Source: Immundisolibacter cernigliae
GTDB taxonomy: Bacteria > Pseudomonadota > Gammaproteobacteria > Immundisolibacterales > Immundisolibacteraceae
Reading direction: 5' to 3'
Length of the DNA: 64,000 nt
NCBI RefSeq assembly: GCF_001697225.1
Contig: NZ_CP014671.1
Location: 2,666,001-2,730,000 of the forward strand
The position numbers were made by a program, and so were the translations under genes. This document shows positions 1-64,000 of the stretch, piece by piece; within the stretch, counting starts at the first letter, position 1; every line of letters begins with the position of its first letter. Under the pieces are notes generated by a model. The model made no database searches, had not been told where the DNA came from, and worked only from the letters and a program-made list of their open reading frames with translations.

Positions 1-363
1 GTCGGCGGCGATCAACCCCGGCAGCTGGAGTCGCGCCTGGCGGTGGTGGCCGGCAGCCATCTGGCACTGGTGGAGCCGGCCGCCGGTGACGACACGCCGC
101 TGGATGCCGTGCGGGTGATGAATCTGGGTCGTGATCTGGTCAGCCGCGAGCCCTACGGGCAGGTGCGCCTGTCCGGTCCGGCCGGGGCGCTGGAACTGAA
201 GGCCGATCCGCAGCGCTTTCGCAGCCTGGTCGAGCGGCAGCTCAAGCGCGGCCGCAGCGCGCTGATCGCCAGCCTGCCGGCGCCGCTTCCCGCGCCCGCC
301 ACGGCGCCGCCCACAGAGGCATCGACGGAGCCGGTGACACCACCTGCTGCAGTGCCGCACTGA
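1..363 (+). CDS. 3' end of an unrecognised protein gene (partial)
   Basis: The reading frame is open from the first base of the window and stops at 361-363, so only the C-terminal 120 residues are visible. They contain a charged stretch (PQRFRSLVERQLKRGRSALI) followed by a low-complexity tail rich in Pro, Ala and Thr that looks disordered. I do not recognise the family. The next gene starts 11 bases downstream on the same strand, so the two may be co-transcribed. Whether it is a membrane or soluble protein cannot be judged without the missing N-terminus. Confidence 0.6.
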   Translation, partial: VGGDQPRQLESRLAVVAGSHLALVEPAAGDDTPLDAVRVMNLGRDLVSREPYGQVRLSGPAGALELKADPQRFRSLVERQLKRGRSALIASLPAPLPAPATAPPTEASTEPVTPPAAVPH

Positions 364-374
364 CCGAGGGCCAC

Positions 375-1901
375 ATGCGCAAGGCACTGAAGGTTTCGGT
401 CGGGATTCTGGGGACGGTCGGCGTGCTGGCGGCGCTGGCGCTGGGCTACCTGAGCACGCAGGTGACGGTTCGTGGCCCGGTGCTGCACGCCATTGCCGGC
501 ATCGGCGGCGCGCAGCCCACATCGGCCCAGCTCGCCGGCCTGCGCCTGGCGCCCGGCTTCACGGCCAGCCTGTACGCCGAGGGTCTGGGGCCGGCGCGGG
601 TGCTGCGCTTCACGGACACCGGCGATCTGCTGGTCAGCATCACGCGGGCGGGCAGCATCCTGCTGGTCGAGCGGGACGCGGATGGCGACGGCCGCGCCGA
701 TGGTGTGCGCACGCTGCTGCAGGGACTGGACCGCCCGCACGGCATCGATGTTGCCGAGGGTTGGCTCTACTTCGCCGAGACCGGCGCCGTGCGCCGGGTG
801 CGCTTCGATGCCGCCACGCGCGCGGTGTCCGGCGCGCCGCAGACGGTGGCGACACTGGCCGGCGGCGGCATGCATTTCACGCGCACGCTGCGCGTGGGTC
901 CGGACCGGATGCTGTACGTCAGCAACGGTTCGTCCTGCAACGTGTGCGTCGAGATCACCCCGCGCGCCGCCATGCTGCGCGTGGACCCGCAAGGCGGCGC
1001 CGTGACGCCCTTCGCCGAGGGCCTGCGCAATACCGTCGGCTTCGACTGGCAGCCGGGCAGCGGGGCTCTGTTCGGTGTCGACAACGGACGCGATCTGCTC
1101 GGCGACGATTTTCCACCGGACGAGCTGAACCGCATCGTTGCCGGCGGCTTCTACGGCTGGCCGTTCTGGCACGGCGACAACGTGCCCGATCCTGAATACG
1201 GAAGCCATCCGGCTGCCGCCGGGCGCGCCCCGATCGCGCCGGCTCATGCCTTCGGCGCGCATGTCGCGGCGCTGTCGTTCAATTTTTTCGACCCCGACCG
1301 CGCGCCGCCCGGTTTCGAGCGCGCCGCCCTGGTCGGCCAGCACGGCTCGTGGAACCGCAGCGTGCTGTCGGGCTATCGGGTCTCGTCCCTGCACTGGGCC
1401 GCCGACGGGCGCATCACGGAGCGCGATTTCGCGGTCGGTTTCGTGCAGGGGGGCAAGGTCACTGGCCGGCCGGTGGACGCACTGCCGGGTCCGGACCGGG
1501 CGGTGTACGTGTCGGACGATTACGCCGGTGCGATCTACCGGATTGCGTGGGACCCGGCGACCGCCGGGCCGGGGCCGGTGTTTGTGCCGCCGCTCGCGGC
1601 CGGGCCGCATCAGGCCGGTAGCCCGTCGTCGCCGGCCGCGTCAGCCCTGAGCCGGCTTGACCCGGCGCAGCAGGCGGATGCCACGCTCGCGCGGGGCGCG
1701 GCGCTGTTCGACCGGCACGCCTGCGCCAGCTGCCACCGCGGTGGCGCGCCCGGCATGCGACTGACCGCGCTTGGCAGCCGTTACTCGCAGGCGGCGCTGG
1801 GCGCCCTGCTGGCAAACCCGCCGGCCTCGATGCCGGCGCCGGCGCTGGATGATGCGGATCGGCGCGCCCTGGCGGCGTATCTGCGCGCGGCCTATCCCTG
1901 A
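375..1901 (+). CDS. PQQ-dependent sugar/sorbosone dehydrogenase-like beta-propeller with C-terminal cytochrome c domain
   Basis: This 508-residue protein has an N-terminal membrane anchor or signal (about residues 7-27). A six-bladed propeller of the glucose/sorbosone dehydrogenase type (about 50-400) carries the family-typical DNGRDLLGDDFPPDELN, GWPFW and GQHGSWNR segments. The last 60 residues form a mono-haem cytochrome c with C450-A-S-C453-H454 and a candidate axial Met486. Family knowledge suggests periplasmic oxidation of a sugar or alcohol with PQQ as cofactor and electrons passed to the fused haem. The substrate cannot be predicted. No PQQ synthesis genes are in the window. The ATG at 375 starts the hydrophobic segment directly. 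Confidence 0.85.
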   Translation: MRKALKVSVGILGTVGVLAALALGYLSTQVTVRGPVLHAIAGIGGAQPTSAQLAGLRLAPGFTASLYAEGLGPARVLRFTDTGDLLVSITRAGSILLVERDADGDGRADGVRTLLQGLDRPHGIDVAEGWLYFAETGAVRRVRFDAATRAVSGAPQTVATLAGGGMHFTRTLRVGPDRMLYVSNGSSCNVCVEITPRAAMLRVDPQGGAVTPFAEGLRNTVGFDWQPGSGALFGVDNGRDLLGDDFPPDELNRIVAGGFYGWPFWHGDNVPDPEYGSHPAAAGRAPIAPAHAFGAHVAALSFNFFDPDRAPPGFERAALVGQHGSWNRSVLSGYRVSSLHWAADGRITERDFAVGFVQGGKVTGRPVDALPGPDRAVYVSDDYAGAIYRIAWDPATAGPGPVFVPPLAAGPHQAGSPSSPAASALSRLDPAQQADATLARGAALFDRHACASCHRGGAPGMRLTALGSRYSQAALGALLANPPASMPAPALDDADRRALAAYLRAAYP

Positions 1902-1957
1902 GGAAGCGCCGAGAAACCCAGCCTACCTTCGTGAAAACGGGGGATGGATCGAGGCGT

Positions 1958-2494
1958 TCAGAACCGCATGTCGGCGGTCAGAATGTGAAAATTGATGCCG
2001 TCGTTGGGCTCCTTGATACTGGCGTTTGACAGGTGCTGGAAGCGATAGCCGAGCTGGAACCGGCCGCAGTCCAGGCCGGCGCCAAGATGACTGCCGAACT
2101 GCCAGGCGGTCGACAACTCGCGCTCACCGATGCGGGTGTCGGACAGCACGTGGCCGCCGATGCCGGCTTCCAGGTACGGGCGCATGCCGCCGCTGGCCTT
2201 GGGTGCCAGGCGCAGCACCGGCGTCAGGCCGACTTCCCACAGGTTGTCGTTTTGGCGGTTATCTTTGTCGCTGTTCCAGTAGCCGATTTCGGCCAGCCAG
2301 TAGCCGGTCAGCTGCCAGTCCCCATCCGTGTGCCAGGCCCGGTTCCAGTCGCGGGCGACGCCGAGGCGGTACAACTGCGTGTCGTCATCGCCCCAGCCGG
2401 TGGACAGTTCGGCGCGGTTCTCGGCGGCGACGGGGGTCGCGAGATTCGCTGCCAGGACCAGGCCGGCCAGCAGGCGGTATCCGTGACGGGGCAT
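1958..2494 (-). CDS. pagL: PagL-type lipid A 3-O-deacylase (acyloxyacyl hydrolase family)
   Basis: The 178-residue protein has a clear signal peptide (cleavage expected after ...TPVAA, near residue 24) and ends in a beta-rich barrel with a terminal Phe, as outer-membrane proteins do. The catalytic motif HLSNA lies at 154-158, giving the His154/Ser156 pair of PagL. PagL removes the 3-O-acyl chain of lipid A in the outer membrane. The third catalytic residue of P. aeruginosa PagL (Glu140), aligned from memory, falls on Asn168 here. A strong ribosome site (AGGGAGA) precedes the ATG on the minus strand. The gene stands alone, convergent with the upstream cytochrome gene. Confidence 0.85.
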   Translation of the reverse strand: MPRHGYRLLAGLVLAANLATPVAAENRAELSTGWGDDDTQLYRLGVARDWNRAWHTDGDWQLTGYWLAEIGYWNSDKDNRQNDNLWEVGLTPVLRLAPKASGGMRPYLEAGIGGHVLSDTRIGERELSTAWQFGSHLGAGLDCGRFQLGYRFQHLSNASIKEPNDGINFHILTADMRF

Positions 2495-2566
2495 GATTCT
2501 TTTTCTCCCTTTGGGTTCGATATGAAAAAAATTGCAACGCGGCGCTGCGCCGGCGAATTATTGTTC

Positions 2567-2590
2567 CCGGCCTTGCCGGCGGCAAGCCGG
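2567..2590. repeat. short hairpin between pagL and the thioesterase gene
   Basis: A 6-bp stem CTTGCC/GGCAAG with a GGC loop is extended by CCGG/CCGG around a one-base bulge. It sits between divergent genes, ends 17 bases before the thioesterase ATG and lacks a T-run, so it is not an intrinsic terminator. It may be a decayed relative of the GTAG palindromes elsewhere in the window. Confidence 0.35.
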
Positions 2591-2607
2591 CACTGCGTGG
2601 CCGGCGC

Positions 2608-3051
2608 ATGAGCGGGGGCGGCCTGGGTCTGCCGTTGCGGTTTCATTTCCGCACCGATCTGACGGTTCAGGCGCGCGACATCAATTACGGCAATCACCTG
2701 GGTCACGACGCCGCGGTGAGCCTGCTGCACGAGGCGCGGCGCCGCTGGCTGGCCGCGGCCGGTTACGATGAGGCAGGCGGCGGCGGGGCCGGCCTGATCA
2801 TGCTGGAGCTCGAAGTCCGCTACGCCGCGCAGGCGTTCTGGGCCGACCGGCTGTGCGTGGACATGGCCGTTGCCGGTCTTGGCGCCGCCCGCTGCGAGTT
2901 CCGCTACCGGATCGGCCGCGCGGGCCAGGAAGTGCTGCGGGCGCGCACGCTGATGGGCTTTTTCGATTACGCGGCGCGGCGCCCGGTGCGCCGGCCGGCG
3001 GATTTTCTGACACGCCTGACGGCTCTGAACGAGGATACCGACGATGTCTGA
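2608..3051 (+). CDS. 4-hydroxybenzoyl-CoA-type (hotdog) acyl-CoA thioesterase
   Basis: This 147-residue single hotdog domain protein has the 4HBT signature DINYGNHLGHD near residues 30-40. The Asp serves as the usual catalytic carboxylate, and GNHLGHD replaces the commoner GH(V/L)NN. YbgC/FadM relatives hydrolyse acyl-CoA thioesters in the cytoplasm; the chain length preferred here is unknown. The gene overlaps the next ORF by 8 bases (3044-3051), which implies translational coupling with the OsmC-type protein. Confidence 0.8.
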   Translation: MSGGGLGLPLRFHFRTDLTVQARDINYGNHLGHDAAVSLLHEARRRWLAAAGYDEAGGGGAGLIMLELEVRYAAQAFWADRLCVDMAVAGLGAARCEFRYRIGRAGQEVLRARTLMGFFDYAARRPVRRPADFLTRLTALNEDTDDV

Positions 3052-3490
3052 CTTCAACGTGGAAATCGCCTGGCAGCGCGCACCGCGCGCCGGCCACCCG
3101 GACGACTACAGCCGCGCTCATCAGTGGCGCCTGGCCGGCGAGCAGACGCTGCGCGCCTCGTCCGCTCCGGACTATGCCGGCGATGCCGGCCACACCAATC
3201 CGGAGGAGGCCCTGGTCGCCGCCGTGTCCAGCTGCCACATGCTGACCTTCCTGGCGGTGGCCGACAAGCGCGGCTTCAAGGTCGGCAGTTACCGCGACCA
3301 GGCCAGCGGCACGCTGGGCAAGAACGCGCAGGGCCGCATGGCCGTGACCGAAGTAGTGCTGCGCCCGGTAATCGTGTTCGATGGCGCGGAACCCAACGCC
3401 GAGGAACTGGACAAACTGCACGAATCGGCACACCGCAACTGCTTCATCGGCAACTCGATCACGGCCCAGGTGCGCATCGCGACCGACTGA
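3044..3490 (+). CDS. OsmC-family peroxiredoxin-like protein
   Basis: This 148-residue OsmC/Ohr-superfamily protein has both family cysteines, one in SSCHM (near residue 66) and one in NCFIG (near 132). These form the thiol pair that reduces organic or inorganic hydroperoxides in the cytoplasm. Overall length and the NPEEAL motif before the first cysteine match the OsmC/YhfA branch rather than Ohr. The start ATG overlaps the end of the thioesterase gene, so the two are probably made together. A hairpin with a T-run follows the stop. Confidence 0.87.
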   Translation: MSDFNVEIAWQRAPRAGHPDDYSRAHQWRLAGEQTLRASSAPDYAGDAGHTNPEEALVAAVSSCHMLTFLAVADKRGFKVGSYRDQASGTLGKNAQGRMAVTEVVLRPVIVFDGAEPNAEELDKLHESAHRNCFIGNSITAQVRIATD

Positions 3491-3533
3491 CGGCCCCGGC
3501 GGCACGGGTGCCGCGGCCGGTACGGGTTTTTTT
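3491..3533 (+). terminator. possible intrinsic terminator after the OsmC gene
   Basis: The stem GCGGCAC/GTGCCGC, flanked by CGGCC/GGCCG, is followed after about seven bases by seven T residues (3527-3533). The gap between stem and T-run makes it weaker than a classical terminator. It ends seven bases before the AGGAG ribosome site of the DUF1840 gene. Confidence 0.45.
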
Positions 3534-3550
3534 GGTTTCAGGAGTACGCC

Positions 3551-3856
3551 ATGCTGGTCACGTTCACGACCGACGACTACGGCGACGTCATCATGTTCGG
3601 TGAGGTGGCGCTGTCCATGCTGGACATGATGGGACACAGCCCGACCGTGCCGGGGGCGATTCTGGCGGCCGATGTGCCGGCCGCACTGGCTCGGCTGACC
3701 ACTGCCATCGCAGCGACAAAGGACACTCCGTCTCTCGTGGACGAGGACGAGGAGGCGGCGGGCGCGCCTGTCGTCAGTCTCGCGAATCGGGCGCTGCCCC
3801 TGATCAGTCTGCTGGCGGCCGCAGTCAAGTCGAACTCACGGGTGATGTGGAAATGA
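3551..3856 (+). CDS. DUF1840 domain protein
   Basis: This 101-residue protein matches the proteobacterial DUF1840 family: MLVTF start, the DVIMF segment, and an [11 protein letters not shown] segment before a short basic end. The function is unknown in the family; it has no membrane segment and no catalytic motif that I can see. AGGAG at 3540-3544 is a good ribosome site. Its stop codon overlaps the pgm start (ATGA at 3853-3856), so it is coupled to phosphoglucomutase here. Confidence 0.8.
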
Positions 3857-5502
3857 CGACAAGTCCATTGGCGGGCCAGCCCGCCCCGCCGGACCTGCTG
3901 GTGAACGTGCCGCGCCTGGTCACGGCCTATTACAGCGACACGCCCGATCCGGCGCAGGCGGCGCAACGGGTCGCGTTTGGCACCTCCGGGCATCGCGGTT
4001 GCGCGTTCGATGGCAGTTTCAACGAATGGCACGTACTCGCCATCAGCCAGGCGATCTGTGATTACCGCACGCAGCAGGGCATCGATGGCCCGCTGTTTCT
4101 GGGCATCGACACCCATGCGCTGTCGGAGCCGGCCCGCGTCAGCGCGCTCGAAGTGCTGGCCGCCAACGGCGTGGAAGTCATGCTCGACGCGCGCGATGAC
4201 TACACGCCCACGCCGGTGATCTCCCACGCCATCCTCTGCTACAACCGGGCGCGGGCTTCAGGGCTGGCCGATGGCATCGTCATCACGCCGTCGCACAATC
4301 CGCCCGACAGTGGCGGCTACAAGTACAACCCGCCCAGCGGTGGACCGGCGGGCAACGACGTGACAGGCCGGATCGAAGCCATGGCCAACGCCTATCTGAA
4401 AGACCGCCTGCGGAACGTCAAGAGAATGCCCTTGCAGCAGGCACTGCGCGCCGCCACCACGCATCGGCACGATTTCGTGACCGCCTACGTGGCCGATCTG
4501 GGCAGCGTGCTCGATATGGACGCGATCCGCGGCGCCGGGGTCCGCATGGGCGTGGATCCGCTCGGCGGCGCGGGCGTCCATTACTGGGGCGCGATTGCCG
4601 AGCGCCATGGCCTGGATCTGACGGTGGTGAACGCTGTCGTCGATCCGACCTTTCGTTTCATGACGGTTGATTGGGACGGCCGGATTCGCATGGACCCGTC
4701 CTCGCCCTGGGCCATGCAGGGCCTGATTGGTCTGAAGGACCGCTTCGACATCGCCTTTGCCTGCGATACCGATCACGACCGGCACGGGATCGTCACCCAA
4801 GGCGCCGGACTGCTGCCACCCAATCACTATCTTTCGGTCGCCATTTTTTATCTGTTCCAGCATCGCCCGCAGTGGAGCCCGGCGGCGGCGATCGGCAAGA
4901 CGCTGGTCAGCAGCCGGATGATCGACCGCGTGGCGGCCAAGCTCGGCCGGCGGCTGTACGAGGTGCCGGTCGGCTTCAAGTGGTTCGTCGATGGCCTGAT
5001 GGACGGGTCGCTGGGTTTCGTCGGGGAAGAGAGCGCCGGGGCCACTTTCGTGCGCCGGGACGGCAGCGTGTGGACCACGGACAAGGACGGCATCGTGCCG
5101 GCCCTGCTGGCGGCCGAGATCACCGCCCGCCTGGGTCGCGACCCGGGCGAGATCTACCGCCAGCTCACCGGCGAGTTCGGCGCGCCGGCCTATGACCGCA
5201 TCGAGGCGCCGGCGACGCCGGCGCAAAAGAAAATGCTGGCGCAGCTGTCGCCACGGCAGGTGCACTCCACGCAGCTGGCGGGCGAAAACATCCTGGCGAC
5301 GCTGACCCGCGCGCCCGGCAACGATGCGCCGATCGGCGGCCTGAAGGTCGTGGCCGAAAACGGCTGGTTTGCAGCCCGGCCGTCCGGCACCGAGGACATC
5401 TACAAGATCTACGCTGAGAGTTTTCTGGGAGAAGCCCACCTGCGCCGCATCCAGTCCGAGGCGCAGACCATCGTCGGCGCCGCGCTGGCGAGTGCCGGAT
5501 GA
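3853..5502 (+). CDS. pgm: phosphoglucomutase, alpha-D-glucose phosphate-specific
   Basis: This is a full-length (549 residues) alpha-D-phosphohexomutase. It has the FGTSGHRG N-terminal phosphate motif, the phosphoserine loop TPSHNPP, the metal-binding CDTDHDRHG loop and the C-terminal phosphate-binding [10 protein letters not shown]. It interconverts glucose-1-P and glucose-6-P in the cytoplasm. I chose the ATG at 3853 because it gives an ATGA overlap with the DUF1840 stop; an in-frame GTG lies six bases earlier. The phosphoketolase gene follows after 64 bases, suggesting a shared role in directing hexose phosphates. Confidence 0.93.
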
Positions 5503-5566
5503 ACGCCGTGCGCCGCCAGCCGCAGCCGACGCCCACAAGACCGGCCCGGCGGGCCGTAGGAGCAGC

Positions 5567-7927
5567 ATGAACACCAGCAGCCTTTCCCTCGACCTGCTGC
5601 GCCGGATCGACGCCTACTGGCGCGCCGCCAATTACCTGGCGGTCGGCCAGATTTACCTGTGCGACAACCCGCTGCTGAGGCGGCCGCTGGCGCTCACCGA
5701 CGTGAAGCGCATGCTGCTGGGGCACTGGGGCACGACCCCGGGGCAGAACTTCATCTACGCGCACCTGAACCGGGTGATCAAGCAATACGATCTGGACATG
5801 GTCTATGTGTCCGGCCCCGGACACGGTGGCCCGGCTGTCGTGGGTAACACCTATCTCGAAGGGACCTACAGCGAGATCTATCCCGACATCAGCCAGGACG
5901 AGGCCGGGCTGCAGCGGCTGTTCAAGCAGTTCTCCTTTCCCGGCGGCATTCCCAGCCATGCTTCGCCCGAATGCCCGGGCTCGATCCACGAGGGCGGCGA
6001 GCTGGGCTATTCGCTCAGCCATGCCTTCGGCGCGGTGTTCGACAATCCCGAGCTGATCGTCGCCTGCGTCATCGGCGACGGCGAGGCGGAAACCGGCCCG
6101 CTGGCCACGGCCTGGCATTCGAACAAGTTTCTCGATCCGGTCGGCGACGGGGCGGTGCTGCCGATCCTGCACCTGAACGGCTACAAGATCGCCAATCCGA
6201 CCATCCTGGCCCGCATCACGCGCGAGGAGCTGGAGCAGTTCCTGCGCGGCTGCGGCTGGACGCCGTACTTCGTCGAGGGCCACGAACCCGACCTGATGCA
6301 CGCGGCGATGGCCGCGACCCTGGACACGGCCGTGGAGCAGATCAGGAACATCCGGCAGGACGCACGCCAGCACGGCCATCGCGGGCGTCCGCGCTGGCCG
6401 ATGATCGTGCTGGCCTCGCCCAAGGGCTGGACCGGGCCGGCGATGGTCGATGGCGCCCCGAACGAGGGCTCGTTCCGTTCCCACCAGGTGCCGCTGCACC
6501 CGAATGCCCATCCGCAGGACCTGGTGCTGCTCGAGCAATGGCTGCGCAGCTACCGCCCCGAGGAACTGTTCGATGAGCAGGGGCGCCTGCAGCCGGAGCT
6601 GGCCGAACTGGCGCCTACCGGCACCCGGCGCATGGGCGCGAATCCCCACGCCAACGGCGGCATGCTGCTGCGCGACCTGCGCATGCCGGATTTTCGCGAC
6701 TACGCGGCGGACGTGCCGGCGCCGGGCGTGCGCGGCATCGGCGACACGCGCGTGCTGGGACCCTTCCTGCGCGATGTGGTGAGGCTCAACGACGCCCAGC
6801 GCAATTTCCGCGTCTTCGGCCCCGACGAGACGATCTCGAACGGCCTGGGCGCCCTGTTCGAGGCGACCGAGCGCCAGTGGGCCGGCGCCACCGAGTCCGG
6901 CGACGAATTTCTCGCGCCCACCGGCCGCGTGATGGAGGTGCTCAGCGAACACCAGTGCCAGGGGTGGCTGGAGGGCTATCTGCTCACCGGCCGGCACGGC
7001 CTGTTCAACTGCTACGAGGCCTTCATCCACATCGTGGACTCGATGTTCAACCAGCACGCCAAGTGGCTGACGGTGACCGCGCACCTGCCCTGGCGGCGCC
7101 CGATCGCCTCGCTGAACTACCTGCTGGCCTCGCACGTCTGGCGCCAGGATCACAACGGCTTCACGCACCAGGACCCGGGCTTCATCGATCTGGTGGTCAA
7201 CAAGAAGGCCGAGGTGGTGCGGGTCTACTTTCCGCCCGATGCCAACTGCCTGCTGTCGGTGATGGACCACTGCCTGCGCAGCCGGCACTACGTCAACGTG
7301 GTGGTGGCCGGCAAACACCCGGCGCCGCAATGGCTGTCGATGGATGCCGCCGTCAAGCACTGCACGCAGGGCATCGGCATCTGGCAGTGGGCCAGCAACG
7401 ACCAGGCGGTGGCGCCGGACCTGGTCATGGCCTGCTGCGGCGACGTGCCCACGCTGGAGACGCTGGCGGCGGTTTCGATCCTGCGCGAGCACCTGCCGGA
7501 GCTGAAAATCCGCGTCGTCAACGTCGTCGACCTGATGAAGCTGCAGCCGCCCAGCGAACACCCGCACGGCCTCAGCGACATGGACTTCGACGAGCTGTTC
7601 ACCCGCGACAAGCCGGTGATCTTCGCCTATCACGCCTACCCGTGGCTGATCCACCGGCTGACCTACCGCCGCACCAACCACGCCAATATCCACGTGCGCG
7701 GCTACAAGGAGGAGGGCACCATCACCACGCCCTTCGACATGACGGTGCTGAACGATCTGGACCGCTTCCACCTGGCGATGGACGCCATCGACCGCCTGCC
7801 GCAGACCGGCGAGCGGGGCCTCTACCTGAAGCAGCAGCTCAAGGACAAGCTGATCGAGCACCGGCAGTACATCAACACGCACGGTCAGGACATGCCGCAG
7901 ATTCGGGACTGGAAGTGGCCCGGATGA
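5567..7927 (+). CDS. xfp: xylulose-5-phosphate/fructose-6-phosphate phosphoketolase
   Basis: The protein is 786 residues, the usual length. It is thiamine-diphosphate-dependent and cleaves xylulose-5-P (and often fructose-6-P) with phosphate to acetyl-phosphate plus an aldose phosphate. Visible family marks include [29 protein letters not shown], the ThDP-binding [14 protein letters not shown] and the HQDPGF segment. I set the start at the ATG after TAGGAGC (5557-5563), although the frame is open further upstream. Pairing with pgm suggests a route from glucose-1-P or glycogen into acetyl-phosphate. A GTAG repeat follows the stop. Confidence 0.94.
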
Positions 7928-7941
7928 GGCATCGAAAAACT

Positions 7942-7997
7942 GTAGGAGCCCGGCTTTGCCGGGCGATCATCGCGCAGTGAAGCCGCGCCTTCCTGGC
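7942..7997. repeat. GTAG-headed REP/BIME-like palindrome after xfp
   Basis: GTAGGA is followed by the perfect 7-bp stem GCCCGGC (7948-7954), loop TTT, and GCCGGGC (7958-7964), then GATCATCGC. A degraded second unit in opposite orientation appears to run to about 7997, sharing the central GCGATCATCGC. The same layout with a different stem sequence recurs at 15837. Confidence 0.7.
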
Positions 7998-8037
7998 CTG
8001 ACCGGAGCCTGAAGCCGGCCGGTCACGGCCGGGCGGC

Positions 8038-8043
8038 TATAAT
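8038..8043 (+). promoter_or_regulatory. -10 box upstream of typA
   Basis: A perfect TATAAT lies 33 bases before the typA ATG and would start a leader of roughly 25-30 bases. No convincing -35 hexamer is visible 16-18 bases upstream in the GC-rich sequence, so activity would rest on the -10 alone or an activator. Confidence 0.5.
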
Positions 8044-8076
8044 CGCCGCCCCCTCGCTCCCGCCTGCCGGCCTTTC

Positions 8077-9912
<1,836 letters not shown>

Positions 9913-9914
9913 GC

Positions 9915-10352
9915 ATGCTGGCGCTGCTGCAGCGGGTCACCGAGGCCCGCGTCAGCGTCGCCGGTGACACCGTAGGCCAGATCGGGCCGGGCCTGCTGGT
10001 GCTGGTCGGCGTGCAGCCGGGCGACGCCCCGGCGCAGGCGCAGCGCATGGCCGATCGGATACTCGGCTACCGCGTTTTCGACGATGCGGATGGGCGCATG
10101 AACCTGTCCCTCGCCGATACCGGCGGCGGCCTGCTGCTGGTGCCGCAGTTCACCCTGGCCGCCGATACCGACCGCGGCCGGCGGCCGAGCTTCACCAGCG
10201 CTGCGGAACCGGCGCAGGCCAGGGCCATGTTCGATTGCCTGGTCGACGCGGCGCGCGCGAGCCACGCAAATGTCGCCACCGGTCAGTTCGGCGCCCACAT
10301 GCAGGTCAGCCTGACCAACGACGGGCCGGTGACGTTTCTGCTGCGGGTGTGA
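9915..10352 (+). CDS. dtd: D-aminoacyl-tRNA deacylase
   Basis: The 145-residue protein removes D-amino acids (and glycine mischarged on tRNA-Ala) from tRNA. The DTD signature PSFTSAAEP and the C-terminal NDGPVTFLL (cross-subunit Gly-cisPro motif) are both intact. The frame is open far upstream, but MLALLQRV at 9915 is the standard family start. It lies two bases downstream of typA. A repeat region follows the stop instead of a clear terminator. Confidence 0.94.
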   Translation: MLALLQRVTEARVSVAGDTVGQIGPGLLVLVGVQPGDAPAQAQRMADRILGYRVFDDADGRMNLSLADTGGGLLLVPQFTLAADTDRGRRPSFTSAAEPAQARAMFDCLVDAARASHANVATGQFGAHMQVSLTNDGPVTFLLRV

Positions 10353-10378
10353 TCGCGACCAGGGCCGCGATTCTCTGG

Positions 10379-10445
10379 TGTGGGAGGCCCGCCCCCGGGC
10401 CGAATGCTTGCTTCGAGGATTCGCGGCGAGGGCGCCGCTCACACA
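10379..10445. repeat. inverted pair of TGTG(G/T)GAG palindromes (BIME-like)
   Basis: The left unit starts TGTGGGAG, forms the hairpin GGCCCG/CGGGCC and ends CGAAT. The right unit, read on the opposite strand, starts TGTGTGAG, forms GCGGCG/CGCCGC and ends CGAAT. The plan (conserved head, variable stem, conserved tail) is that of the GTAGGAG palindromes but with a different head. It occupies the gap between dtd and moeA, which converge on it. Confidence 0.6.
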
Positions 10446-10488
10446 AGGGTGTCGCTTCCACGAACGGGAATATGGAATCTCCCACGGA

Positions 10489-11748
10489 TCAGGGCTTCGT
10501 CGTGGCCCGCCAGGGCAGCAATTCCACCTGCACCAGACTGCCGGCCGGCAGGTCGCCGGCCGTGGCAGACAGCACCATCAGGCAGTCGGCGGCGGCCAGA
10601 CTGCTCATCACGTGCGAGCCCTGGTGACCTGCGCTGCGCACACCAAGCCGGCCGGTGGCATCGCGGGAGAGAACGCCGCGCTGGAAATCCAACCGCCCGG
10701 GCGCCTTGTGCACAGCTTCCAGCAGCGGCAGTTCCAGCCGCAGCGGCGGACTGGCCGGCTCGCCCTCCAGCAGGCGCAGCGCCGGCCGCACGAATTGCAG
10801 AAAGGTGACGGCGGTCGACACCGGATTGCCCGGCAGGCCGAAAAACCAGGTCTCGCCCAGACGTCCGAAGGCCAGCGGCCGGCCGGGTTTCATGTCGATG
10901 CGCCAGAAGTGGATGTCGCCGAACTCGCTGAACACGTCTCGCACGTAGTCGGCATCGCCCACCGACACGCCGCCGGAACTGATCACCACGTCGGCCTGTG
11001 CGCGGGCAGCGGCAAAGGCCGCCCGCACGGCGTCCGGGTCGTCGGCGACGATGCCAAGGTCGACCACAGACACGCCCATTTCTTCCAGCATGGCGCGCAG
11101 CAGATAGCGGTTGCTGTCGTAAATGGCGCCGGCGGCGAGCGGCTGTCCGAGAGGCGTCAGCTCGTCACCGCTGGTGAAGAGTGCGACCCGCGGCCGGCGC
11201 GTGACTGTCAGGTGCCCCTGGCCGAGCGCGGCGGCGAGCGCAATCTGTGGCGGACCGAGGCGGCTGCCGGCCGGCAAAACCACCTCCCCGGCGCGCACGT
11301 CCTCGCCCGGCGCGCGCACGTTGCTGCCCGGACGCACTGCGGCTGTCAGACGCACGCGCGGACCTTCCACGATCACCTGTTCCTGCATGACGATGGTGTC
11401 GGCGCCGGCTGGCAGGATGGCGCCGGTCAGGATGCGCACGCACTGTCCGGCGGCGAGCCTGCCGGTGAACGGGTGCCCGGCCAGCGCGGTGCCGGCCAGC
11501 GTCAGGCCCTCGCCCAGGGCCAGGTCCAGGTCGGCCACGGCAAAGGCGTAGCCATCCATGGCCGAGTTCGGCCACGGTTGCAGGTCCATGCCGGCGAGCA
11601 GCGGCTGCGCCAACACGCGGCCCAGGGCCTGTTCGAGCGGCACTTCCTCCCGGCCCGGCAGCGGCGTGAGCGTGCCCAGCACCTGCGCCAGCGCGACCTC
11701 GAAGCCCAGGCTGGCGGGCGTGCAATCCGGCGGGTCGGGGCTATCCAT
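10489..11748 (-). CDS. moeA: molybdopterin molybdotransferase
   Basis: The 419-residue MoeA inserts molybdate into adenylylated molybdopterin in the last step of Moco synthesis. Motifs: PWPNSAMDGYA near the N-terminus, TGAILPAGADTIVMQE in the middle, SSGGVSVGD (MoCF-like domain) and GLPGNPVS. I placed the start at MDSPDPPD because the longer frame has no family similarity before it. No other Moco gene or molybdoenzyme is in the window. It is divergent from the N-acetyltransferase gene, with an 88-base gap. Confidence 0.93.
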   Translation of the reverse strand: MDSPDPPDCTPASLGFEVALAQVLGTLTPLPGREEVPLEQALGRVLAQPLLAGMDLQPWPNSAMDGYAFAVADLDLALGEGLTLAGTALAGHPFTGRLAAGQCVRILTGAILPAGADTIVMQEQVIVEGPRVRLTAAVRPGSNVRAPGEDVRAGEVVLPAGSRLGPPQIALAAALGQGHLTVTRRPRVALFTSGDELTPLGQPLAAGAIYDSNRYLLRAMLEEMGVSVVDLGIVADDPDAVRAAFAAARAQADVVISSGGVSVGDADYVRDVFSEFGDIHFWRIDMKPGRPLAFGRLGETWFFGLPGNPVSTAVTFLQFVRPALRLLEGEPASPPLRLELPLLEAVHKAPGRLDFQRGVLSRDATGRLGVRSAGHQGSHVMSSLAAADCLMVLSATAGDLPAGSLVQVELLPWRATTKP

Positions 11749-11765
11749 GGTGCAGATTCCTGGCT

Positions 11766-11774
11766 TGTTAAGAT
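11766..11774 (+). promoter_or_regulatory. possible extended -10 for the nat-mtnA pair
   Basis: TG-T-TAAGAT has an extended -10 form, 63 bases before the GTG start of the acetyltransferase. No -35 match is evident. The hexamer agrees with TATAAT at four of six positions. Confidence 0.3.
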
Positions 11775-11836
11775 GGCGGCCGCCCGGTGAGACGGGCGCC
11801 TCGCACATTGTATTGAGTCGCACCGGAGCGCCCGCC

Positions 11837-12649
11837 GTGACTGCCGCAAGTCCGCTCGATCTTGACCGCTACCTGCACCGCATCGACTACCGCGGCGCGC
11901 TGCAACCGACGCCGAAGGTGCTGGCCGACCTGCACCTGGCGCACGTGCGCCACATCCCGTTCGAGAACCTGGACGTGCTGCTCGGGCGCGGCATTCGCCT
12001 CGACCTGCCCAGCCTGTTCGACAAGCTGGTCACGGCGCGCCGCGGCGGCTATTGCTTCGAGCAGAACCTGCTGTTCGCGGCGGTGCTGGAACAGCTCGGC
12101 TTTCGCGTGCGGCGCCTGGCGGCCCGCGTCACCTACCGCACCCAGCGCGTGTTGCCGCGCACGCACATGCTGCTGCGGGTGGAGATGGACGACGCCGCCT
12201 GGCTGGCCGATGTCGGCTTCGGCGCCGCCGGCCCGCTGCGACCGCTGGCGTTTGCGCCCGGTGCGGCTCAGGCGCAGTACCTGTGGCAGTACCGGCTGGT
12301 GGAGCAGGACGGCTTGTGGCGCCTGCAGATCGGCGAGGGCGACTGGACCGAGCTGTACCAGTTCACCCTGCAGGAACAGGCCCTGGCCGATTACGAAATG
12401 TCCAGCTATTACGTCTCGACCCACCCGGAGTCCCGCTTCGTACAGGGCCTGATCGCGCACCGTCTGGCCCCCGAGCGGCGGCTGATCCTGATCGGCAACG
12501 AGCTTACCGAGGACCGCGGTGCGCAGGTAGGCGCCCGGCGCGTCGACGACCCGGCGTCGCTGGCCGCGCTGCTGGTGAACGACATTGGCCTGCCGGCGGC
12601 GGATGTTGCCGAGCTGATCGACACACTCGCCGCACGGGGTGCGGCATGA
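11837..12649 (+). CDS. nat: arylamine N-acetyltransferase (copy 1)
   Basis: The 270-residue enzyme transfers acetyl from acetyl-CoA to arylamines or hydrazines through a cysteine. The catalytic triad is readable as Cys73 (RRGGYC), His110 (THMLL) and Asp125 (DVGFG), counted from the GTG at 11837. The frame continues upstream, but similarity begins here and length matches the family. The stop overlaps the mtnA start (ATGA), so the two are translationally coupled. A second NAT lies at 48094-48900 and differs considerably in sequence. Confidence 0.9.
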
Positions 12650-13686
12650 GCGCCGTGTGCGCCCTGCGCTGGCAGGGCGGGGCACTCGAACTGCTGGACC
12701 AGCGGCTGCTGCCGGCCCAGCAGCTGTGGCTGCGCTGCGCCAGTGCCGCCGAGGTGGCGGACGCCATCCGCGACATGGTGGTGCGCGGCGCGCCGGCCAT
12801 CGGCATCGCCGCCGCCTACGGCGCGGTGCTGGCGGCGCGGGCCGCCTATGCCGGCCACGGCACCGGCTGGCGGGATGTCATCGTGGCCGATCTGGACCTT
12901 ATCGCCGCGGCGCGACCGACGGCGGTGAACCTGGCCTGGGCGGTGCAGCGCATGGCCGGCTGCCTAGCGGAACTGGCCGGTGATCCCGAACCGGCGCTGC
13001 TGGCCGCCGCGCGCGCCATCCACGATCAGGACATCGCCGCCAATCACGCCATGGCGGCATACGGCGCGGCGCTGATCGAACCGGGCAGCCGGGTGCTGAC
13101 GCACTGCAACACCGGCGCGCTGGCCACCGGCGGCCACGGCACGGCGCTGGGCGTGATCCGCACCGCCCACGCGCAGGGCCGCATCCGCGAAGTGTTCGTC
13201 GACGAGACCCGGCCGTGGTTGCAGGGCGCGCGCCTGACCGCCTGGGAACTGCAACAGGACGGCATCCCGGCGCGGCTGGTGGTGGACGGCGCGGCGGCCT
13301 GGCTGTTCGCCCGCCTGCGCCCGGCGTGGCTGATCGTCGGCGCCGACCGCATCGCCGCCAATGGCGACACCGCCAACAAGATCGGCACCTACACTGCGGC
13401 GCTGGCGGCGCGCGCCCACGGCGCACGGGTGATGGTGGTGGCGCCGCTGTCGACCTTCGATCCGGCCACGCCGGACGGATCCGCCATCGAAGTCGAGGAA
13501 CGCCCGGCGCAGGAGCTGACCTGCCTGGCCGGCCAGGCCATTGCGCCCGCGGGCTTCGCCGCCTGGAATCCGGTGTTCGACGTGACGCCGGCCGATCTGA
13601 TCGACGCCATCGTCTGCGAGCACGGCGTCATCGAACGACCGGATGCGGCGCGGATCGCGGATTTTCTGGCGGCGCTGGGACCTTGA
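12646..13686 (+). CDS. mtnA: S-methyl-5-thioribose-1-phosphate isomerase
   Basis: The 346-residue enzyme of the methionine salvage pathway converts methylthioribose-1-P to methylthioribulose-1-P. It has [14 protein letters not shown], the catalytic-cysteine motif [25 protein letters not shown], and the catalytic-Asp motif [10 protein letters not shown]...NKIGT. All are characteristic of MtnA rather than of eIF2B subunits. It overlaps the acetyltransferase stop by four bases. No mtnB, C, D, K or P is seen here, so the rest of the pathway must be elsewhere or absent. Confidence 0.95.
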
Positions 13687-13727
13687 AGCCGGCCCGCGCA
13701 TTGATCTTCCGTACCTGCTCTCACCCT

Positions 13728-13834
13728 CGTCGTTGCGAGGGCGGCCAAGCCGGCCGCGGCAACCTTGCCTTTGTCCTCCGGCACGGTGCCGTTAAAGGCA
13801 AGGCCCCCACGTCGCTACGCTCCTCGGGGCGACG
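13728..13834. repeat. composite inverted repeat upstream of the GT-MT fusion gene
   Basis: Arm one begins CGTCGTTGCGAGG and ends CCTTGCCTTTG; arm two, inverted, begins TAAAGGCAAGG and ends CCTCGGGGCGACG. Inside each arm is a smaller hairpin (GGCC...GGCC on the left; GTCGCTACGC on the right). The arrangement resembles the CGTCATTGCGAGG-type dispersed repeats seen in several bacterial genomes (recalled, not searched). Confidence 0.6.
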
Positions 13835-13905
13835 GATATCCAGGCGCCAGCCGTCGGCACTTCGGCTCGGGCGATTTGCAAATCCGGAATCGATGGACCG
13901 GGTGC

Positions 13906-15840
13906 GTGGCACAAGCCTTGAGTGACATCCCCCGCCCGCGCATCCTGCTGATAACCCGCAACCTGCCGCCGCTGCGCGGTGGCATGGAACGGCTGAACCT
14001 GCACATGGCCCAGGCGCTGGCCGAATGGAGCGATCTGACCGTCATTGGCCCGGCAGGCTGCGGCCAATTCCTGCCGGGCCAGTGCGAAGTGATCGAAATT
14101 CCGGTCCGCCCCCTGTCCGGCTTCCTGCTGCGCTCGCTGCGGGCTGTCTGGCGCCGAGCTGGCCAGCCGATAGACATCGCACTCGCCGGCAGTGGCCTGA
14201 CCGTCATCAGCGTAAAACTGGCCGCCTGGCGCGCTGGCGCCAGATCGGTGGCCTATGTGCACGGGCTCGACCTGCTTGCCCCGCACTTGCTGTACCGCGC
14301 TGTCTGGCTGCCGGCCTTGCGGCGGCTCGACCACGCCCTGACCAACAGTGCCAACACGGCCGATATCGCCGCGCGCACAGGTGTCGCCCGCGGCAGGATC
14401 ACCGTGATCCACCCGGGTGTCACCCTGCCCGCCGCCAGCCACGACTCCACCGATGCTTTTCGCACGCAGCACCAGCTCAGTCAGCGCCCCCTCCTGCTGT
14501 CGGTCGGGCGCCTGACCGCGCGCAAGGGCTTGGCTGAGTTCATCCGCCATGCCCTGCCGGCCATCGAGAAGCAACACCCGGATGTAGTCCTGGTGGTCAT
14601 CGGCGACGAAGCGCCCGACGCGCTCACCGGCGCCGGCACCGGCGGCCGCGCGGCGCTGCAGGCACTGGCCGCCGAGCTGGGCCTGAGTGCAGACCTGCGG
14701 CTGCTTGGCCCTTGCGATGACGAGACCTTGAGCCAGGCTTACTTCGCGGCCGACGTGCACGTGTTCCCGGTACGCGACATGCCCGGTGACGTCGAAGGTT
14801 TCGGTATGGTCGCCATCGAGGCCGCCGCCCATGGCCTGCCGACCGTGGCCTTTGCCGTTGGCGGTGTGCCGGACGCCGTCAACCCCGGACGCAGCGGCTA
14901 TCTAATTCAACCGAGCGATTACGCCGGTTTTGCGCAGCGCACCTGCCAATTGCTGGCCGCCCGCCGCGATACGCCGCTGCGCGCCAGCGCCCGTGAATTC
15001 GCGGCAGGCTTCCGCTGGCAGCGCTTCGGCGAACGGCTGCGCACCACGCTTGCCGAAACCCTCGATCCGCCAGTCGCTGACGCTGACACTGCGCGCCGTG
15101 GCCACGCCGTACTCGACCTGCGAAGCCGCAACGCCAAGGCGCGCAAGATCGAAGCCCTGCTTGGCCTGACGCCGACCGGCCGGCCGCTGCGCCTGCTGGA
15201 AGTCGGCACCGGCTCTGGCGGAATCGCGCACTATTTCGGCACGCACCGCAGCCTGCGCTGTGAGGTCGACGCGGTGGATGTCACCGACAGCCGACAGATT
15301 CACGACGGCTACCGATTCACTCGGGTTGACGACGTTCAGTTGCCGTTTCCCGATGGCCACTTCGACGTGGTGATCAGCAATCACGTCATCGAACATGTTG
15401 GCGATTCGATCGCGCAGCGCCGGCACCTGGCCGAATTGCGCCGCGTACTTCGCCCCGCCGGCGTCGGTTACCTGGCCGTGCCCAACCGCTGGCAGTTGGT
15501 GGAGCCGCACTACCGCCTGGCCTTCCTGAGCTGGCTGCCGGAAGCCTGGCGCACGCCCTACCTGCGCCTGCGCCAGCGCGGCAGCCACTACGACTGCCGC
15601 CCGCTGACCGTCCCGCAGGTCGAAGCCCTGCTGCGCGGGGCCGGCTTCGGCTTTGCCCAACAACACGGCCGGGCGCTGCGCCTGACCTTCGAGCTGGAAC
15701 GCCCGCGCGCGCTGGCGTACCGCGCAGTGTTCAAGTGGCTGCCGGAGAGCATCTACGTCAAGCTGCGGCGAGTATTTCCCACGCTGATCTTCACGATGAC
15801 GCCGGCCGCTTCGGGTCCGGGTGAGGACCCCTTGCAGTAG
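13906..15840 (+). CDS. fusion: GT4 glycosyltransferase + class I SAM-dependent methyltransferase
   Basis: The protein is about 644 residues. The first 400 are a GT-B glycosyltransferase of family 4 type: PPLRGGMERLN nucleotide-loop start, SVGRLTARKGL, then EGFGMVAIEAAAHGLPTVA and GGVPDAV. Residues about 410-640 form a class I methyltransferase: LLEVGTGSGGIA (motif I), FPDGHFDVVISNHVIEHV and LRRVLRPAGVGYLAVPN. It probably builds and methylates a surface glycan. I used the GTG at 13906; TTG at 13918 is possible. The TAG stop is part of the repeat that follows. Hand-counted lines (60-75% G+C) run somewhat below many neighbours. Confidence 0.82.
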   Translation: MAQALSDIPRPRILLITRNLPPLRGGMERLNLHMAQALAEWSDLTVIGPAGCGQFLPGQCEVIEIPVRPLSGFLLRSLRAVWRRAGQPIDIALAGSGLTVISVKLAAWRAGARSVAYVHGLDLLAPHLLYRAVWLPALRRLDHALTNSANTADIAARTGVARGRITVIHPGVTLPAASHDSTDAFRTQHQLSQRPLLLSVGRLTARKGLAEFIRHALPAIEKQHPDVVLVVIGDEAPDALTGAGTGGRAALQALAAELGLSADLRLLGPCDDETLSQAYFAADVHVFPVRDMPGDVEGFGMVAIEAAAHGLPTVAFAVGGVPDAVNPGRSGYLIQPSDYAGFAQRTCQLLAARRDTPLRASAREFAAGFRWQRFGERLRTTLAETLDPPVADADTARRGHAVLDLRSRNAKARKIEALLGLTPTGRPLRLLEVGTGSGGIAHYFGTHRSLRCEVDAVDVTDSRQIHDGYRFTRVDDVQLPFPDGHFDVVISNHVIEHVGDSIAQRRHLAELRRVLRPAGVGYLAVPNRWQLVEPHYRLAFLSWLPEAWRTPYLRLRQRGSHYDCRPLTVPQVEALLRGAGFGFAQQHGRALRLTFELERPRALAYRAVFKWLPESIYVKLRRVFPTLIFTMTPAASGPGEDPLQ

Positions 15841-15889
15841 GAGCGCAGCTTTGCTGCGCGATGATCGCCCGCCACAGCCGGGCTCCTGC
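15837..15889. repeat. GTAG-headed BIME: two REP-like palindromes in opposite orientation
   Basis: The first unit is GTAGGA, stem GCGCAGC (15843-15849), TTT, GCTGCGC (15853-15859), GAT. The second, read on the minus strand, is GCAGGA, stem GCCCGGC, then a loop and imperfect return, GATCATCGC. They share the central GCGATGATCGC. The head of the first unit supplies the stop codon of the GT-MT gene. Confidence 0.75.
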
Positions 15890-15936
15890 TTCAGCGTTTC
15901 CCGAAGGCTTTGCGTCCGGCGCCTGGCTGCGTTGTT

Positions 15937-15958
15937 GCCGGGCCCGATCGGGCCCGGC
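15937..15958. repeat. 22-bp perfect palindrome between the GT-MT gene and thiC
   Basis: Half-site GCCGGGCCCGA is followed directly by its exact reverse complement TCGGGCCCGGC. It lies in the gap between two convergent genes, 52 bases from the thiC stop. There is no T-run on either strand, so if it ends transcription it is not a classical intrinsic terminator. Confidence 0.75.
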
Positions 15959-16009
15959 GATGCAGTGCTCCGGAAAGGCGCAAGACGCTGCGCGAGCGCG
16001 TCATGTGCC

Positions 16010-18007
<1,998 letters not shown>

Positions 18008-18082
18008 CGCGCCGCACCGGTTGCTGGACTCACCCGCCCGACCCACGCATGGGTCGTCACCTGTCCCCGGTCGTCCCCCGAT

Positions 18083-18745
18083 ATGAACAGCCCGGACCTT
18101 GGCGCCGCCCGTTTCAACATGCTCCTGAACCAGGTGCGTGCCTGGGACGTGTCCGACGAGCGCGTGCTGGACCTGCTGGCCGACATGCCGCGCGAGGCCT
18201 TCGTGCCGCCGGCCTACCGCAACCTGGCCTACGCCGACCTGATGTTGCCCATCGGGCACGGACAGGTGATGCTGCCGCCCAAGATCGAGGGCCGCTTCCT
18301 GCAGGCGCTGGCGCTGGGTCCGAGCGACGTGGTGCTGGAGGTCGGTGCCGGCAGCGGTTACATGGCGGCGCTCATGTCCCGCTTGGCGGCGTTCGTGACC
18401 ACCGTCGACGTGTTTGCCGAACTGGCGGAGTCGGCCGCCCGGCATTTGGCCGAGGCCGGCGTGCGCAATGTGCGGGTGGAAACCGGCAACGCCGCCGACG
18501 GCTGGCCGGATCACGGGCCCTACGACGCCATCATGATCAGTGGCGCCGTGCCGGCGGTGCCGCAGCCCTTTCTGAACAGCCTCAAAACGGGCGGTCGCCT
18601 GGCGGCGATCATCGGTCGGCAGCCCGCCATGCAGGCGGTGCTGATCACCCGCACCGGCGAGGCCGACTGGCACCGGCAGGTACTGTTCGAAACCGATGCG
18701 CCGATGCTGCTGCATGTGCGTACGGCGGCCGCGTTCGAGTTCTAG
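18083..18745 (+). CDS. protein-L-isoaspartate O-methyltransferase-like protein
   Basis: The 220-residue SAM-dependent methyltransferase belongs to the Pcm family. Motif I reads EVGAGSGYMAAL and the post-I region VTTVDVFAELAE. The Pcm segment LPIGxGQTISQP is changed here to LPIGHGQVMLPP, as in the Pcm-like proteins found beside tolC in other gammaproteobacteria, so isoaspartyl repair is not certain. The frame is open far upstream, but MNSPDL at 18083 is the sensible start. A rhodanese gene and tolC follow on the same strand. Confidence 0.85.
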   Translation: MNSPDLGAARFNMLLNQVRAWDVSDERVLDLLADMPREAFVPPAYRNLAYADLMLPIGHGQVMLPPKIEGRFLQALALGPSDVVLEVGAGSGYMAALMSRLAAFVTTVDVFAELAESAARHLAEAGVRNVRVETGNAADGWPDHGPYDAIMISGAVPAVPQPFLNSLKTGGRLAAIIGRQPAMQAVLITRTGEADWHRQVLFETDAPMLLHVRTAAAFEF

Positions 18746-18753
18746 GCCGGCGC

Positions 18754-19077
18754 GTGCGCGAGTTGTCGGTACACGCTTTCAAGGCCGAGCAGGACGCGGG
18801 GGTGGCCGCGGCCTGGCAAGTGGTCGATGTTCGGGAACCCTGGGAGCATGCGCTGTGTTCGCTGGCAGGTTCGCGCCTGCTGCCGATGCAGGAACTGCCG
18901 CAGCGCCTGCACGAACTGGACCCGACGCGCACGACGGTGGTGGTCTGCCACCACGGCGTGCGCAGTTTTCAGGTCGCACTCTGGCTGGAGCGCAATGGCT
19001 TCGCGGACGTGGCCAATCTCAGCGGCGGTATCGATGCCTGGGCCAGACAGATTGATCCCGGTCTGGCTGTTTATTGA
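18754..19077 (+). CDS. single-domain rhodanese-like sulfurtransferase
   Basis: The 107-residue protein is one rhodanese domain with VVDVREPWE near the N-terminus, the active-site loop CHHGVRS (catalytic Cys near residue 68) and LSGGIDAW near the end. It would carry a persulfide and pass sulfur to an acceptor; the true acceptor is unknown. The GTG at 18754 lies nine bases after the Pcm-like stop; no ATG is available. The Pcm-like, rhodanese and tolC order is conserved in several gammaproteobacteria (recalled). Confidence 0.85.
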   Translation: MRELSVHAFKAEQDAGVAAAWQVVDVREPWEHALCSLAGSRLLPMQELPQRLHELDPTRTTVVVCHHGVRSFQVALWLERNGFADVANLSGGIDAWARQIDPGLAVY

Positions 19078-19116
19078 TTCTGCCGTCCACCCTCACGCAT
19101 TCGCAGGAATCCCTAC

Positions 19117-20490
19117 ATGAAGAATTACGTCCTTGCGGCCGGTTTGGTCGGTGCTGTGCTGGCGCTGCCGGCGGGCGCCGAGGATCTGCTGGCGGTTTAC
19201 CAGCAGGCGGTGCAGAACGATGCCCAGCTGGCGGCTGCCCAGGCGGCGCGTGACGCGGCGCGGGAGCTGAAGCCACAGGCGCTGTCGTTCGTGCTGCCGA
19301 ATATCCAGGCCACCGCGAATACGGCCTACCAAACCTTGCGGACGGATGCGCCAGCAGGCGCGTTTCCGCCAGGCGGACGGGCTGAGTTCAATTTGCACTA
19401 CTGGCAGGTCGAGGCCGTGCAGCCGCTGTTCAACTGGCAGCTGATCGCCGGGCTCGGTCAGGCCGATGCGCTGGTGCGTCAAGCCGACAACCAGTACGGC
19501 TTTGCCGAGCAAGAACTGATGCTGCGCACGGCCGACCGGTATTTTGGGGTGCTGTCAGCGAACGACAGTCTGCAGTTTGCGCAGGCCGAGAAGGCCGCCA
19601 TCGGCCGCCAGCTCGATCAGGCCAAGCAGCGTTTCGAGGTGGGCCTGATTGCCATCACTGACATCCACGAGGCGCAGGCCCGTTACGACCTGACCGTGGC
19701 GCAGGAAATCGAGGCCCGCAACCAACTCACCAACGCGCTGGAGGCCCTGCGCGAGGTGACCGGCACCGGTTACGAGCTGCTCACGCCCCTGGCCGACACC
19801 TTGCCGCTGGAACCGCCCGCCATTGCCGACGTCGAGACCTGGGTCAAGCAGGCCCTGGAGATGAATCCCCTGGTCGCCGCTGCCGGCGAGGCGATGACAG
19901 CGGCCCGCAAGGAAATCGAGCGCCAGCGCGCCAAGCATTATCCGACTCTGGATGCCAAGGCTACTTATCTTGACACCAGCGCCAATGCCAGCCGCTTCGG
20001 TTCTGATCCTAATGAGAACGAGGACACCATCTACGGCCTGCAGATGAATCTGCCGATATTCGAGGGTGGCCGCACCAGCTCGCTGGTGCGCCAGGCCCAG
20101 CAGCAGTACCGCGAAGCCCAGCAGCGCCTGGAGCAGCAACGCCGCTCGACCTCGCGCGGCACGCGTGATGCGTTCCTGGGTGTTGAGGCCGCCATCAGTC
20201 GAGTCAAGGCGCTCAGCCAGGCGCTGGTGTCGAACCAGAGTGCCCTGGAGGCGACCGAACTCGGTTACCGGGTCGGTACCCGCACCTCCGTCGACGTGCT
20301 CGACGCCGAGCGCGAGCTGTACCGGGCCAAGCGTAACCTGGCCACGGCCCGCTACGACTATGTGCTGAATGTGCTGCGCCTGGAGCAGGCCTCCGGTCAG
20401 CTGGCGCAGGACGACCTGGCGCGCGTCAACGGTTGGCTGGGGGCGTCGGCCGCCGCATCGGCTGCGCCGGTCGTCCCGGCGACTCCGTGA
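19117..20490 (+). CDS. tolC: TolC-family outer-membrane efflux channel
   Basis: The 457-residue protein has a signal peptide (cleavage expected after LPAGA, near residue 20). Two repeats of the outer membrane efflux fold follow, with long heptad-rich helices: the LLAVYQQAVQNDAQL start and the YRVGTRTSVDVLDAERELY signature. It forms the trimeric exit duct for tripartite pumps and type I secretion. It is not next to the RND pair at 29.3-33.5 kb but could serve it. An Ala/Pro-rich tail ends the protein. Its stop abuts the stop of waaA with no spacer. Confidence 0.93.
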   Translation: MKNYVLAAGLVGAVLALPAGAEDLLAVYQQAVQNDAQLAAAQAARDAARELKPQALSFVLPNIQATANTAYQTLRTDAPAGAFPPGGRAEFNLHYWQVEAVQPLFNWQLIAGLGQADALVRQADNQYGFAEQELMLRTADRYFGVLSANDSLQFAQAEKAAIGRQLDQAKQRFEVGLIAITDIHEAQARYDLTVAQEIEARNQLTNALEALREVTGTGYELLTPLADTLPLEPPAIADVETWVKQALEMNPLVAAAGEAMTAARKEIERQRAKHYPTLDAKATYLDTSANASRFGSDPNENEDTIYGLQMNLPIFEGGRTSSLVRQAQQQYREAQQRLEQQRRSTSRGTRDAFLGVEAAISRVKALSQALVSNQSALEATELGYRVGTRTSVDVLDAERELYRAKRNLATARYDYVLNVLRLEQASGQLAQDDLARVNGWLGASAAASAAPVVPATP

Positions 20491-21759
20491 TCAGCCTGGT
20501 TCCAGGTACGGATTGATCAGCGCCAGCGTGCGGGCGGTGGCGCCGCGGTGCTGGGCGACCAGCGCCTGCGCGGCTTGGCCCATGACCGCCCGGCGCGCGG
20601 GGTCGGCCAGCAGGGCCATGAGCCGGGCGGCGAGGTCTGCGTCGTTTGTCACCTGTTGGCCGGCTGCGGCCGCCAGTACCAGATCGCGCAGTTCGGCAAA
20701 GTTGTTCATGTGCGGGCCGAACAGCGATGGCTTGCCCAGCTGCGCCGGTTCGATCAGGTTGTGCCCGCCGCGGGCGGTCGGGCTGGTGCCAAGGCTGCCG
20801 CCCACGAACACGATGTCCGCGGCGGCCATCAGCGATGGCAGTTCGCCCAGGCTGTCGGCCAGGTACACCGCGCATCGCTGAGCGTCGTCGGCGCTGCGCA
20901 GCGCCGTGGCCCAGCCCTGCTCCCGGCACAGGCGCACGACCTCGGCAAAACGCTGTGGATGACGCGGCGCCAGAATCAGGACCGCGTCCGGGTGTCCGGC
21001 GCGCAGCAGGCGGTGCGCGGACAGGGCTGCCTGCTCCTCGCCGGCATGGGTGCTGGCGGCCAGCCAGACTGGCCGTCCTTCGCCCAGCCGTTGGCGCAGG
21101 GCCAGGCCGGGGGCAGGATCCGGCGCGGCAGCATCGAACTTCAGGTTGCCGGTGACGGTCAGTCGCCCGGGCGGCAGGCCCAGCGCGCGCAGGCGTTCAC
21201 CGTCTGCCGCGGTCTGGGCGCCGACTGCGGCGAGGCGCTCCAGCGTTTGCCGGGTCAGCTGTGGCCAGCGCCCGTAACCGCGGGCCGACCGGGGCGACAG
21301 GCGAGCGTTGGCCAGCAGCAGGGGGATTTGCAGTGCCTGCGCGGTGGCGTACAGGTTCGGCCACAGTTCGGTTTCAAGGATGATGCCAAGGCGCGGGCGC
21401 TGGCGGCCAAGGAAGCGCTGCACGGCGCCCGGCAGGTCATAGGGCAGGTAGCAATGCGCCACGCTGTCGCCGACTCGACTGCGCAGCTGCGCCGAGCCGG
21501 TCGGGGTGGTGGTGGTGACCAGCAGCGGCAGGTCAGGACGTGCGTGTTGCAGGGCGCCGATCAACGGCAGAGCCGCGTTGACTTCGCCCACCGATACGGC
21601 GTGCAGCCATACTCCGCCGGGTGGGCCGGGTGTGATGAAGCCAAGCCGCTGCGGCCAGCGCTGGCGGTAGGCCGGTGTGTGCCTGCTGCGCCACAGCAGG
21701 CGGCCGAAGGCCAGCGGTACGCTGGCAGTCAAAAGTAAGGAATACACACGACGATGCAC
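20491..21759 (-). CDS. waaA: 3-deoxy-D-manno-octulosonic acid (Kdo) transferase
   Basis: The 422-residue GT-B enzyme attaches Kdo residues to the lipid A precursor at the inner membrane. An N-terminal hydrophobic anchor (about 7-20) is followed by VWLHAVSVGE, the LVTTTTPTG segment, AASTHAGEE and the C-terminal VGGSL...GGHNLIEPA. All are hallmarks of WaaA. The start is a GTG that overlaps, head to head, the ATG of the LPS-kinase-like gene. It is convergent with tolC. Confidence 0.95.
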   Translation of the reverse strand: MHRRVYSLLLTASVPLAFGRLLWRSRHTPAYRQRWPQRLGFITPGPPGGVWLHAVSVGEVNAALPLIGALQHARPDLPLLVTTTTPTGSAQLRSRVGDSVAHCYLPYDLPGAVQRFLGRQRPRLGIILETELWPNLYATAQALQIPLLLANARLSPRSARGYGRWPQLTRQTLERLAAVGAQTAADGERLRALGLPPGRLTVTGNLKFDAAAPDPAPGLALRQRLGEGRPVWLAASTHAGEEQAALSAHRLLRAGHPDAVLILAPRHPQRFAEVVRLCREQGWATALRSADDAQRCAVYLADSLGELPSLMAAADIVFVGGSLGTSPTARGGHNLIEPAQLGKPSLFGPHMNNFAELRDLVLAAAAGQQVTNDADLAARLMALLADPARRAVMGQAAQALVAQHRGATARTLALINPYLEPG

Positions 21760-22521
21760 GACAGTGTCTCTGGGCTAGAGCACAGACGATCAGGCGACGG
21801 GCGCCGGTCGCGCCGGATTTCCGCCCTGCGTCTGCAACGGTTGCTGGATGCGGCGCACGTGCTGGAACGCGACGCCTTTGGCGTGAAGGTGGCGCAGCTT
21901 CCATCGGGAACCATCCTGAAGCTGTTTCGGCGCAAGCGCCGCCTGTCGTCGGCGGCCTGGCGGCCGTATGGACAACGCTTTGTGCAGAACGCCATCGGTC
22001 TGGCGCGCTGCGAAGTGCCCACCGTGCAGGTGCGGGCGTTTTTCCAGTGTCCGGAGGCGGGCCGCCATGTGGTGGCCTACCGGCCACTCGCCGGGGAGGT
22101 ATTGCGCCACCGCCTGGCCGGTGGCGGGTTGGTGGATTGGGCACAGCTGGCGCGTTTCATGGCTGAGTTGCATCGGCGAGGGGTTTATTTCCGTTCGCTG
22201 CATGGCGGCAACATCGTGTGCCTGCCCGGTGGCGGCTTCGGCCTGATCGACATTGCCGATCTGCGGCTGCTGCGGCCCCCGCTGGGGGTGGCGCGCCGGA
22301 CGCGTAATCTGCGCCCCCTGCTGCGGGACGCGTCTTTGCAGGTCTTGCGACTACCGGCGGTGTTTGGCGAGTTCATCGAGGCTTACTGCGGTGCGGCGGG
22401 CATGACGCCGCTTTCGACCGCGGTGTTTCGTCGCTTCGCCTGGCGACAGTGGGCGCGTTGCGGGGCTCAGTTGTCGGGCAATTCGGCGTCCGGTTCCAGA
22501 TCCGCAGCCGGCACCCGGTAG
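21754..22521 (+). CDS. LPS core kinase-like protein (toluene-tolerance / WaaP-Kdo kinase superfamily)
   Basis: The 255-residue protein kinase-like fold has ILKLFRRKR (candidate ATP Lys), the catalytic-loop equivalent HRRGVYFRSLHGGN and GLIDIADL in the metal-binding position. It lies head to head with waaA, the usual place for this family in pseudomonads, so it probably phosphorylates the LPS inner core in the cytoplasm. The HRD aspartate position reads Ser, as I recall for this subfamily. The C-terminal 18 codons overlap yacG on the other strand. A later in-frame start is possible because the first 25 residues look non-conserved. Confidence 0.7.
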   Translation: MHDSVSGLEHRRSGDGRRSRRISALRLQRLLDAAHVLERDAFGVKVAQLPSGTILKLFRRKRRLSSAAWRPYGQRFVQNAIGLARCEVPTVQVRAFFQCPEAGRHVVAYRPLAGEVLRHRLAGGGLVDWAQLARFMAELHRRGVYFRSLHGGNIVCLPGGGFGLIDIADLRLLRPPLGVARRTRNLRPLLRDASLQVLRLPAVFGEFIEAYCGAAGMTPLSTAVFRRFAWRQWARCGAQLSGNSASGSRSAAGTR

Positions 22522-22652
22522 TCGCCATTCAGCCAACTGCCCAGGTCAGCCATCTTGCAGCGCTCGCTGCAGAACGGTCGGTAGGGGTTCTCCACCGACC
22601 AGACGGTTGGCTTCCTGCAGGTTGGGCAGGGCTGCTTCACAGGCTGCAGCAC
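22467..22652 (-). CDS. yacG: DNA gyrase inhibitor YacG (zinc-binding)
   Basis: This small protein (61 residues from the GTG at 22652; GTG at 22640 overlapping the zapD stop is the alternative) has the zinc ligands CPTC and FCSERC and the family core KMADLGSWLNGDYRVP. It binds GyrB and inhibits gyrase. The acidic C-terminus is typical. It is the last gene of the pilB-to-yacG run and overlaps zapD by 16 bases, so translational coupling is likely. Its 3' end overlaps the convergent LPS-kinase-like gene by 55 bases. Confidence 0.88.
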   Translation of the reverse strand: MLQPVKQPCPTCRKPTVWSVENPYRPFCSERCKMADLGSWLNGDYRVPAADLEPDAELPDN

Positions 22653-23410
22653 ATGAGGCGAAACGGCACGTCCTCGTCCGCCGGCTGCGGCTTGCCGCAC
22701 TCGGCATAGCGCACGAAGCGGATCGAGAAACGGTGCCGGCCGGCACTGATCTCCGGGTAGTACTGGCTGCCCAAGGGCAGCAGGATCCGCAACAGCTGAT
22801 GCGGCAGGTTGGTGTCCAGCGAGCGCTGGTAGAAGCCCAACTGCGCCGACTCGGCGGCGGCGGCGGCAGACTGGCGTATCAACTCCAGGATCAGGCGGGT
22901 CGCGCTGCCAAGGCTGGTGAACGGATCGCTCCAGGCGGCGATGTCCTGTTGGCGTTTGGCGACCGGCTGTGCCAGCCAGTGCCGGTAGGCGGGTTGGTCG
23001 AAATCGCAGTTGCCCAGGGCCAGGTTGTGGCGCTTGCGCAGCTGCCCGATCATGTCGCTTTCCAGCAGCGCCTGGGCAAACGGCAGGCGCAGGCCGTGCA
23101 GGCGGTCGATCTCGCCGTCGAGCTGTTCCAGTACCTCCTGCAGGCGTCCGCGATCGACGTCCGGCGCGCTTTGCATGGCGGTCAGGATGCCGGCCAGGCG
23201 CTCCAGTTCCTTGACGACTTCGGCGCGCAGGTCACTGCGCGTGAGCAGGTCGGCCAGATCCAGCAGATGCAGCACGGCGGCCCGGTGGTGCCACACCTGA
23301 TCGCCGCCCAGGCTGTCGTGCAGGTTGCGCAGCACGAACTCGATCCGCAGCAACATGCGCATGCGCTCGTTGAGCGGTTGCTCGTAGGCGACGAAATCGG
23401 GTGGATTCAT
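22637..23410 (-). CDS. zapD: cell division protein ZapD
   Basis: The 257-residue ZapD/YacF protein bundles FtsZ filaments at the divisome. Visible family segments are YEQPLNERMRMLLRIE at the N-terminus, the helical middle with SDMIGQLRKRHN, and the C-terminal YYPEISAGRHRFSIRF strand region. It lies 35 bases downstream of coaE and overlaps yacG. The order coaE-zapD-yacG is conserved across gammaproteobacteria and supports the call. Confidence 0.95.
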   Translation of the reverse strand: MNPPDFVAYEQPLNERMRMLLRIEFVLRNLHDSLGGDQVWHHRAAVLHLLDLADLLTRSDLRAEVVKELERLAGILTAMQSAPDVDRGRLQEVLEQLDGEIDRLHGLRLPFAQALLESDMIGQLRKRHNLALGNCDFDQPAYRHWLAQPVAKRQQDIAAWSDPFTSLGSATRLILELIRQSAAAAAESAQLGFYQRSLDTNLPHQLLRILLPLGSQYYPEISAGRHRFSIRFVRYAECGKPQPADEDVPFRLMCCSL

Positions 23411-23445
23411 AACCCGCCAAGGGTGCCCGTCGGGGCGCGTGGATG

Positions 23446-24048
23446 CTAGCTTTGCCCGGCCAGTTCGAGATAGCGCAGATGCATGCTATCCAGTTGGCGC
23501 TGCAGGGCGGTAACGTCGGTGGCATTGTCGACCACGTCATCCGCAGCTTCAAGCCTGCGCGCGCGGGATGCCTGCGCGGCCAGCATCGCCTGGCACTGCT
23601 CGGCGCTCATCCCGTCGCGCTGCATCAGGCGTGCAACCTGCACTTCCACGGGTACGTCGATCACCAGGACGCGGTGTACCAGTGCGCGCAGGGCGGCCGA
23701 TTCGATCAGCAGCGGCACGGCAAGAATGCAATAAGGGCCGCGGACCTGTTGCAGGCGGGCGCGAATCTCGGTCTGGATCAGTGGGTGCAGGATGGCTTCC
23801 AGGCGGCGCCGTTCGGCCGGGTCGGCAAATACCACCTCTCGCAGTCGTCGGCGGTCCAGCGTGCCGTCGGCCTGCAGTATCTGCGAACCGAACGCGGCGA
23901 CTACGGCGGCCAGTCCGGGCGTGCCGGCGGCCACGACATCGCGGGCCACCTCGTCGGCGTCGATGACCGGCACGCCACGTTCCTGGAAAAACGCCGTGGC
24001 CGTGGACTTGCCCGCCGCGATGCCGCCGGTCAGACCGATCACCAGCAT
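23446..24048 (-). CDS. coaE: dephospho-CoA kinase
   Basis: The 200-residue P-loop kinase catalyses the last step of CoA synthesis. The Walker A GLTGGIAAGKST lies at the N-terminus; DADEVARDV and the adenine-side VLVIDVP...RLMQRDGMS lid follow. The ATG shares one base with the pilD stop (TGATG on the minus strand), giving tight coupling to the prepilin peptidase. Upstream open frame in the same phase overlaps pilD and is not real. Confidence 0.95.
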   Translation of the reverse strand: MLVIGLTGGIAAGKSTATAFFQERGVPVIDADEVARDVVAAGTPGLAAVVAAFGSQILQADGTLDRRRLREVVFADPAERRRLEAILHPLIQTEIRARLQQVRGPYCILAVPLLIESAALRALVHRVLVIDVPVEVQVARLMQRDGMSAEQCQAMLAAQASRARRLEAADDVVDNATDVTALQRQLDSMHLRYLELAGQS

Positions 24049-24890
24049 CACAGCGCCGCCTGCCAGTACGCCGCGCGCAGCGCTTCGCCCCACATCAGGT
24101 TGATCCAGCCGGCGACGGCCAGAAATGGCCCGAACGGGAACGGCTGCTGCCGATTCCGGCCCTGGTGCAGGATGGCGCCAAGGCCGTAGACGGTTCCGAC
24201 CAGGGAGGCGAGCAGGATGCACGCCGGCAGCGCCTGCCAGCCGAGCCAGGCGCCCAGCAGCGCCAGCAGCTTGAAGTCGCCGTAACCCATGCCTTCCTTG
24301 CCGGTCAGCCACTTGAACAGGTGATACACCAGCCACAGGACAAGATAGCCGGCCACCGCGCCGATGACCGCCGAGCGCAGGTCCGTGAAGGTGCCGCCCA
24401 GGTTCACCAGCAAACCGGCCCAGATGCCCGGCAGCGTGATCGCATCCGGCAGCAGCATGTGGTCGATATCGATCAGGGTGAGTGTCAGCAGCGTCAGGCT
24501 CAGGCCGATTGCCGCCACGGCGGTGATGCCGGGTCCAAAGCGCACGGCTACCGCGGCAGCCAGCACACCGGCGGTCAGCTCCAGCAGCGGATAACGGGCC
24601 GATATCGGTGCCTTGCAGGCGGCGCAGCGACCGCGCAGCCACAGCCAGCCCAGCAGGGGGATGTTGTGGCGCCAGGCAATCGGCGCCTTGCAGTGTGGGC
24701 AGTGCGAGGCTGGCGCGAGCAGGTCGTAGCGGCCTTCTGCCGCCGCGCCGCCGCAATCGACCTGCCACTGTCGCTGCAGCATCACCGGCAGGCGATGCAC
24801 GACCACGTTCAGGAAACTGCCGACCAGCAACCCAAGCAGCAGACAAACACCGGCAAACAGCGCCGGGCTACCCAGCAGTGTGCCCAGCAC
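24048..24890 (-). CDS. pilD: type IV prepilin peptidase / N-methyltransferase
   Basis: The 280-residue polytopic membrane enzyme cleaves prepilin leaders and methylates the new N-terminus. The two zinc-type CxxC pairs (CPHC, CAAC) lie in the cytoplasmic loop near residues 64-90. The aspartyl protease motifs DIDHMLLPD and GYGDFKLLALLGAWLG are both intact. About eight membrane helices are evident. It follows pilC after eight bases and overlaps coaE by one base. Confidence 0.96.
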   Translation of the reverse strand: MLGTLLGSPALFAGVCLLLGLLVGSFLNVVVHRLPVMLQRQWQVDCGGAAAEGRYDLLAPASHCPHCKAPIAWRHNIPLLGWLWLRGRCAACKAPISARYPLLELTAGVLAAAVAVRFGPGITAVAAIGLSLTLLTLTLIDIDHMLLPDAITLPGIWAGLLVNLGGTFTDLRSAVIGAVAGYLVLWLVYHLFKWLTGKEGMGYGDFKLLALLGAWLGWQALPACILLASLVGTVYGLGAILHQGRNRQQPFPFGPFLAVAGWINLMWGEALRAAYWQAAL

Positions 24891-24898
24891 CGACCCGC

Positions 24899-26134
24899 TC
24901 AGAAAACGGAGGCGAGCTTGAAGATGGGCAGATACATGGCGATCACCAGGCCGCCGACGATCACGCCAAGCACCGACATGATCAGCGGCTCCATCAGGCT
25001 GGTGAGGCGGTTGACCATCTGGTCGACTTCGTCTTCGTAAAAATCGGCTACCTTGCCGAGCATGTGATCGACGGAGCCGGATTCCTCGCCGATCGACACC
25101 ATCTGGTTGACCATGTGCGCGAACAGGTTGGTGTTTTCCATCGACACGTGCAGGCTGCTGCCGGTTGCCACCTCATCACGGATTTGGCGTATGCCTTTCT
25201 CGTAGACCACGTTGCCGGCGGCGCGGGCCACCGAATCCATGGCTTCCACCAGCGGCACGCCGGCACCGAACATGGTCGACAGGGTGCGTGCATAACGGGC
25301 CACGGCACCCTTGCGAATGATTTCGCCGATCAGCGGGATGCGCAGCACGGCTGCGTCCAGGAAATCACGAAACCGTTCGGAGCGCCGATGTGCCTGTACG
25401 GAGCCGATGACGGCGCCCACGACCACCAGTATGGCAATCCACCACCACTGGCGAAAGCCGCGTGACAACTCGACCACCCACGCGGTGAGGGCTGGCAGGT
25501 CGGCACCGAAACCCTTGAAAAGGCTCTCGAACTGCGGGATCACGAACACCAGCAGGATACTGGTGACGATGAAGCCGACCGCGATCACGGCCGCCGGGTA
25601 GAACATGGCCGAGCGAATCTTGCGCTTGAGCGATTCGGATTTTTCGAGGTACACGGACAGCTTGGCCAGCACCCCGTCGAGGATGCCGGCCTGCTCGCCG
25701 GCCGCCACCAGGTTGACGTACAGCTCGTTGAACTGGCGCGGGTGCCGGGCAAGCGCCTCGTGCAGGCTCAGGCCGCCCTCGACCTGGGTCTTGATGGCCA
25801 TCAGCAGTTCGGTCATGGCCGGGTTGTCGTGGCCGCGGCCGATGATGTCGAACGAGGACACCATCGGCACGCCGGCTTCGAGCATGGTGGCCAGCTGGCG
25901 GGTGAAGTAGGCGACGTCCGCGGCGGAGACTTTCTGGCGCGTCTCGAACAGGGCCGACTTGCGCCGCACCCGCGCCCGCAGCACGCCACGCTTGCGCAGC
26001 TGCTCGCGTACGTAAAGTTCATCGGCGCTCTTGATCTGGCCCGACAGTCGCTTGCCGGTGCGGTCGAAGCCGTTCCAGGTGAAGGTGCTGATGCGGTCGC
26101 TGGGTGCGGTGCGAGCGGCGGTGCGAGCAGCCAT
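24899..26134 (-). CDS. pilC: type IV pilus inner-membrane platform protein
   Basis: The 411-residue GspF/PilC family protein has two GspF domains, each with membrane helices. The first has FTRQLATMLEAGVPMV; the second has YARTLSTMFGAGVPLVEAM and a final hydrophobic segment ending in PIFKLASVF. It anchors pilus assembly at the inner membrane and contacts PilB. The N-terminal Ala/Arg-rich stretch before FTWNGFDR may be shorter if a later start is used. It is separated from pilB by eight bases. Confidence 0.95.
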   Translation of the reverse strand: MAARTAARTAPSDRISTFTWNGFDRTGKRLSGQIKSADELYVREQLRKRGVLRARVRRKSALFETRQKVSAADVAYFTRQLATMLEAGVPMVSSFDIIGRGHDNPAMTELLMAIKTQVEGGLSLHEALARHPRQFNELYVNLVAAGEQAGILDGVLAKLSVYLEKSESLKRKIRSAMFYPAAVIAVGFIVTSILLVFVIPQFESLFKGFGADLPALTAWVVELSRGFRQWWWIAILVVVGAVIGSVQAHRRSERFRDFLDAAVLRIPLIGEIIRKGAVARYARTLSTMFGAGVPLVEAMDSVARAAGNVVYEKGIRQIRDEVATGSSLHVSMENTNLFAHMVNQMVSIGEESGSVDHMLGKVADFYEDEVDQMVNRLTSLMEPLIMSVLGVIVGGLVIAMYLPIFKLASVF

Positions 26135-26142
26135 GGCGGTGC

Positions 26143-27870
26143 TTATTCCTTGGTGATGCGGTGGATCTCGCTCAGGCTGGTGACGCCCTCGCGGACCTTG
26201 TCCAGACCGGCCTGTATCAAGTCGGCGATGCCTTCGTGTTTGGCCTGGGCAGCGATTTCGATGTCGGAGGCTTCGCGCGTGATGAGCTTGCGCATGTCAT
26301 CCGAGATCGTCATGACCTGATAGATACCGATACGCCCCTTGTAGCCGTCGGTACAGCGGTCGCAGCCGACCGCTTCATAGATCGTCAGACCGGCGTCGAT
26401 TTCTTCCTCGCCGAAACCTTCCTTGAGCAGGGTCTGGCGTGGCAACTCCAGTGGTCGCTTGCATACCTTGCACAGGCGCCGCGCCAGACGCTGCGCCATG
26501 ATCAGGTTCAGCGCAGCGGCCACGTTGTAGGATGGCACGCCCATGTTGATCAGGCGCGTGATGGTCTGCGGGGCGTCGTTGGTGTGCAGCGTGGCCAGCA
26601 CCATGTGTCCGGTCTGGGCTGCCTTGACCGCAATCTCGGCCGTTTCAAGATCACGAATCTCGCCGATCAGGATCACGTCCGGATCCTGGCGCAGGAACGA
26701 TCGCAGGGCCGCCGCAAAGGTGAGACCGGCCTTGACGTTGACGTTGACCTGGTTGACCCCTTCCATGACGATCTCGACCGGGTCTTCAGCGGTCGAAATG
26801 TTGATGCCGGGTTGGTTCAGTTCCTTCAGCCCGGCATACAGCGTCATCGTTTTGCCGCTGCCGGTGGGGCCGGTGATCAGCACCATGCCGTATGGCTTTT
26901 GCAGGTTGTGTTCGAACAGCTCCCGCTGAGCCGGGTTGAATCCCAGCTCGTCGACGGTCAGCAGTCCGTTGCCACCGTCCAGAACGCGCATGACGATCTT
27001 CTCGCCGTACAGGGTCGGGCAGGTGCTGACACGAAGATCCACCGCCCGGTTGCGCGACACCTTCAGCTTGATGCGTCCGTCCTGCGGCACGCGTCGCTCG
27101 GCAATGTCCAGGCGCGCCAGCACCTTGATGCGGGCCGCCAGGCGATTGGCCAGGCCCGGCGGTGGCGCCGCCATCTCGCGCAGGATGCCGTCCACGCGGT
27201 AGCGGACCCGATAGCGCTTCTCATACGGTTCGAAATGCAGGTCGGAAGCGCCCTTGCTGATCGCATCCAGCAGCAGTTTGTTGACGTAGCGCACGACCGG
27301 GGCGTCGTCGACGTCGATGTTGCTGGTGCCGGCGCCCGGGTCGTTTTCCTCGTCCTGCACGACCAGGGCGTCCAGGTCGGCGTCGTTGATTTCGTCCAGC
27401 GGCTGGTTTTCGGAGTTGGCAAGCACCTTGGTCAGCAGGGCCGACAGCTTGTCGTGCGGCACCAGCACTGCCTCGGTGCTCAGGCCGGAGCTGAACTTGA
27501 TCTCGTCCAGGGCCCGGTAGTCGGTCGGATCGGACACCGCCGCAAACAGCCGGTTGCCGCGCCGGAAAAGCGGCAGGGCGCGGTATTTGCGGATGATCTG
27601 GTCGCTCACGCCGTGCAGACTGAGCAGCTCGGCGTCGAAGGCGTCCAGGTCGAACACCGGAAGACCGAACTCGCTGGAGGCGCACAGCGCGATCTGCGCC
27701 GCGTCCAGTCCTGTCGTCTCGACCAGGTAGGCTACGAGGGGTGTCTCGCGGGCCGCCGCGATATCGCTGGCGTGCGCCGCCTCTGCCTCGCTCAGCAGTC
27801 CATCCCTGGCAAGGCGCTTGGCGAGCCCGATCAGGCTCAGTCGGGTGCTGGGAGTTGCCATTTGTGCCAT
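26143..27870 (-). CDS. pilB: type IV pilus extension ATPase
   Basis: The 575-residue GspE/PilB hexameric ATPase powers pilin polymerisation. An N-terminal MshEN-like region precedes the ATPase core with Walker A GPTGSGKT, an Asp box, Walker B LIGEIRDLETAEIA and a His box (ATLHTND). The zinc tetracysteine CxxC...CxxC (CKVCKRP and CDRCTDG) is complete. It is first in the pilBCD-coaE-zapD-yacG run and has a plausible extended -10 about 50 bases upstream. No pilin gene is adjacent. Confidence 0.96.
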   Translation of the reverse strand: MAQMATPSTRLSLIGLAKRLARDGLLSEAEAAHASDIAAARETPLVAYLVETTGLDAAQIALCASSEFGLPVFDLDAFDAELLSLHGVSDQIIRKYRALPLFRRGNRLFAAVSDPTDYRALDEIKFSSGLSTEAVLVPHDKLSALLTKVLANSENQPLDEINDADLDALVVQDEENDPGAGTSNIDVDDAPVVRYVNKLLLDAISKGASDLHFEPYEKRYRVRYRVDGILREMAAPPPGLANRLAARIKVLARLDIAERRVPQDGRIKLKVSRNRAVDLRVSTCPTLYGEKIVMRVLDGGNGLLTVDELGFNPAQRELFEHNLQKPYGMVLITGPTGSGKTMTLYAGLKELNQPGINISTAEDPVEIVMEGVNQVNVNVKAGLTFAAALRSFLRQDPDVILIGEIRDLETAEIAVKAAQTGHMVLATLHTNDAPQTITRLINMGVPSYNVAAALNLIMAQRLARRLCKVCKRPLELPRQTLLKEGFGEEEIDAGLTIYEAVGCDRCTDGYKGRIGIYQVMTISDDMRKLITREASDIEIAAQAKHEGIADLIQAGLDKVREGVTSLSEIHRITKE

Positions 27871-28184
27871 CTGTGTCGTGCGGTTGCCATGGATTCCCTC
27901 ATCCCTCCGAGGCGTGGCTACTATAACAATGCGAGGGGTGCAAACTCACCCATCGGGCACATCGGCATGATGTATGTCCCCACCCGCGAGTGGTCAAGCC
28001 GCTCTCCTGGCAGGACTTATCGGTCCGCCGCGCGAAATGTTGAGCGCGGGATCGCCGCTGGGGCCGACTGAACAATGCTTCGGGGCGCTAGTTCGCGCAA
28101 GGCGATCCAGTACGGCGCCCTGCCTGGGGTAAGTTGCACACTGTGGGTCGTGGGCCCGGTTTTTTTGGCGCATCAGGATGAAAC
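27871..28184. other. divergent intergenic region between pilB and the bicupin gene
   Basis: About 310 bases without a convincing gene. It holds the pilB -10 element on the minus strand near 27920-27928, a small hairpin CGCGC/GCGCG near 28033-28052, and a run of seven T residues near 28159 just before the bicupin gene. I looked for a tRNA T-arm (GTTCGA with paired arms) and for SRP or 6S RNA signatures and saw none. Confidence 0.5.
27920..27928 (-). promoter_or_regulatory. extended -10 promoter element for pilB
   Basis: On the minus strand TG-T-TATAGT matches an extended -10 (five of six to TATAAT plus TGn). It would give a leader of roughly 40 bases. No sigma54 GG-N10-GC pair with correct spacing is present, unlike many pilin promoters. 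Confidence 0.45.
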
Positions 28185-29174
28185 ATGCGTAGAAGCAAAA
28201 TACTGGCAGCGTTGCTGCTTGCCGGCAGTGCGCAGGCGGCGGCCGAGGATCCGCGTCTGCACCCCGGGCAGTTGCGTCTGCTGGCTTTGGATTGGGCGCA
28301 GTTGCGGGAAGTCGTGCCCGGCGCGGTCTACATGCGGCACTGGTTTGGCACCGATCAGAGCACCGCGCTGTTTCGGTTTCCGCCCGCCGCGGCGTCGGCG
28401 GCACCTGCCGCGTTGGCTTTCCATAGTCACGGTACCGAACTGGCGGTGCAGGTGGCGGGTGATTCGGAAATCGTCGACGAGCGTGGGCGCCGTTATCCCT
28501 TGCGGGAAGGCGACGTGGTGCTGGTAAAGGCCAACGTGCGCCACACCGGCACCTTTGGCGGCACCGAGAATCGCATCTTGAGCGTGGTGACGCCGGCTCG
28601 TCCGGAGTATTCACCCGAAGACGGTGCCGCGTATTTCCCGGGGCATGGCCAGCCTGCCGCCAAGGCCGCGCCGCCGCGCACGGACTACACGGGCCCGACC
28701 GTGCGCACGCTGTTCAACCTCGGCACCGTGGAGCCGACCTTGCTGTCCTACGCGGGCGGCGGCGTCGCGTTTCGTCACTGGCACGGCGACGACGTGAGTG
28801 TGGCGGTGACACGCCTGCGGGCCGATGGTTCCGGGCACGTCGCCGCCGCCCATGCCGTGCACGGGGAAGAGGTTGCATGGGTGGTACGAGGCCAGATGGC
28901 GTACGCGCTGACCGGTGGCGCGCGGGTGACGGCCAACGCGGGACAGGCAGTCTTTCTGCCGCCCTACCGGGCGCACAGTGCACAGTGTCTGGCGGCCGAG
29001 TGCCTGATCGTGTCGTGGCATGGCCCGCGGCGCGACGAGTGGGGCGTGCCGGGCAGTCTGCCGCCGTTGCGCTTTGTCACCACCGGCGCAGGCGCCGTGG
29101 TGGTGCCGGTCAAGGTACAGTGTCCCTGCGAAGCGTCGACGGCCGCCGCCGGACCGGCAGGTGGCGGCCGATAG
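28185..29174 (+). CDS. secreted two-domain cupin protein, function unknown
   Basis: The 329-residue protein has a signal peptide (cleavage near AQAAA, residue 20) and two cupin barrels. The first (about 60-135) has FHSHGTE as its metal-ligand start; the second (about 190-300) has HAVHGEE with a later His (YRAHSAQC). Both look able to bind a metal ion. Such bicupins include dioxygenases, decarboxylases and binding proteins; nothing here decides. Four Cys lie in the second half and could pair in the periplasm. It precedes an RND adaptor by about 110 bases on the same strand. Confidence 0.65.
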   Translation: MRRSKILAALLLAGSAQAAAEDPRLHPGQLRLLALDWAQLREVVPGAVYMRHWFGTDQSTALFRFPPAAASAAPAALAFHSHGTELAVQVAGDSEIVDERGRRYPLREGDVVLVKANVRHTGTFGGTENRILSVVTPARPEYSPEDGAAYFPGHGQPAAKAAPPRTDYTGPTVRTLFNLGTVEPTLLSYAGGGVAFRHWHGDDVSVAVTRLRADGSGHVAAAHAVHGEEVAWVVRGQMAYALTGGARVTANAGQAVFLPPYRAHSAQCLAAECLIVSWHGPRRDEWGVPGSLPPLRFVTTGAGAVVVPVKVQCPCEASTAAAGPAGGGR

Positions 29175-29285
29175 CGGGCGACGCCAGCGCTTATCGGGTC
29201 GCGCGACGGGGCGTTTTTCATTTCGACGTCGGGCCTCGTGGCGCCTGGCAAACATTACATTTCAAATTCCAAGGATCGGGGTTTC

Positions 29286-30371
29286 ATGCGATTGACCTTC
29301 ATTCGCTGGCGTGGCTGTGCGCTGCCCGTGCTGGCGGCGGTTTTGTGGGGATGCAGCAGCGACAAGCCAGCGGACGCGACCGAAGCGCGCCGGGTATCGA
29401 TCACCGCCGGCATTGCCGCGCAGCGGCCGGTCGAGGTCATCGAGGAGTCGGTCGGCTTCATCGACACCCGTACCTCGCCCCTGGTGGCGGCCGAGGTCGC
29501 CGGCCGGCTGGTCGAAGTGAAGGTCGATGTCGGTCAGGCGGTCACGGCCGGCCAGGTGCTGGCACGCATCGAGGCAGTGGACTACCAGAACGAACTGCGC
29601 TCGGCCAGCGCCGAGGCCTCGCGCCTGGTTGCGCTGGTCGACAACCAGCGCCGGGTGGTGGAGCGCTATCGCAGCCTGGGTCAGGACCGTTTCGTGTCCG
29701 AGACGGCGCTCGATGAGGCCGAATCCCAGCTGACGGCACTCACCGAACAGCTGGCCAATGCCCGGGCACGGCGCGACATGGCCGCCCGCGGCGTGAGCAA
29801 AACCGCCGTGCTGGCGCCGGTGGACGGCGTGATCCAGCAGCGACTGGTGTCGAAGGGCACCTATGTGAACAGCGGCGATGCGCTGTTTCAGATCGCCACA
29901 CGCGCCACGCTGCGCGTCCACCTGCCATTGCCCGAGACGGTGCTCGGTCGCCTGCGTGCCGGTCAGACCGTGTACCTGACGACCCCGACCGCCCCCGGAC
30001 AGACGGTGACCGGCACGGTCACCGAGCTGCGCCCGGTGGTCAGCACCGGCAGCCGCGCCGGCGAGGCGATCGTGGAGTTGCCAAACCCGGGCGACTGGTC
30101 CCCGGGCGCCAGTGTGGTGGGACGCGTGGTACTGGAACGGCGCGATTCGGTGGTGGTGCCGGCGGTCAGTGTGGTGCTGCGCCCGGCCGGACAGGTGGCC
30201 TATGTGGTCGACGGCGACACGGTGCGGCAGGTCAAGGTGCAGATTGGCGAGCGACTGGGCAGCGAGGTCGAGATCGTCTCCGGCCTGACGGCGGGTGATC
30301 GCATCGCCGTCGATGGCGCCGCCTATCTGTCGGACGGGGCGGCGGTGAATGTCCGGGAGCAGGGCTCATGA
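29286..30371 (+). CDS. RND efflux periplasmic adaptor (membrane fusion lipoprotein)
   Basis: The 361-residue adaptor has a lipobox LWGC near residue 20, so it is probably anchored by lipid at the inner membrane. It then shows the barrel-sandwich half-motifs (GRLVEVKVDVGQAVTAGQVL and AVLAPVDGVIQQRLVSKG) around a coiled-coil hairpin, and a membrane-proximal domain. It joins the downstream RND pump to a TolC channel. I chose the ATG at 29286 because the lipoprotein signal begins there. The stop overlaps the pump start by four bases. Confidence 0.9.
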   Translation: MRLTFIRWRGCALPVLAAVLWGCSSDKPADATEARRVSITAGIAAQRPVEVIEESVGFIDTRTSPLVAAEVAGRLVEVKVDVGQAVTAGQVLARIEAVDYQNELRSASAEASRLVALVDNQRRVVERYRSLGQDRFVSETALDEAESQLTALTEQLANARARRDMAARGVSKTAVLAPVDGVIQQRLVSKGTYVNSGDALFQIATRATLRVHLPLPETVLGRLRAGQTVYLTTPTAPGQTVTGTVTELRPVVSTGSRAGEAIVELPNPGDWSPGASVVGRVVLERRDSVVVPAVSVVLRPAGQVAYVVDGDTVRQVKVQIGERLGSEVEIVSGLTAGDRIAVDGAAYLSDGAAVNVREQGS

Positions 30372-33300
30372 CCCTGCCGGAAATCTCCATCAAGCGGCAC
30401 ATCTTCGCGCTCATGCTGAGCCTGCTGATCGTGCTGTTCGGTCTGATCTCCTACCAGCGCATCGGCATCGACCGCTATCCGCAGATCCAGTTTCCGGCGG
30501 TGTCGGTCATCACCACGCTGCGCGGTGCCAATCCGGAAGTCGTGGATTCGGCGGTCACCAACGTCATCGAAAGCTCCGTCAACAGCACGCCCGGCATCGA
30601 GCGCATCGAGTCGCAGTCACTGCCGGGCGTGTCGCTGATCGTGGTCATCTTCAAGCTCGGCAAGGATGTCGATGTCGCCTTCAACGAGGTGCAGACCAAG
30701 GTCAGCCAGGCCGTGGAGCGCCTGCCGGACGACATCGATGCGCCGGTGGTGGCCAAGCTCGAAACCGGCTCGCAGGCCATCATGTGGCTGTCGCTGGAGG
30801 GCGACCGGACCGACCCGCAGCTGGCCACCTACGCCCGCACGGTGCTCAAGAAGCGCCTGGAAACCATCGACGGCGTGGGCGAGGTGCAGCTGGGCGGCGT
30901 GCAGGAGCGCGCCATCCGCGTCAACGTTGATCTGGAGCGCGCCGCGGCGTTGGGCGTCACGGCGCAGGACATCACCGCCGCACTGGCCAACGAGCATCTG
31001 CAGTTGCCGGGCGGCTTCCTGGTCGGCGGCCAGACCGAACACCTGATCAAGCTGGACCAGGAATACCACTCGGTCGAGGAAATGCAGCGCCTGGTGGTCG
31101 GTCACCGCGAAGGCGCGGCGATCCTGCTCAAGGACGTGGCGCAGGTGGAGGACGGTGGCAAGGACCGTCGCCAGGCGGCCTACCAGAGCGGCAAGGTGTC
31201 GATGGGGCTGGGCATCGTCAAGATCAGCAACGCCAATACCGTGGCCATTGCGACCGAGGTGAAAAAGCGCCTCGACAGCGAGTTCCGTCCGGCGCTGCCG
31301 CCGGGCATGAAGCTGTCGATCGCCTGGGACGACAGTGATTTCATCAACCGCACCATTGGCGCCCTGACCGAGCACATTTACCTGGGCGCCGGCCTGGCGG
31401 CGCTGGTGGTGTTCGTGTTCCTGGTCAATTGGCGCGCCACCATCATCATCGCGCTGGCGATTCCGGTGTCGCTGCTGGCGGCGGTGCTGATCATGTATTT
31501 CATGGGCTATACGCTCAACACCATGACCATGCTGGCGCTGCTGCTGCTGATCGGCGTGGTGGTGGACGACGCCATCGTGGTGCTGGAGAACATCCACCGC
31601 TACATGCATGAGCGGCCGGGTGAGCCGTTGCGCGCCGCGGCGGAGGGCACGCAGCAGGTGTATTTCGCGATCATCGCGGCCACCTTTGCGCTGGTGTGCA
31701 TCTTCGGGCCGGTGATCTTCATGGAAGGCATCATCGGGCTGTTCTTCGAATCCTTTGCCGTGGTGGTCACCGCCGGCGTGCTGGCTTCGCTGTTCGTGGC
31801 CGTCACGCTCACGCCGATGCTCTGTTCGCGCCTGCTGAAGGTCGAGGTCCACCAGGGCCGCCTGGCGCGGGCGAGCTTTGCCGCCATGGAGCGGGTCGAG
31901 ACCGCTTACCGAAGATCGCTGCAGTGGGTACTGCGCTGGCGCTGGATGACGCTGCTGCTGGCCGTGCTGGTGGTTCTGCCGGCGGGGCTGCTGTTTGGCG
32001 TCATCGGCAAGACCTTCGAACCGGATGTCGACGAGGACGGTTTTCTGGTGAGCTTCAAGACGCCGCTGGGGTCGAGTCTCGAGTACTCCGAGCGCCGGAT
32101 GCGCGATGTCGAGGCGCTGCTCAAACAGCAGCCCGAGGTGCGCGACTACTGGTCGTCGGTCGGCATCGGCCCGATCGGCCAGGTCAGCCAGGGCATGGTG
32201 TTCGTGCGGCTGGTGCCGGCCGAGCAACGTTCGGTGCATCAGTACGAGGTGATTCGCCGTGTGCAGGCTGCGCTGGGCGACATTCCGGGCATCGAGGCCT
32301 TCGCCGGGCGCGTGCCGGCCGTGCAGGGTGCCCGTGGCGAGCCGTTGCAGTTCGTGCTGCGCGGCGTCGACCTGACGCGAGTGGCCGGACTGGCCAAGGA
32401 CCTGCATGGCAAGCTGTCGGTCGAGCACCCCGAGCTCGGCTACCTGGATTTGGACCTCAAGCTCGACCTGCCGCAGTACAAGCTCGAAATCGACCGCGTG
32501 CGGGCCGCCAGCCTGGGTCTGAACGCCGCCACCGTGGCGCAGGCGGTGAATCTGTTGATGGGCGGCCAGGACGTGGCCTATTTCAATGACGAGCCGGGCG
32601 ATGGCGAGCGTTACGACGTGCGCGTGAAGGCAGTCGATGGGCAGGTGACGCGCCCCGAGCATTTGCGGCGCATTTACCTGCGCAGCACCAGCGGCGAACT
32701 GGTGCGTGCCGACACCGTGGCGCGCTTCGAGGAGCGGCTGGGGCCGGCGCTGATCTCGCGCTACGACCTGCGCTATGCGGCCAATTTCTACGCCGAACCG
32801 AAGGTGCCGCTGAACGAGGCCATCGCCACCGTAAAGGCGGCTGTCGGTCAGCTGCCGGAGGGCTACACGCTGGAACTGGTGCGGGTGACCAAGGACTATG
32901 CGGACACGGTGCGCATCCTCAGCGGCACCTTCGGCCTGGCGGTGGTGTTGCTGTACATGGTTCTGGCCAGCCAGTTCAACTCGCTGGTGCAGCCGCTGAT
33001 CATCATGGTGGCCCAGCCGCTGGCGGCGGTCGGGGCGCTGTTCGGCCTGTGGCTGTTCGACATGACGCTGAACATCTACTCGATGATCGGCATGGTGCTG
33101 CTGGTAGGACTGGTGGCCAAGAATTCCATCCTGCTGGTGGATCTGGCCAACCAGCTGCGCACCGACGGGCGCGACGTCGATCAGGCGTTGCTGGAGGCCT
33201 GCCCGGTCCGCCTGCGCCCGGTGTTGATGACCTCGCTGACCATCATTCTGGCCATGCTGCCGGCGGCGCTGGGCTTTGGCACCGGCTTCGAGGCCAACGG

Positions 33301-33454
33301 ACCGCTGGCGGTGACCATCATCGGCGGCATGATCAGCTCGACCGTGCTTACCCTGCTGGTGGTGCCGGCGCTGTACTCATTGGCCGAGCACGGGCTGGCA
33401 CGCCTGCGTCAAAGGCGTGCCACTGCGTCGGCGGTGACAGCCGGATCGGCATGA
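30368..33454 (+). CDS. RND-family efflux permease (AcrB/HAE1 type)
   Basis: The 1028-residue proton-driven pump has 12 membrane helices and two large periplasmic loops. The TM4 proton-relay pair is visible in LLIGVVVDDAIVVLENIHR, and the TM10 Lys region in GLVAKNSILLVDLANQLR. N-terminal IKRHIFALMLSLLIVLFGL is typical of MdtB/MexF-like HAE1 pumps. Substrate cannot be told. It is translated with the adaptor (ATGA). No dedicated outer-membrane factor follows, so TolC at 19.1 kb may serve. Its last 46 bases overlap the convergent ArsR gene. Confidence 0.95.
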   Translation: MTLPEISIKRHIFALMLSLLIVLFGLISYQRIGIDRYPQIQFPAVSVITTLRGANPEVVDSAVTNVIESSVNSTPGIERIESQSLPGVSLIVVIFKLGKDVDVAFNEVQTKVSQAVERLPDDIDAPVVAKLETGSQAIMWLSLEGDRTDPQLATYARTVLKKRLETIDGVGEVQLGGVQERAIRVNVDLERAAALGVTAQDITAALANEHLQLPGGFLVGGQTEHLIKLDQEYHSVEEMQRLVVGHREGAAILLKDVAQVEDGGKDRRQAAYQSGKVSMGLGIVKISNANTVAIATEVKKRLDSEFRPALPPGMKLSIAWDDSDFINRTIGALTEHIYLGAGLAALVVFVFLVNWRATIIIALAIPVSLLAAVLIMYFMGYTLNTMTMLALLLLIGVVVDDAIVVLENIHRYMHERPGEPLRAAAEGTQQVYFAIIAATFALVCIFGPVIFMEGIIGLFFESFAVVVTAGVLASLFVAVTLTPMLCSRLLKVEVHQGRLARASFAAMERVETAYRRSLQWVLRWRWMTLLLAVLVVLPAGLLFGVIGKTFEPDVDEDGFLVSFKTPLGSSLEYSERRMRDVEALLKQQPEVRDYWSSVGIGPIGQVSQGMVFVRLVPAEQRSVHQYEVIRRVQAALGDIPGIEAFAGRVPAVQGARGEPLQFVLRGVDLTRVAGLAKDLHGKLSVEHPELGYLDLDLKLDLPQYKLEIDRVRAASLGLNAATVAQAVNLLMGGQDVAYFNDEPGDGERYDVRVKAVDGQVTRPEHLRRIYLRSTSGELVRADTVARFEERLGPALISRYDLRYAANFYAEPKVPLNEAIATVKAAVGQLPEGYTLELVRVTKDYADTVRILSGTFGLAVVLLYMVLASQFNSLVQPLIIMVAQPLAAVGALFGLWLFDMTLNIYSMIGMVLLVGLVAKNSILLVDLANQLRTDGRDVDQALLEACPVRLRPVLMTSLTIILAMLPAALGFGTGFEANGPLAVTIIGGMISSTVLTLLVVPALYSLAEHGLARLRQRRATASAVTAGSA

Positions 33455-33792
33455 ATGCGGCCGGCTGGGGCCGCGGCCGAGTCCGCCACGAAACCGCGTA
33501 TCCGGTATTCGGTGCACACCGCTTCGATCAGCCGGCGGGTTCGGGCGTTGGCCAGCGCATAGCGGATCCTTGGGCCGTCGCGCTGGGCGACCACCAGCCC
33601 GGCACTGCGCAGGCGTGCCAGATGCCGCGAGAGCGCCGACTGGGCGATCGGCACCCGGCGGTTCAGATCGCACACGGCCATGGGCTGCTGCGCCAGCGCG
33701 CACAGTACGAGCAGGCGATGGGTGTTGCCGATTGCCTTTAGCATTGCCGTGGCTTGGCGCAAGGCGTCCCAATGTTCGTTGTCGGCTGACAT
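33409..33792 (-). CDS. bigR: ArsR-family repressor, BigR/SqrR-like
   Basis: The 127-residue winged-helix regulator has a DNA-recognition helix around AQSALSRHLARLRSAG (residues 50-65). Three cysteines are visible: Cys31, Cys41 and Cys93. BigR/SqrR proteins sense persulfide through a pair of cysteines that form a polysulfide bridge; Cys31 and Cys93 (helix alpha5) are the likely equivalents here. The gene is divergent from a persulfide dioxygenase and YeeE/YedE genes, as in Xylella and Agrobacterium. The start at MSADNE is 114 bases from the dioxygenase ATG. Confidence 0.8.
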   Translation of the reverse strand: MSADNEHWDALRQATAMLKAIGNTHRLLVLCALAQQPMAVCDLNRRVPIAQSALSRHLARLRSAGLVVAQRDGPRIRYALANARTRRLIEAVCTEYRIRGFVADSAAAPAGRIHADPAVTADAVARL

Positions 33793-33834
33793 TGCTGTTG
33801 CGTATCGTGGAGGGCGAGGCGGCGAGATCCATAG

Positions 33835-33850
33835 ATTAGGAGCCGCTAAT
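33835..33850. promoter_or_regulatory. candidate BigR-like operator
   Basis: ATTAG-N6-CTAAT is a perfect 5+5 inverted repeat in the 114-base gap between the divergent repressor and blh genes. It is AT-rich in an otherwise GC-rich region, as BigR operators are. A second, imperfect palindrome (GTGACGCGTTAC) lies at 33862-33873. Confidence 0.45.
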
Positions 33851-33906
33851 GACAGTTGGCTGTGACGCGTTACGCATTTCCAGCCAGCGAGGAGGGGCGT
33901 TCGATC

Positions 33907-34767
33907 ATGGGTTATGAAGTGCAGACGTTCTTTGATCCGCCGACCGGCAGCTGGTCGTATCTGGTCGCCGATGCCCGCAGTCGACAGGCCGTCATCATCG
34001 ACCCGGTCCTGGACTACGACGCCGCGGCGGCGCGCACCGGCAGGAGCGGTGCCGATCACCTGTTGCAGGCGGTGCGCGAGCGCGAGCTGGAGGTGGCCTG
34101 GATTCTGGAGACCCATGCCCACGCCGATCACCTGACCGCCGCCGCGTATCTGAGGGAGCAGCTCGGCGCACCACTGGCTGTGGGCGCAGGCATCTGCCAG
34201 GTGCAGCAGACCTTCGCCCGCATCTTCAACCTCGGTGACGGGTTCCCAAGGGACGGCTCGCAGTTCGATCGCCTGCTGCAGGACGGCGACAGCCTGCCGC
34301 TGGGCGATCTCGCCATCCGGGTCATGGCCACGCCGGGGCACACCGGCGACAGCATGAGCTACCTGATCGGCGATGCCGTGTTCATCGGCGATACGCTGTT
34401 CATGCCGGACGTGGGCAGCGCGCGCTGCGACTTTCCGGGTGGCGATGCGGCCACGCTGTACCACTCGGTGCAGCGGCTGTACGCGCTGGGCGGTCCGATG
34501 CGCATGTTCGTCTGTCACGATTACCCGCCCACGGACCGCCAGGCGCAGTGCCAGACCACCGTTGCGGCCCAGCGTGCCGGCAACATCCACCTTCGCGACG
34601 GCATTGACCTGGACGCCTTCGTGGCCCTGCGCACGGCGCGTGACGCCACGCTGCCGGTGCCCCGCCTGCTGCTGCCAGCCATCCAGGTCAACATCCGCGC
34701 CGGTCAAATGCCACCGCCGGACGACAACGGTACGGCCTATCTGAAGTTGCCCGTGAACATCCTGTGA
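33907..34767 (+). CDS. blh: MBL-fold persulfide dioxygenase (Blh/ETHE1-like)
   Basis: The 286-residue metallo-beta-lactamase fold protein has THAHADH at 69-75, TPGHTGDS, GDTLF and VCHDY, in the order seen in ETHE1/Blh. These give a single Fe site of the His2-Asp type. The enzyme oxidises glutathione persulfide to sulfite. GGAGGGG at 33891-33897 is a good ribosome site for the ATG at 33907; a longer frame starting at a TTG is less likely. It heads the run with two YeeE/YedE genes and bd oxidase genes, divergent from a BigR-like repressor. Confidence 0.9.
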   Translation: MGYEVQTFFDPPTGSWSYLVADARSRQAVIIDPVLDYDAAAARTGRSGADHLLQAVRERELEVAWILETHAHADHLTAAAYLREQLGAPLAVGAGICQVQQTFARIFNLGDGFPRDGSQFDRLLQDGDSLPLGDLAIRVMATPGHTGDSMSYLIGDAVFIGDTLFMPDVGSARCDFPGGDAATLYHSVQRLYALGGPMRMFVCHDYPPTDRQAQCQTTVAAQRAGNIHLRDGIDLDAFVALRTARDATLPVPRLLLPAIQVNIRAGQMPPPDDNGTAYLKLPVNIL

Positions 34768-34774
34768 GGTAACC

Positions 34775-35206
34775 GTGAGTCAGTTCACCCCGTACACCGC
34801 CCTTGGCGGTGGCCTTTTGATCGGTCTGGCGGCCGTGCTGTTGCTGTACCTGAACGGCCGCATCGCCGGCATCAGCGGCATCCTGAACGGCGCCCTGGTG
34901 CGTCATGCCGGCGACACCGCGTGGCGCGTGGCCTTCATCGCCGGCATGCTGGCCGGCGGCGCGGCATTCTGGTGGCTGACGCCGCACGCCTTTGCGCCGC
35001 GCCAGGGCTTCCCGGTCGGACTGTTGCTGGCGGCGGGCTTTCTGGTCGGGTTTGGCACCCGTCTTGGCAGCGGCTGCACCAGCGGTCATGGCGTGTGCGG
35101 CCTGGGCCGGCGCTCGTTGCGCTCGCTGGTGGCGACGATGACCTTCGTCGGCTGCGGCATGCTCACTGTGTATATAACGCGCCACCTGCTCGGGGTGCAG
35201 CCGTGA
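34775..35206 (+). CDS. YeeE/YedE sulfur-transport protein, first half (PmpA-like)
   Basis: The 143-residue membrane protein has four hydrophobic segments and the conserved cysteine motif GSGCTSGHGVCG (near residues 100-111). YeeE/YedE proteins pass thiosulfate or persulfide sulfur through the membrane by cysteine relay. The GTG start follows GAGGTAAC. It overlaps the second-half gene by four bases (GTGA), so the split pair probably forms one unit. Linkage to blh and bigR matches the known bigR operons. Confidence 0.87.
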   Translation: MSQFTPYTALGGGLLIGLAAVLLLYLNGRIAGISGILNGALVRHAGDTAWRVAFIAGMLAGGAAFWWLTPHAFAPRQGFPVGLLLAAGFLVGFGTRLGSGCTSGHGVCGLGRRSLRSLVATMTFVGCGMLTVYITRHLLGVQP

Positions 35207-35622
35207 GGCGGGTGCTGGCGGCGGTGCTGTGCGGTGTGTTGTTCGGGGTGGGACTCGCGCTGGCGCAGATGATCGACCCGAACAAGGTGCTCGCCTTCCT
35301 GGACCTGGCTGGCACCTGGGATCCGAGCCTGATCCTGGTCATGGGCGGCGGCGCCGGTGTTACCGCGTTGTTGTTCCCGTGGGTGTTGCGCCGGTCGCGG
35401 CCGCGGCTGGACAGCCAGTTTCATTTACCGGCCAAGCGGCGGGTGGACGGCCAGCTGCTCAGTGGCGCTGCGCTGTTTGGCATCGGCTGGGGACTGGCCG
35501 GGTACTGTCCCGGTCCGGCGCTGGTCGCGCTGACGCTGGGTACCGCCGAGCCGTGGTTGTTTGTCGCGGCCATGATCGCCGGCTCGCTGGCGTGCAAGGT
35601 ATGGCTGGACGGCGGTCGCTGA
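35203..35622 (+). CDS. YeeE/YedE sulfur-transport protein, second half (DUF6691/PmpB-like)
   Basis: The 139-residue membrane protein completes the YeeE/YedE pair. FGVGLALAQMIDPNKVLAFL near the N-terminus and WGLAGYCPGPAL with its conserved Cys are the family marks, along with three or four hydrophobic helices. The GTG overlaps the preceding stop. I considered a frameshifted single gene and rejected it because the two-gene form is common in proteobacteria. The cydA gene follows after 40 bases on the same strand. Confidence 0.87.
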   Translation: MRRVLAAVLCGVLFGVGLALAQMIDPNKVLAFLDLAGTWDPSLILVMGGGAGVTALLFPWVLRRSRPRLDSQFHLPAKRRVDGQLLSGAALFGIGWGLAGYCPGPALVALTLGTAEPWLFVAAMIAGSLACKVWLDGGR

Positions 35623-35662
35623 AGGCCGTGAACGGCGTTTTCCGTAACGAGGTCAACCGGAT

Positions 35663-36991
35663 ATGAGTGCGCTCGCCGATCCGCTGCTGCTGGCGCGCCT
35701 GCAGTTTGCCGCCAACATCAGCTTTCACATCCTGTTTCCCAGCATCAACATGGCGCTGGCCTGGGTGCTGCTGTATTTCAAGCTGCGCGGGCGGGCCAAC
35801 GATGGCGCCCGGTGGCAGGCTGCCTATGGCACCTGGGTCAAGGTATTTGCGCTGTCGTTCGCGCTGGGCGTGGTCAGCGGCGTGACCATGAGCTTCCAGT
35901 TCGGCACCAACTGGCCGGGTTACATGCAGCGGGTGGGCAACATCGCCGGGCCGCTGCTCGGCTACGAGGTGCTGACGGCATTTTTCCTGGAGGCGACCTT
36001 CCTGGGCGTGATGCTGTTCGGCCGCGGGCGCGTGTCCGAGCGCATGCATCTGCTGGCGACCGTGCTGGTGGCGGTCGGCACCAGCCTTTCGGCGTTCTGG
36101 ATTCTGGCGCTCAATTCCTGGATGCAGACCCCGGCCGGATACGTGATGATCGACGGCCAGGCGCACGCCGCCAGCTGGTGGGCGGTGATCTTCAACCCCT
36201 CGTTCCCATACCGGCTGACGCACATGCTGCTGGCCTCCGGGCTGACGGTGGCGTTTCTGCTGGCCGGGCTGTCGTCCTACCGGCGCCTGCGCGGCGAGCG
36301 CAGCACCGAGGTCGCGGCAACGCTTCGCACCGGTGTGCTGCTGGCGGCGGCACTGATTCCGGTGCAGATTTTCATCGGCGATCTGCACGGCCTGAACACG
36401 CTGGAGCACCAGCCGGCCAAGATCGCCGCCATGGAGGCCATATGGGACACCGAGCGCGGTGCCGACCTGCGGCTCTTCGCCTGGCCGGATGAACGCACGC
36501 GCAGCAACCGCTTCGAGATCACCATCCCCGACGCGGCCAGCCTGATCCTGACTCACCACTGGAATGGCGAACTGCGCGGCCTGAACAGCTTTCCGGACCA
36601 CCCGCCGGTGGCGCCGCTGTTCTTCGCGTTTCGGATCATGGTCGGCGTGGGCCTGCTGATGCTGGCGGTCAGTTGGCTGGCGGCCTGGCAGACGCTGCGC
36701 CGGGGCGAGCCCACGGCGCTGGTCCAGCGCGGCCTGCTGGTGATGACGTTTTCGGGCTGGCTGGCGGTGCTGGCCGGCTGGTACACGACCGAGATCGGCC
36801 GCCAGCCGTGGCTGGTGTACGGCGTCCTCAAGACTGCGGACGCGGCTTCCGACGTGCCGGCCAGCATGATCGCACTGAGTCTGGGGTTGTACCTGACGCT
36901 GTACGCGGTGCTGATCGTCGCCTACGTGTGGGTGCTGTTCTACATGGCGCGCAAGGCCGGCACGGCGCAAGGCACCGTGGAGGGCGTGTGA
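35663..36991 (+). CDS. cydA: cytochrome bd-type quinol oxidase subunit I (short Q-loop, CioA type)
   Basis: The 442-residue, roughly nine-helix subunit carries the haems. RLQFAANISFHILFP holds the haem-ligand His22; GRQPW closes the conserved C-terminal quinol-site region. The protein is short, with no long Q-loop insertion, which places it with cyanide-insensitive CioA-like oxidases. It reduces oxygen with quinol without pumping. It sits 40 bases after the YeeE/YedE pair, which suggests use when sulfide would poison haem-copper oxidases. Its stop overlaps cydB (TGATG). Confidence 0.93.
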   Translation: MSALADPLLLARLQFAANISFHILFPSINMALAWVLLYFKLRGRANDGARWQAAYGTWVKVFALSFALGVVSGVTMSFQFGTNWPGYMQRVGNIAGPLLGYEVLTAFFLEATFLGVMLFGRGRVSERMHLLATVLVAVGTSLSAFWILALNSWMQTPAGYVMIDGQAHAASWWAVIFNPSFPYRLTHMLLASGLTVAFLLAGLSSYRRLRGERSTEVAATLRTGVLLAAALIPVQIFIGDLHGLNTLEHQPAKIAAMEAIWDTERGADLRLFAWPDERTRSNRFEITIPDAASLILTHHWNGELRGLNSFPDHPPVAPLFFAFRIMVGVGLLMLAVSWLAAWQTLRRGEPTALVQRGLLVMTFSGWLAVLAGWYTTEIGRQPWLVYGVLKTADAASDVPASMIALSLGLYLTLYAVLIVAYVWVLFYMARKAGTAQGTVEGV

Positions 36992-37983
36992 TGGACCAGG
37001 CGCTGCCGCTGATCTTCATGGGCCTGATGGGCGTCGCGATGCTGGCCTACGTGGTGCTGGACGGCTTCGACCTGGGTGTCGGCCTGTTGCTGCCGCTGGT
37101 GGACGATGCCGACAAGGACCGCATGATCGCTTCCATCGGCCCGTTCTGGGATGCCAACGAAACCTGGCTGGTGCTGGGCGCCGGCATCCTGCTGGTGGCC
37201 TTTCCACACGCGCATGGCGTGGTGCTGACGGCGCTCTACCTGCCGGTGGCGTTCATGCTGATCGGCCTGATCCTGCGCGGCGTGGCCTTCGATTTCCGGG
37301 TCAAGGCCCACGCCGACCACAAGGCGCTGTGGAACCGCGCCTTCGTGGCCGGCTCGGCGCTGGCGGCGTTCGCGCAGGGCTTCATGCTCGGCAAGTACAT
37401 CCTGGGCTTTGCCGGCGGGCTGTGGCCGTTTCTGTTTGCGACCCTGATCGGCCTGTGTCTGATGGCAGGCTACGCGCTGCTTGGCGCCACCTGGCTGCTG
37501 ATGAAAACCGGCCCGGCGCTCAAGCAGCGCGCCGCCGGCTGGGCGCGGCGAGCGCTGTGGGGGACGGCGCTCGGCCTGGCGGCGGTGTCGGTCGCCACGC
37601 CGCTGGTCAGTGAGCGCATCTTCGACAAGTGGTTCGCCATGCCCGAGTTCATCCTGCTGCTGCAGGTGCCGCTGGCCACGGCGGTACTGTTGCTGGTCGC
37701 CGACCGGCGCCTGAAGCGCCTGTGCCAGCAGGATCTGCCGCGGCCGTGGGAGCCGTTTGCCTGCGCCGTGGGGCTGTTCGTGCTGGCGGCGATCGGGCTT
37801 GCCTACAGCCTGTATCCCTATCTGGTGGTCGATCGCCTTACCGCCTGGCAGGCTGCTGCGGCGCCCGAGTCGCTCAAGTTCATCCTGGTCGGCGTGGTCA
37901 TCACCCTGCCGGCCATCATCGCCTACACCGTATACGTGTACCGAGTGTTCTGGGGCGAGGCCGGGGAACTGCGTTATGAGTAG
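36991..37983 (+). CDS. cydB: cytochrome bd-type quinol oxidase subunit II
   Basis: The 330-residue, eight-helix subunit has AYVVLDGFDLGVGLLLPLV near the N-terminus, FWDANETWLVLGAGILLVAFP and LRGVAFDFR, all standard for CydB/CioB. It overlaps cydA by one base and is the last gene of the run that begins at blh. No cydX-like small ORF or cydDC assembly transporter is visible. A 69-base gap separates it from the hydratase-aldolase gene. Confidence 0.95.
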   Translation: MDQALPLIFMGLMGVAMLAYVVLDGFDLGVGLLLPLVDDADKDRMIASIGPFWDANETWLVLGAGILLVAFPHAHGVVLTALYLPVAFMLIGLILRGVAFDFRVKAHADHKALWNRAFVAGSALAAFAQGFMLGKYILGFAGGLWPFLFATLIGLCLMAGYALLGATWLLMKTGPALKQRAAGWARRALWGTALGLAAVSVATPLVSERIFDKWFAMPEFILLLQVPLATAVLLLVADRRLKRLCQQDLPRPWEPFACAVGLFVLAAIGLAYSLYPYLVVDRLTAWQAAAAPESLKFILVGVVITLPAIIAYTVYVYRVFWGEAGELRYE

Positions 37984-38052
37984 CGGCCGGTCACGCGCAC
38001 CCCCGGACCGGCTACCATTGCCGCCCTTTTCCGATGCCAGGAGGCCCTGCCC

Positions 38053-39027
38053 ATGTTGACCAAAGATGATGTCCGCGGCGTATCTGCCATGATCCCGACG
38101 CCGTGCAAGGAAGGGCAGGGCGGCTGGCAGTACGAGGATTCGGTCGATCTTGACGAAACCGCGCGCATGACCGAGCAGCTGATCGCCGCCGGTATCGGCT
38201 CGATCGCCGCCAACGGCACTACCGGCGAGTGCGCGGCGCTGACGCTGGAAGAGAAACTCGCCTTCACCCGCACCATCATCGAGGTGGCGCGCGGCCGGGT
38301 GCCGGTGTTCGCCGGCATCACCACGCTGGGCACCAAGGAAACCGTGCGCCAGATGCGCAAGTTTCGTGAGCTGGGCGTGGAAGGCGGCTTCGTCGGCCTG
38401 CCGCTGTGGCAGACCCCGACCATCACCAACTCGGTCAAGTTCTATGCCGATCTGGCCGAGGCAGTGCCGGAAATGGCGCTGATGGTTTATGCCAACCCGC
38501 TGTTTTTCAAATCGACCTTCCCGGTCGAGTTCTGGGAAGGCGTCGGCAAGCACTGCCCGACGGTGGTCACCTGCAAGTACGTCGGCAACCTGATGGACCC
38601 GAAGAACATGCTGATCGACCTGCCGGCCAGCATGGACGCCGCGCCGCATGTGCAGTTCCTGCCGATCGACTTTGCCGCGCCGATGGCTTACGACCTGGTC
38701 GGCGATCGCCTCAAGGGCATGTGGTCGACCAGCTGCGCCATGGGGCCGGAGCCGGTGGTCGCCCTGCAGCGAGCCATCGACGCCGGCGACAAGGCGCGCA
38801 TGGGCGAGATCATGCACGACCTGCACGGCCTGCCCAACGCCATCCCGGACTTCAAGGAATTCTCCAAGTACAACGTGCAGGTGGAAAAAATCCGCTGCAA
38901 CGCCGCCGGCTACATCAAGGCCGGCCCGTGCCGCGCGCCGTACGAGGACCTGCCGGACGACTGGCGCGCCCTGACCGTGGCCAGCGGCAAGGCCTGGGCC
39001 GAGCTGTGCGCGCGTAAGTACCGCTGA
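38053..39027 (+). CDS. NahE-like trans-o-hydroxybenzylidenepyruvate hydratase-aldolase
   Basis: The 324-residue class I aldolase belongs to the DHDPS/NAL superfamily. Schiff-base Lys175 lies in VTCKY, with Tyr146 in VYANP. The C-terminal EFSKYN...KAGPCRAPY and the SGKAWAEL end closely resemble naphthalene and phenanthrene hydratase-aldolases rather than DapA. Such enzymes cleave an aromatic side-chain pyruvate adduct to an aldehyde and pyruvate. A TACCAT -10-like box lies at 38013-38018. A ring-hydroxylating dioxygenase follows 203 bases later; no ring-cleavage enzyme is present. Confidence 0.87.
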   Translation: MLTKDDVRGVSAMIPTPCKEGQGGWQYEDSVDLDETARMTEQLIAAGIGSIAANGTTGECAALTLEEKLAFTRTIIEVARGRVPVFAGITTLGTKETVRQMRKFRELGVEGGFVGLPLWQTPTITNSVKFYADLAEAVPEMALMVYANPLFFKSTFPVEFWEGVGKHCPTVVTCKYVGNLMDPKNMLIDLPASMDAAPHVQFLPIDFAAPMAYDLVGDRLKGMWSTSCAMGPEPVVALQRAIDAGDKARMGEIMHDLHGLPNAIPDFKEFSKYNVQVEKIRCNAAGYIKAGPCRAPYEDLPDDWRALTVASGKAWAELCARKYR

Positions 39028-39037
39028 CACGTAGCCT

Positions 39038-39079
39038 CCGGCATCCGTCGTTCGGCTTTGCGCCGCCGACGGATGCCGG
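39038..39079. repeat. long-stem hairpin after the hydratase-aldolase gene
   Basis: A 13-bp perfect stem, CCGGCATCCGTCG and its reverse complement, encloses a 16-base loop containing CGGCTTTGCGCCG. GTAG precedes it at 39031-39034, as in the other GTAG palindromes. There is no T-run. It could slow transcription between the aldolase and the dioxygenase genes or protect the upstream mRNA. Confidence 0.7.
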
Positions 39080-39230
39080 GCGTATTGACTGGCTCCATCG
39101 AGCAGGCCGGGCGGCGACACGTTCAACCCCGGACTCGCCGGGGGCGCACCATGTCGCTTCGTCCTTTATCATGACGTGCCTGTGCCGACCGCACGGTCAG
39201 CGCCTTTCCCTTCACCCCGCGGAGGCCCCC

Positions 39231-40580
39231 ATGCGCATCCAAGACATCACCTGGCGCATCGTCGACAAGCCGGGCGAGACCTTCAAGGTCCACCGCTCGC
39301 TGTACACGGACCCGGACCTGTTCGAGCTCGAGATCAAGCACGTCTGGGAGGCGACCTGGATCTACATCGGCCACGACAGCCAGATCCCCAAACCCCACGA
39401 CTACCTGACCACCGTCATCGGCCGTCAGCCGGTCATCATCAGCCGCGGCGCCGATGGGCAGCTGCGCGGCTTCATCAACGCCTGCTCGCACCGCGGTGCC
39501 ATGGTCTGCCGCAAGGCACGCGGCAATGCCAAGCACTGGGCCTGCCCGTACCACGGCTGGGTCTACAACAACCAGGGCACGCTGCTGGACGTCAAGGACG
39601 AGGCCGGCGGGGCCTATCCGGACGACTGGAGCAAGGCCGACTATGGCCTGACGCCCGTGCCGCACGTGGCCAGCTACCACGGCTTCATCTTCGCCAGCCT
39701 GAATGCGGACGTGCCGGACATCAAGACCCACCTGGCCGCGGCCGCGCCGTTCCTGGAGCTGTTCGCCAACCAGTCGGTGGATGGCCTGGAGGTCCTGCGC
39801 GGGCACTCGGTCTACACCCACCGCGGCAACTGGAAGATGCAGGCCGAAAACGGCGTCGACGGTTACCACGTCGACATCGTGCACGCATCCTACTTTCGCC
39901 TGGCGCAGGAGCGCGCCAAGCAGGCGGCGGCGGCCGGCGGCACCGACAACGTCAAGGCCATCAAGGTCGACCTGCACAACACCCAGAACGGCAATTACGA
40001 CCTGGGCAACGGCCACGTCATGATCTGGTCGGACGTGCCCAACTTCCGCGACCGGGCGCTGGGCATGCAGTACGACGCCCTGGAAGCCCGTGTCGGCCCG
40101 CTGCAGGCCAAGTGGATGGCCGGGCGTTTGCGCCAGGTGCTGATCTACCCCAACGTCATCCTGTTCGACGGCATCTCCACCCAGCTGCGCTCGTGGCGGC
40201 CGATCGCGCCGGACGAAACCGAGGTCCACGCCTACTGCGTGGCCCCCAAGGGCGAATCGGTCGAGGCACGCGAGCGGCGCGTGCGCCAGTACGAGGACTT
40301 CTACGGTGCCAGCGGCATCGCCACGCCGGATGACCTGACCGAGTTCGACGCCTGCCAGAGCGGCTACGCCGGGCGCAACGCCGAGTGGCAGGACTTCGAC
40401 CGCGGCATGAAGCGGCGCATCGTGGGCGCCGATGAGCCGGCGCGTGAGCTGGGCTTCCAGCCGCAGGTCAGCGCCAGCCGCTTTGCCGACGAGACGCTCT
40501 ACCACGGCGAGTACCGCCACTGGCTGAAGCTGATGACCGAAGGCCTGCGCCGCGAGGAGGCCAAGCGCCATGCGGCCTGA
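39231..40580 (+). CDS. aromatic ring-hydroxylating dioxygenase, alpha subunit
   Basis: The 449-residue Rieske oxygenase large subunit has the [2Fe-2S] ligands C85-x-H87 and C105-x2-H108. Mononuclear iron ligands His213 and His218 lie in ENGVDGYHVDIVH, with the bridging Asp210. It resembles benzoate/anthranilate/salicylate-type alpha subunits. The GGAGG at 39221-39225 fixes the start at 39231. It overlaps the beta-subunit gene by 11 bases. No ferredoxin or reductase gene is beside it, so electrons must come from a component encoded elsewhere. Confidence 0.93.
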   Translation: MRIQDITWRIVDKPGETFKVHRSLYTDPDLFELEIKHVWEATWIYIGHDSQIPKPHDYLTTVIGRQPVIISRGADGQLRGFINACSHRGAMVCRKARGNAKHWACPYHGWVYNNQGTLLDVKDEAGGAYPDDWSKADYGLTPVPHVASYHGFIFASLNADVPDIKTHLAAAAPFLELFANQSVDGLEVLRGHSVYTHRGNWKMQAENGVDGYHVDIVHASYFRLAQERAKQAAAAGGTDNVKAIKVDLHNTQNGNYDLGNGHVMIWSDVPNFRDRALGMQYDALEARVGPLQAKWMAGRLRQVLIYPNVILFDGISTQLRSWRPIAPDETEVHAYCVAPKGESVEARERRVRQYEDFYGASGIATPDDLTEFDACQSGYAGRNAEWQDFDRGMKRRIVGADEPARELGFQPQVSASRFADETLYHGEYRHWLKLMTEGLRREEAKRHAA

Positions 40581-41073
40581 TCCCGTGCTCAAGGACGCCG
40601 TTATCGAACTGCTGCTGGAAGAAGCCGACTGCCTGGATGAGCGCCGCTGGCACGACTGGCTGGCCCTGTACCAGGACGATGCCGTCTATTGGGCGCCGTC
40701 CTGGGACGACGACGACGTGCTGATCGACAACCCGAAGGGTGAGATCTCGCTCATCTACTGCGGCAACCGCGACCGCATGGGCGACCGCGTGTGGCGCATC
40801 GAGTCCGGGCTGTCCTCATCCCTGCTGCGCCTGCCGCGCACGCGGCATTTCGTCACCAACATCCGTCTGCGCCAGGCGACGGCCGACGAAGTCATTGCCA
40901 CCGCCAATTTCCAGGTCAACACCTACAAACACGAAGAACAGCGCACCGACATGTTCTTCGGCCATTACCGCTACCGCCTGACACGCGCGGGTGAGGCGCT
41001 GCAGATACGCGAGAAATACATCGTGGTCTGCAACGACATCATTCCGCGGCAGATGGATATCTTCAACGTCTGA
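40570..41073 (+). CDS. aromatic ring-hydroxylating dioxygenase, beta subunit
   Basis: The 167-residue SnoaL-like cone-fold subunit has LLEEADCLDERRWHDWLALYQDDAVYW-type N-terminal segments, DRVWRIESG, RTRHFVTNIRL and REKYIVVCND. It stabilises the alpha3beta3 hexamer of Rieske dioxygenases. It starts inside the alpha gene (11-base overlap), so translation is coupled. A strong intrinsic terminator lies 27 bases after the stop and ends the transcript. Confidence 0.92.
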   Translation: MRPDPVLKDAVIELLLEEADCLDERRWHDWLALYQDDAVYWAPSWDDDDVLIDNPKGEISLIYCGNRDRMGDRVWRIESGLSSSLLRLPRTRHFVTNIRLRQATADEVIATANFQVNTYKHEEQRTDMFFGHYRYRLTRAGEALQIREKYIVVCNDIIPRQMDIFNV

Positions 41074-41099
41074 GCGGCGGCGCTCGGACGGCGGAATGG

Positions 41100-41132
41100 G
41101 CCCGGTCGGCGGATGTCGACCGGGCTTTTTTT
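41100..41132 (+). terminator. intrinsic terminator of the dioxygenase transcript
   Basis: A perfect 9-bp stem GCCCGGTCG (41100-41108) and CGACCGGGC (41117-41125) has an 8-base loop followed by seven T residues. It lies between the dioxygenase beta gene and the convergent hcp gene and is oriented for the former. Confidence 0.92.
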
Positions 41133-41183
41133 GTGTCTTTGACGATGTCCGGATGGCGAAGGGCGACGGCCCGCCGTGCCCGG

Positions 41184-42845
41184 TCAGGCTGCCGTCAGCA
41201 TGGCGTCCAGGTCCGCCTGCGGCTCGCCGATCGGCGTCAGGGCAAAGGTGTCCACCAGCACCTGCACCACCGCCGGGGTCAGGAAGGCCGGCAGGCTTGG
41301 GCCCAGGCGGATGTTGCGCACGCCAAGGTGCAGCAGCGTCAGCAGCACGGCGACTGCCTTTTGCTCCAGCCAGGACAGCACCAGCGACAGCGGCAGGTCG
41401 TTGACGCCGCAGTCGAAGGCATCGGCCAGCGCCAGTGCGATCTGGATGGCCGAGTAGCTGTCGTTGCACTGGCCGACGTCGAGCAGCCGCGGCAGGCCGC
41501 CGATGCTGCCGAAATCGTGGTCGTTGAAGCGGAACTTGGCGCAGCCCAGTGTCAGGATGGCGCAGTCCTGCGGCACCTTTTCGGCCAGTTCGGTGTAGTA
41601 GTTGCGGCCCGGCTTGGCACCGTCGCAGCCACCGATCAGGAAGAAGTGCTTCAGCGCGCCGGACTTGACCGCGCCGACCACCTGTTCGGCGGCGCCCAGC
41701 ACGGCGTTGCGGGCAAAGCCGACCGTGATGCTGCGCGGCGCAGCGTCGGTCGCAAAGCCCGGCGTCGCCAGCGCGGCCTCGATCACCGGGCGGAAGTCGC
41801 GGCCGGCGATGTGCGGCACCTGCGGCCAGCCGACCGGGCCGCTGGTGAAGATGCGCGCGCGGTAGGCCGGCTGCGGCTCGATCAGGCAATTGGAGGTCAT
41901 CACGATGGCGCCCGGAAATTCGGCGAACTCCGTGTGCTGGTTCTGCCAGGCGGTGCCGTAGTTGCCGGCCAGGTGCGGGTAGCGCTTCAGGCCCGGGTAG
42001 GCGTGCGCCGGCAGCAGCTCGCCGTGGGTGTAGACGTTGATGCCCAGCCCGGCGCTTTGTTCGAGCACCTGCTCCAGGTAGCGCAGGTCGTGGCCGCTGA
42101 CCAGGATCGCCTTGCCGGCGCGCGGCGTGGTGCGGACCTCGGTCGGTTCCGGATGGCCATAGCGGCCGGTGGCGGCGGCGTCGAGCTGCTGCATTACCTG
42201 ATAGTTCAGGGCGCCGACTTCGAGCGCCCGGCCCAGCAGGTCATCCACGCCGGTCGGGTTTTCAGCCAGGAAATTCAGCAGGCGGTGAAATTGCGCGTAG
42301 ATGGCCGGGTCGTCCTGATCCAGCACGTGGGCGTGCTCGAAGTACGCCGCCGCGCCCTTTATGCCGTACAGCACCAGCGCGCGCAGGCCGACCACATCGG
42401 CGCCGACGCGATCCAGGCCGACCGTGATCGCGCCTTCCCGGGCCTTTTGCAGCAACTGGTCCATGGCCTGGCCGGGGTCGCAGGCGGCCGGGCCGGCGAG
42501 TTGCTCGGGCACCTGGCCGGCCTTGGCGCAGACCGCTTCGTAGCAGGCCCTGGCGCGCTCGCGCATGGCGGTGGCCTGGCCGATCAGCGTCTCGAAACGC
42601 GCCGGGTCGAAATTGACGTTGGTCAGCGTGGTGAACAGGCTCTCGATCACGAACACGTCCACGTCACGGTCGCGGGCGCCCAGCTCGGCCGCTCGGTGGG
42701 CGTACATCGACACGCCCTTGACCAGATGGATCAGCAGATCCTGCAGGTCGGCGGTAACGGCATCCTTGCCGCAGGTGCCGACGACGTTGGCGCAGCCGTC
42801 GCCGGCGCGGGTGCGGGTGGTCTGTTCGCACTGGTAACAAAACAT
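41184..42845 (-). CDS. hcp: hydroxylamine reductase / hybrid-cluster protein
   Basis: The 553-residue Hcp starts MFCYQCEQT. Its N-terminal cluster cysteines are Cys3, Cys6, Cys18 and Cys25; later Cys residues in SNCLI, TLGCAKF and VGQCND belong to the hybrid Fe-S-O cluster. Hcp reduces nitric oxide (and hydroxylamine) and promotes protein S-nitrosylation under anaerobic nitrosative stress. CAGGAG lies at the right distance from the ATG at 42845. It is divergent from nsrR with a clear NsrR site between. No hcr reductase is adjacent. Confidence 0.96.
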
Positions 42846-42908
42846 GGAAGTCTCCTGATCGGGTGGTCGCAGCAGCCGCATGGCCGGATACGCCGCCTGG
42901 CGCATCTG

Positions 42909-42931
42909 AAGTTGCATTTTGAATACATCAA
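42909..42931. promoter_or_regulatory. NsrR operator between hcp and nsrR
   Basis: AAGTTGCATTT, one T, then GAATACATCAA form an 11-1-11 inverted repeat. The left half matches the known NsrR half-site AAGATGYATTT at 10 of 11 positions and the right half, read on the other strand, at 8 of 11. It lies in a gap flanked by the regulator and its most conserved target. Confidence 0.8.
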
Positions 42932-43056
42932 TAAGAGCGGTCTTGACGGCAGTCAGGTGTGCAATGGCGTTGCCAGCGGCCCAGAAGAAGGCGCGGCACA
43001 TAATTCACCGGCGGGTACTGCGCCCCGTCATCCGAACCGCCACGCCAACGACACCG

Positions 43057-43536
43057 ATGCAACTGACGCTGTTTACCGATTACTGCTTCCGGGTGCTGAT
43101 CTACCTTGCCCAGCAGCCGCAGCGGCGCGTCACCGTCACCGAACTGAGCGACTACTACGGCATTTCCCGCCACCACCTGGTCAAGGTGGTGCACTGGCTG
43201 GGCCGCCAGGGCCACGTGACGACCAGCCGCGGCAAGCAGGGCGGCCTGCGCCTGGCGCGGCCGGCCAAGGACATCAACATCGGCCAGGTGGCGCGCACCA
43301 CCGAGCCGGGCTTTGACTTGGTGGAGTGTTTCGATGCGGCCACCAACACCTGCCGCATCCTGCCGCAGTGCGGCCTGGCCGGCGTGCTGATGGGCGCGAC
43401 GCGGGCCTTTCTGGCCGAACTGGATCGCTACACGCTGGCCGATCTGAGCGGGCGCCCGCTGCCAGTCGCGCCGGGCGAGGTGCGCTTGGGAGACCGCCCC
43501 GAGCGTGCCGGCGCAGCCCGGACGGGGGAGGGCTGA
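43057..43536 (+). CDS. nsrR: nitric-oxide-sensing Rrf2-family repressor NsrR
   Basis: The 159-residue protein has an N-terminal winged helix (MQLTLFTDYCFRVLIYLA; recognition region GISRHHLVKVVHWL) and the three Fe-S ligands Cys91, Cys99 and Cys105. Cys91 matches the E. coli numbering. The Fe-S cluster reacts with NO and DNA binding is lost. The ATG at 43057 fits the family start; the longer open frame does not. It faces hcp across an NsrR-like operator and may also repress itself. The C-terminus is longer than usual and Arg/Gly-rich. Confidence 0.93.
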   Translation: MQLTLFTDYCFRVLIYLAQQPQRRVTVTELSDYYGISRHHLVKVVHWLGRQGHVTTSRGKQGGLRLARPAKDINIGQVARTTEPGFDLVECFDAATNTCRILPQCGLAGVLMGATRAFLAELDRYTLADLSGRPLPVAPGEVRLGDRPERAGAARTGEG

Positions 43537-43615
43537 GGCCGTCCCCGTCAGGCTTTCCAGGGCGGCGAGCAGCACCTGCGACGGTCTGCCGCTGCCGCCC
43601 GACGGCTGCGGCGCG

Positions 43616-44068
43616 TCAGTTGCTGCGGCGGCTGACTTCCTGGCGCTGTTCGCGGCCGATGATGCGCGCCAGACTGGAGAGTTCTTCGGCGACCAGTTCC
43701 AGCAGGTCATCGGCGCTGACGATGCCGACCAGCTCGCCGCGCGCCCCCAGCACCGGCAGGCGGCGCACGCCGCGGCTGCGCATGCGCTCCAGCGCCGTCC
43801 ACACCTCGTCGTTTTCATCGATGGTTTCGAGCGGCTCGCTCATCACGTCACCGGCACTGACGGCGTCCGGCGACACGTCCTTGGCGACCAGCGCCAGCAC
43901 GATGTCGCGGTCGGTGATGATGCCAAGCGGCCGGCACAGGCCGGCGTCGTCGCGGGTCACGACCACACTGCCCACGTGATGCACGCGCATCAGCTCGGCG
44001 ACCGTGCGCAGGGAGTTATCCGGATTGGCGATGACGACGCCGCGGCTGCATATCTCGGCGACGGGCAT
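43616..44068 (-). CDS. CBS-domain pair protein
   Basis: The 150-residue protein consists of two CBS domains only: SLRTVAELMRVHHVGSVVV with LGIITDRDIV, then VWTALERMRSRGVRRLPVL with LVGIVSADDLL. Such proteins bind adenine nucleotides and often modulate partner enzymes; the partner is unknown. I placed the start at MPVAEICSRG, preceded by GGAGA at good spacing, rather than at the ATG 30 bases upstream. It is convergent with nsrR and divergent from pncA. Confidence 0.87.
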   Translation of the reverse strand: MPVAEICSRGVVIANPDNSLRTVAELMRVHHVGSVVVTRDDAGLCRPLGIITDRDIVLALVAKDVSPDAVSAGDVMSEPLETIDENDEVWTALERMRSRGVRRLPVLGARGELVGIVSADDLLELVAEELSSLARIIGREQRQEVSRRSN

Positions 44069-44213
44069 GGCAGTGTCTCCGGGTGAGGGGTGAGTCATCT
44101 TGGTGTCACAGGCGGCGACGGGCCATGATCGGCGTCAACCGCGGCCGCGCCCGCTGGCCGGTCGAGTTGTTCCTGCCGCATGATGGCGCGGCGCCAACGC
44201 GAGGCCAGCATCC

Positions 44214-44795
44214 ATGCAGTACGACGCCCGCACCGCCCTGCTGGTGGTGGACGTGCAGAACGATTTCGCCGACCCGGCCGGCAGCCTGTACGTGCCGGAC
44301 GGCGAGGCGGTGGTGCCGGTCATCAACGCCCAGATCGCCAAGGCGCAGGCCGCCGGTGGCGGCGTGTTCTATACCCGCGACTGGCATCCGCCGCATACGC
44401 CGCATTTCATGCCCGATGGCGGGCCGTGGCCGGTGCATTGCGTGCGGGACACCTGGGGCGCGGCATTTCACCCGGCGCTCAGGGTGAGCGGACCTGTGGT
44501 ATCCAAGGGCAGCGAAGGCGAGGATGGTTATTCGGGTTTTTCGGTCCGCGATCCGCGTTCCGGCGCCGGACAGGCGACCGGACTCGACGCCCTGCTGCGG
44601 GCGCGCGGCATCACCACCGTGGTGGTGACCGGTCTTGCCACCGATTACTGCGTGCGGGCGACGGCGCTCGACGCGCTGGCCCTCGGTTACCGGGTGGTGG
44701 TGCTGGCGGCCGCGGTGCGGGCGGTCGATCTGGCGCCCGGTGACGGCGCGCGGGCGCTTGCCCAGCTGCGGGCGGCCGGAGCGCAGCTGCAATGA
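44214..44795 (+). CDS. pncA: nicotinamidase
   Basis: The 193-residue isochorismatase-fold amidase converts nicotinamide to nicotinate. It has VVDVQNDF (catalytic Asp), DWHPPHTPHF (metal His residues), VVSKG (catalytic Lys region) and the nucleophile in GLATDYCVRAT. Its stop overlaps the pncB start (ATGA), so salvage of nicotinamide to nicotinate mononucleotide is encoded as a coupled pair. An in-frame GTG or ATG further upstream is not supported by similarity. Confidence 0.94.
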   Translation: MQYDARTALLVVDVQNDFADPAGSLYVPDGEAVVPVINAQIAKAQAAGGGVFYTRDWHPPHTPHFMPDGGPWPVHCVRDTWGAAFHPALRVSGPVVSKGSEGEDGYSGFSVRDPRSGAGQATGLDALLRARGITTVVVTGLATDYCVRATALDALALGYRVVVLAAAVRAVDLAPGDGARALAQLRAAGAQLQ

Positions 44796-46141
44796 GCAGC
44801 CCGCCCGTGCCGGCGCTGTTCACCGACCTGTACGAACTGACCATGTTGCAGGCCTACTGGGCCGAGGGCATGACGGCGCCGGCGGTGTTCGACGTGTTCG
44901 CGCGCAAGCTGCCGCCGGGGCGCAATTTCCTGCTCGCCTGCGGCCTGGAGCAGGTGCTGGACTGCCTGGAGGCATTCGCCGTCAGTGGCCAGGACATCGA
45001 CTATTTGCGCTCGCTCGGCACCTTCAGCGGCGATTTTCTGGAGCGCCTGCGGGCGCTGCGGTTTACCGGAGACGTTCATGCCCTGGCCGAGGGCATGCCG
45101 CTGTTCGCCCACGAGCCGCTGCTGACCGTCGAGGCGCCCATGCCCGAGGCGCAGATGGTCGAGACCGCGGTGCTGAACCTGCTGCACTACCCGACGCTGG
45201 TGGCCAGCAAGGGACAGCGGGTGGTGCAGGCGGCCGGCGGCCGGGCGGTGGTGGACTTCGGTGCCCGCCGGGCGCACGGCGTGGACGCGGCGGTCGCCTG
45301 CGCCCGGGCGCTGTACATCGCCGGCTATGCCGGCAGCTCCAACGTCGAGGCCGGGCGCCGCTACGGCATTCCCGTCGCCGGCACCGTGGCGCACAGCTAC
45401 GTGCAGGCGCACGCCACCGAGCAGGAGGCGTTCGAGCGCTTCGCGGCGCAATTCCCCGGCACCACGCTGCTGGTGGACACCTACGACACGCTCGACGGCG
45501 TGCGCCGGGTCATCGAGCTGCGCCAGCGTCTTGGCGAGCGCTTCAGGGTGGGCGCGGTGCGGCTCGATTCCGGCGATCTGGGCGCACTGGCCAAGGCCAG
45601 CCGGGCGCTGCTGGACGCGGCGGGTCTGGGCGAGGTGCGCATCATGGCCAGTGGCGGCCTGGACGAACACGTCATCGCCGCCCTGCTGGCGGATGGCGCG
45701 CCGATCGACGGCTTCGGCGTCGGCACCGCAGTGGATGTGGTCGCCGACCGGCCGTACCTGGATGCCGCCTACAAACTGGTGGCCTACGGCGGGCACGACT
45801 GCGGCAAGCTGTCGCCGGGCAAGCTCAGTCTGCCGGGCCGCAAGCAGGTGTTCCGCCGCTACGAGAACGGTCTTGCGGCGGGCGACACCATCGCCCGCCA
45901 CGACGAAAACCTGCCCGGCGAGCCGCTGCTGGAGTGCGTCATGCAGGGCGGCCGGCGCCTGGCGGCCGGACGGGTAGGGCTTGCCGAGGCGCGCGCCAAC
46001 GCCGCGGCGCAGGTGGCACGCCTGCCGGCGGCGCTGCGTGACCTGCAGCCGGCGGCCGAGCCCTACCCGGTCGCCATCAGTGACGCACTTCAGGCCGCCC
46101 AGGCGCGGCTGATCGCCGCCCACCCGGTCGGCGGGTGCTGA
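44792..46141 (+). CDS. pncB: nicotinate phosphoribosyltransferase
   Basis: The 449-residue enzyme of NAD salvage makes nicotinate mononucleotide from nicotinate and PRPP with ATP. It has LFTDLYELTMLQAYW at the N-terminus, DFGARRAHG, SSNVEAGRRYGIPVAGTVAHS, VRLDSGDL and ASGGLDEH. All are family marks, with the phosphorylated His in GTVAHS. It overlaps pncA by four bases. No terminator is apparent in the 79-base gap before the convergent peroxidase gene. Confidence 0.95.
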   Translation: MSSPPVPALFTDLYELTMLQAYWAEGMTAPAVFDVFARKLPPGRNFLLACGLEQVLDCLEAFAVSGQDIDYLRSLGTFSGDFLERLRALRFTGDVHALAEGMPLFAHEPLLTVEAPMPEAQMVETAVLNLLHYPTLVASKGQRVVQAAGGRAVVDFGARRAHGVDAAVACARALYIAGYAGSSNVEAGRRYGIPVAGTVAHSYVQAHATEQEAFERFAAQFPGTTLLVDTYDTLDGVRRVIELRQRLGERFRVGAVRLDSGDLGALAKASRALLDAAGLGEVRIMASGGLDEHVIAALLADGAPIDGFGVGTAVDVVADRPYLDAAYKLVAYGGHDCGKLSPGKLSLPGRKQVFRRYENGLAAGDTIARHDENLPGEPLLECVMQGGRRLAAGRVGLAEARANAAAQVARLPAALRDLQPAAEPYPVAISDALQAAQARLIAAHPVGGC

Positions 46142-46220
46142 GCGCGGCCGCGGTTAACCCCCTGCCTCTGCTCAGCGCGGCCCCCGCATGTCGGCTCCCG
46201 GCAGCGGAATTCAGCGCACT

Positions 46221-47261
46221 TCACGGCGCAAATGCGGTTCGGCCCGGAGTCGGCGGCAGCTGGGGCATTTCCTGACGGGGAAAGGTTCCGGTCAGGGCGC
46301 CGAGGAAGGCGGTCAGATCGAGCACTTGCCCATCGTCCAGCTCCTTGTTCAGCTGGGCCTTCGCCATGACACGCACCGCCTCCTCCAGCGTCGGCACGGA
46401 GCCGTTGTGGAAATAGGGCGCGGTCAAGGCGACATTGCGCAGCGTCGGCACCCGAAACATGTGGCGATCGGCTTCCTGATGGGTCACCTGAAAGCGGCCC
46501 GTATCTTCCGTCAGACGATACTTGGCGTCATAGGCACTGCCGGGAAACGTCGGAAGCTTCTGGTAAAACCCCTGCCCTTCGGGCAAGGCCGGACCGGCGA
46601 AAGCCGCCCCGCTGTGGCAGGCCACGCAACCGACATCCTGGAAGGCCTGCATGCCACGCACCTGACTCTCGTTCAGGGCCTTCTTGTCCCCCTTCAGATA
46701 ACGATCCAGGGAGCTGTCGGGGGTGATCAAGGTCCGCTCGTAGGCGGCAATGGCCTGCGCGACCCGGTCGATGGTGATCTGCGGCGCATTGAAGGCTTGC
46801 TTGAACAAGGGCTTGTATCCCTCGATTCCTTGCAGGCGCTTGACCACCGCTGCATGATCGGGGTTACCCATCTCAACGGGGTTGATCATCGGCCCCTTGG
46901 CCTGTTCCTCCAGGCTGGGCGCGCGTCCATCCCAGAACTGCACCGACAGGAAAGCGGCATTCCAAACCGTGGGCGATGAGCGGCCGCCCAATTGCCCACG
47001 CACCCCCATGGAGAATGATCGGCCATCTTCGCCGCCGCCCATCACGTTGTGGCAGGAGTTGCAGGACACCGAACCATCCACACTCAGGCGCGGATCGAAA
47101 TACAGCGCCTTGCCCAGGGCCACCTTGGCGGGTGTAGTTGGGTTTGTGGCCGGTGCAATGGGTTTTTCCGGCAACGGCTCGAAAGCCTGCGCCCCCGCGA
47201 CGATGCCCAATAGCAACAAGCCAAGTCGGCGGATTCCAGATCCCATCCTGCGCCTTTTCAT
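46221..47261 (-). CDS. di-haem cytochrome c peroxidase (MauG/CcpA family)
   Basis: The 346-residue periplasmic protein has a signal peptide (cleavage near AGAQA, residue 26) and two c-type haem sites, C67-N-S-C70-H71 and C212-V-A-C215-H216. Trp100 and the SSPTVWN segment match CcpA/MauG enzymes that reduce hydrogen peroxide. The ATG before KRRRMGSG is used. Hand-counted lines give 55-65% G+C against about 78% for a line in pncB, so it may be acquired. It adjoins an IS5 remnant. No electron-donor cytochrome is adjacent. Confidence 0.88.
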   Translation of the reverse strand: MKRRRMGSGIRRLGLLLLGIVAGAQAFEPLPEKPIAPATNPTTPAKVALGKALYFDPRLSVDGSVSCNSCHNVMGGGEDGRSFSMGVRGQLGGRSSPTVWNAAFLSVQFWDGRAPSLEEQAKGPMINPVEMGNPDHAAVVKRLQGIEGYKPLFKQAFNAPQITIDRVAQAIAAYERTLITPDSSLDRYLKGDKKALNESQVRGMQAFQDVGCVACHSGAAFAGPALPEGQGFYQKLPTFPGSAYDAKYRLTEDTGRFQVTHQEADRHMFRVPTLRNVALTAPYFHNGSVPTLEEAVRVMAKAQLNKELDDGQVLDLTAFLGALTGTFPRQEMPQLPPTPGRTAFAP

Positions 47262-47476
47262 ATCAAGATCTTCCCGCTGATTCCCAAGGCTCAAATCAAT
47301 CAGAGGCCAGCCTTCTACCTGCAATGGACACTACGCCACAAATGCTTAAAAAATCCTTAAGAACCTCTGCACGAAGCGTAGCCTGCGGCCTGTTTCGTTT
47401 CTCGGAGAACGGTTTTTTTCACGATTCCACTCATTCATCCTTGATTTGGCCCTCGGTTTTCCGGCCTTGTTCCTGT

Positions 47477-47836
47477 TCAGGGCGTACCGTGCCCCTGACG
47501 GCGCACGTACGCGTCGCCCGTGAGCACCTTCGACAGCGCCGCCAGGCACACGAAGCGACTCAAATTCTTCGCCAGCTCCCTGTAATGCGCCTTGGCGTAG
47601 CCGAAACGAATCCTCAGATCGCGAAACACATGCTCGACTTTGGCCCGCCGGCGGGCCAGTTCGCGCTGGGCGGCACGCAAGGTTTCCGCCAACGCGCCGC
47701 CGTGCGCCGTCAACGTGCTGAGCTTGCCGGACCGCATCGCCGTCGCGATCGTCTTGACGTGACTGCCGTGCACGCCCAGCCGTGCGCCGACGCCTTGATA
47801 GCCGGCGTTGCCGGGCACGGATGCTTCCTCGCCCAC
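47477..47836 (-). pseudogene. IS5-family transposase remnant (C-terminal part)
   Basis: The 119-codon frame matches only the C-terminal third of IS5-type DDE transposases: GNAGYQGVGARLG, the AMRSGKLSTL segment, RAKVEHVFRDLRIRFGYAKAHY (with the catalytic Glu) and the AKNLSR...LAALSKVL end. The regions with the two catalytic Asp residues are missing upstream, where hairpin repeats begin instead. GAACCTCTGCACGAA near 47364-47378 could be part of the former right end. It cannot be an active element. Confidence 0.8.
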
Positions 47837-47880
47837 AGTTCATGCGGGTTGGGCTGATATCGAGCGGCCAAATCGAGAAG

Positions 47881-47910
47881 CGTAGGGCGGGCAAAGCGCA
47901 GCTGCCCGCG
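47881..47910. repeat. GTAGGG-headed hairpin, left copy
   Basis: CGTAGG is followed by the 7-bp stem GCGGGCA (47887-47893), loop AAGCGCAGC and TGCCCGC (47903-47909). It pairs with an inverted copy at 48051-48076. The loop sequence is conserved between the copies while the second stem base pair differs compensatorily (C-G here, T-A there). Confidence 0.7.
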
Positions 47911-48050
47911 TGGATTTAAATCATCCGGAACGGCTCGTTATCGATAAATCCTGACGCTTGCATTTGTCGATGGGATTCCCGACGAAAAGTTGTTGCATGG
48001 TCCACAGGGTAAACGGGTGGCGTCGGTTTATTCGCCTACCTATAAACCGG

Positions 48051-48076
48051 CGTGGGCACGCTGCGCTTTGCCCACC
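48051..48076. repeat. GTAGGG-type hairpin, right copy (inverted)
   Basis: Stem GTGGGCA (48052-48058) and TGCCCAC (48069-48075); the loop read on the minus strand is AAGCGCAGCG. With the left copy it encloses about 140 bases of lower-GC sequence without a gene. The family resembles a hairpin repeat common in proteobacterial genomes (recalled, not searched). Confidence 0.65.
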
Positions 48077-48093
48077 GTGCGGCTCGCTATTTC

Positions 48094-48900
48094 TTATCCG
48101 AACAGTGCCGCGTGGCGCGCAACGATCCGCGGCCACAGCGCCGCGGCCGGCAGTTCGAGCCCGAACTCACGAACCAGCGTCGCCGCATAGTCGTCCGGGC
48201 CGTCCAGCGTTCGCTCGCGCACCCCGTCCGTCGTCAGGGTGCGCAGCACCCGGCCGCGCAGGGCGACATGCCCGTCCGGCCGGTGCCGTTGCACCACTGC
48301 ATTGAGTACGAATGGCGATTCCGGGGCGCTCTGCAAGGCGGCGCATTGCCGCGCCAGCAGGGCCTCGTCGGCCGGTGCATCGGCAAAATCGAACGACGGC
48401 GCGCCGCCGGTTCTGGCGTCGCCATGGAAACGCCACAGGCCATCGTCGAGACGCTGCAGGCGAAAGCCCAGCGCGCCTTGCCGATAGTGGCCTTCCTGAA
48501 GCGGGATCGGCTCGAGCAGGCCATCGCCAAAGCCGACGTCGCACAGCAGGGCGGCGCCGTCGATCACCACCTTGAGCACCAGATGGTTGCCGAGCACGGC
48601 GTCACCCAGGGCTGCCCGCTGCACGCCGCCGGCCAGGCGCGTCACCGAAAAGCCGAGCAGTGTCAGCGCGGCGCCGAAGGCACCGTTCATTTCGTAACAC
48701 CAGCCGCCGCGCCCGGCAGCCAGCTTGGCGAGCGCTCCCGCGGGGTCGGTCGTCAGCGGCTGGCCCAGCTGTACGTCGAGGTTCTCGTACGGCACGCCGA
48801 GCGCATGCGCGCGGTGCAGTGCTAACAGCGCTTCGGGTGTGGGCGAGAGCGTGCCCGTAATGCCGAGGCGGGCGAGATAAGGTTCCAGAAGTTCGGTCAT
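48094..48900 (-). CDS. arylamine N-acetyltransferase (copy 2)
   Basis: The 268-residue enzyme has catalytic triad Cys68 (GRGGWC), His106 (NHLVL) and Asp121 (DVGFG). The fold order and HALGVPYENLDVQLG match the family. It shares the fold but little sequence with copy 1 at 11837-12649, so they are old paralogs or separately acquired. The ATG at 48900 is used; another lies 12 bases upstream. The gene lies between the repeat-rich patch and fumC on the same strand as fumC, 41 bases after it. Confidence 0.9.
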   Translation of the reverse strand: MTELLEPYLARLGITGTLSPTPEALLALHRAHALGVPYENLDVQLGQPLTTDPAGALAKLAAGRGGWCYEMNGAFGAALTLLGFSVTRLAGGVQRAALGDAVLGNHLVLKVVIDGAALLCDVGFGDGLLEPIPLQEGHYRQGALGFRLQRLDDGLWRFHGDARTGGAPSFDFADAPADEALLARQCAALQSAPESPFVLNAVVQRHRPDGHVALRGRVLRTLTTDGVRERTLDGPDDYAATLVREFGLELPAAALWPRIVARHAALFG

Positions 48901-48941
48901 GGGCGCTTGCATTCTGTTGCGTGCCTGCTGACGACGTTTCC

Positions 48942-50336
48942 TCAACCCGGCCCCAGCATGTCCGCCGGGCGGATCAGGCGGTCGAAATCCTCGGGGCTGA
49001 GCAGGCCGAGTGCGACCACGGATTCCTTGAGCGTCAGGTTCTCGTGGTGCGCCTTCTTGGCCGCCTTGGCGGCGTTGTCGTAGCCGATGTGCGGGTTCAG
49101 CGCGGTCACCAGCATCAGGTTGCGGTCCAGGTACTGGGCGATCTGGGGCTCGTTGGCCACGGTGCCGGCGACGCAGTGGTCGGCGAAGGAGCGGCTGGCG
49201 TCGGTCAGCAGGCGGATCGATTGCAGCAGGTTCCTGATCAGCAGCGGCTTGAACACGTTCAGTTCCAGATGCCCGCTGGCACCGCCAAAATTGATGGCGA
49301 CGTCGTTGCCGAATACCTGCGCGGCCACCATGGTCAGCGCCTCGGACTGAGTCGGGTTGACCTTGCCGGGCATGATGGAGCTGCCCGGTTCGTTCTCCGG
49401 CAGGTACAGCTCGCCGATGCCGCAGCGCGGGCCGGAGCCCAGCAGGCGAAAGTCGTTGGCGATCTTCATGCACGCGGCGGCGGCGGTCTTGAGCGCGCCG
49501 CTCATCCACACGATGGCGTCGTGCGCGGCCAGCGCCGCGAACTTGTTCGGCGCGGTGATGAAGGGCAGGGCGGTGAGTTCCGCAATGCGGTCGGCCACCG
49601 CATCGGCAAAGCGCGGGTGGGTGTTAAGACCCGTGCCGACCGCGGTGCCGCCGATGGCCAGCTGATACAGCCGCGGCAGGGCGCTGCCCACGGCGTCGAT
49701 GACGTCGTTCAGCTGGTGCACGTAGCCGCTGAATTCCTGGCCCAGGGTCAGCGGCACGGCGTCCATCATGTGCGTGCGGCCGACCTTGATGATGGACTCG
49801 AACTGGGCAGCTTTTCTGGCCAGCACGTCGCGCAGGTGGCGCAGGGCCGGCAGCAGCTCGTCGTGCACCTCGCGCGCTGCGGCGATGTGCATGGCGGTGG
49901 GGAAGGTGTCGTTCGAGGACTGGCTCTTGTTGACGTCGTCGTTGGGGTGGACGGGCTTTTTGGAGCCCAGTTCGCCGCCGGCCATTTCGATGGCGCGGTT
50001 GGCGATCACCTCGTTCACGTTCATGTTGCTCTGGGTGCCGGAGCCGGTCTGCCACACCGCCAGCGGGAAGTGGTCGTCGAGCTTGCCGTCGGCCACCTCG
50101 GCTGCCGCGCGGGCGATCAGATCGGCCTTGTCCTGCGGCATCAGGCCAAGATCGGCGTTGGTCAGCGCAGCGGCCTGTTTCAGCACGCCAAAGGCGTGGA
50201 TCACTTCCAGCGGCATGCGCTCGCGCTCGTCGCCGATGGCGAAGAACCTCAGGCTGCGGGCGGTTTGCGCGCCCCAGTAGCGATCGGCCGGGACTTCCAG
50301 CTCGCCCATGGTGTCGCGCTCGATGCGAAAGGACAT
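48942..50336 (-). CDS. fumC: fumarate hydratase class II
   Basis: The 464-residue iron-independent fumarase of the TCA cycle has [20 protein letters not shown]-type residues near 100, [14 protein letters not shown] (catalytic His region) and the superfamily signature [14 protein letters not shown] at 50336 gives the standard [12 protein letters not shown] start; the open frame continues upstream without similarity. It is divergent from gyrA across a 311-base gap. No class I fumarase is in view. Confidence 0.96.
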
Positions 50337-50647
50337 TGCCTGACTCCGTTTCAAAGGGTGACTTTGCGAGGCCGGAATTCTACCGGGCACGGCGGCCCCG
50401 GCCCGGTGGTATCGACCGCCCCGGTGGGGTAATCGGCGACAAGTTCGGGCAAGCGCCGGCGACAATCCCGCGCGTTTGCCCAGGCCGTGGCGAGTCGGGA
50501 CGGCAGGCCCCCTGTGCTAGACTTCGCGCCGCACCGGAGCGATTTATGCCGCGCATCCGAGCCCGCTGGCGGGGTCCGCGCGAGCGTCGTTTGTGGCGGC
50601 CCAGGCGCCCCCGATTCCATACCCACATTCCTTAATTTGGCGACAGC
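50337..50647. other. divergent intergenic region between fumC and gyrA
   Basis: This 311-base stretch has no gene that I can support. On the plus strand TG-C-TAGACT (50515-50523) is a possible extended -10 for gyrA with a poor -35; it would give a leader of about 115 bases. ATTCCTTAATTTGG just before the gyrA ATG is AT-rich. GGCCCCGGCCCGG near 50391 is low complexity. No riboswitch or terminator is visible. Confidence 0.45.
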
Positions 50648-53305
<2,658 letters not shown>

Positions 53306-53352
53306 TGCAGGCGGCCGCCGCCCCGCGCGGTGGCCCAGACACGGAGACAACG

Positions 53353-54435
53353 ATGGCACGCGTAAACAACTTCAGCGCCGGCCCGGCGGTGTTGCCCGAG
53401 CCGGTGCTGGCGCAGGTGCGGGACGAGCTGCTCGACTGGCACGGCTGCGGCATGTCGGTGATGGAAATGAGCCACCGCGGCAAGGAGTTCATGGCCATCC
53501 AGGCCGAGGCCGAGGCCGACCTGCGCGCGCTCATGGGCATCCCGGCCAACTACAAGGTGCTGTTCCTGCAGGGCGGCGCCAGCTTGCAGTTCTCGATGCT
53601 GCCGCTGAACCTGCTGCCGGTGGGCGGCAAGGCCGATTACGTGCTGACCGGCTCTTGGGCAAAGAAAGCCGCCGCCGAGGCCAAGCGCTACGGCACGGTC
53701 AACATCGCGGCGAGCAGTGCCGAGACCAACTTCAACCGCATCCCGGTCCAAAGCGAGCTCAAGCTCGACCCGGCCGCCGCCTACGTGCACGTCACCGGCA
53801 ACAACACCATTTTCGGCACCGAGTACCACTACACGCCGGACACGGGCTCAGTGCCGCTGGTGTCGGATGCCTCCAGCCACATCCTGTCGCGGCCGGTGGA
53901 CGTCAGCCGCTACGGGCTGATCTATGCCGGGGCGCAGAAGAATGTCGGCCCGGCCGGTCTGACGCTGGTGATCGTGCGCGACGACCTGATCGGCCACTGC
54001 CGTGACGGTGCGCCGACCATGCTCGACTACGCCATCCACGCCGAAAACGACTCCGCCTACAACACGCCGCCGACCTTTGCCATCTACGTGTCCGGCCTGG
54101 TGTTCAAGCACCTGCTGGCGCAGGGCGGATTGCCCGCGGTGGAGCGGGCCAACGTGGAGAAGGCCGACCTGCTCTACGGCCTGCTCGATCGCAGCGGTTT
54201 CTACAACTGCCCGACCGAGCCGGCCAGCCGCTCGCGCATGAATGTGCCGTTCACGCTGGCCAATGCCGAGCTCGACGCGCCGTTCCTGGCCGAGGCAAAG
54301 CAGGCCGGCCTGGTGCAGCTGAAGGGCCACCGCAGCGTCGGCGGCATGCGCGCGAGCCTCTACAACGCCATGCCGCTGGCCGGCGTGCAGGCGCTGGTCG
54401 ATTTCATGATCGACTTCGAGCGCCGCCACGGCTGA
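53353..54435 (+). CDS. serC: phosphoserine aminotransferase
   Basis: The 360-residue PLP enzyme makes phosphoserine from 3-phosphohydroxypyruvate and can serve pyridoxine synthesis. It has NFSAGPAVLPEPVL at the start, EMSHRGKEF, GGASLQFSM, the PLP-lysine motif GAQKNVGPAG and the C-terminal GHRSVGGMRASLYNA. GGAGA at 53343 supports the ATG at 53353 over the longer frame. It follows gyrA after 47 bases and precedes serA by 29 bases. Confidence 0.96.
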   Translation: MARVNNFSAGPAVLPEPVLAQVRDELLDWHGCGMSVMEMSHRGKEFMAIQAEAEADLRALMGIPANYKVLFLQGGASLQFSMLPLNLLPVGGKADYVLTGSWAKKAAAEAKRYGTVNIAASSAETNFNRIPVQSELKLDPAAAYVHVTGNNTIFGTEYHYTPDTGSVPLVSDASSHILSRPVDVSRYGLIYAGAQKNVGPAGLTLVIVRDDLIGHCRDGAPTMLDYAIHAENDSAYNTPPTFAIYVSGLVFKHLLAQGGLPAVERANVEKADLLYGLLDRSGFYNCPTEPASRSRMNVPFTLANAELDAPFLAEAKQAGLVQLKGHRSVGGMRASLYNAMPLAGVQALVDFMIDFERRHG

Positions 54436-54464
54436 CGGTCACTTACTTTCTCGGGAATTTCGCC

Positions 54465-55631
54465 ATGTACCGCGTACTCGCGCTGAACAACATCTCCAAG
54501 GTCGGCCTGTCGCGTCTGCCGGCCGACCGCTTCCAGACCGGCAAGGACCTGGCCGACCCGGACGTCATCCTGCTGCGCTCGGCCGACCTGCACAGCATGG
54601 ACCTGCCGGCCTCGCTGCTGGCCGTGGGTCGGGCCGGCGCCGGCGTGAACAACATTCCGGTGGCGGCGTTGTCGGCGCGCGGCATTCCGGTGTTCAACAC
54701 GCCGGGCGCCAACGCCAACGCGGTCAAGGAGCTGGTGATCGCCGGCCTGCTGCTGGCGGCGCGCAACATCTGCCAGGCCTGGGCCTACACGCAGGCGCTG
54801 GAAGGCGACACGCAGACCGTGGAGCACGCGGTCGAGGCCGGCAAGAAGCAGTTCGCCGGTTTCGAGCTGCCGGGCCGCACGCTGGGCGTGGTCGGCCTGG
54901 GCGCCATCGGCCGGCAGGTGGCCAACGCCGCGCTGGCACTGGGCATGAAGGTGGTCGGCTACGACCCCGGCATCACGGTCGAGGGCGCCTGGCTGCTGTC
55001 GTCGCAGGTGGAGCGGGCGGCGAGTGTGGAGGCGGTGTTCAGCCGCGCCGATTTCATCACCTTCCACGTGCCGCTGAACGACCACACCCGGGGCCTCGCC
55101 AACGCCGACACGCTGCGCCTGGCCCGTCCCGGCCTGACGGTGCTGAACTTCGCCCGCGCCGGCATCGTCGACACCGACGCCGTGGCCGCGGCGCTGGAGA
55201 CCGGGCAGGTGCATTACTACGTGAGCGACTTCCCCAAGCCGGGGCTGATCGGCCACCCGCGCGTCATTGCCCTGCCGCACCTGGGCGCCTCCACCGCCGA
55301 GGCGGAGGAGAACTGCGCCGTGATGGTGGCCGATCAGGTGCGCGATTACATCGAGAACGGCAACATCACCAACGCGGTCAATTTCCCGTGGGTGGTCATG
55401 CCGCGCGCCGAGGGTGCGGTGCGCCTGTCGGTGGTCAACGCCAACGTGCCCAACATGGTCGGCCAGATCACCACCGCGCTGGCCGAGGCCAAGCTGAACA
55501 TCGTGGACATGATCAACAAGTCCAAGGGCGAGCTCGCCTACACGCTGGTGGACGTGGATCGTCCGCTGCCGGCCGAGCTGCTGGCGAAGATCCGCGCCAT
55601 CGCGGGTGTGCTGGCGGTGCGCTGCCCCTGA
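54465..55631 (+). CDS. serA: D-3-phosphoglycerate dehydrogenase
   Basis: The 388-residue NAD-dependent dehydrogenase begins serine synthesis. It has GRAGAGVNNIPV, the NAD loop GVVGLGAIGRQVA, NFARAGIVD, a catalytic His in LPHLGASTAEAEEN, and a single C-terminal ACT domain (about 315-388) that probably binds serine for feedback. It is the short form without the intervening domain. Its position between serC and pheA puts serine and aromatic synthesis on one strand. Confidence 0.95.
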   Translation: MYRVLALNNISKVGLSRLPADRFQTGKDLADPDVILLRSADLHSMDLPASLLAVGRAGAGVNNIPVAALSARGIPVFNTPGANANAVKELVIAGLLLAARNICQAWAYTQALEGDTQTVEHAVEAGKKQFAGFELPGRTLGVVGLGAIGRQVANAALALGMKVVGYDPGITVEGAWLLSSQVERAASVEAVFSRADFITFHVPLNDHTRGLANADTLRLARPGLTVLNFARAGIVDTDAVAAALETGQVHYYVSDFPKPGLIGHPRVIALPHLGASTAEAEENCAVMVADQVRDYIENGNITNAVNFPWVVMPRAEGAVRLSVVNANVPNMVGQITTALAEAKLNIVDMINKSKGELAYTLVDVDRPLPAELLAKIRAIAGVLAVRCP

Positions 55632-55656
55632 GCGGCGCATGACGGGCGGGGGAGGC

Positions 55657-56748
55657 ATGAAGCAGGACGGCAAGCTGGCCCAGATTCGGCGCCGTATCGA
55701 CGCGATCGACGGCGAGCTGCTGCGCCTGCTGTCCGAGCGGGCGGCCTGTGCGCAGCAGGTGGCCGAGGTCAAGCAGGCCGCCGGCGAGATGGTTTTCTAC
55801 CGTCCGGAGCGTGAGGCTCAGGTGCTGCGCCAGGTGGCTGCTGCCAATCCCGGGCCGTTGCCGGACGAGGCGGTCACGCACATTTTTCGGGAAATCATGT
55901 CGGCCTGCCTGGCCCTGGAGCGGCCGCTCACGGTGGCGTATCTGGGCCCGCCGGGGACCTTCTCGCAGGACGCCACGCACAAGCACTTCGGGCAGGCCAT
56001 CAGCAGCCTGCCGCAGACCACCATCGAACAGGTGTTTCGCGAGGTCGACGCCGGCGCTGCCGACTATGGCGTGGTGCCGATCGAGAACTCCACCGAGGGC
56101 GCGGTCACGCACACGCTGGACATGTTCCTGAGCACGCCGCTGACCATCTGCGGCGAGGTGGAACTGGCCGTGCATCAGCAGCTGCTGAGCAAGGTGCCCG
56201 ACCTGGCCGGCGTGAAACAAATCTATTCGCACGCCCAGTCGCTGGCGCAGTGCCGGCGCTGGCTGGCCGGGCACCTCCCCGGCGTGGCCTGCGAGGCGGT
56301 CAGCAGCAACGCCGAGGCGGCCCGACGGGCGGCCAGCGAAGCCGGCGCCGCCGCCATTGCCGGCGAGTCGGCCGGGCGCCTGTACGAGCTCACGTGCCTG
56401 GCCGCCAATATCGAGGACGAGCCGGGCAACACCACGCGCTTTCTGGTCATCGGCCGGCACGACACGCAGCCGTCGGGACGCGACAAGACTTCGCTGCTGC
56501 TGTCCACCGGCAACCGGCCCGGTGCGCTGGCCAGCCTGCTGGAACCCCTGCGCCGGCACGGCATCTCCATGACTCGCATCGAATCGCGCCCGGCTCGCAC
56601 CGGCCGCTGGCAGTACGTGTTCTTCATCGATATCGAGGGCCATGTGCAGGACGCGCCGGTGCAGCAGGTACTGACCGAACTGCGCGAGGTGACCGCCCTG
56701 TGCAAGGTGCTGGGCGCCTACCCGCGGGCGACCGGAGATGCGCCGTGA
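55657..56748 (+). CDS. pheA: bifunctional chorismate mutase / prephenate dehydratase (P-protein)
   Basis: The 363-residue protein has an AroQ chorismate mutase helix domain (1-90; IRRRIDAIDGELLRLLSERA, FYRPEREAQVLR), then prephenate dehydratase (AYLGPPGTFSQDA, VPIENSTEGAV, the catalytic Thr segment NTTRFLVIG). An ACT domain (LLLSTGNRPGALASLLEP, ESRPARTG) gives feedback control by phenylalanine. An ATG 18 bases earlier (55639) is possible; I used the one after the AG-rich stretch. The stop overlaps hisC (GTGA). Confidence 0.95.
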   Translation: MKQDGKLAQIRRRIDAIDGELLRLLSERAACAQQVAEVKQAAGEMVFYRPEREAQVLRQVAAANPGPLPDEAVTHIFREIMSACLALERPLTVAYLGPPGTFSQDATHKHFGQAISSLPQTTIEQVFREVDAGAADYGVVPIENSTEGAVTHTLDMFLSTPLTICGEVELAVHQQLLSKVPDLAGVKQIYSHAQSLAQCRRWLAGHLPGVACEAVSSNAEAARRAASEAGAAAIAGESAGRLYELTCLAANIEDEPGNTTRFLVIGRHDTQPSGRDKTSLLLSTGNRPGALASLLEPLRRHGISMTRIESRPARTGRWQYVFFIDIEGHVQDAPVQQVLTELREVTALCKVLGAYPRATGDAP

Positions 56749-57848
56749 GCCTTTCCATCCGCGATCTGGCCACGCCCGGCGTGCGCGCCCTTCAGCCCTA
56801 CCAGCCGGGCAAGCCGCTCGGCGAGCTGGAGCGCGAGTACGGTATCCGCGACGCCATCAAGCTGGCCTCGAACGAAAACCCGCTCGGTCCGAGCCCGCTG
56901 GGTCTGGCCGCGGCGCGGCAGGCCCTGGGCGAGGTCGAGCTGTACCCGGACAGCCACGGCTTTGCCCTGAAACAGGCGCTGGCGACGGCCCTGGCGGTCG
57001 ACCCCGGTCAGCTGGTGCTGGGCAACGGCTCCAACGAAATCCTGCAACTGGTGGCGCGGGCCTTCCTGAACCCCGGCGACGAGGTTGTGGTGGCGCAGTA
57101 CGCGTTCGCCATCTTCACCACCGTGGCGGTCAGTGCCGGCGGCAGCGTCGTCACGGTGCCGGCGCGCGACTGGGGCGCCGACCTGCCGGCCATGCGCGCG
57201 GCGGTCACCGATCGCACGCGGGTGATTTTCCTGGCCAACCCGAACAACCCTACCGGCACCTGGCACCGGGCCGCCCCGCTGCGGGCGTTTCTGGAATCCC
57301 TGCCGCAGCACGTCGTGGTGGTGCTGGACGAGGCCTACTGCGAGTACGTCAGCGAGCCCGACTACCCGAATGGTTTGGCCTGGCTGGCGCAGTTCCCGAA
57401 CCTGCTGGTGTCGCGCACCTTCTCGAAGATCTACGGCCTGGCCGGGCTGCGTCTGGGCTACGGCGTGGCCAGCGCCCCGATGGCGGACCTGCTCAATCGC
57501 CTGCGCGAGCCGTTCACGGTCAACAACCTGGCCCTGGCCGCAGGCGAAGCGGCGCTGGCCGATCACGAGCACGTGCGCCGCGCGCGGGACGCCAACGCGC
57601 AGGGCCTGGTGGCACTGGTCGCGGCCTGCGAGCGGCTGGGGCTGGCCTGCATCCCGTCGGTCGGCAACTTCATCGCCGTCGACGTCGGCCGCCCGGCCGG
57701 GCCGGTGTACGAGGCCCTGCTGCGGCGCGGCGTCATCGTGCGTCCCTTGGCGCCCTACGGCATGCCCAATCATCTGCGCATCACCATCGGCACGCCGGCG
57801 CAGATGGACCGTCTGCTCGCCGCCCTGCCGCAGGCGCTGGCCGGCTGA
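56745..57848 (+). CDS. hisC: histidinol-phosphate / aromatic aminotransferase
   Basis: The 367-residue fold-type I PLP enzyme has KLASNENPLGPSP, the cofactor site NPNNPTGT, DEAYCEY, the Lys motif SRTFSKIYGLAGLRLGYG and the C-terminal RPLAPYGMPNHLRITIG. In this gene order (pheA-hisC-tyrA) the enzyme often transaminates aromatic keto acids as well as imidazoleacetol-P, so its role in phenylalanine and tyrosine synthesis is likely. It starts with GTG overlapping pheA and its stop overlaps tyrA. Confidence 0.95.
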   Translation: MSLSIRDLATPGVRALQPYQPGKPLGELEREYGIRDAIKLASNENPLGPSPLGLAAARQALGEVELYPDSHGFALKQALATALAVDPGQLVLGNGSNEILQLVARAFLNPGDEVVVAQYAFAIFTTVAVSAGGSVVTVPARDWGADLPAMRAAVTDRTRVIFLANPNNPTGTWHRAAPLRAFLESLPQHVVVVLDEAYCEYVSEPDYPNGLAWLAQFPNLLVSRTFSKIYGLAGLRLGYGVASAPMADLLNRLREPFTVNNLALAAGEAALADHEHVRRARDANAQGLVALVAACERLGLACIPSVGNFIAVDVGRPAGPVYEALLRRGVIVRPLAPYGMPNHLRITIGTPAQMDRLLAALPQALAG

Positions 57849-58693
57849 TGGCGCACGTCGTCGTCATCGGCCTTGGCCTGATCGGCGGCTCGCTGGCGCG
57901 GGATCTGCGCCGCTGCGGGCATCGGGTGACGGCCTGTGGCCGGGATGCCGCGCGCCTGGCGCCGGCCGTCGGGCTTGGCATCGTCGATGCCGTGGAAGCT
58001 GACTGGCAGGCTGCCGTGGCGAGCGCCGACATCGTCGTGCTTGGCGTGCCGGTCGGACGTACGCGCGAGGTCTATGCCCGCATCGGGCCGCACCTGAGCA
58101 CGCAAGCGGTGGTCACCGACGTCGGCAGCACCAAGTCTTCGGTGGTGCGTGAGCTGAAGGCGGCGTCCGGCCGCCTGCCGGCGCATTTCGTGCCCGGTCA
58201 TCCGATTGCCGGCACCGAGCACAGTGGCTTTGCCGCCAGCCTGGAGGGGATGTTTGCCGGGCGCACGGTGGTGCTGACGCCGACTGGCGATACGGATCCC
58301 GCCGCCACCGCGCGTGTGACCGCCCTGTGGCAGGAGGTCGGCGCCCGGGTGCTGACCCTGACGCCCGAGCAGCACGATGCCGCGCTGGCGCTGACCAGCC
58401 ACTTGCCGCAGATGCTGGCCTACACGCTGATGGAGCAGTTTGCAGAAACGCCCGGCGCGCTGGCGCCGCTGGTCGGCAGCGGCTTTCGCAGCATGACGCG
58501 CCTGGCCGGCAGCGATCCGGTGATGTGGCGGGACGTGGCGCTGGCCAACCAGGCGCAGCTGAGCCTGGCCCTGCGCCGCTACATGGAGCGTCTGGGCGAG
58601 CTGGCGGCGGCGGTCGATGCCGGCGACGCGGCGCGGCTCGAGAAGCTGTTCGCGGCGGCCCAGGCCGCCTACCGACAATTGCCACCCGCCTGA
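57848..58693 (+). CDS. tyrA: prephenate/arogenate dehydrogenase
   Basis: The 281-residue NAD(P)-dependent enzyme starts with the nucleotide loop VIGLGLIGGSLARDL. Family marks VVTDVGSTKSSV, HFVPGHPIAGTEHSG and SHLPQMLAYTL follow. It makes hydroxyphenylpyruvate or tyrosine from prephenate or arogenate. It shares one base with hisC (TGATG) and lies nine bases before aroA, here as a separate gene rather than the tyrA-aroA fusion seen in some pseudomonads. Confidence 0.94.
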   Translation: MAHVVVIGLGLIGGSLARDLRRCGHRVTACGRDAARLAPAVGLGIVDAVEADWQAAVASADIVVLGVPVGRTREVYARIGPHLSTQAVVTDVGSTKSSVVRELKAASGRLPAHFVPGHPIAGTEHSGFAASLEGMFAGRTVVLTPTGDTDPAATARVTALWQEVGARVLTLTPEQHDAALALTSHLPQMLAYTLMEQFAETPGALAPLVGSGFRSMTRLAGSDPVMWRDVALANQAQLSLALRRYMERLGELAAAVDAGDAARLEKLFAAAQAAYRQLPPA

Positions 58694-58702
58694 GGTTTCA
58701 GC

Positions 58703-60004
58703 GTGGACTTTCATGTTTCACCGGGAGGACGGATCGCCGGCCGCTGCCGCGTGCCGGGCGACAAGTCGATCTCGCATCGGGCCGTGATGCTGGCCGCGCT
58801 GGCCGAGGGCGAGAGCCGCTTCACGGGCTTTCTGGCCGGCGCCGACACGCTGGCCACGGCGGCGGCGTTTCGCGCCATGGGCGTACGCATCGACGGAGCG
58901 CATGACGGCCAAGTCACGGTGCAGGGCGTTGGCCTGCACGGCCTGCGGGCGCCGTCAGGACCGCTCGACATGGGCAATGCCGGCACCGGCATGCGCCTGC
59001 TGGCGGGCCTGCTGGCCGGGCAGCGTTTCGGCGTGACGCTGATCGGCGACGAATCCCTGTCGCGCCGGCCGATGCGCCGCGTCATCGCGCCGCTGCGTCA
59101 AATGGGTGCCGACATAGGTGCCGCCGAGGGCGACACGCCGCCGCTGGTGTTGCGGCCGGTGGCGCAGCTGCGCGGCATCGATTACGCGTTGCCGATGGCC
59201 AGCGCACAGGTCAAATCCTGCCTGCTGCTGGCCGGCCTGTATGCGCAGGGACGCACCTGCGTGACCGAGCCCGCGCCGACCCGGGACCATACCGAGCGCA
59301 TGTTGGCCGCTTTCGGCCGGCCGCTGCAGCGGGACGGCGCGCGGGTCTGCATCGATGGCGGCGACACGCCGCTGCGGGCCACCTCGTTCGCCATACCGGG
59401 CGACATCTCCTCGGCCGCGTTTCCGCTGGTGGCGGCGCTGATCGCCGGGCAGGGCGAGCTGCTGATCGAAAACGTCGGCATCAACCCGACCCGCACCGGC
59501 ATCCTGGACATCCTGCGCGCCATGGGCGGCGACATCGACTTGCTGAATTTGCGCGAGGCCGGCACCGAGCCGGTGGCCGACATCCGCGTGCGGGCCAGCC
59601 GTCTGCGCGGCATTGCCGTGCCGACCGAGTGGGTGCCGCTGGCCATCGACGAGTTCCCGGCCATCGCCGTGGCTGCCGCCTGCGCGCAGGGCGAAACGCT
59701 GATCACGGGCGCGGAGGAACTGCGGGTCAAGGAAAGCGACCGCATCGCCGCCATCGCCAATGGACTCACGGCGCTCGGCATTGCGGTCGAGGCGCTGCCG
59801 GACGGCCTGCGCATCCAGGGCGGCCAATTTCATGGCGGCGTGGTCGAAAGCCACGGCGATCACCGCATCGCGATGGCCTTCAGCCTGGCCGCGCTGCGCG
59901 CCGAAGCGCCGGTGCAGATTCGTGACTGCGTGAACGTCGGAACGTCGTTTCCGGGCTACGTCGAACTCATGCGCGGCCTCGGCCTGGCCATCGAGGCAGC
60001 GTGA
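58703..60004 (+). CDS. aroA: 3-phosphoshikimate 1-carboxyvinyltransferase (EPSP synthase)
   Basis: The 433-residue shikimate-pathway enzyme has GDKSISHRAVMLAALAEG at the N-terminus, the PEP-site LDMGNAGTGMRLLAGLL, MASAQVKSCLLLAGL, and the C-terminal RVKESDRIAAIANGL and DHRIAMAFSLAAL. The glyphosate-site segment reads GNAGTGMR (Ala after Asn), as in class II (CP4-like) enzymes rather than E. coli. GTG at 58703 is the start. Its stop overlaps the cmk start (GTGA). Confidence 0.96.
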   Translation: MDFHVSPGGRIAGRCRVPGDKSISHRAVMLAALAEGESRFTGFLAGADTLATAAAFRAMGVRIDGAHDGQVTVQGVGLHGLRAPSGPLDMGNAGTGMRLLAGLLAGQRFGVTLIGDESLSRRPMRRVIAPLRQMGADIGAAEGDTPPLVLRPVAQLRGIDYALPMASAQVKSCLLLAGLYAQGRTCVTEPAPTRDHTERMLAAFGRPLQRDGARVCIDGGDTPLRATSFAIPGDISSAAFPLVAALIAGQGELLIENVGINPTRTGILDILRAMGGDIDLLNLREAGTEPVADIRVRASRLRGIAVPTEWVPLAIDEFPAIAVAAACAQGETLITGAEELRVKESDRIAAIANGLTALGIAVEALPDGLRIQGGQFHGGVVESHGDHRIAMAFSLAALRAEAPVQIRDCVNVGTSFPGYVELMRGLGLAIEAA

Positions 60005-60699
60005 GCGAGGCGCCGGTCGTCACCATCGACGGGCCGGGCGGCGCCGGCAAGGGCACGGTCAGCCTGATGGTCGCGCGCCGGCTCGGATGGCATTACCTGG
60101 ACAGCGGTGCCCTGTACCGGCTGGTGGCCGTGGCGGCAGCGCGGGATGGGCTCGACATCGACGACGGCGACGCGCTGGCACGCCGGGTCGGGCAGCTCAG
60201 AATCGAGTTTCACTTGCTGACTGACGCGCTTCAGGTGCAGCTGGATGGTGTCGACGTGACGGCCGCCATTCGGGAGGAGGCCTGTGCCAGGTCGGCTTCG
60301 CGCCTGGCGGTGCACGCCCGGCTGCGCTCGGTATTGCTGCCCTTGCAACGCGCGTTTGCCCGCCCGCCGGGCCTGGTGGCGGAAGGCCGCGACATGGGCA
60401 CCGTGGTGTTTCCGCAGGCGCCGCTGAAAGTATTTCTGACCGCCAGCGTCGAGCAGCGTGCCCGCCGGCGTTGGCTGCAGTTGAGCGCGGCCGGCGTCGA
60501 TGCTAGTCTTGACGCCATTTTGGATGAGTTGCGGCGGCGTGACGCGCAGGATGCCTCGCGTGCCACTGCCCCGCTGCGCCCGGCGGACGATGCGGTCCTT
60601 GTCGACAGCAGCGACCTGACGGCGGATGAAGTGTGTGCCCGGATCCTCGGGCACTGCCAGGAGCGCGGTCTGACGGTCGGCACCAACCCGGTCCCGTAA
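60001..60699 (+). CDS. cmk: cytidylate kinase
   Basis: The 232-residue nucleoside monophosphate kinase phosphorylates CMP and dCMP. P-loop GPGGAGKGTVS, LDSGALYRLVA, AEGRDMGTVVFP and RDAQDASRATAPL are all standard Cmk segments. It starts with GTG four bases inside the aroA end. A 106-base gap with a short TTTCG/CGAAA hairpin and an AT-rich TTTTTAATC stretch separates it from rpsA, which may hold an extra rpsA promoter. Confidence 0.96.
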   Translation: MSEAPVVTIDGPGGAGKGTVSLMVARRLGWHYLDSGALYRLVAVAAARDGLDIDDGDALARRVGQLRIEFHLLTDALQVQLDGVDVTAAIREEACARSASRLAVHARLRSVLLPLQRAFARPPGLVAEGRDMGTVVFPQAPLKVFLTASVEQRARRRWLQLSAAGVDASLDAILDELRRRDAQDASRATAPLRPADDAVLVDSSDLTADEVCARILGHCQERGLTVGTNPVP

Positions 60700-60805
60700 G
60701 GGTTCGGGCCAAGCCGGCGTTTCCGTTTCGCGGCGAAAGCCCCGCAGACTGCGAAATTTTTAATCAATGCGGATCACGGAAGCCGCCCACTGCTAGCCAC
60801 TACCC

Positions 60806-62482
60806 ATGACCGAATCGTTCGCCGCCCTGCTGGAAGAAAGCCTGTCCAACAGGAAATTGCAACCAGGCTCCATTGTCCGCGCCACCGTTGTTGATCTGGA
60901 CAACAACTTCGTCACCGTCAACGCTGGCCTGAAGTCCGAGGCGCTGATCCCGGTCCAGGAATTCCGCAACGAGCGCGGCGAGCTGGAGTGCGCCATCGGC
61001 GACGTGGTCGAGGTGGCCCTGAAGGCCATCGAGGACGGCTACGGCGAGACCGTGCTGTCGCGCGAGGAAGCGCGCCTGAACAAGCAGTGGATCGTGCTCG
61101 AGGACGCGTTCGAGAAGTCCGAGCCGATCACCGGCGTCATCACCGACAAGGTCAAGGGCGGTTTCACGGTCATGATCGGCGACGTGCGGGCCTTCCTGCC
61201 CGGCTCCCTGGTCGACATCCGTCCGGTGCGCGACGTGACGCACCTGGAAGGGCGCGAAATCGAGTTCAAGTGCATCAAGCTCGACCGCAAGCGCAACAAC
61301 GTCGTGGTGTCGCGCCGCGCGGTGCTGGAAGACAGCTACGTCGAGGAGCGCCGCACCCTGATCGAGAGCCTGGAAGAAGGCCAGATCAAGCACGGCATCG
61401 TCAAGAACCTGACCGACTACGGCGCGTTCGTGGACCTGGGCGGCATCGATGGCCTGCTGCACGTGACCGACATGGCCTGGAAGCGTGTGCGTCACCCGAG
61501 CGAAGTGGTCAAGGTCGGCGACGAGCTGGAAGTCAAGATTCTGAAGTTCGACCGCGAGCGCGTGCGCGTGTCCCTGGGCCTGAAGCAGCTGCAGGAAGAC
61601 CCGTGGGTCAATATCGCGCGCCGTTATCCGGTCGGCTCGCGGCTGGTCGGCACGGTCACCAATGTCACCGACTACGGCTGCTTCGTGGAGATCGAGGATG
61701 GCGTCGAGGGCCTGGTGCACATGTCCGAGATGGACTGGACCAACCGCAACGTGCAGCCGGCCAAGGTGGTGCAGCCGGGCGATCAGGTCGAGGTCATGAT
61801 CCTGGATGTCGACGGCGAGCGCCGGCGCATTTCGCTGGGCATGAAGCAGTGCCGCATGAACCCCTGGGAAGAATTTGCCGCCCTGCACCGCAAGGGTGAC
61901 AAGGTCAGCGGGCGCATCAAGTCGATCACCGACTTTGGCGTGTTCGTGGAGCTGGACGGCGGCATCGACGGCCTGGTCCACCTGACCGACATTTCCTGGG
62001 ACAAGCCCGGCGAGGAAGCCATCCGCGACCTCAAGAAGGGTGACCTGGTCAACGCCGTGGTCATGCTGGTCGACCCCGAGCGCGAGCGCATCTCGCTGGG
62101 CATGAAGCAGGTCGAGGGCGATGCCTGGACCGACTACGTGGAACAGAACCCGCGCGGCACCCGCGTCACCGCCAAGGTGACCCAGGTCGAGCCGAAGCTG
62201 GTCCTGCTGGAGCTGGCGCCTGGCATCGAAGGCAGCATGAAGGGCTCCGATGCGTCGCAGGACAAGACCAAGGACGCCACCGAGGTGCTCAAGGTCGGCG
62301 ATGAGGTCGAGGCCATGATCATCGCCATCGACAGCAAGACGCGCAGCATCCAGCTGTCCGTCCGGGCGCAGGAGCTCAAGGAAGAAGCCGCGGCGGTGGA
62401 GGATTACCGTTCCACCAACGTCACCGGCACCACCAGCCTGGGCGATCTGCTCAAGGAACACCTGGGCGATCGGGGCAACTGA
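60806..62482 (+). CDS. rpsA: 30S ribosomal protein S1
   Basis: The 558-residue protein contains six S1 OB-fold repeats (about 21-90, 105-170, 190-260, 277-347, 364-434, 450-520). The third to fifth have the clear GxVxxITDxGxFVEL pattern (for example [12 protein letters not shown]). It binds mRNA on the 30S subunit and starts translation on leaders with weak ribosome sites. Order after cmk is the usual one. The expected ihfB gene is not found downstream; lapA follows a terminator. Confidence 0.97.
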
Positions 62483-62589
62483 GCAGGCCGAACCGCGCCA
62501 GTGGCGGCCCGCTGCCGCCGGTGCGATCGAATTCTCGGGCCGGCATGGGCGATGCGCAGACCCGGCGGTGCCGGTGCGGATTCACACGA

Positions 62590-62618
62590 ACGGCGTGGCT
62601 GCGGCCATGCCGTTTTTT
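62590..62618 (+). terminator. intrinsic terminator between rpsA and lapA
   Basis: Stem ACGGCGTGGC with GCCATGCCGT (one G-U pair), loop TGCG, followed by TTTTTT, G and TTTT. It ends the rpsA transcript. The GGAGG of lapA begins only seven bases after the T-run and the ATG is at 62637. Confidence 0.9.
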
Positions 62619-62636
62619 GTTTTCGGAGGTGGCCTG

Positions 62637-62930
62637 ATGCGCACATTGCGACTACTGACCCTGCTCATGGTGTCGGTATTGGCCGGACTTTTCGCCAGCG
62701 TCAACACCCAGCCGGTGAGCGTCAATTACCTCGTCGGCAGCGGCGAACTGCGCCTCGCCTATCTGCTGCTCGGCGTGGTCGGCATGGGCATGGCGATTGG
62801 CTGGCTGGCGGCGCTGCCGCGGCGCTGGCAGCATGGCCGCGAACTGCGCCGGCTGCGCGCGCAGCAACGGCGCCTGGAAGCGGAGCTGGTGGCCCTGGCC
62901 CCATCCGCCCCGGCGCCGCCGCAGCCGTGA
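62637..62930 (+). CDS. lapA: LapA-like DUF1049 membrane protein
   Basis: The 97-residue protein has two N-terminal hydrophobic helices (about 5-23 and 40-62) and a basic coiled-coil tail rich in Arg, Leu and Gln ([17 protein letters not shown]), followed by a short Ala/Pro end. This matches LapA (YciS), which works with LapB in control of LpxC and LPS amount. GGAGG at 62625-62629 precedes the ATG. LapB, its usual neighbour, is absent; pyrF follows. Confidence 0.83.
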
Positions 62931-62958
62931 TCTGATGATTTGGGACGAGCTTGCCTCG

Positions 62959-63669
62959 ATGATCCATCCCGCGCCTACACCCCGCATCGTGGTTGCCGTC
63001 GACCGGCCCGATCTTGGCCAGGCGGTGGCGCTGGCGGACCGACTGGACCCCACGCTGTGCCGGCTCAAGGTCGGCATGGAGCTGTTCACGGCGGCCGGAC
63101 CGGCCGCTGTGGAGGCTTTGCAAAAGCGCGGCTTCGAGGTGTTCCTGGATCTGAAGTTCCACGACATTCCCAACACCGTGGCCGGTGCCTGCCGCAGCGC
63201 GGCGGCGCTGGGCGTGTGGATGATCAACGTCCATGCCGGCGGTGGCCCGCGCATGCTGGCAGCGGCGGCCGAGGCGGTCGGCGCGGCCAGCCATCGCCCG
63301 TTGCTGGTGGGCGTCACGGTACTGACCAGTCTTGATCAGGCCGAGCTGGCAGCCGTCGGCGTGGCAGCCAGTCCGGCTGAACAGGTGCTGCGTCTGGCCC
63401 GCTGCTGCGCCGATGCCGGTCTGGACGGCGTGGTCTGCTCGCCGCTCGAAATCGCCCCGCTGCGGGCGGCGCTGGGGTCGGATTTCAAGCTGGTCACTCC
63501 CGGCATCCGCGGGCCGGGTGATGCCGTCGACGATCAGCGGCGCACCCTGGCGCCGGCCGCAGCCCTGGCAGCCGGCGCGGACTATCTGGTCATTGGCCGG
63601 CCGATAACCGGGGCAGCGGATCCTCTGGCGGCCTTGCAGGCCATCACTGCCAGCCTCGACGGCGCCTGA
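62959..63669 (+). CDS. pyrF: orotidine 5'-phosphate decarboxylase
   Basis: The 236-residue TIM barrel makes UMP in de novo pyrimidine synthesis. It has IVVAVDRPD (first strand), [10 protein letters not shown], the catalytic [13 protein letters not shown] (Lys-Asp-Lys-type tetrad), VTPGIR and [13 protein letters not shown] at 62935 (eight codons earlier) is an alternative start. It follows lapA after a short gap on the same strand and precedes hldE by three bases, an LPS and nucleotide run common in gammaproteobacteria. Confidence 0.95.
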
Positions 63670-63672
63670 ACG

Positions 63673-64000
63673 GTGCTCAGCGCCCTGTTGCCGGCTCATC
63701 TGGCGCGTCTGGCCGGCGTGCGCGTGCTGGTGGTCGGCGACGCCATGCTGGACCGCTACTGGTTCGGGGCGGTCGAGCGCATCTCGCCGGAAGCGCCTGT
63801 TCCCGTGGTGGCCGTGGGTGGCAGCGAGGAGCGCCTGGGCGGCGCCGCCAACGTGGCGCGCAACGTGGTGGCGCTGGGTGGTCAGGCGCGTCTGCTGGCG
63901 ATTACCGGTCAGGACGAGGCGGCAGCGCGCATCGACAGCCTGCTGGCGGACAGCACCATCGACGCCCGCCTGCTGCGCGATCCGGCGCTGCCGACCACGC
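63673..64000 (+). CDS. hldE: bifunctional heptose-7-phosphate kinase / heptose-1-phosphate adenylyltransferase, N-terminal part
   Basis: The first 109 codons of a PfkB/ribokinase-type domain are visible: [26 protein letters not shown] and [13 protein letters not shown], the marks of HldE (RfaE1). It phosphorylates D-glycero-D-manno-heptose-7-P for ADP-heptose and LPS core synthesis. The GTG at 63673 lies three bases after pyrF. The frame is open to the window edge, so whether the second (cytidylyltransferase-like) domain is fused cannot be seen. Confidence 0.9.

Follow-up and report, generated by a model that had tools for sequence, protein, structure and literature searches.

A NahE-type hydratase-aldolase beside a BenA/XylX-family oxygenase in Immundisolibacter cernigliae TR3.2: a likely module of a dispersed PAH pathway with shared reductases

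Our analysis of a 64,000-nucleotide stretch of the Immundisolibacter cernigliae TR3.2 chromosome (NZ_CP014671.1, positions 2,666,001 to 2,730,000; hereafter the window) suggests that a three-gene cassette in it is likely to be one module of a dispersed PAH pathway, comprising a NahE-type aldolase and a type II oxygenase that runs on shared reductases. The data directly support the family membership of the encoded proteins, the integrity of their catalytic residues, the absence of partner genes nearby, the presence of candidates for most of these partners elsewhere and the scarcity of reductases. As described for NahE, the aldolase would convert a hydroxyaryl-2-oxobut-3-enoate, formed by ring cleavage and subsequent isomerisation, to an aromatic aldehyde and pyruvate. 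The alpha and beta subunits would together form the terminal component of a type II, benzoate/toluate-like oxygenase system whose substrate is an aromatic carboxylate, and would be reduced directly by one or other of two BenC-like reductases used in common with other oxygenases, with the first oxygenation, NahC-like ring cleavage, NahD-like isomerisation and aldehyde oxidation presumably encoded at other loci.

Strain TR3.2, a soil bacterium that lives on polycyclic aromatic hydrocarbons (PAHs) and has a genome of 3,243,537 bases (PMC5054325), received the name Immundisolibacter cernigliae only later (reference cited in PMC9535955). Reading frames, protein families and terminator all confirmed the arrangement that a first-pass annotation had proposed for the cassette, namely three genes on the plus strand, for aldolase, alpha and beta, followed by a strong terminator (Table 1); the start of the beta gene overlaps the stop of the alpha gene. 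The longest open reading frame of the alpha gene begins at 39171, and the start given in Table 1 is likelier because a GGAGGCCCCC-ATG ribosome-binding site directly upstream of it is kept in two related genomes. The gap between the aldolase and alpha genes spans 203 bases and holds a strong hairpin, for whose stem no second copy was found in the window or in the fetched genome stretches. At the equivalent position, a hairpin of different sequence is present in G404 (z -4.4), while none is clear in STE_186 (z -0.1). A search for a sigma-70 promoter found none. Aldolase, alpha and beta are likely to be co-transcribed as a single transcript. In TR3.2 the cassette has cydAB on one side and a CBS-domain gene on the other. 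Window 41184-43536, between beta and the latter, holds a hybrid-cluster-protein-like gene and an Rrf2-type regulator, both missing at that place in two related genomes.

Table 1. Features of the cassette (window positions) and partner-type genes in the genome stretches examined (genome positions; none of these genes lies in the window)
Feature	Position	Strand	Basis or remark
Ribosome-binding-site region of aldolase (CAGGAGGCC)	38037..38048	+	kept in two related Immundisolibacter genomes
NahE-type hydratase-aldolase, 324 aa	38053..39027	+	PF00701, solved relatives, residues, tree
Aldolase-alpha intergenic hairpin, strong, with a perfect 13-base stem and without a T run	39038..39079	+	z = -4.6
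Terminal oxygenase alpha subunit, BenA/XylX (type II) family, 449 aa	39231..40580	+	TIGR03229, tree, motifs
Terminal oxygenase beta subunit, BenB-like, 167 aa	40570..41073	+	PF00866, TIGR03232, BenB 3e99
Intrinsic terminator, 13-pair stem then T run	41098..41133 (stem 41098-41127)	+	
NahC-like	genome 2805488-2806387		51% to NahC, 63% to pNL1 BphC
NahD-like	genome 2398016-2398615		
Rieske ferredoxin	genome 2395672-2395983		55% to pNL1 ferredoxin
NdoB-like	genome 2373863-2375221		46%
C23O-like	genome 2882497-2883399		36%

Residues, solved relatives and tree agree in identifying the aldolase as NahE-like with Lys175, as the first-pass annotation had stated. The protein was assigned to PF00701 in a profile search, and its nearest solved relatives were NahE (6dao, 257 bits) and PhdJ (6dan, 200 bits), well above any DHDPS (55 bits). 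In the alignment Lys175 occupies the position of the family's Schiff-base lysine, and the Y146-x-N148 motif is also present. W119, W224 and N274 are kept in all 25 in-frame NahE-type rows and are missing from the nine DapA-like paralogues. The PF00701 proteins of the genome that were compared and are not of NahE type have kept the lysine and the tyrosine but not N148, W119, W224 and N274. In the tree, from which NAL references were left out, the aldolase did not join DapA, one of the two groups (DapA/NAL) named beforehand as alternative placements, and fell into a 25-row clade (99/99) with NahE, the pNL1 protein and a Rhodococcus protein. Assignment to the DapA or HpaI type was likewise rejected, the weak NCBIfam matches lying far under their cut-offs and both tree and residues contradicting it. 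The alignment with NahE of pDTG1 is full-length at approximately 42% identity with the catalytic residues kept; however, NahE has nahC, nahD, a diol dehydrogenase gene and an aldehyde dehydrogenase gene as neighbors, none of which adjoins the aldolase of the window. A second NahE-like aldolase is encoded at genome 144351-145403, 1.6 kb from another alpha-beta pair, on the opposite strand and with one gene between. At least eight DHDPS-like proteins of the genome (78, 127, 301, 571, 971, 1220, 2533 and 2884 kb) make up an expanded clade of their own, distinct from both the DapA and the NahE types; most of them begin with a TRSEAKxWA-like motif.

The alpha subunit matched PF00355 and PF00848 in the profile search, and its ligands are intact (Rieske C85/H87/C105/H108; iron H213, H218 and D368; bridging D210). 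Its best family model was that of BenA (493.6 bits, under the cut-off of 780.95), and it scored 385 bits with the AntA model (cut-off 672); since both scores fall short, benzoate itself is perhaps not the substrate. Identity amounted to 44-47% with BenA/XylX, 29% with NdoB and 24-26% with sphingomonad salicylate 1-hydroxylases. In a tree constructed without characterised AntA, CbdA and TftA (no AntA reference was found above the cut-off in 143 genomes), the protein is a deep branch inside a 39-row BenA/XylX family clade (100/99), where it forms, with its Immundisolibacter and Rugosibacter relatives and a 71% paralogue at 212 kb, a clade that is sister to all other BenA/XylX-like rows. This clade is separate from the AhdA1c/d-type salicylate 1-hydroxylase alphas and from NdoB, and on identity and tree position we rejected both a salicylate 1-hydroxylase (AhdA1c/BphA1c) and a NahAc/NdoB type. 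Positions that align with the NdoB pocket differ from BenA, for example F312 and W322 in place of M and T. The beta subunit scored 121 bits with PF00866 and 139 bits with TIGR03232 (cut-off 226), and its solved relative is BenB. Given the scores, identities and tree position of alpha and the BenB-like beta, the earlier view that alpha is nearer to benzoate, anthranilate and salicylate types than to NahAc is right for benzoate/anthranilate and wrong for salicylate. As judged by sequence comparison, alpha forms a new branch within the BenA/XylX oxygenases. The pair shares with BenAB/XylXY the family, the alpha-beta architecture and the iron and Rieske motifs, but is set apart by its separate branch, its score under the curated cut-off and the lack of an adjacent benC/benD.

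All genome-wide statements made here draw on family searches together with the window and approximately 0.34 Mb of other genome sequence. The 3.24 Mb genome contains 65 Rieske oxygenase alpha catalytic domains and 44 betas (for example at 248-268 kb and 2.37-2.40 Mb), and for 39 of the 65 alphas a beta is encoded no further than 1.5 kb away. By contrast, PF00970 (FAD_binding_6) detected only three proteins, one flavohaemoprotein (above its cut-off) and two BenC-like FNR_N reductases (genome 184844-185872 and 2379132-2380208), located about 0.33 and 0.7 Mb from the cassette. A family search, which would detect GR-type reductases only if they carry a Reductase_C domain, found no Reductase_C protein in the genome. 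An FNR_N reductase is encoded at a distance of up to 5 kb from only two of the 65 alphas. With so many alphas and betas and only two BenC-like reductases, a lone alpha-beta pair is the rule in TR3.2, and its helper genes are placed elsewhere. The window itself gave no match at E <= 1e-4 with NahB, NahC, NahD, NahF, C23O, NdoA, NdoR, BphC, the pNL1 ferredoxin, a BphA4-like protein, BenC or BenD, in line with the earlier observation that reductase, ferredoxin and ring-cleavage genes are missing from it. The idea of a dedicated electron-transfer operon just outside the window was rejected because the 20 kb on each side matched no reductase or ferredoxin; another alpha is found there at 2736.6 kb. 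The statement that dioxygenases need a ferredoxin and a reductase holds here for the reductase only, since type II (BenA/XylX) oxygenases normally use a single reductase and no ferredoxin (PMC2358900). The further suggestion that reductases are shared with other dioxygenases agrees with the ratio of alphas to reductases, and electron transfer is very probably shared among the oxygenases of this genome. Sharing has a precedent in sphingomonads, where a single ferredoxin and a single reductase serve seven oxygenase pairs; this common set, AhdA3/A4, also supports XylXY (PMC4048848).

PMC9535955 reports 21 xylX copies for Immundisolibacter cernigliae, along with their expansion and with transfer involving Rugosibacter; this number follows the xylX criterion of that study, whereas ours is a count of Pfam domains, and its accessible sections describe neither a pairing with an aldolase nor a shortage of reductases. 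Two of the alpha matches (genome 2231066-2231596 and 2771684-2772325) have an in-frame stop (TGA, TAG) and may be pseudogenes or sequencing errors, so that not all 65 are intact genes. At genome 2750358-2753659 two similar alpha genes stand in tandem, followed by one beta.

Genes resembling those for the partner steps were detected at other loci (Table 1). The search for ferredoxin and reductase genes that the first-pass annotation had advised returned a Rieske ferredoxin and the two BenC-like reductases, and its proposal of a modular PAH pathway is well supported by NahC-, NahD-, NdoB-, ferredoxin- and C23O-like genes scattered over the genome, which support a putative pathway of dispersed organization. 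Two very similar plant-type [2Fe-2S] ferredoxins (genome 2807246-2807692 and 2809029-2809337) are encoded near the NahC-like gene and a BenA-family alpha. A search of the accessible literature found no transcriptome of Immundisolibacter cernigliae on PAHs.

Two other Immundisolibacter genomes, with GyrA 90-96% identical, share the aldolase-alpha-beta order, its strand and its location after cydAB; the next genes downstream of the cassette differ. In Rugosibacter, orthologues of the aldolase (88-89%) and of alpha-beta (82-84%) reside at separate loci, with the oxygenase among housekeeping genes such as dnaK; in Rugosibacter-like genomes the aldolase orthologue is the first gene of an operon for the lower pathway of catechol meta-cleavage (HMS dehydrogenase, DmpE, DmpF, DmpG, DmpH and tautomerase). 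UBA5602 has the aldolase without a close alpha (best 46%). Since GyrA of TR3.2 is only 59-63% identical to that of Rugosibacter/Rhodocyclaceae genomes, the much higher identities of aldolase and alpha suggest that both were recently exchanged between gamma- and betaproteobacterial PAH degraders. An exchange of this kind was proposed earlier for part of the xylX copies in Immundisolibacter cernigliae (PMC9535955). The Rugosibacter/Rhodocyclaceae genomes compared are metagenome bins, in which single contigs may be mis-binned, but independent bins agree and the neighboring genes differ from those of TR3.2. In the metagenome-assembled genome STE_186 the cydAB-aldolase region occurs twice, in differing versions (L022 and L027, 91% and 95% to TR3.2), and this bin therefore probably mixes two strains.

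The cassette is a variation on a layout already known from other PAH degraders. On the sphingomonad plasmids pNL1, pLA1 and pF2 an aldolase gene is located next to BphA1e/A2e, with the same order and strand of aldolase, alpha and beta; like the cassette, this unit has no ferredoxin or ring-cleavage gene, and few electron-transfer genes serve many oxygenases. However, the pNL1 alpha belongs to another family and is 26% identical to that of the window (the aldolases approximately 41%), and on the plasmids, unlike in the window, the unit is followed by an amidohydrolase and RidA, with an annotated FAD-dependent oxidoreductase approximately 1-2 kb away.

With 65 alphas in 3.24 Mb, chance alone would place at least one of the three NahE-like aldolases no more than 1.7 kb from an alpha with a probability of about 0.24, which makes adjacency alone weak evidence; conservation in three Immundisolibacter genomes is better evidence. 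The earlier proposal that the cassette joins two steps was not borne out, as the orthologues are unlinked in Rugosibacter and this alpha is missing from UBA5602, which does have the aldolase; the pair thus need not act in one pathway, and aldolase and oxygenase probably serve the same broad PAH metabolism. It is conceivable, though not the reading we favor, that the adjacency is incidental and that two separately acquired catabolic genes came to lie between cydAB and the CBS-domain gene in a genome saturated with oxygenases. The chance estimate, the strong hairpin in the 203-base gap, the unlinked loci in Rugosibacter and identities of 82-89% as compared with 59-63% for GyrA, which suggest transfer of each gene, are consistent with such an origin, which explains less readily why order and strand were kept in three genomes despite different next downstream genes and why sphingomonads show the same order. 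We consider it rather unlikely that the cassette is a true two-step unit, in which the aldolase would make an o-hydroxyaryl aldehyde, an unlinked dehydrogenase would turn this into salicylate or hydroxynaphthoate, and 1-hydroxylation of that acid by the neighboring oxygenase would give a catechol. Besides the unlinked Rugosibacter genes and the UBA5602 aldolase without this alpha, the 24-26% identity to salicylate 1-hydroxylases, a separate alpha (genome 2372422-2373759) that groups with these enzymes at 100/100 and the 71% alpha paralogue without an aldolase argue against it, although the order is fixed in the three Immundisolibacter genomes, the same order with an unrelated carboxylate-type alpha on sphingomonad plasmids suggests recurrent pairing, and the BenD-like diol dehydrogenase missing from the window is unneeded for 1-hydroxylation. 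Still more doubtful is a scenario in which a benzoate-family oxygenase evolved in Immundisolibacter for the aldolase-derived acid (salicylate or hydroxynaphthoate) and was fixed beside the aldolase, convergent with the sphingomonad aldolase-BphA1e pair, with two reductases powering approximately 65 oxygenases.

The oxygenase might also be a plain benzoate or toluate 1,2-dioxygenase that uses BenC- and BenD-like proteins from other loci. BenA is its best model (494 bits), it is 44-47% identical to BenA/XylX, and candidate FNR_N reductases and SDR dehydrogenases exist at other loci; however, the score is far below the BenA cut-off (781 bits), alpha falls outside the clade containing BenA and XylX, and positions aligned with the NdoB pocket differ (such as F312 and W322), which renders this assignment improbable. 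For the preferred reading, a module of a dispersed PAH pathway, also counts the 88-89% aldolase orthologue at the head of the meta-cleavage operon in Rugosibacter-like genomes. Counted against it are the strong hairpin between aldolase and alpha, the chance that the genome encodes GR-type reductases without a Reductase_C domain, the separation of the genes in Rugosibacter together with the lack of this alpha in UBA5602, and the scores below the BenA and AntA cut-offs, by which benzoate may not be the substrate.

The TR3.2 genome announcement named two oxygenase large-subunit genes (PMC5054325). The finding of 65 alphas and two BenC-like reductases in 3.2 Mb goes beyond it, and TR3.2 is well suited to the question of how small a set of electron donors can suffice for many oxygenases.
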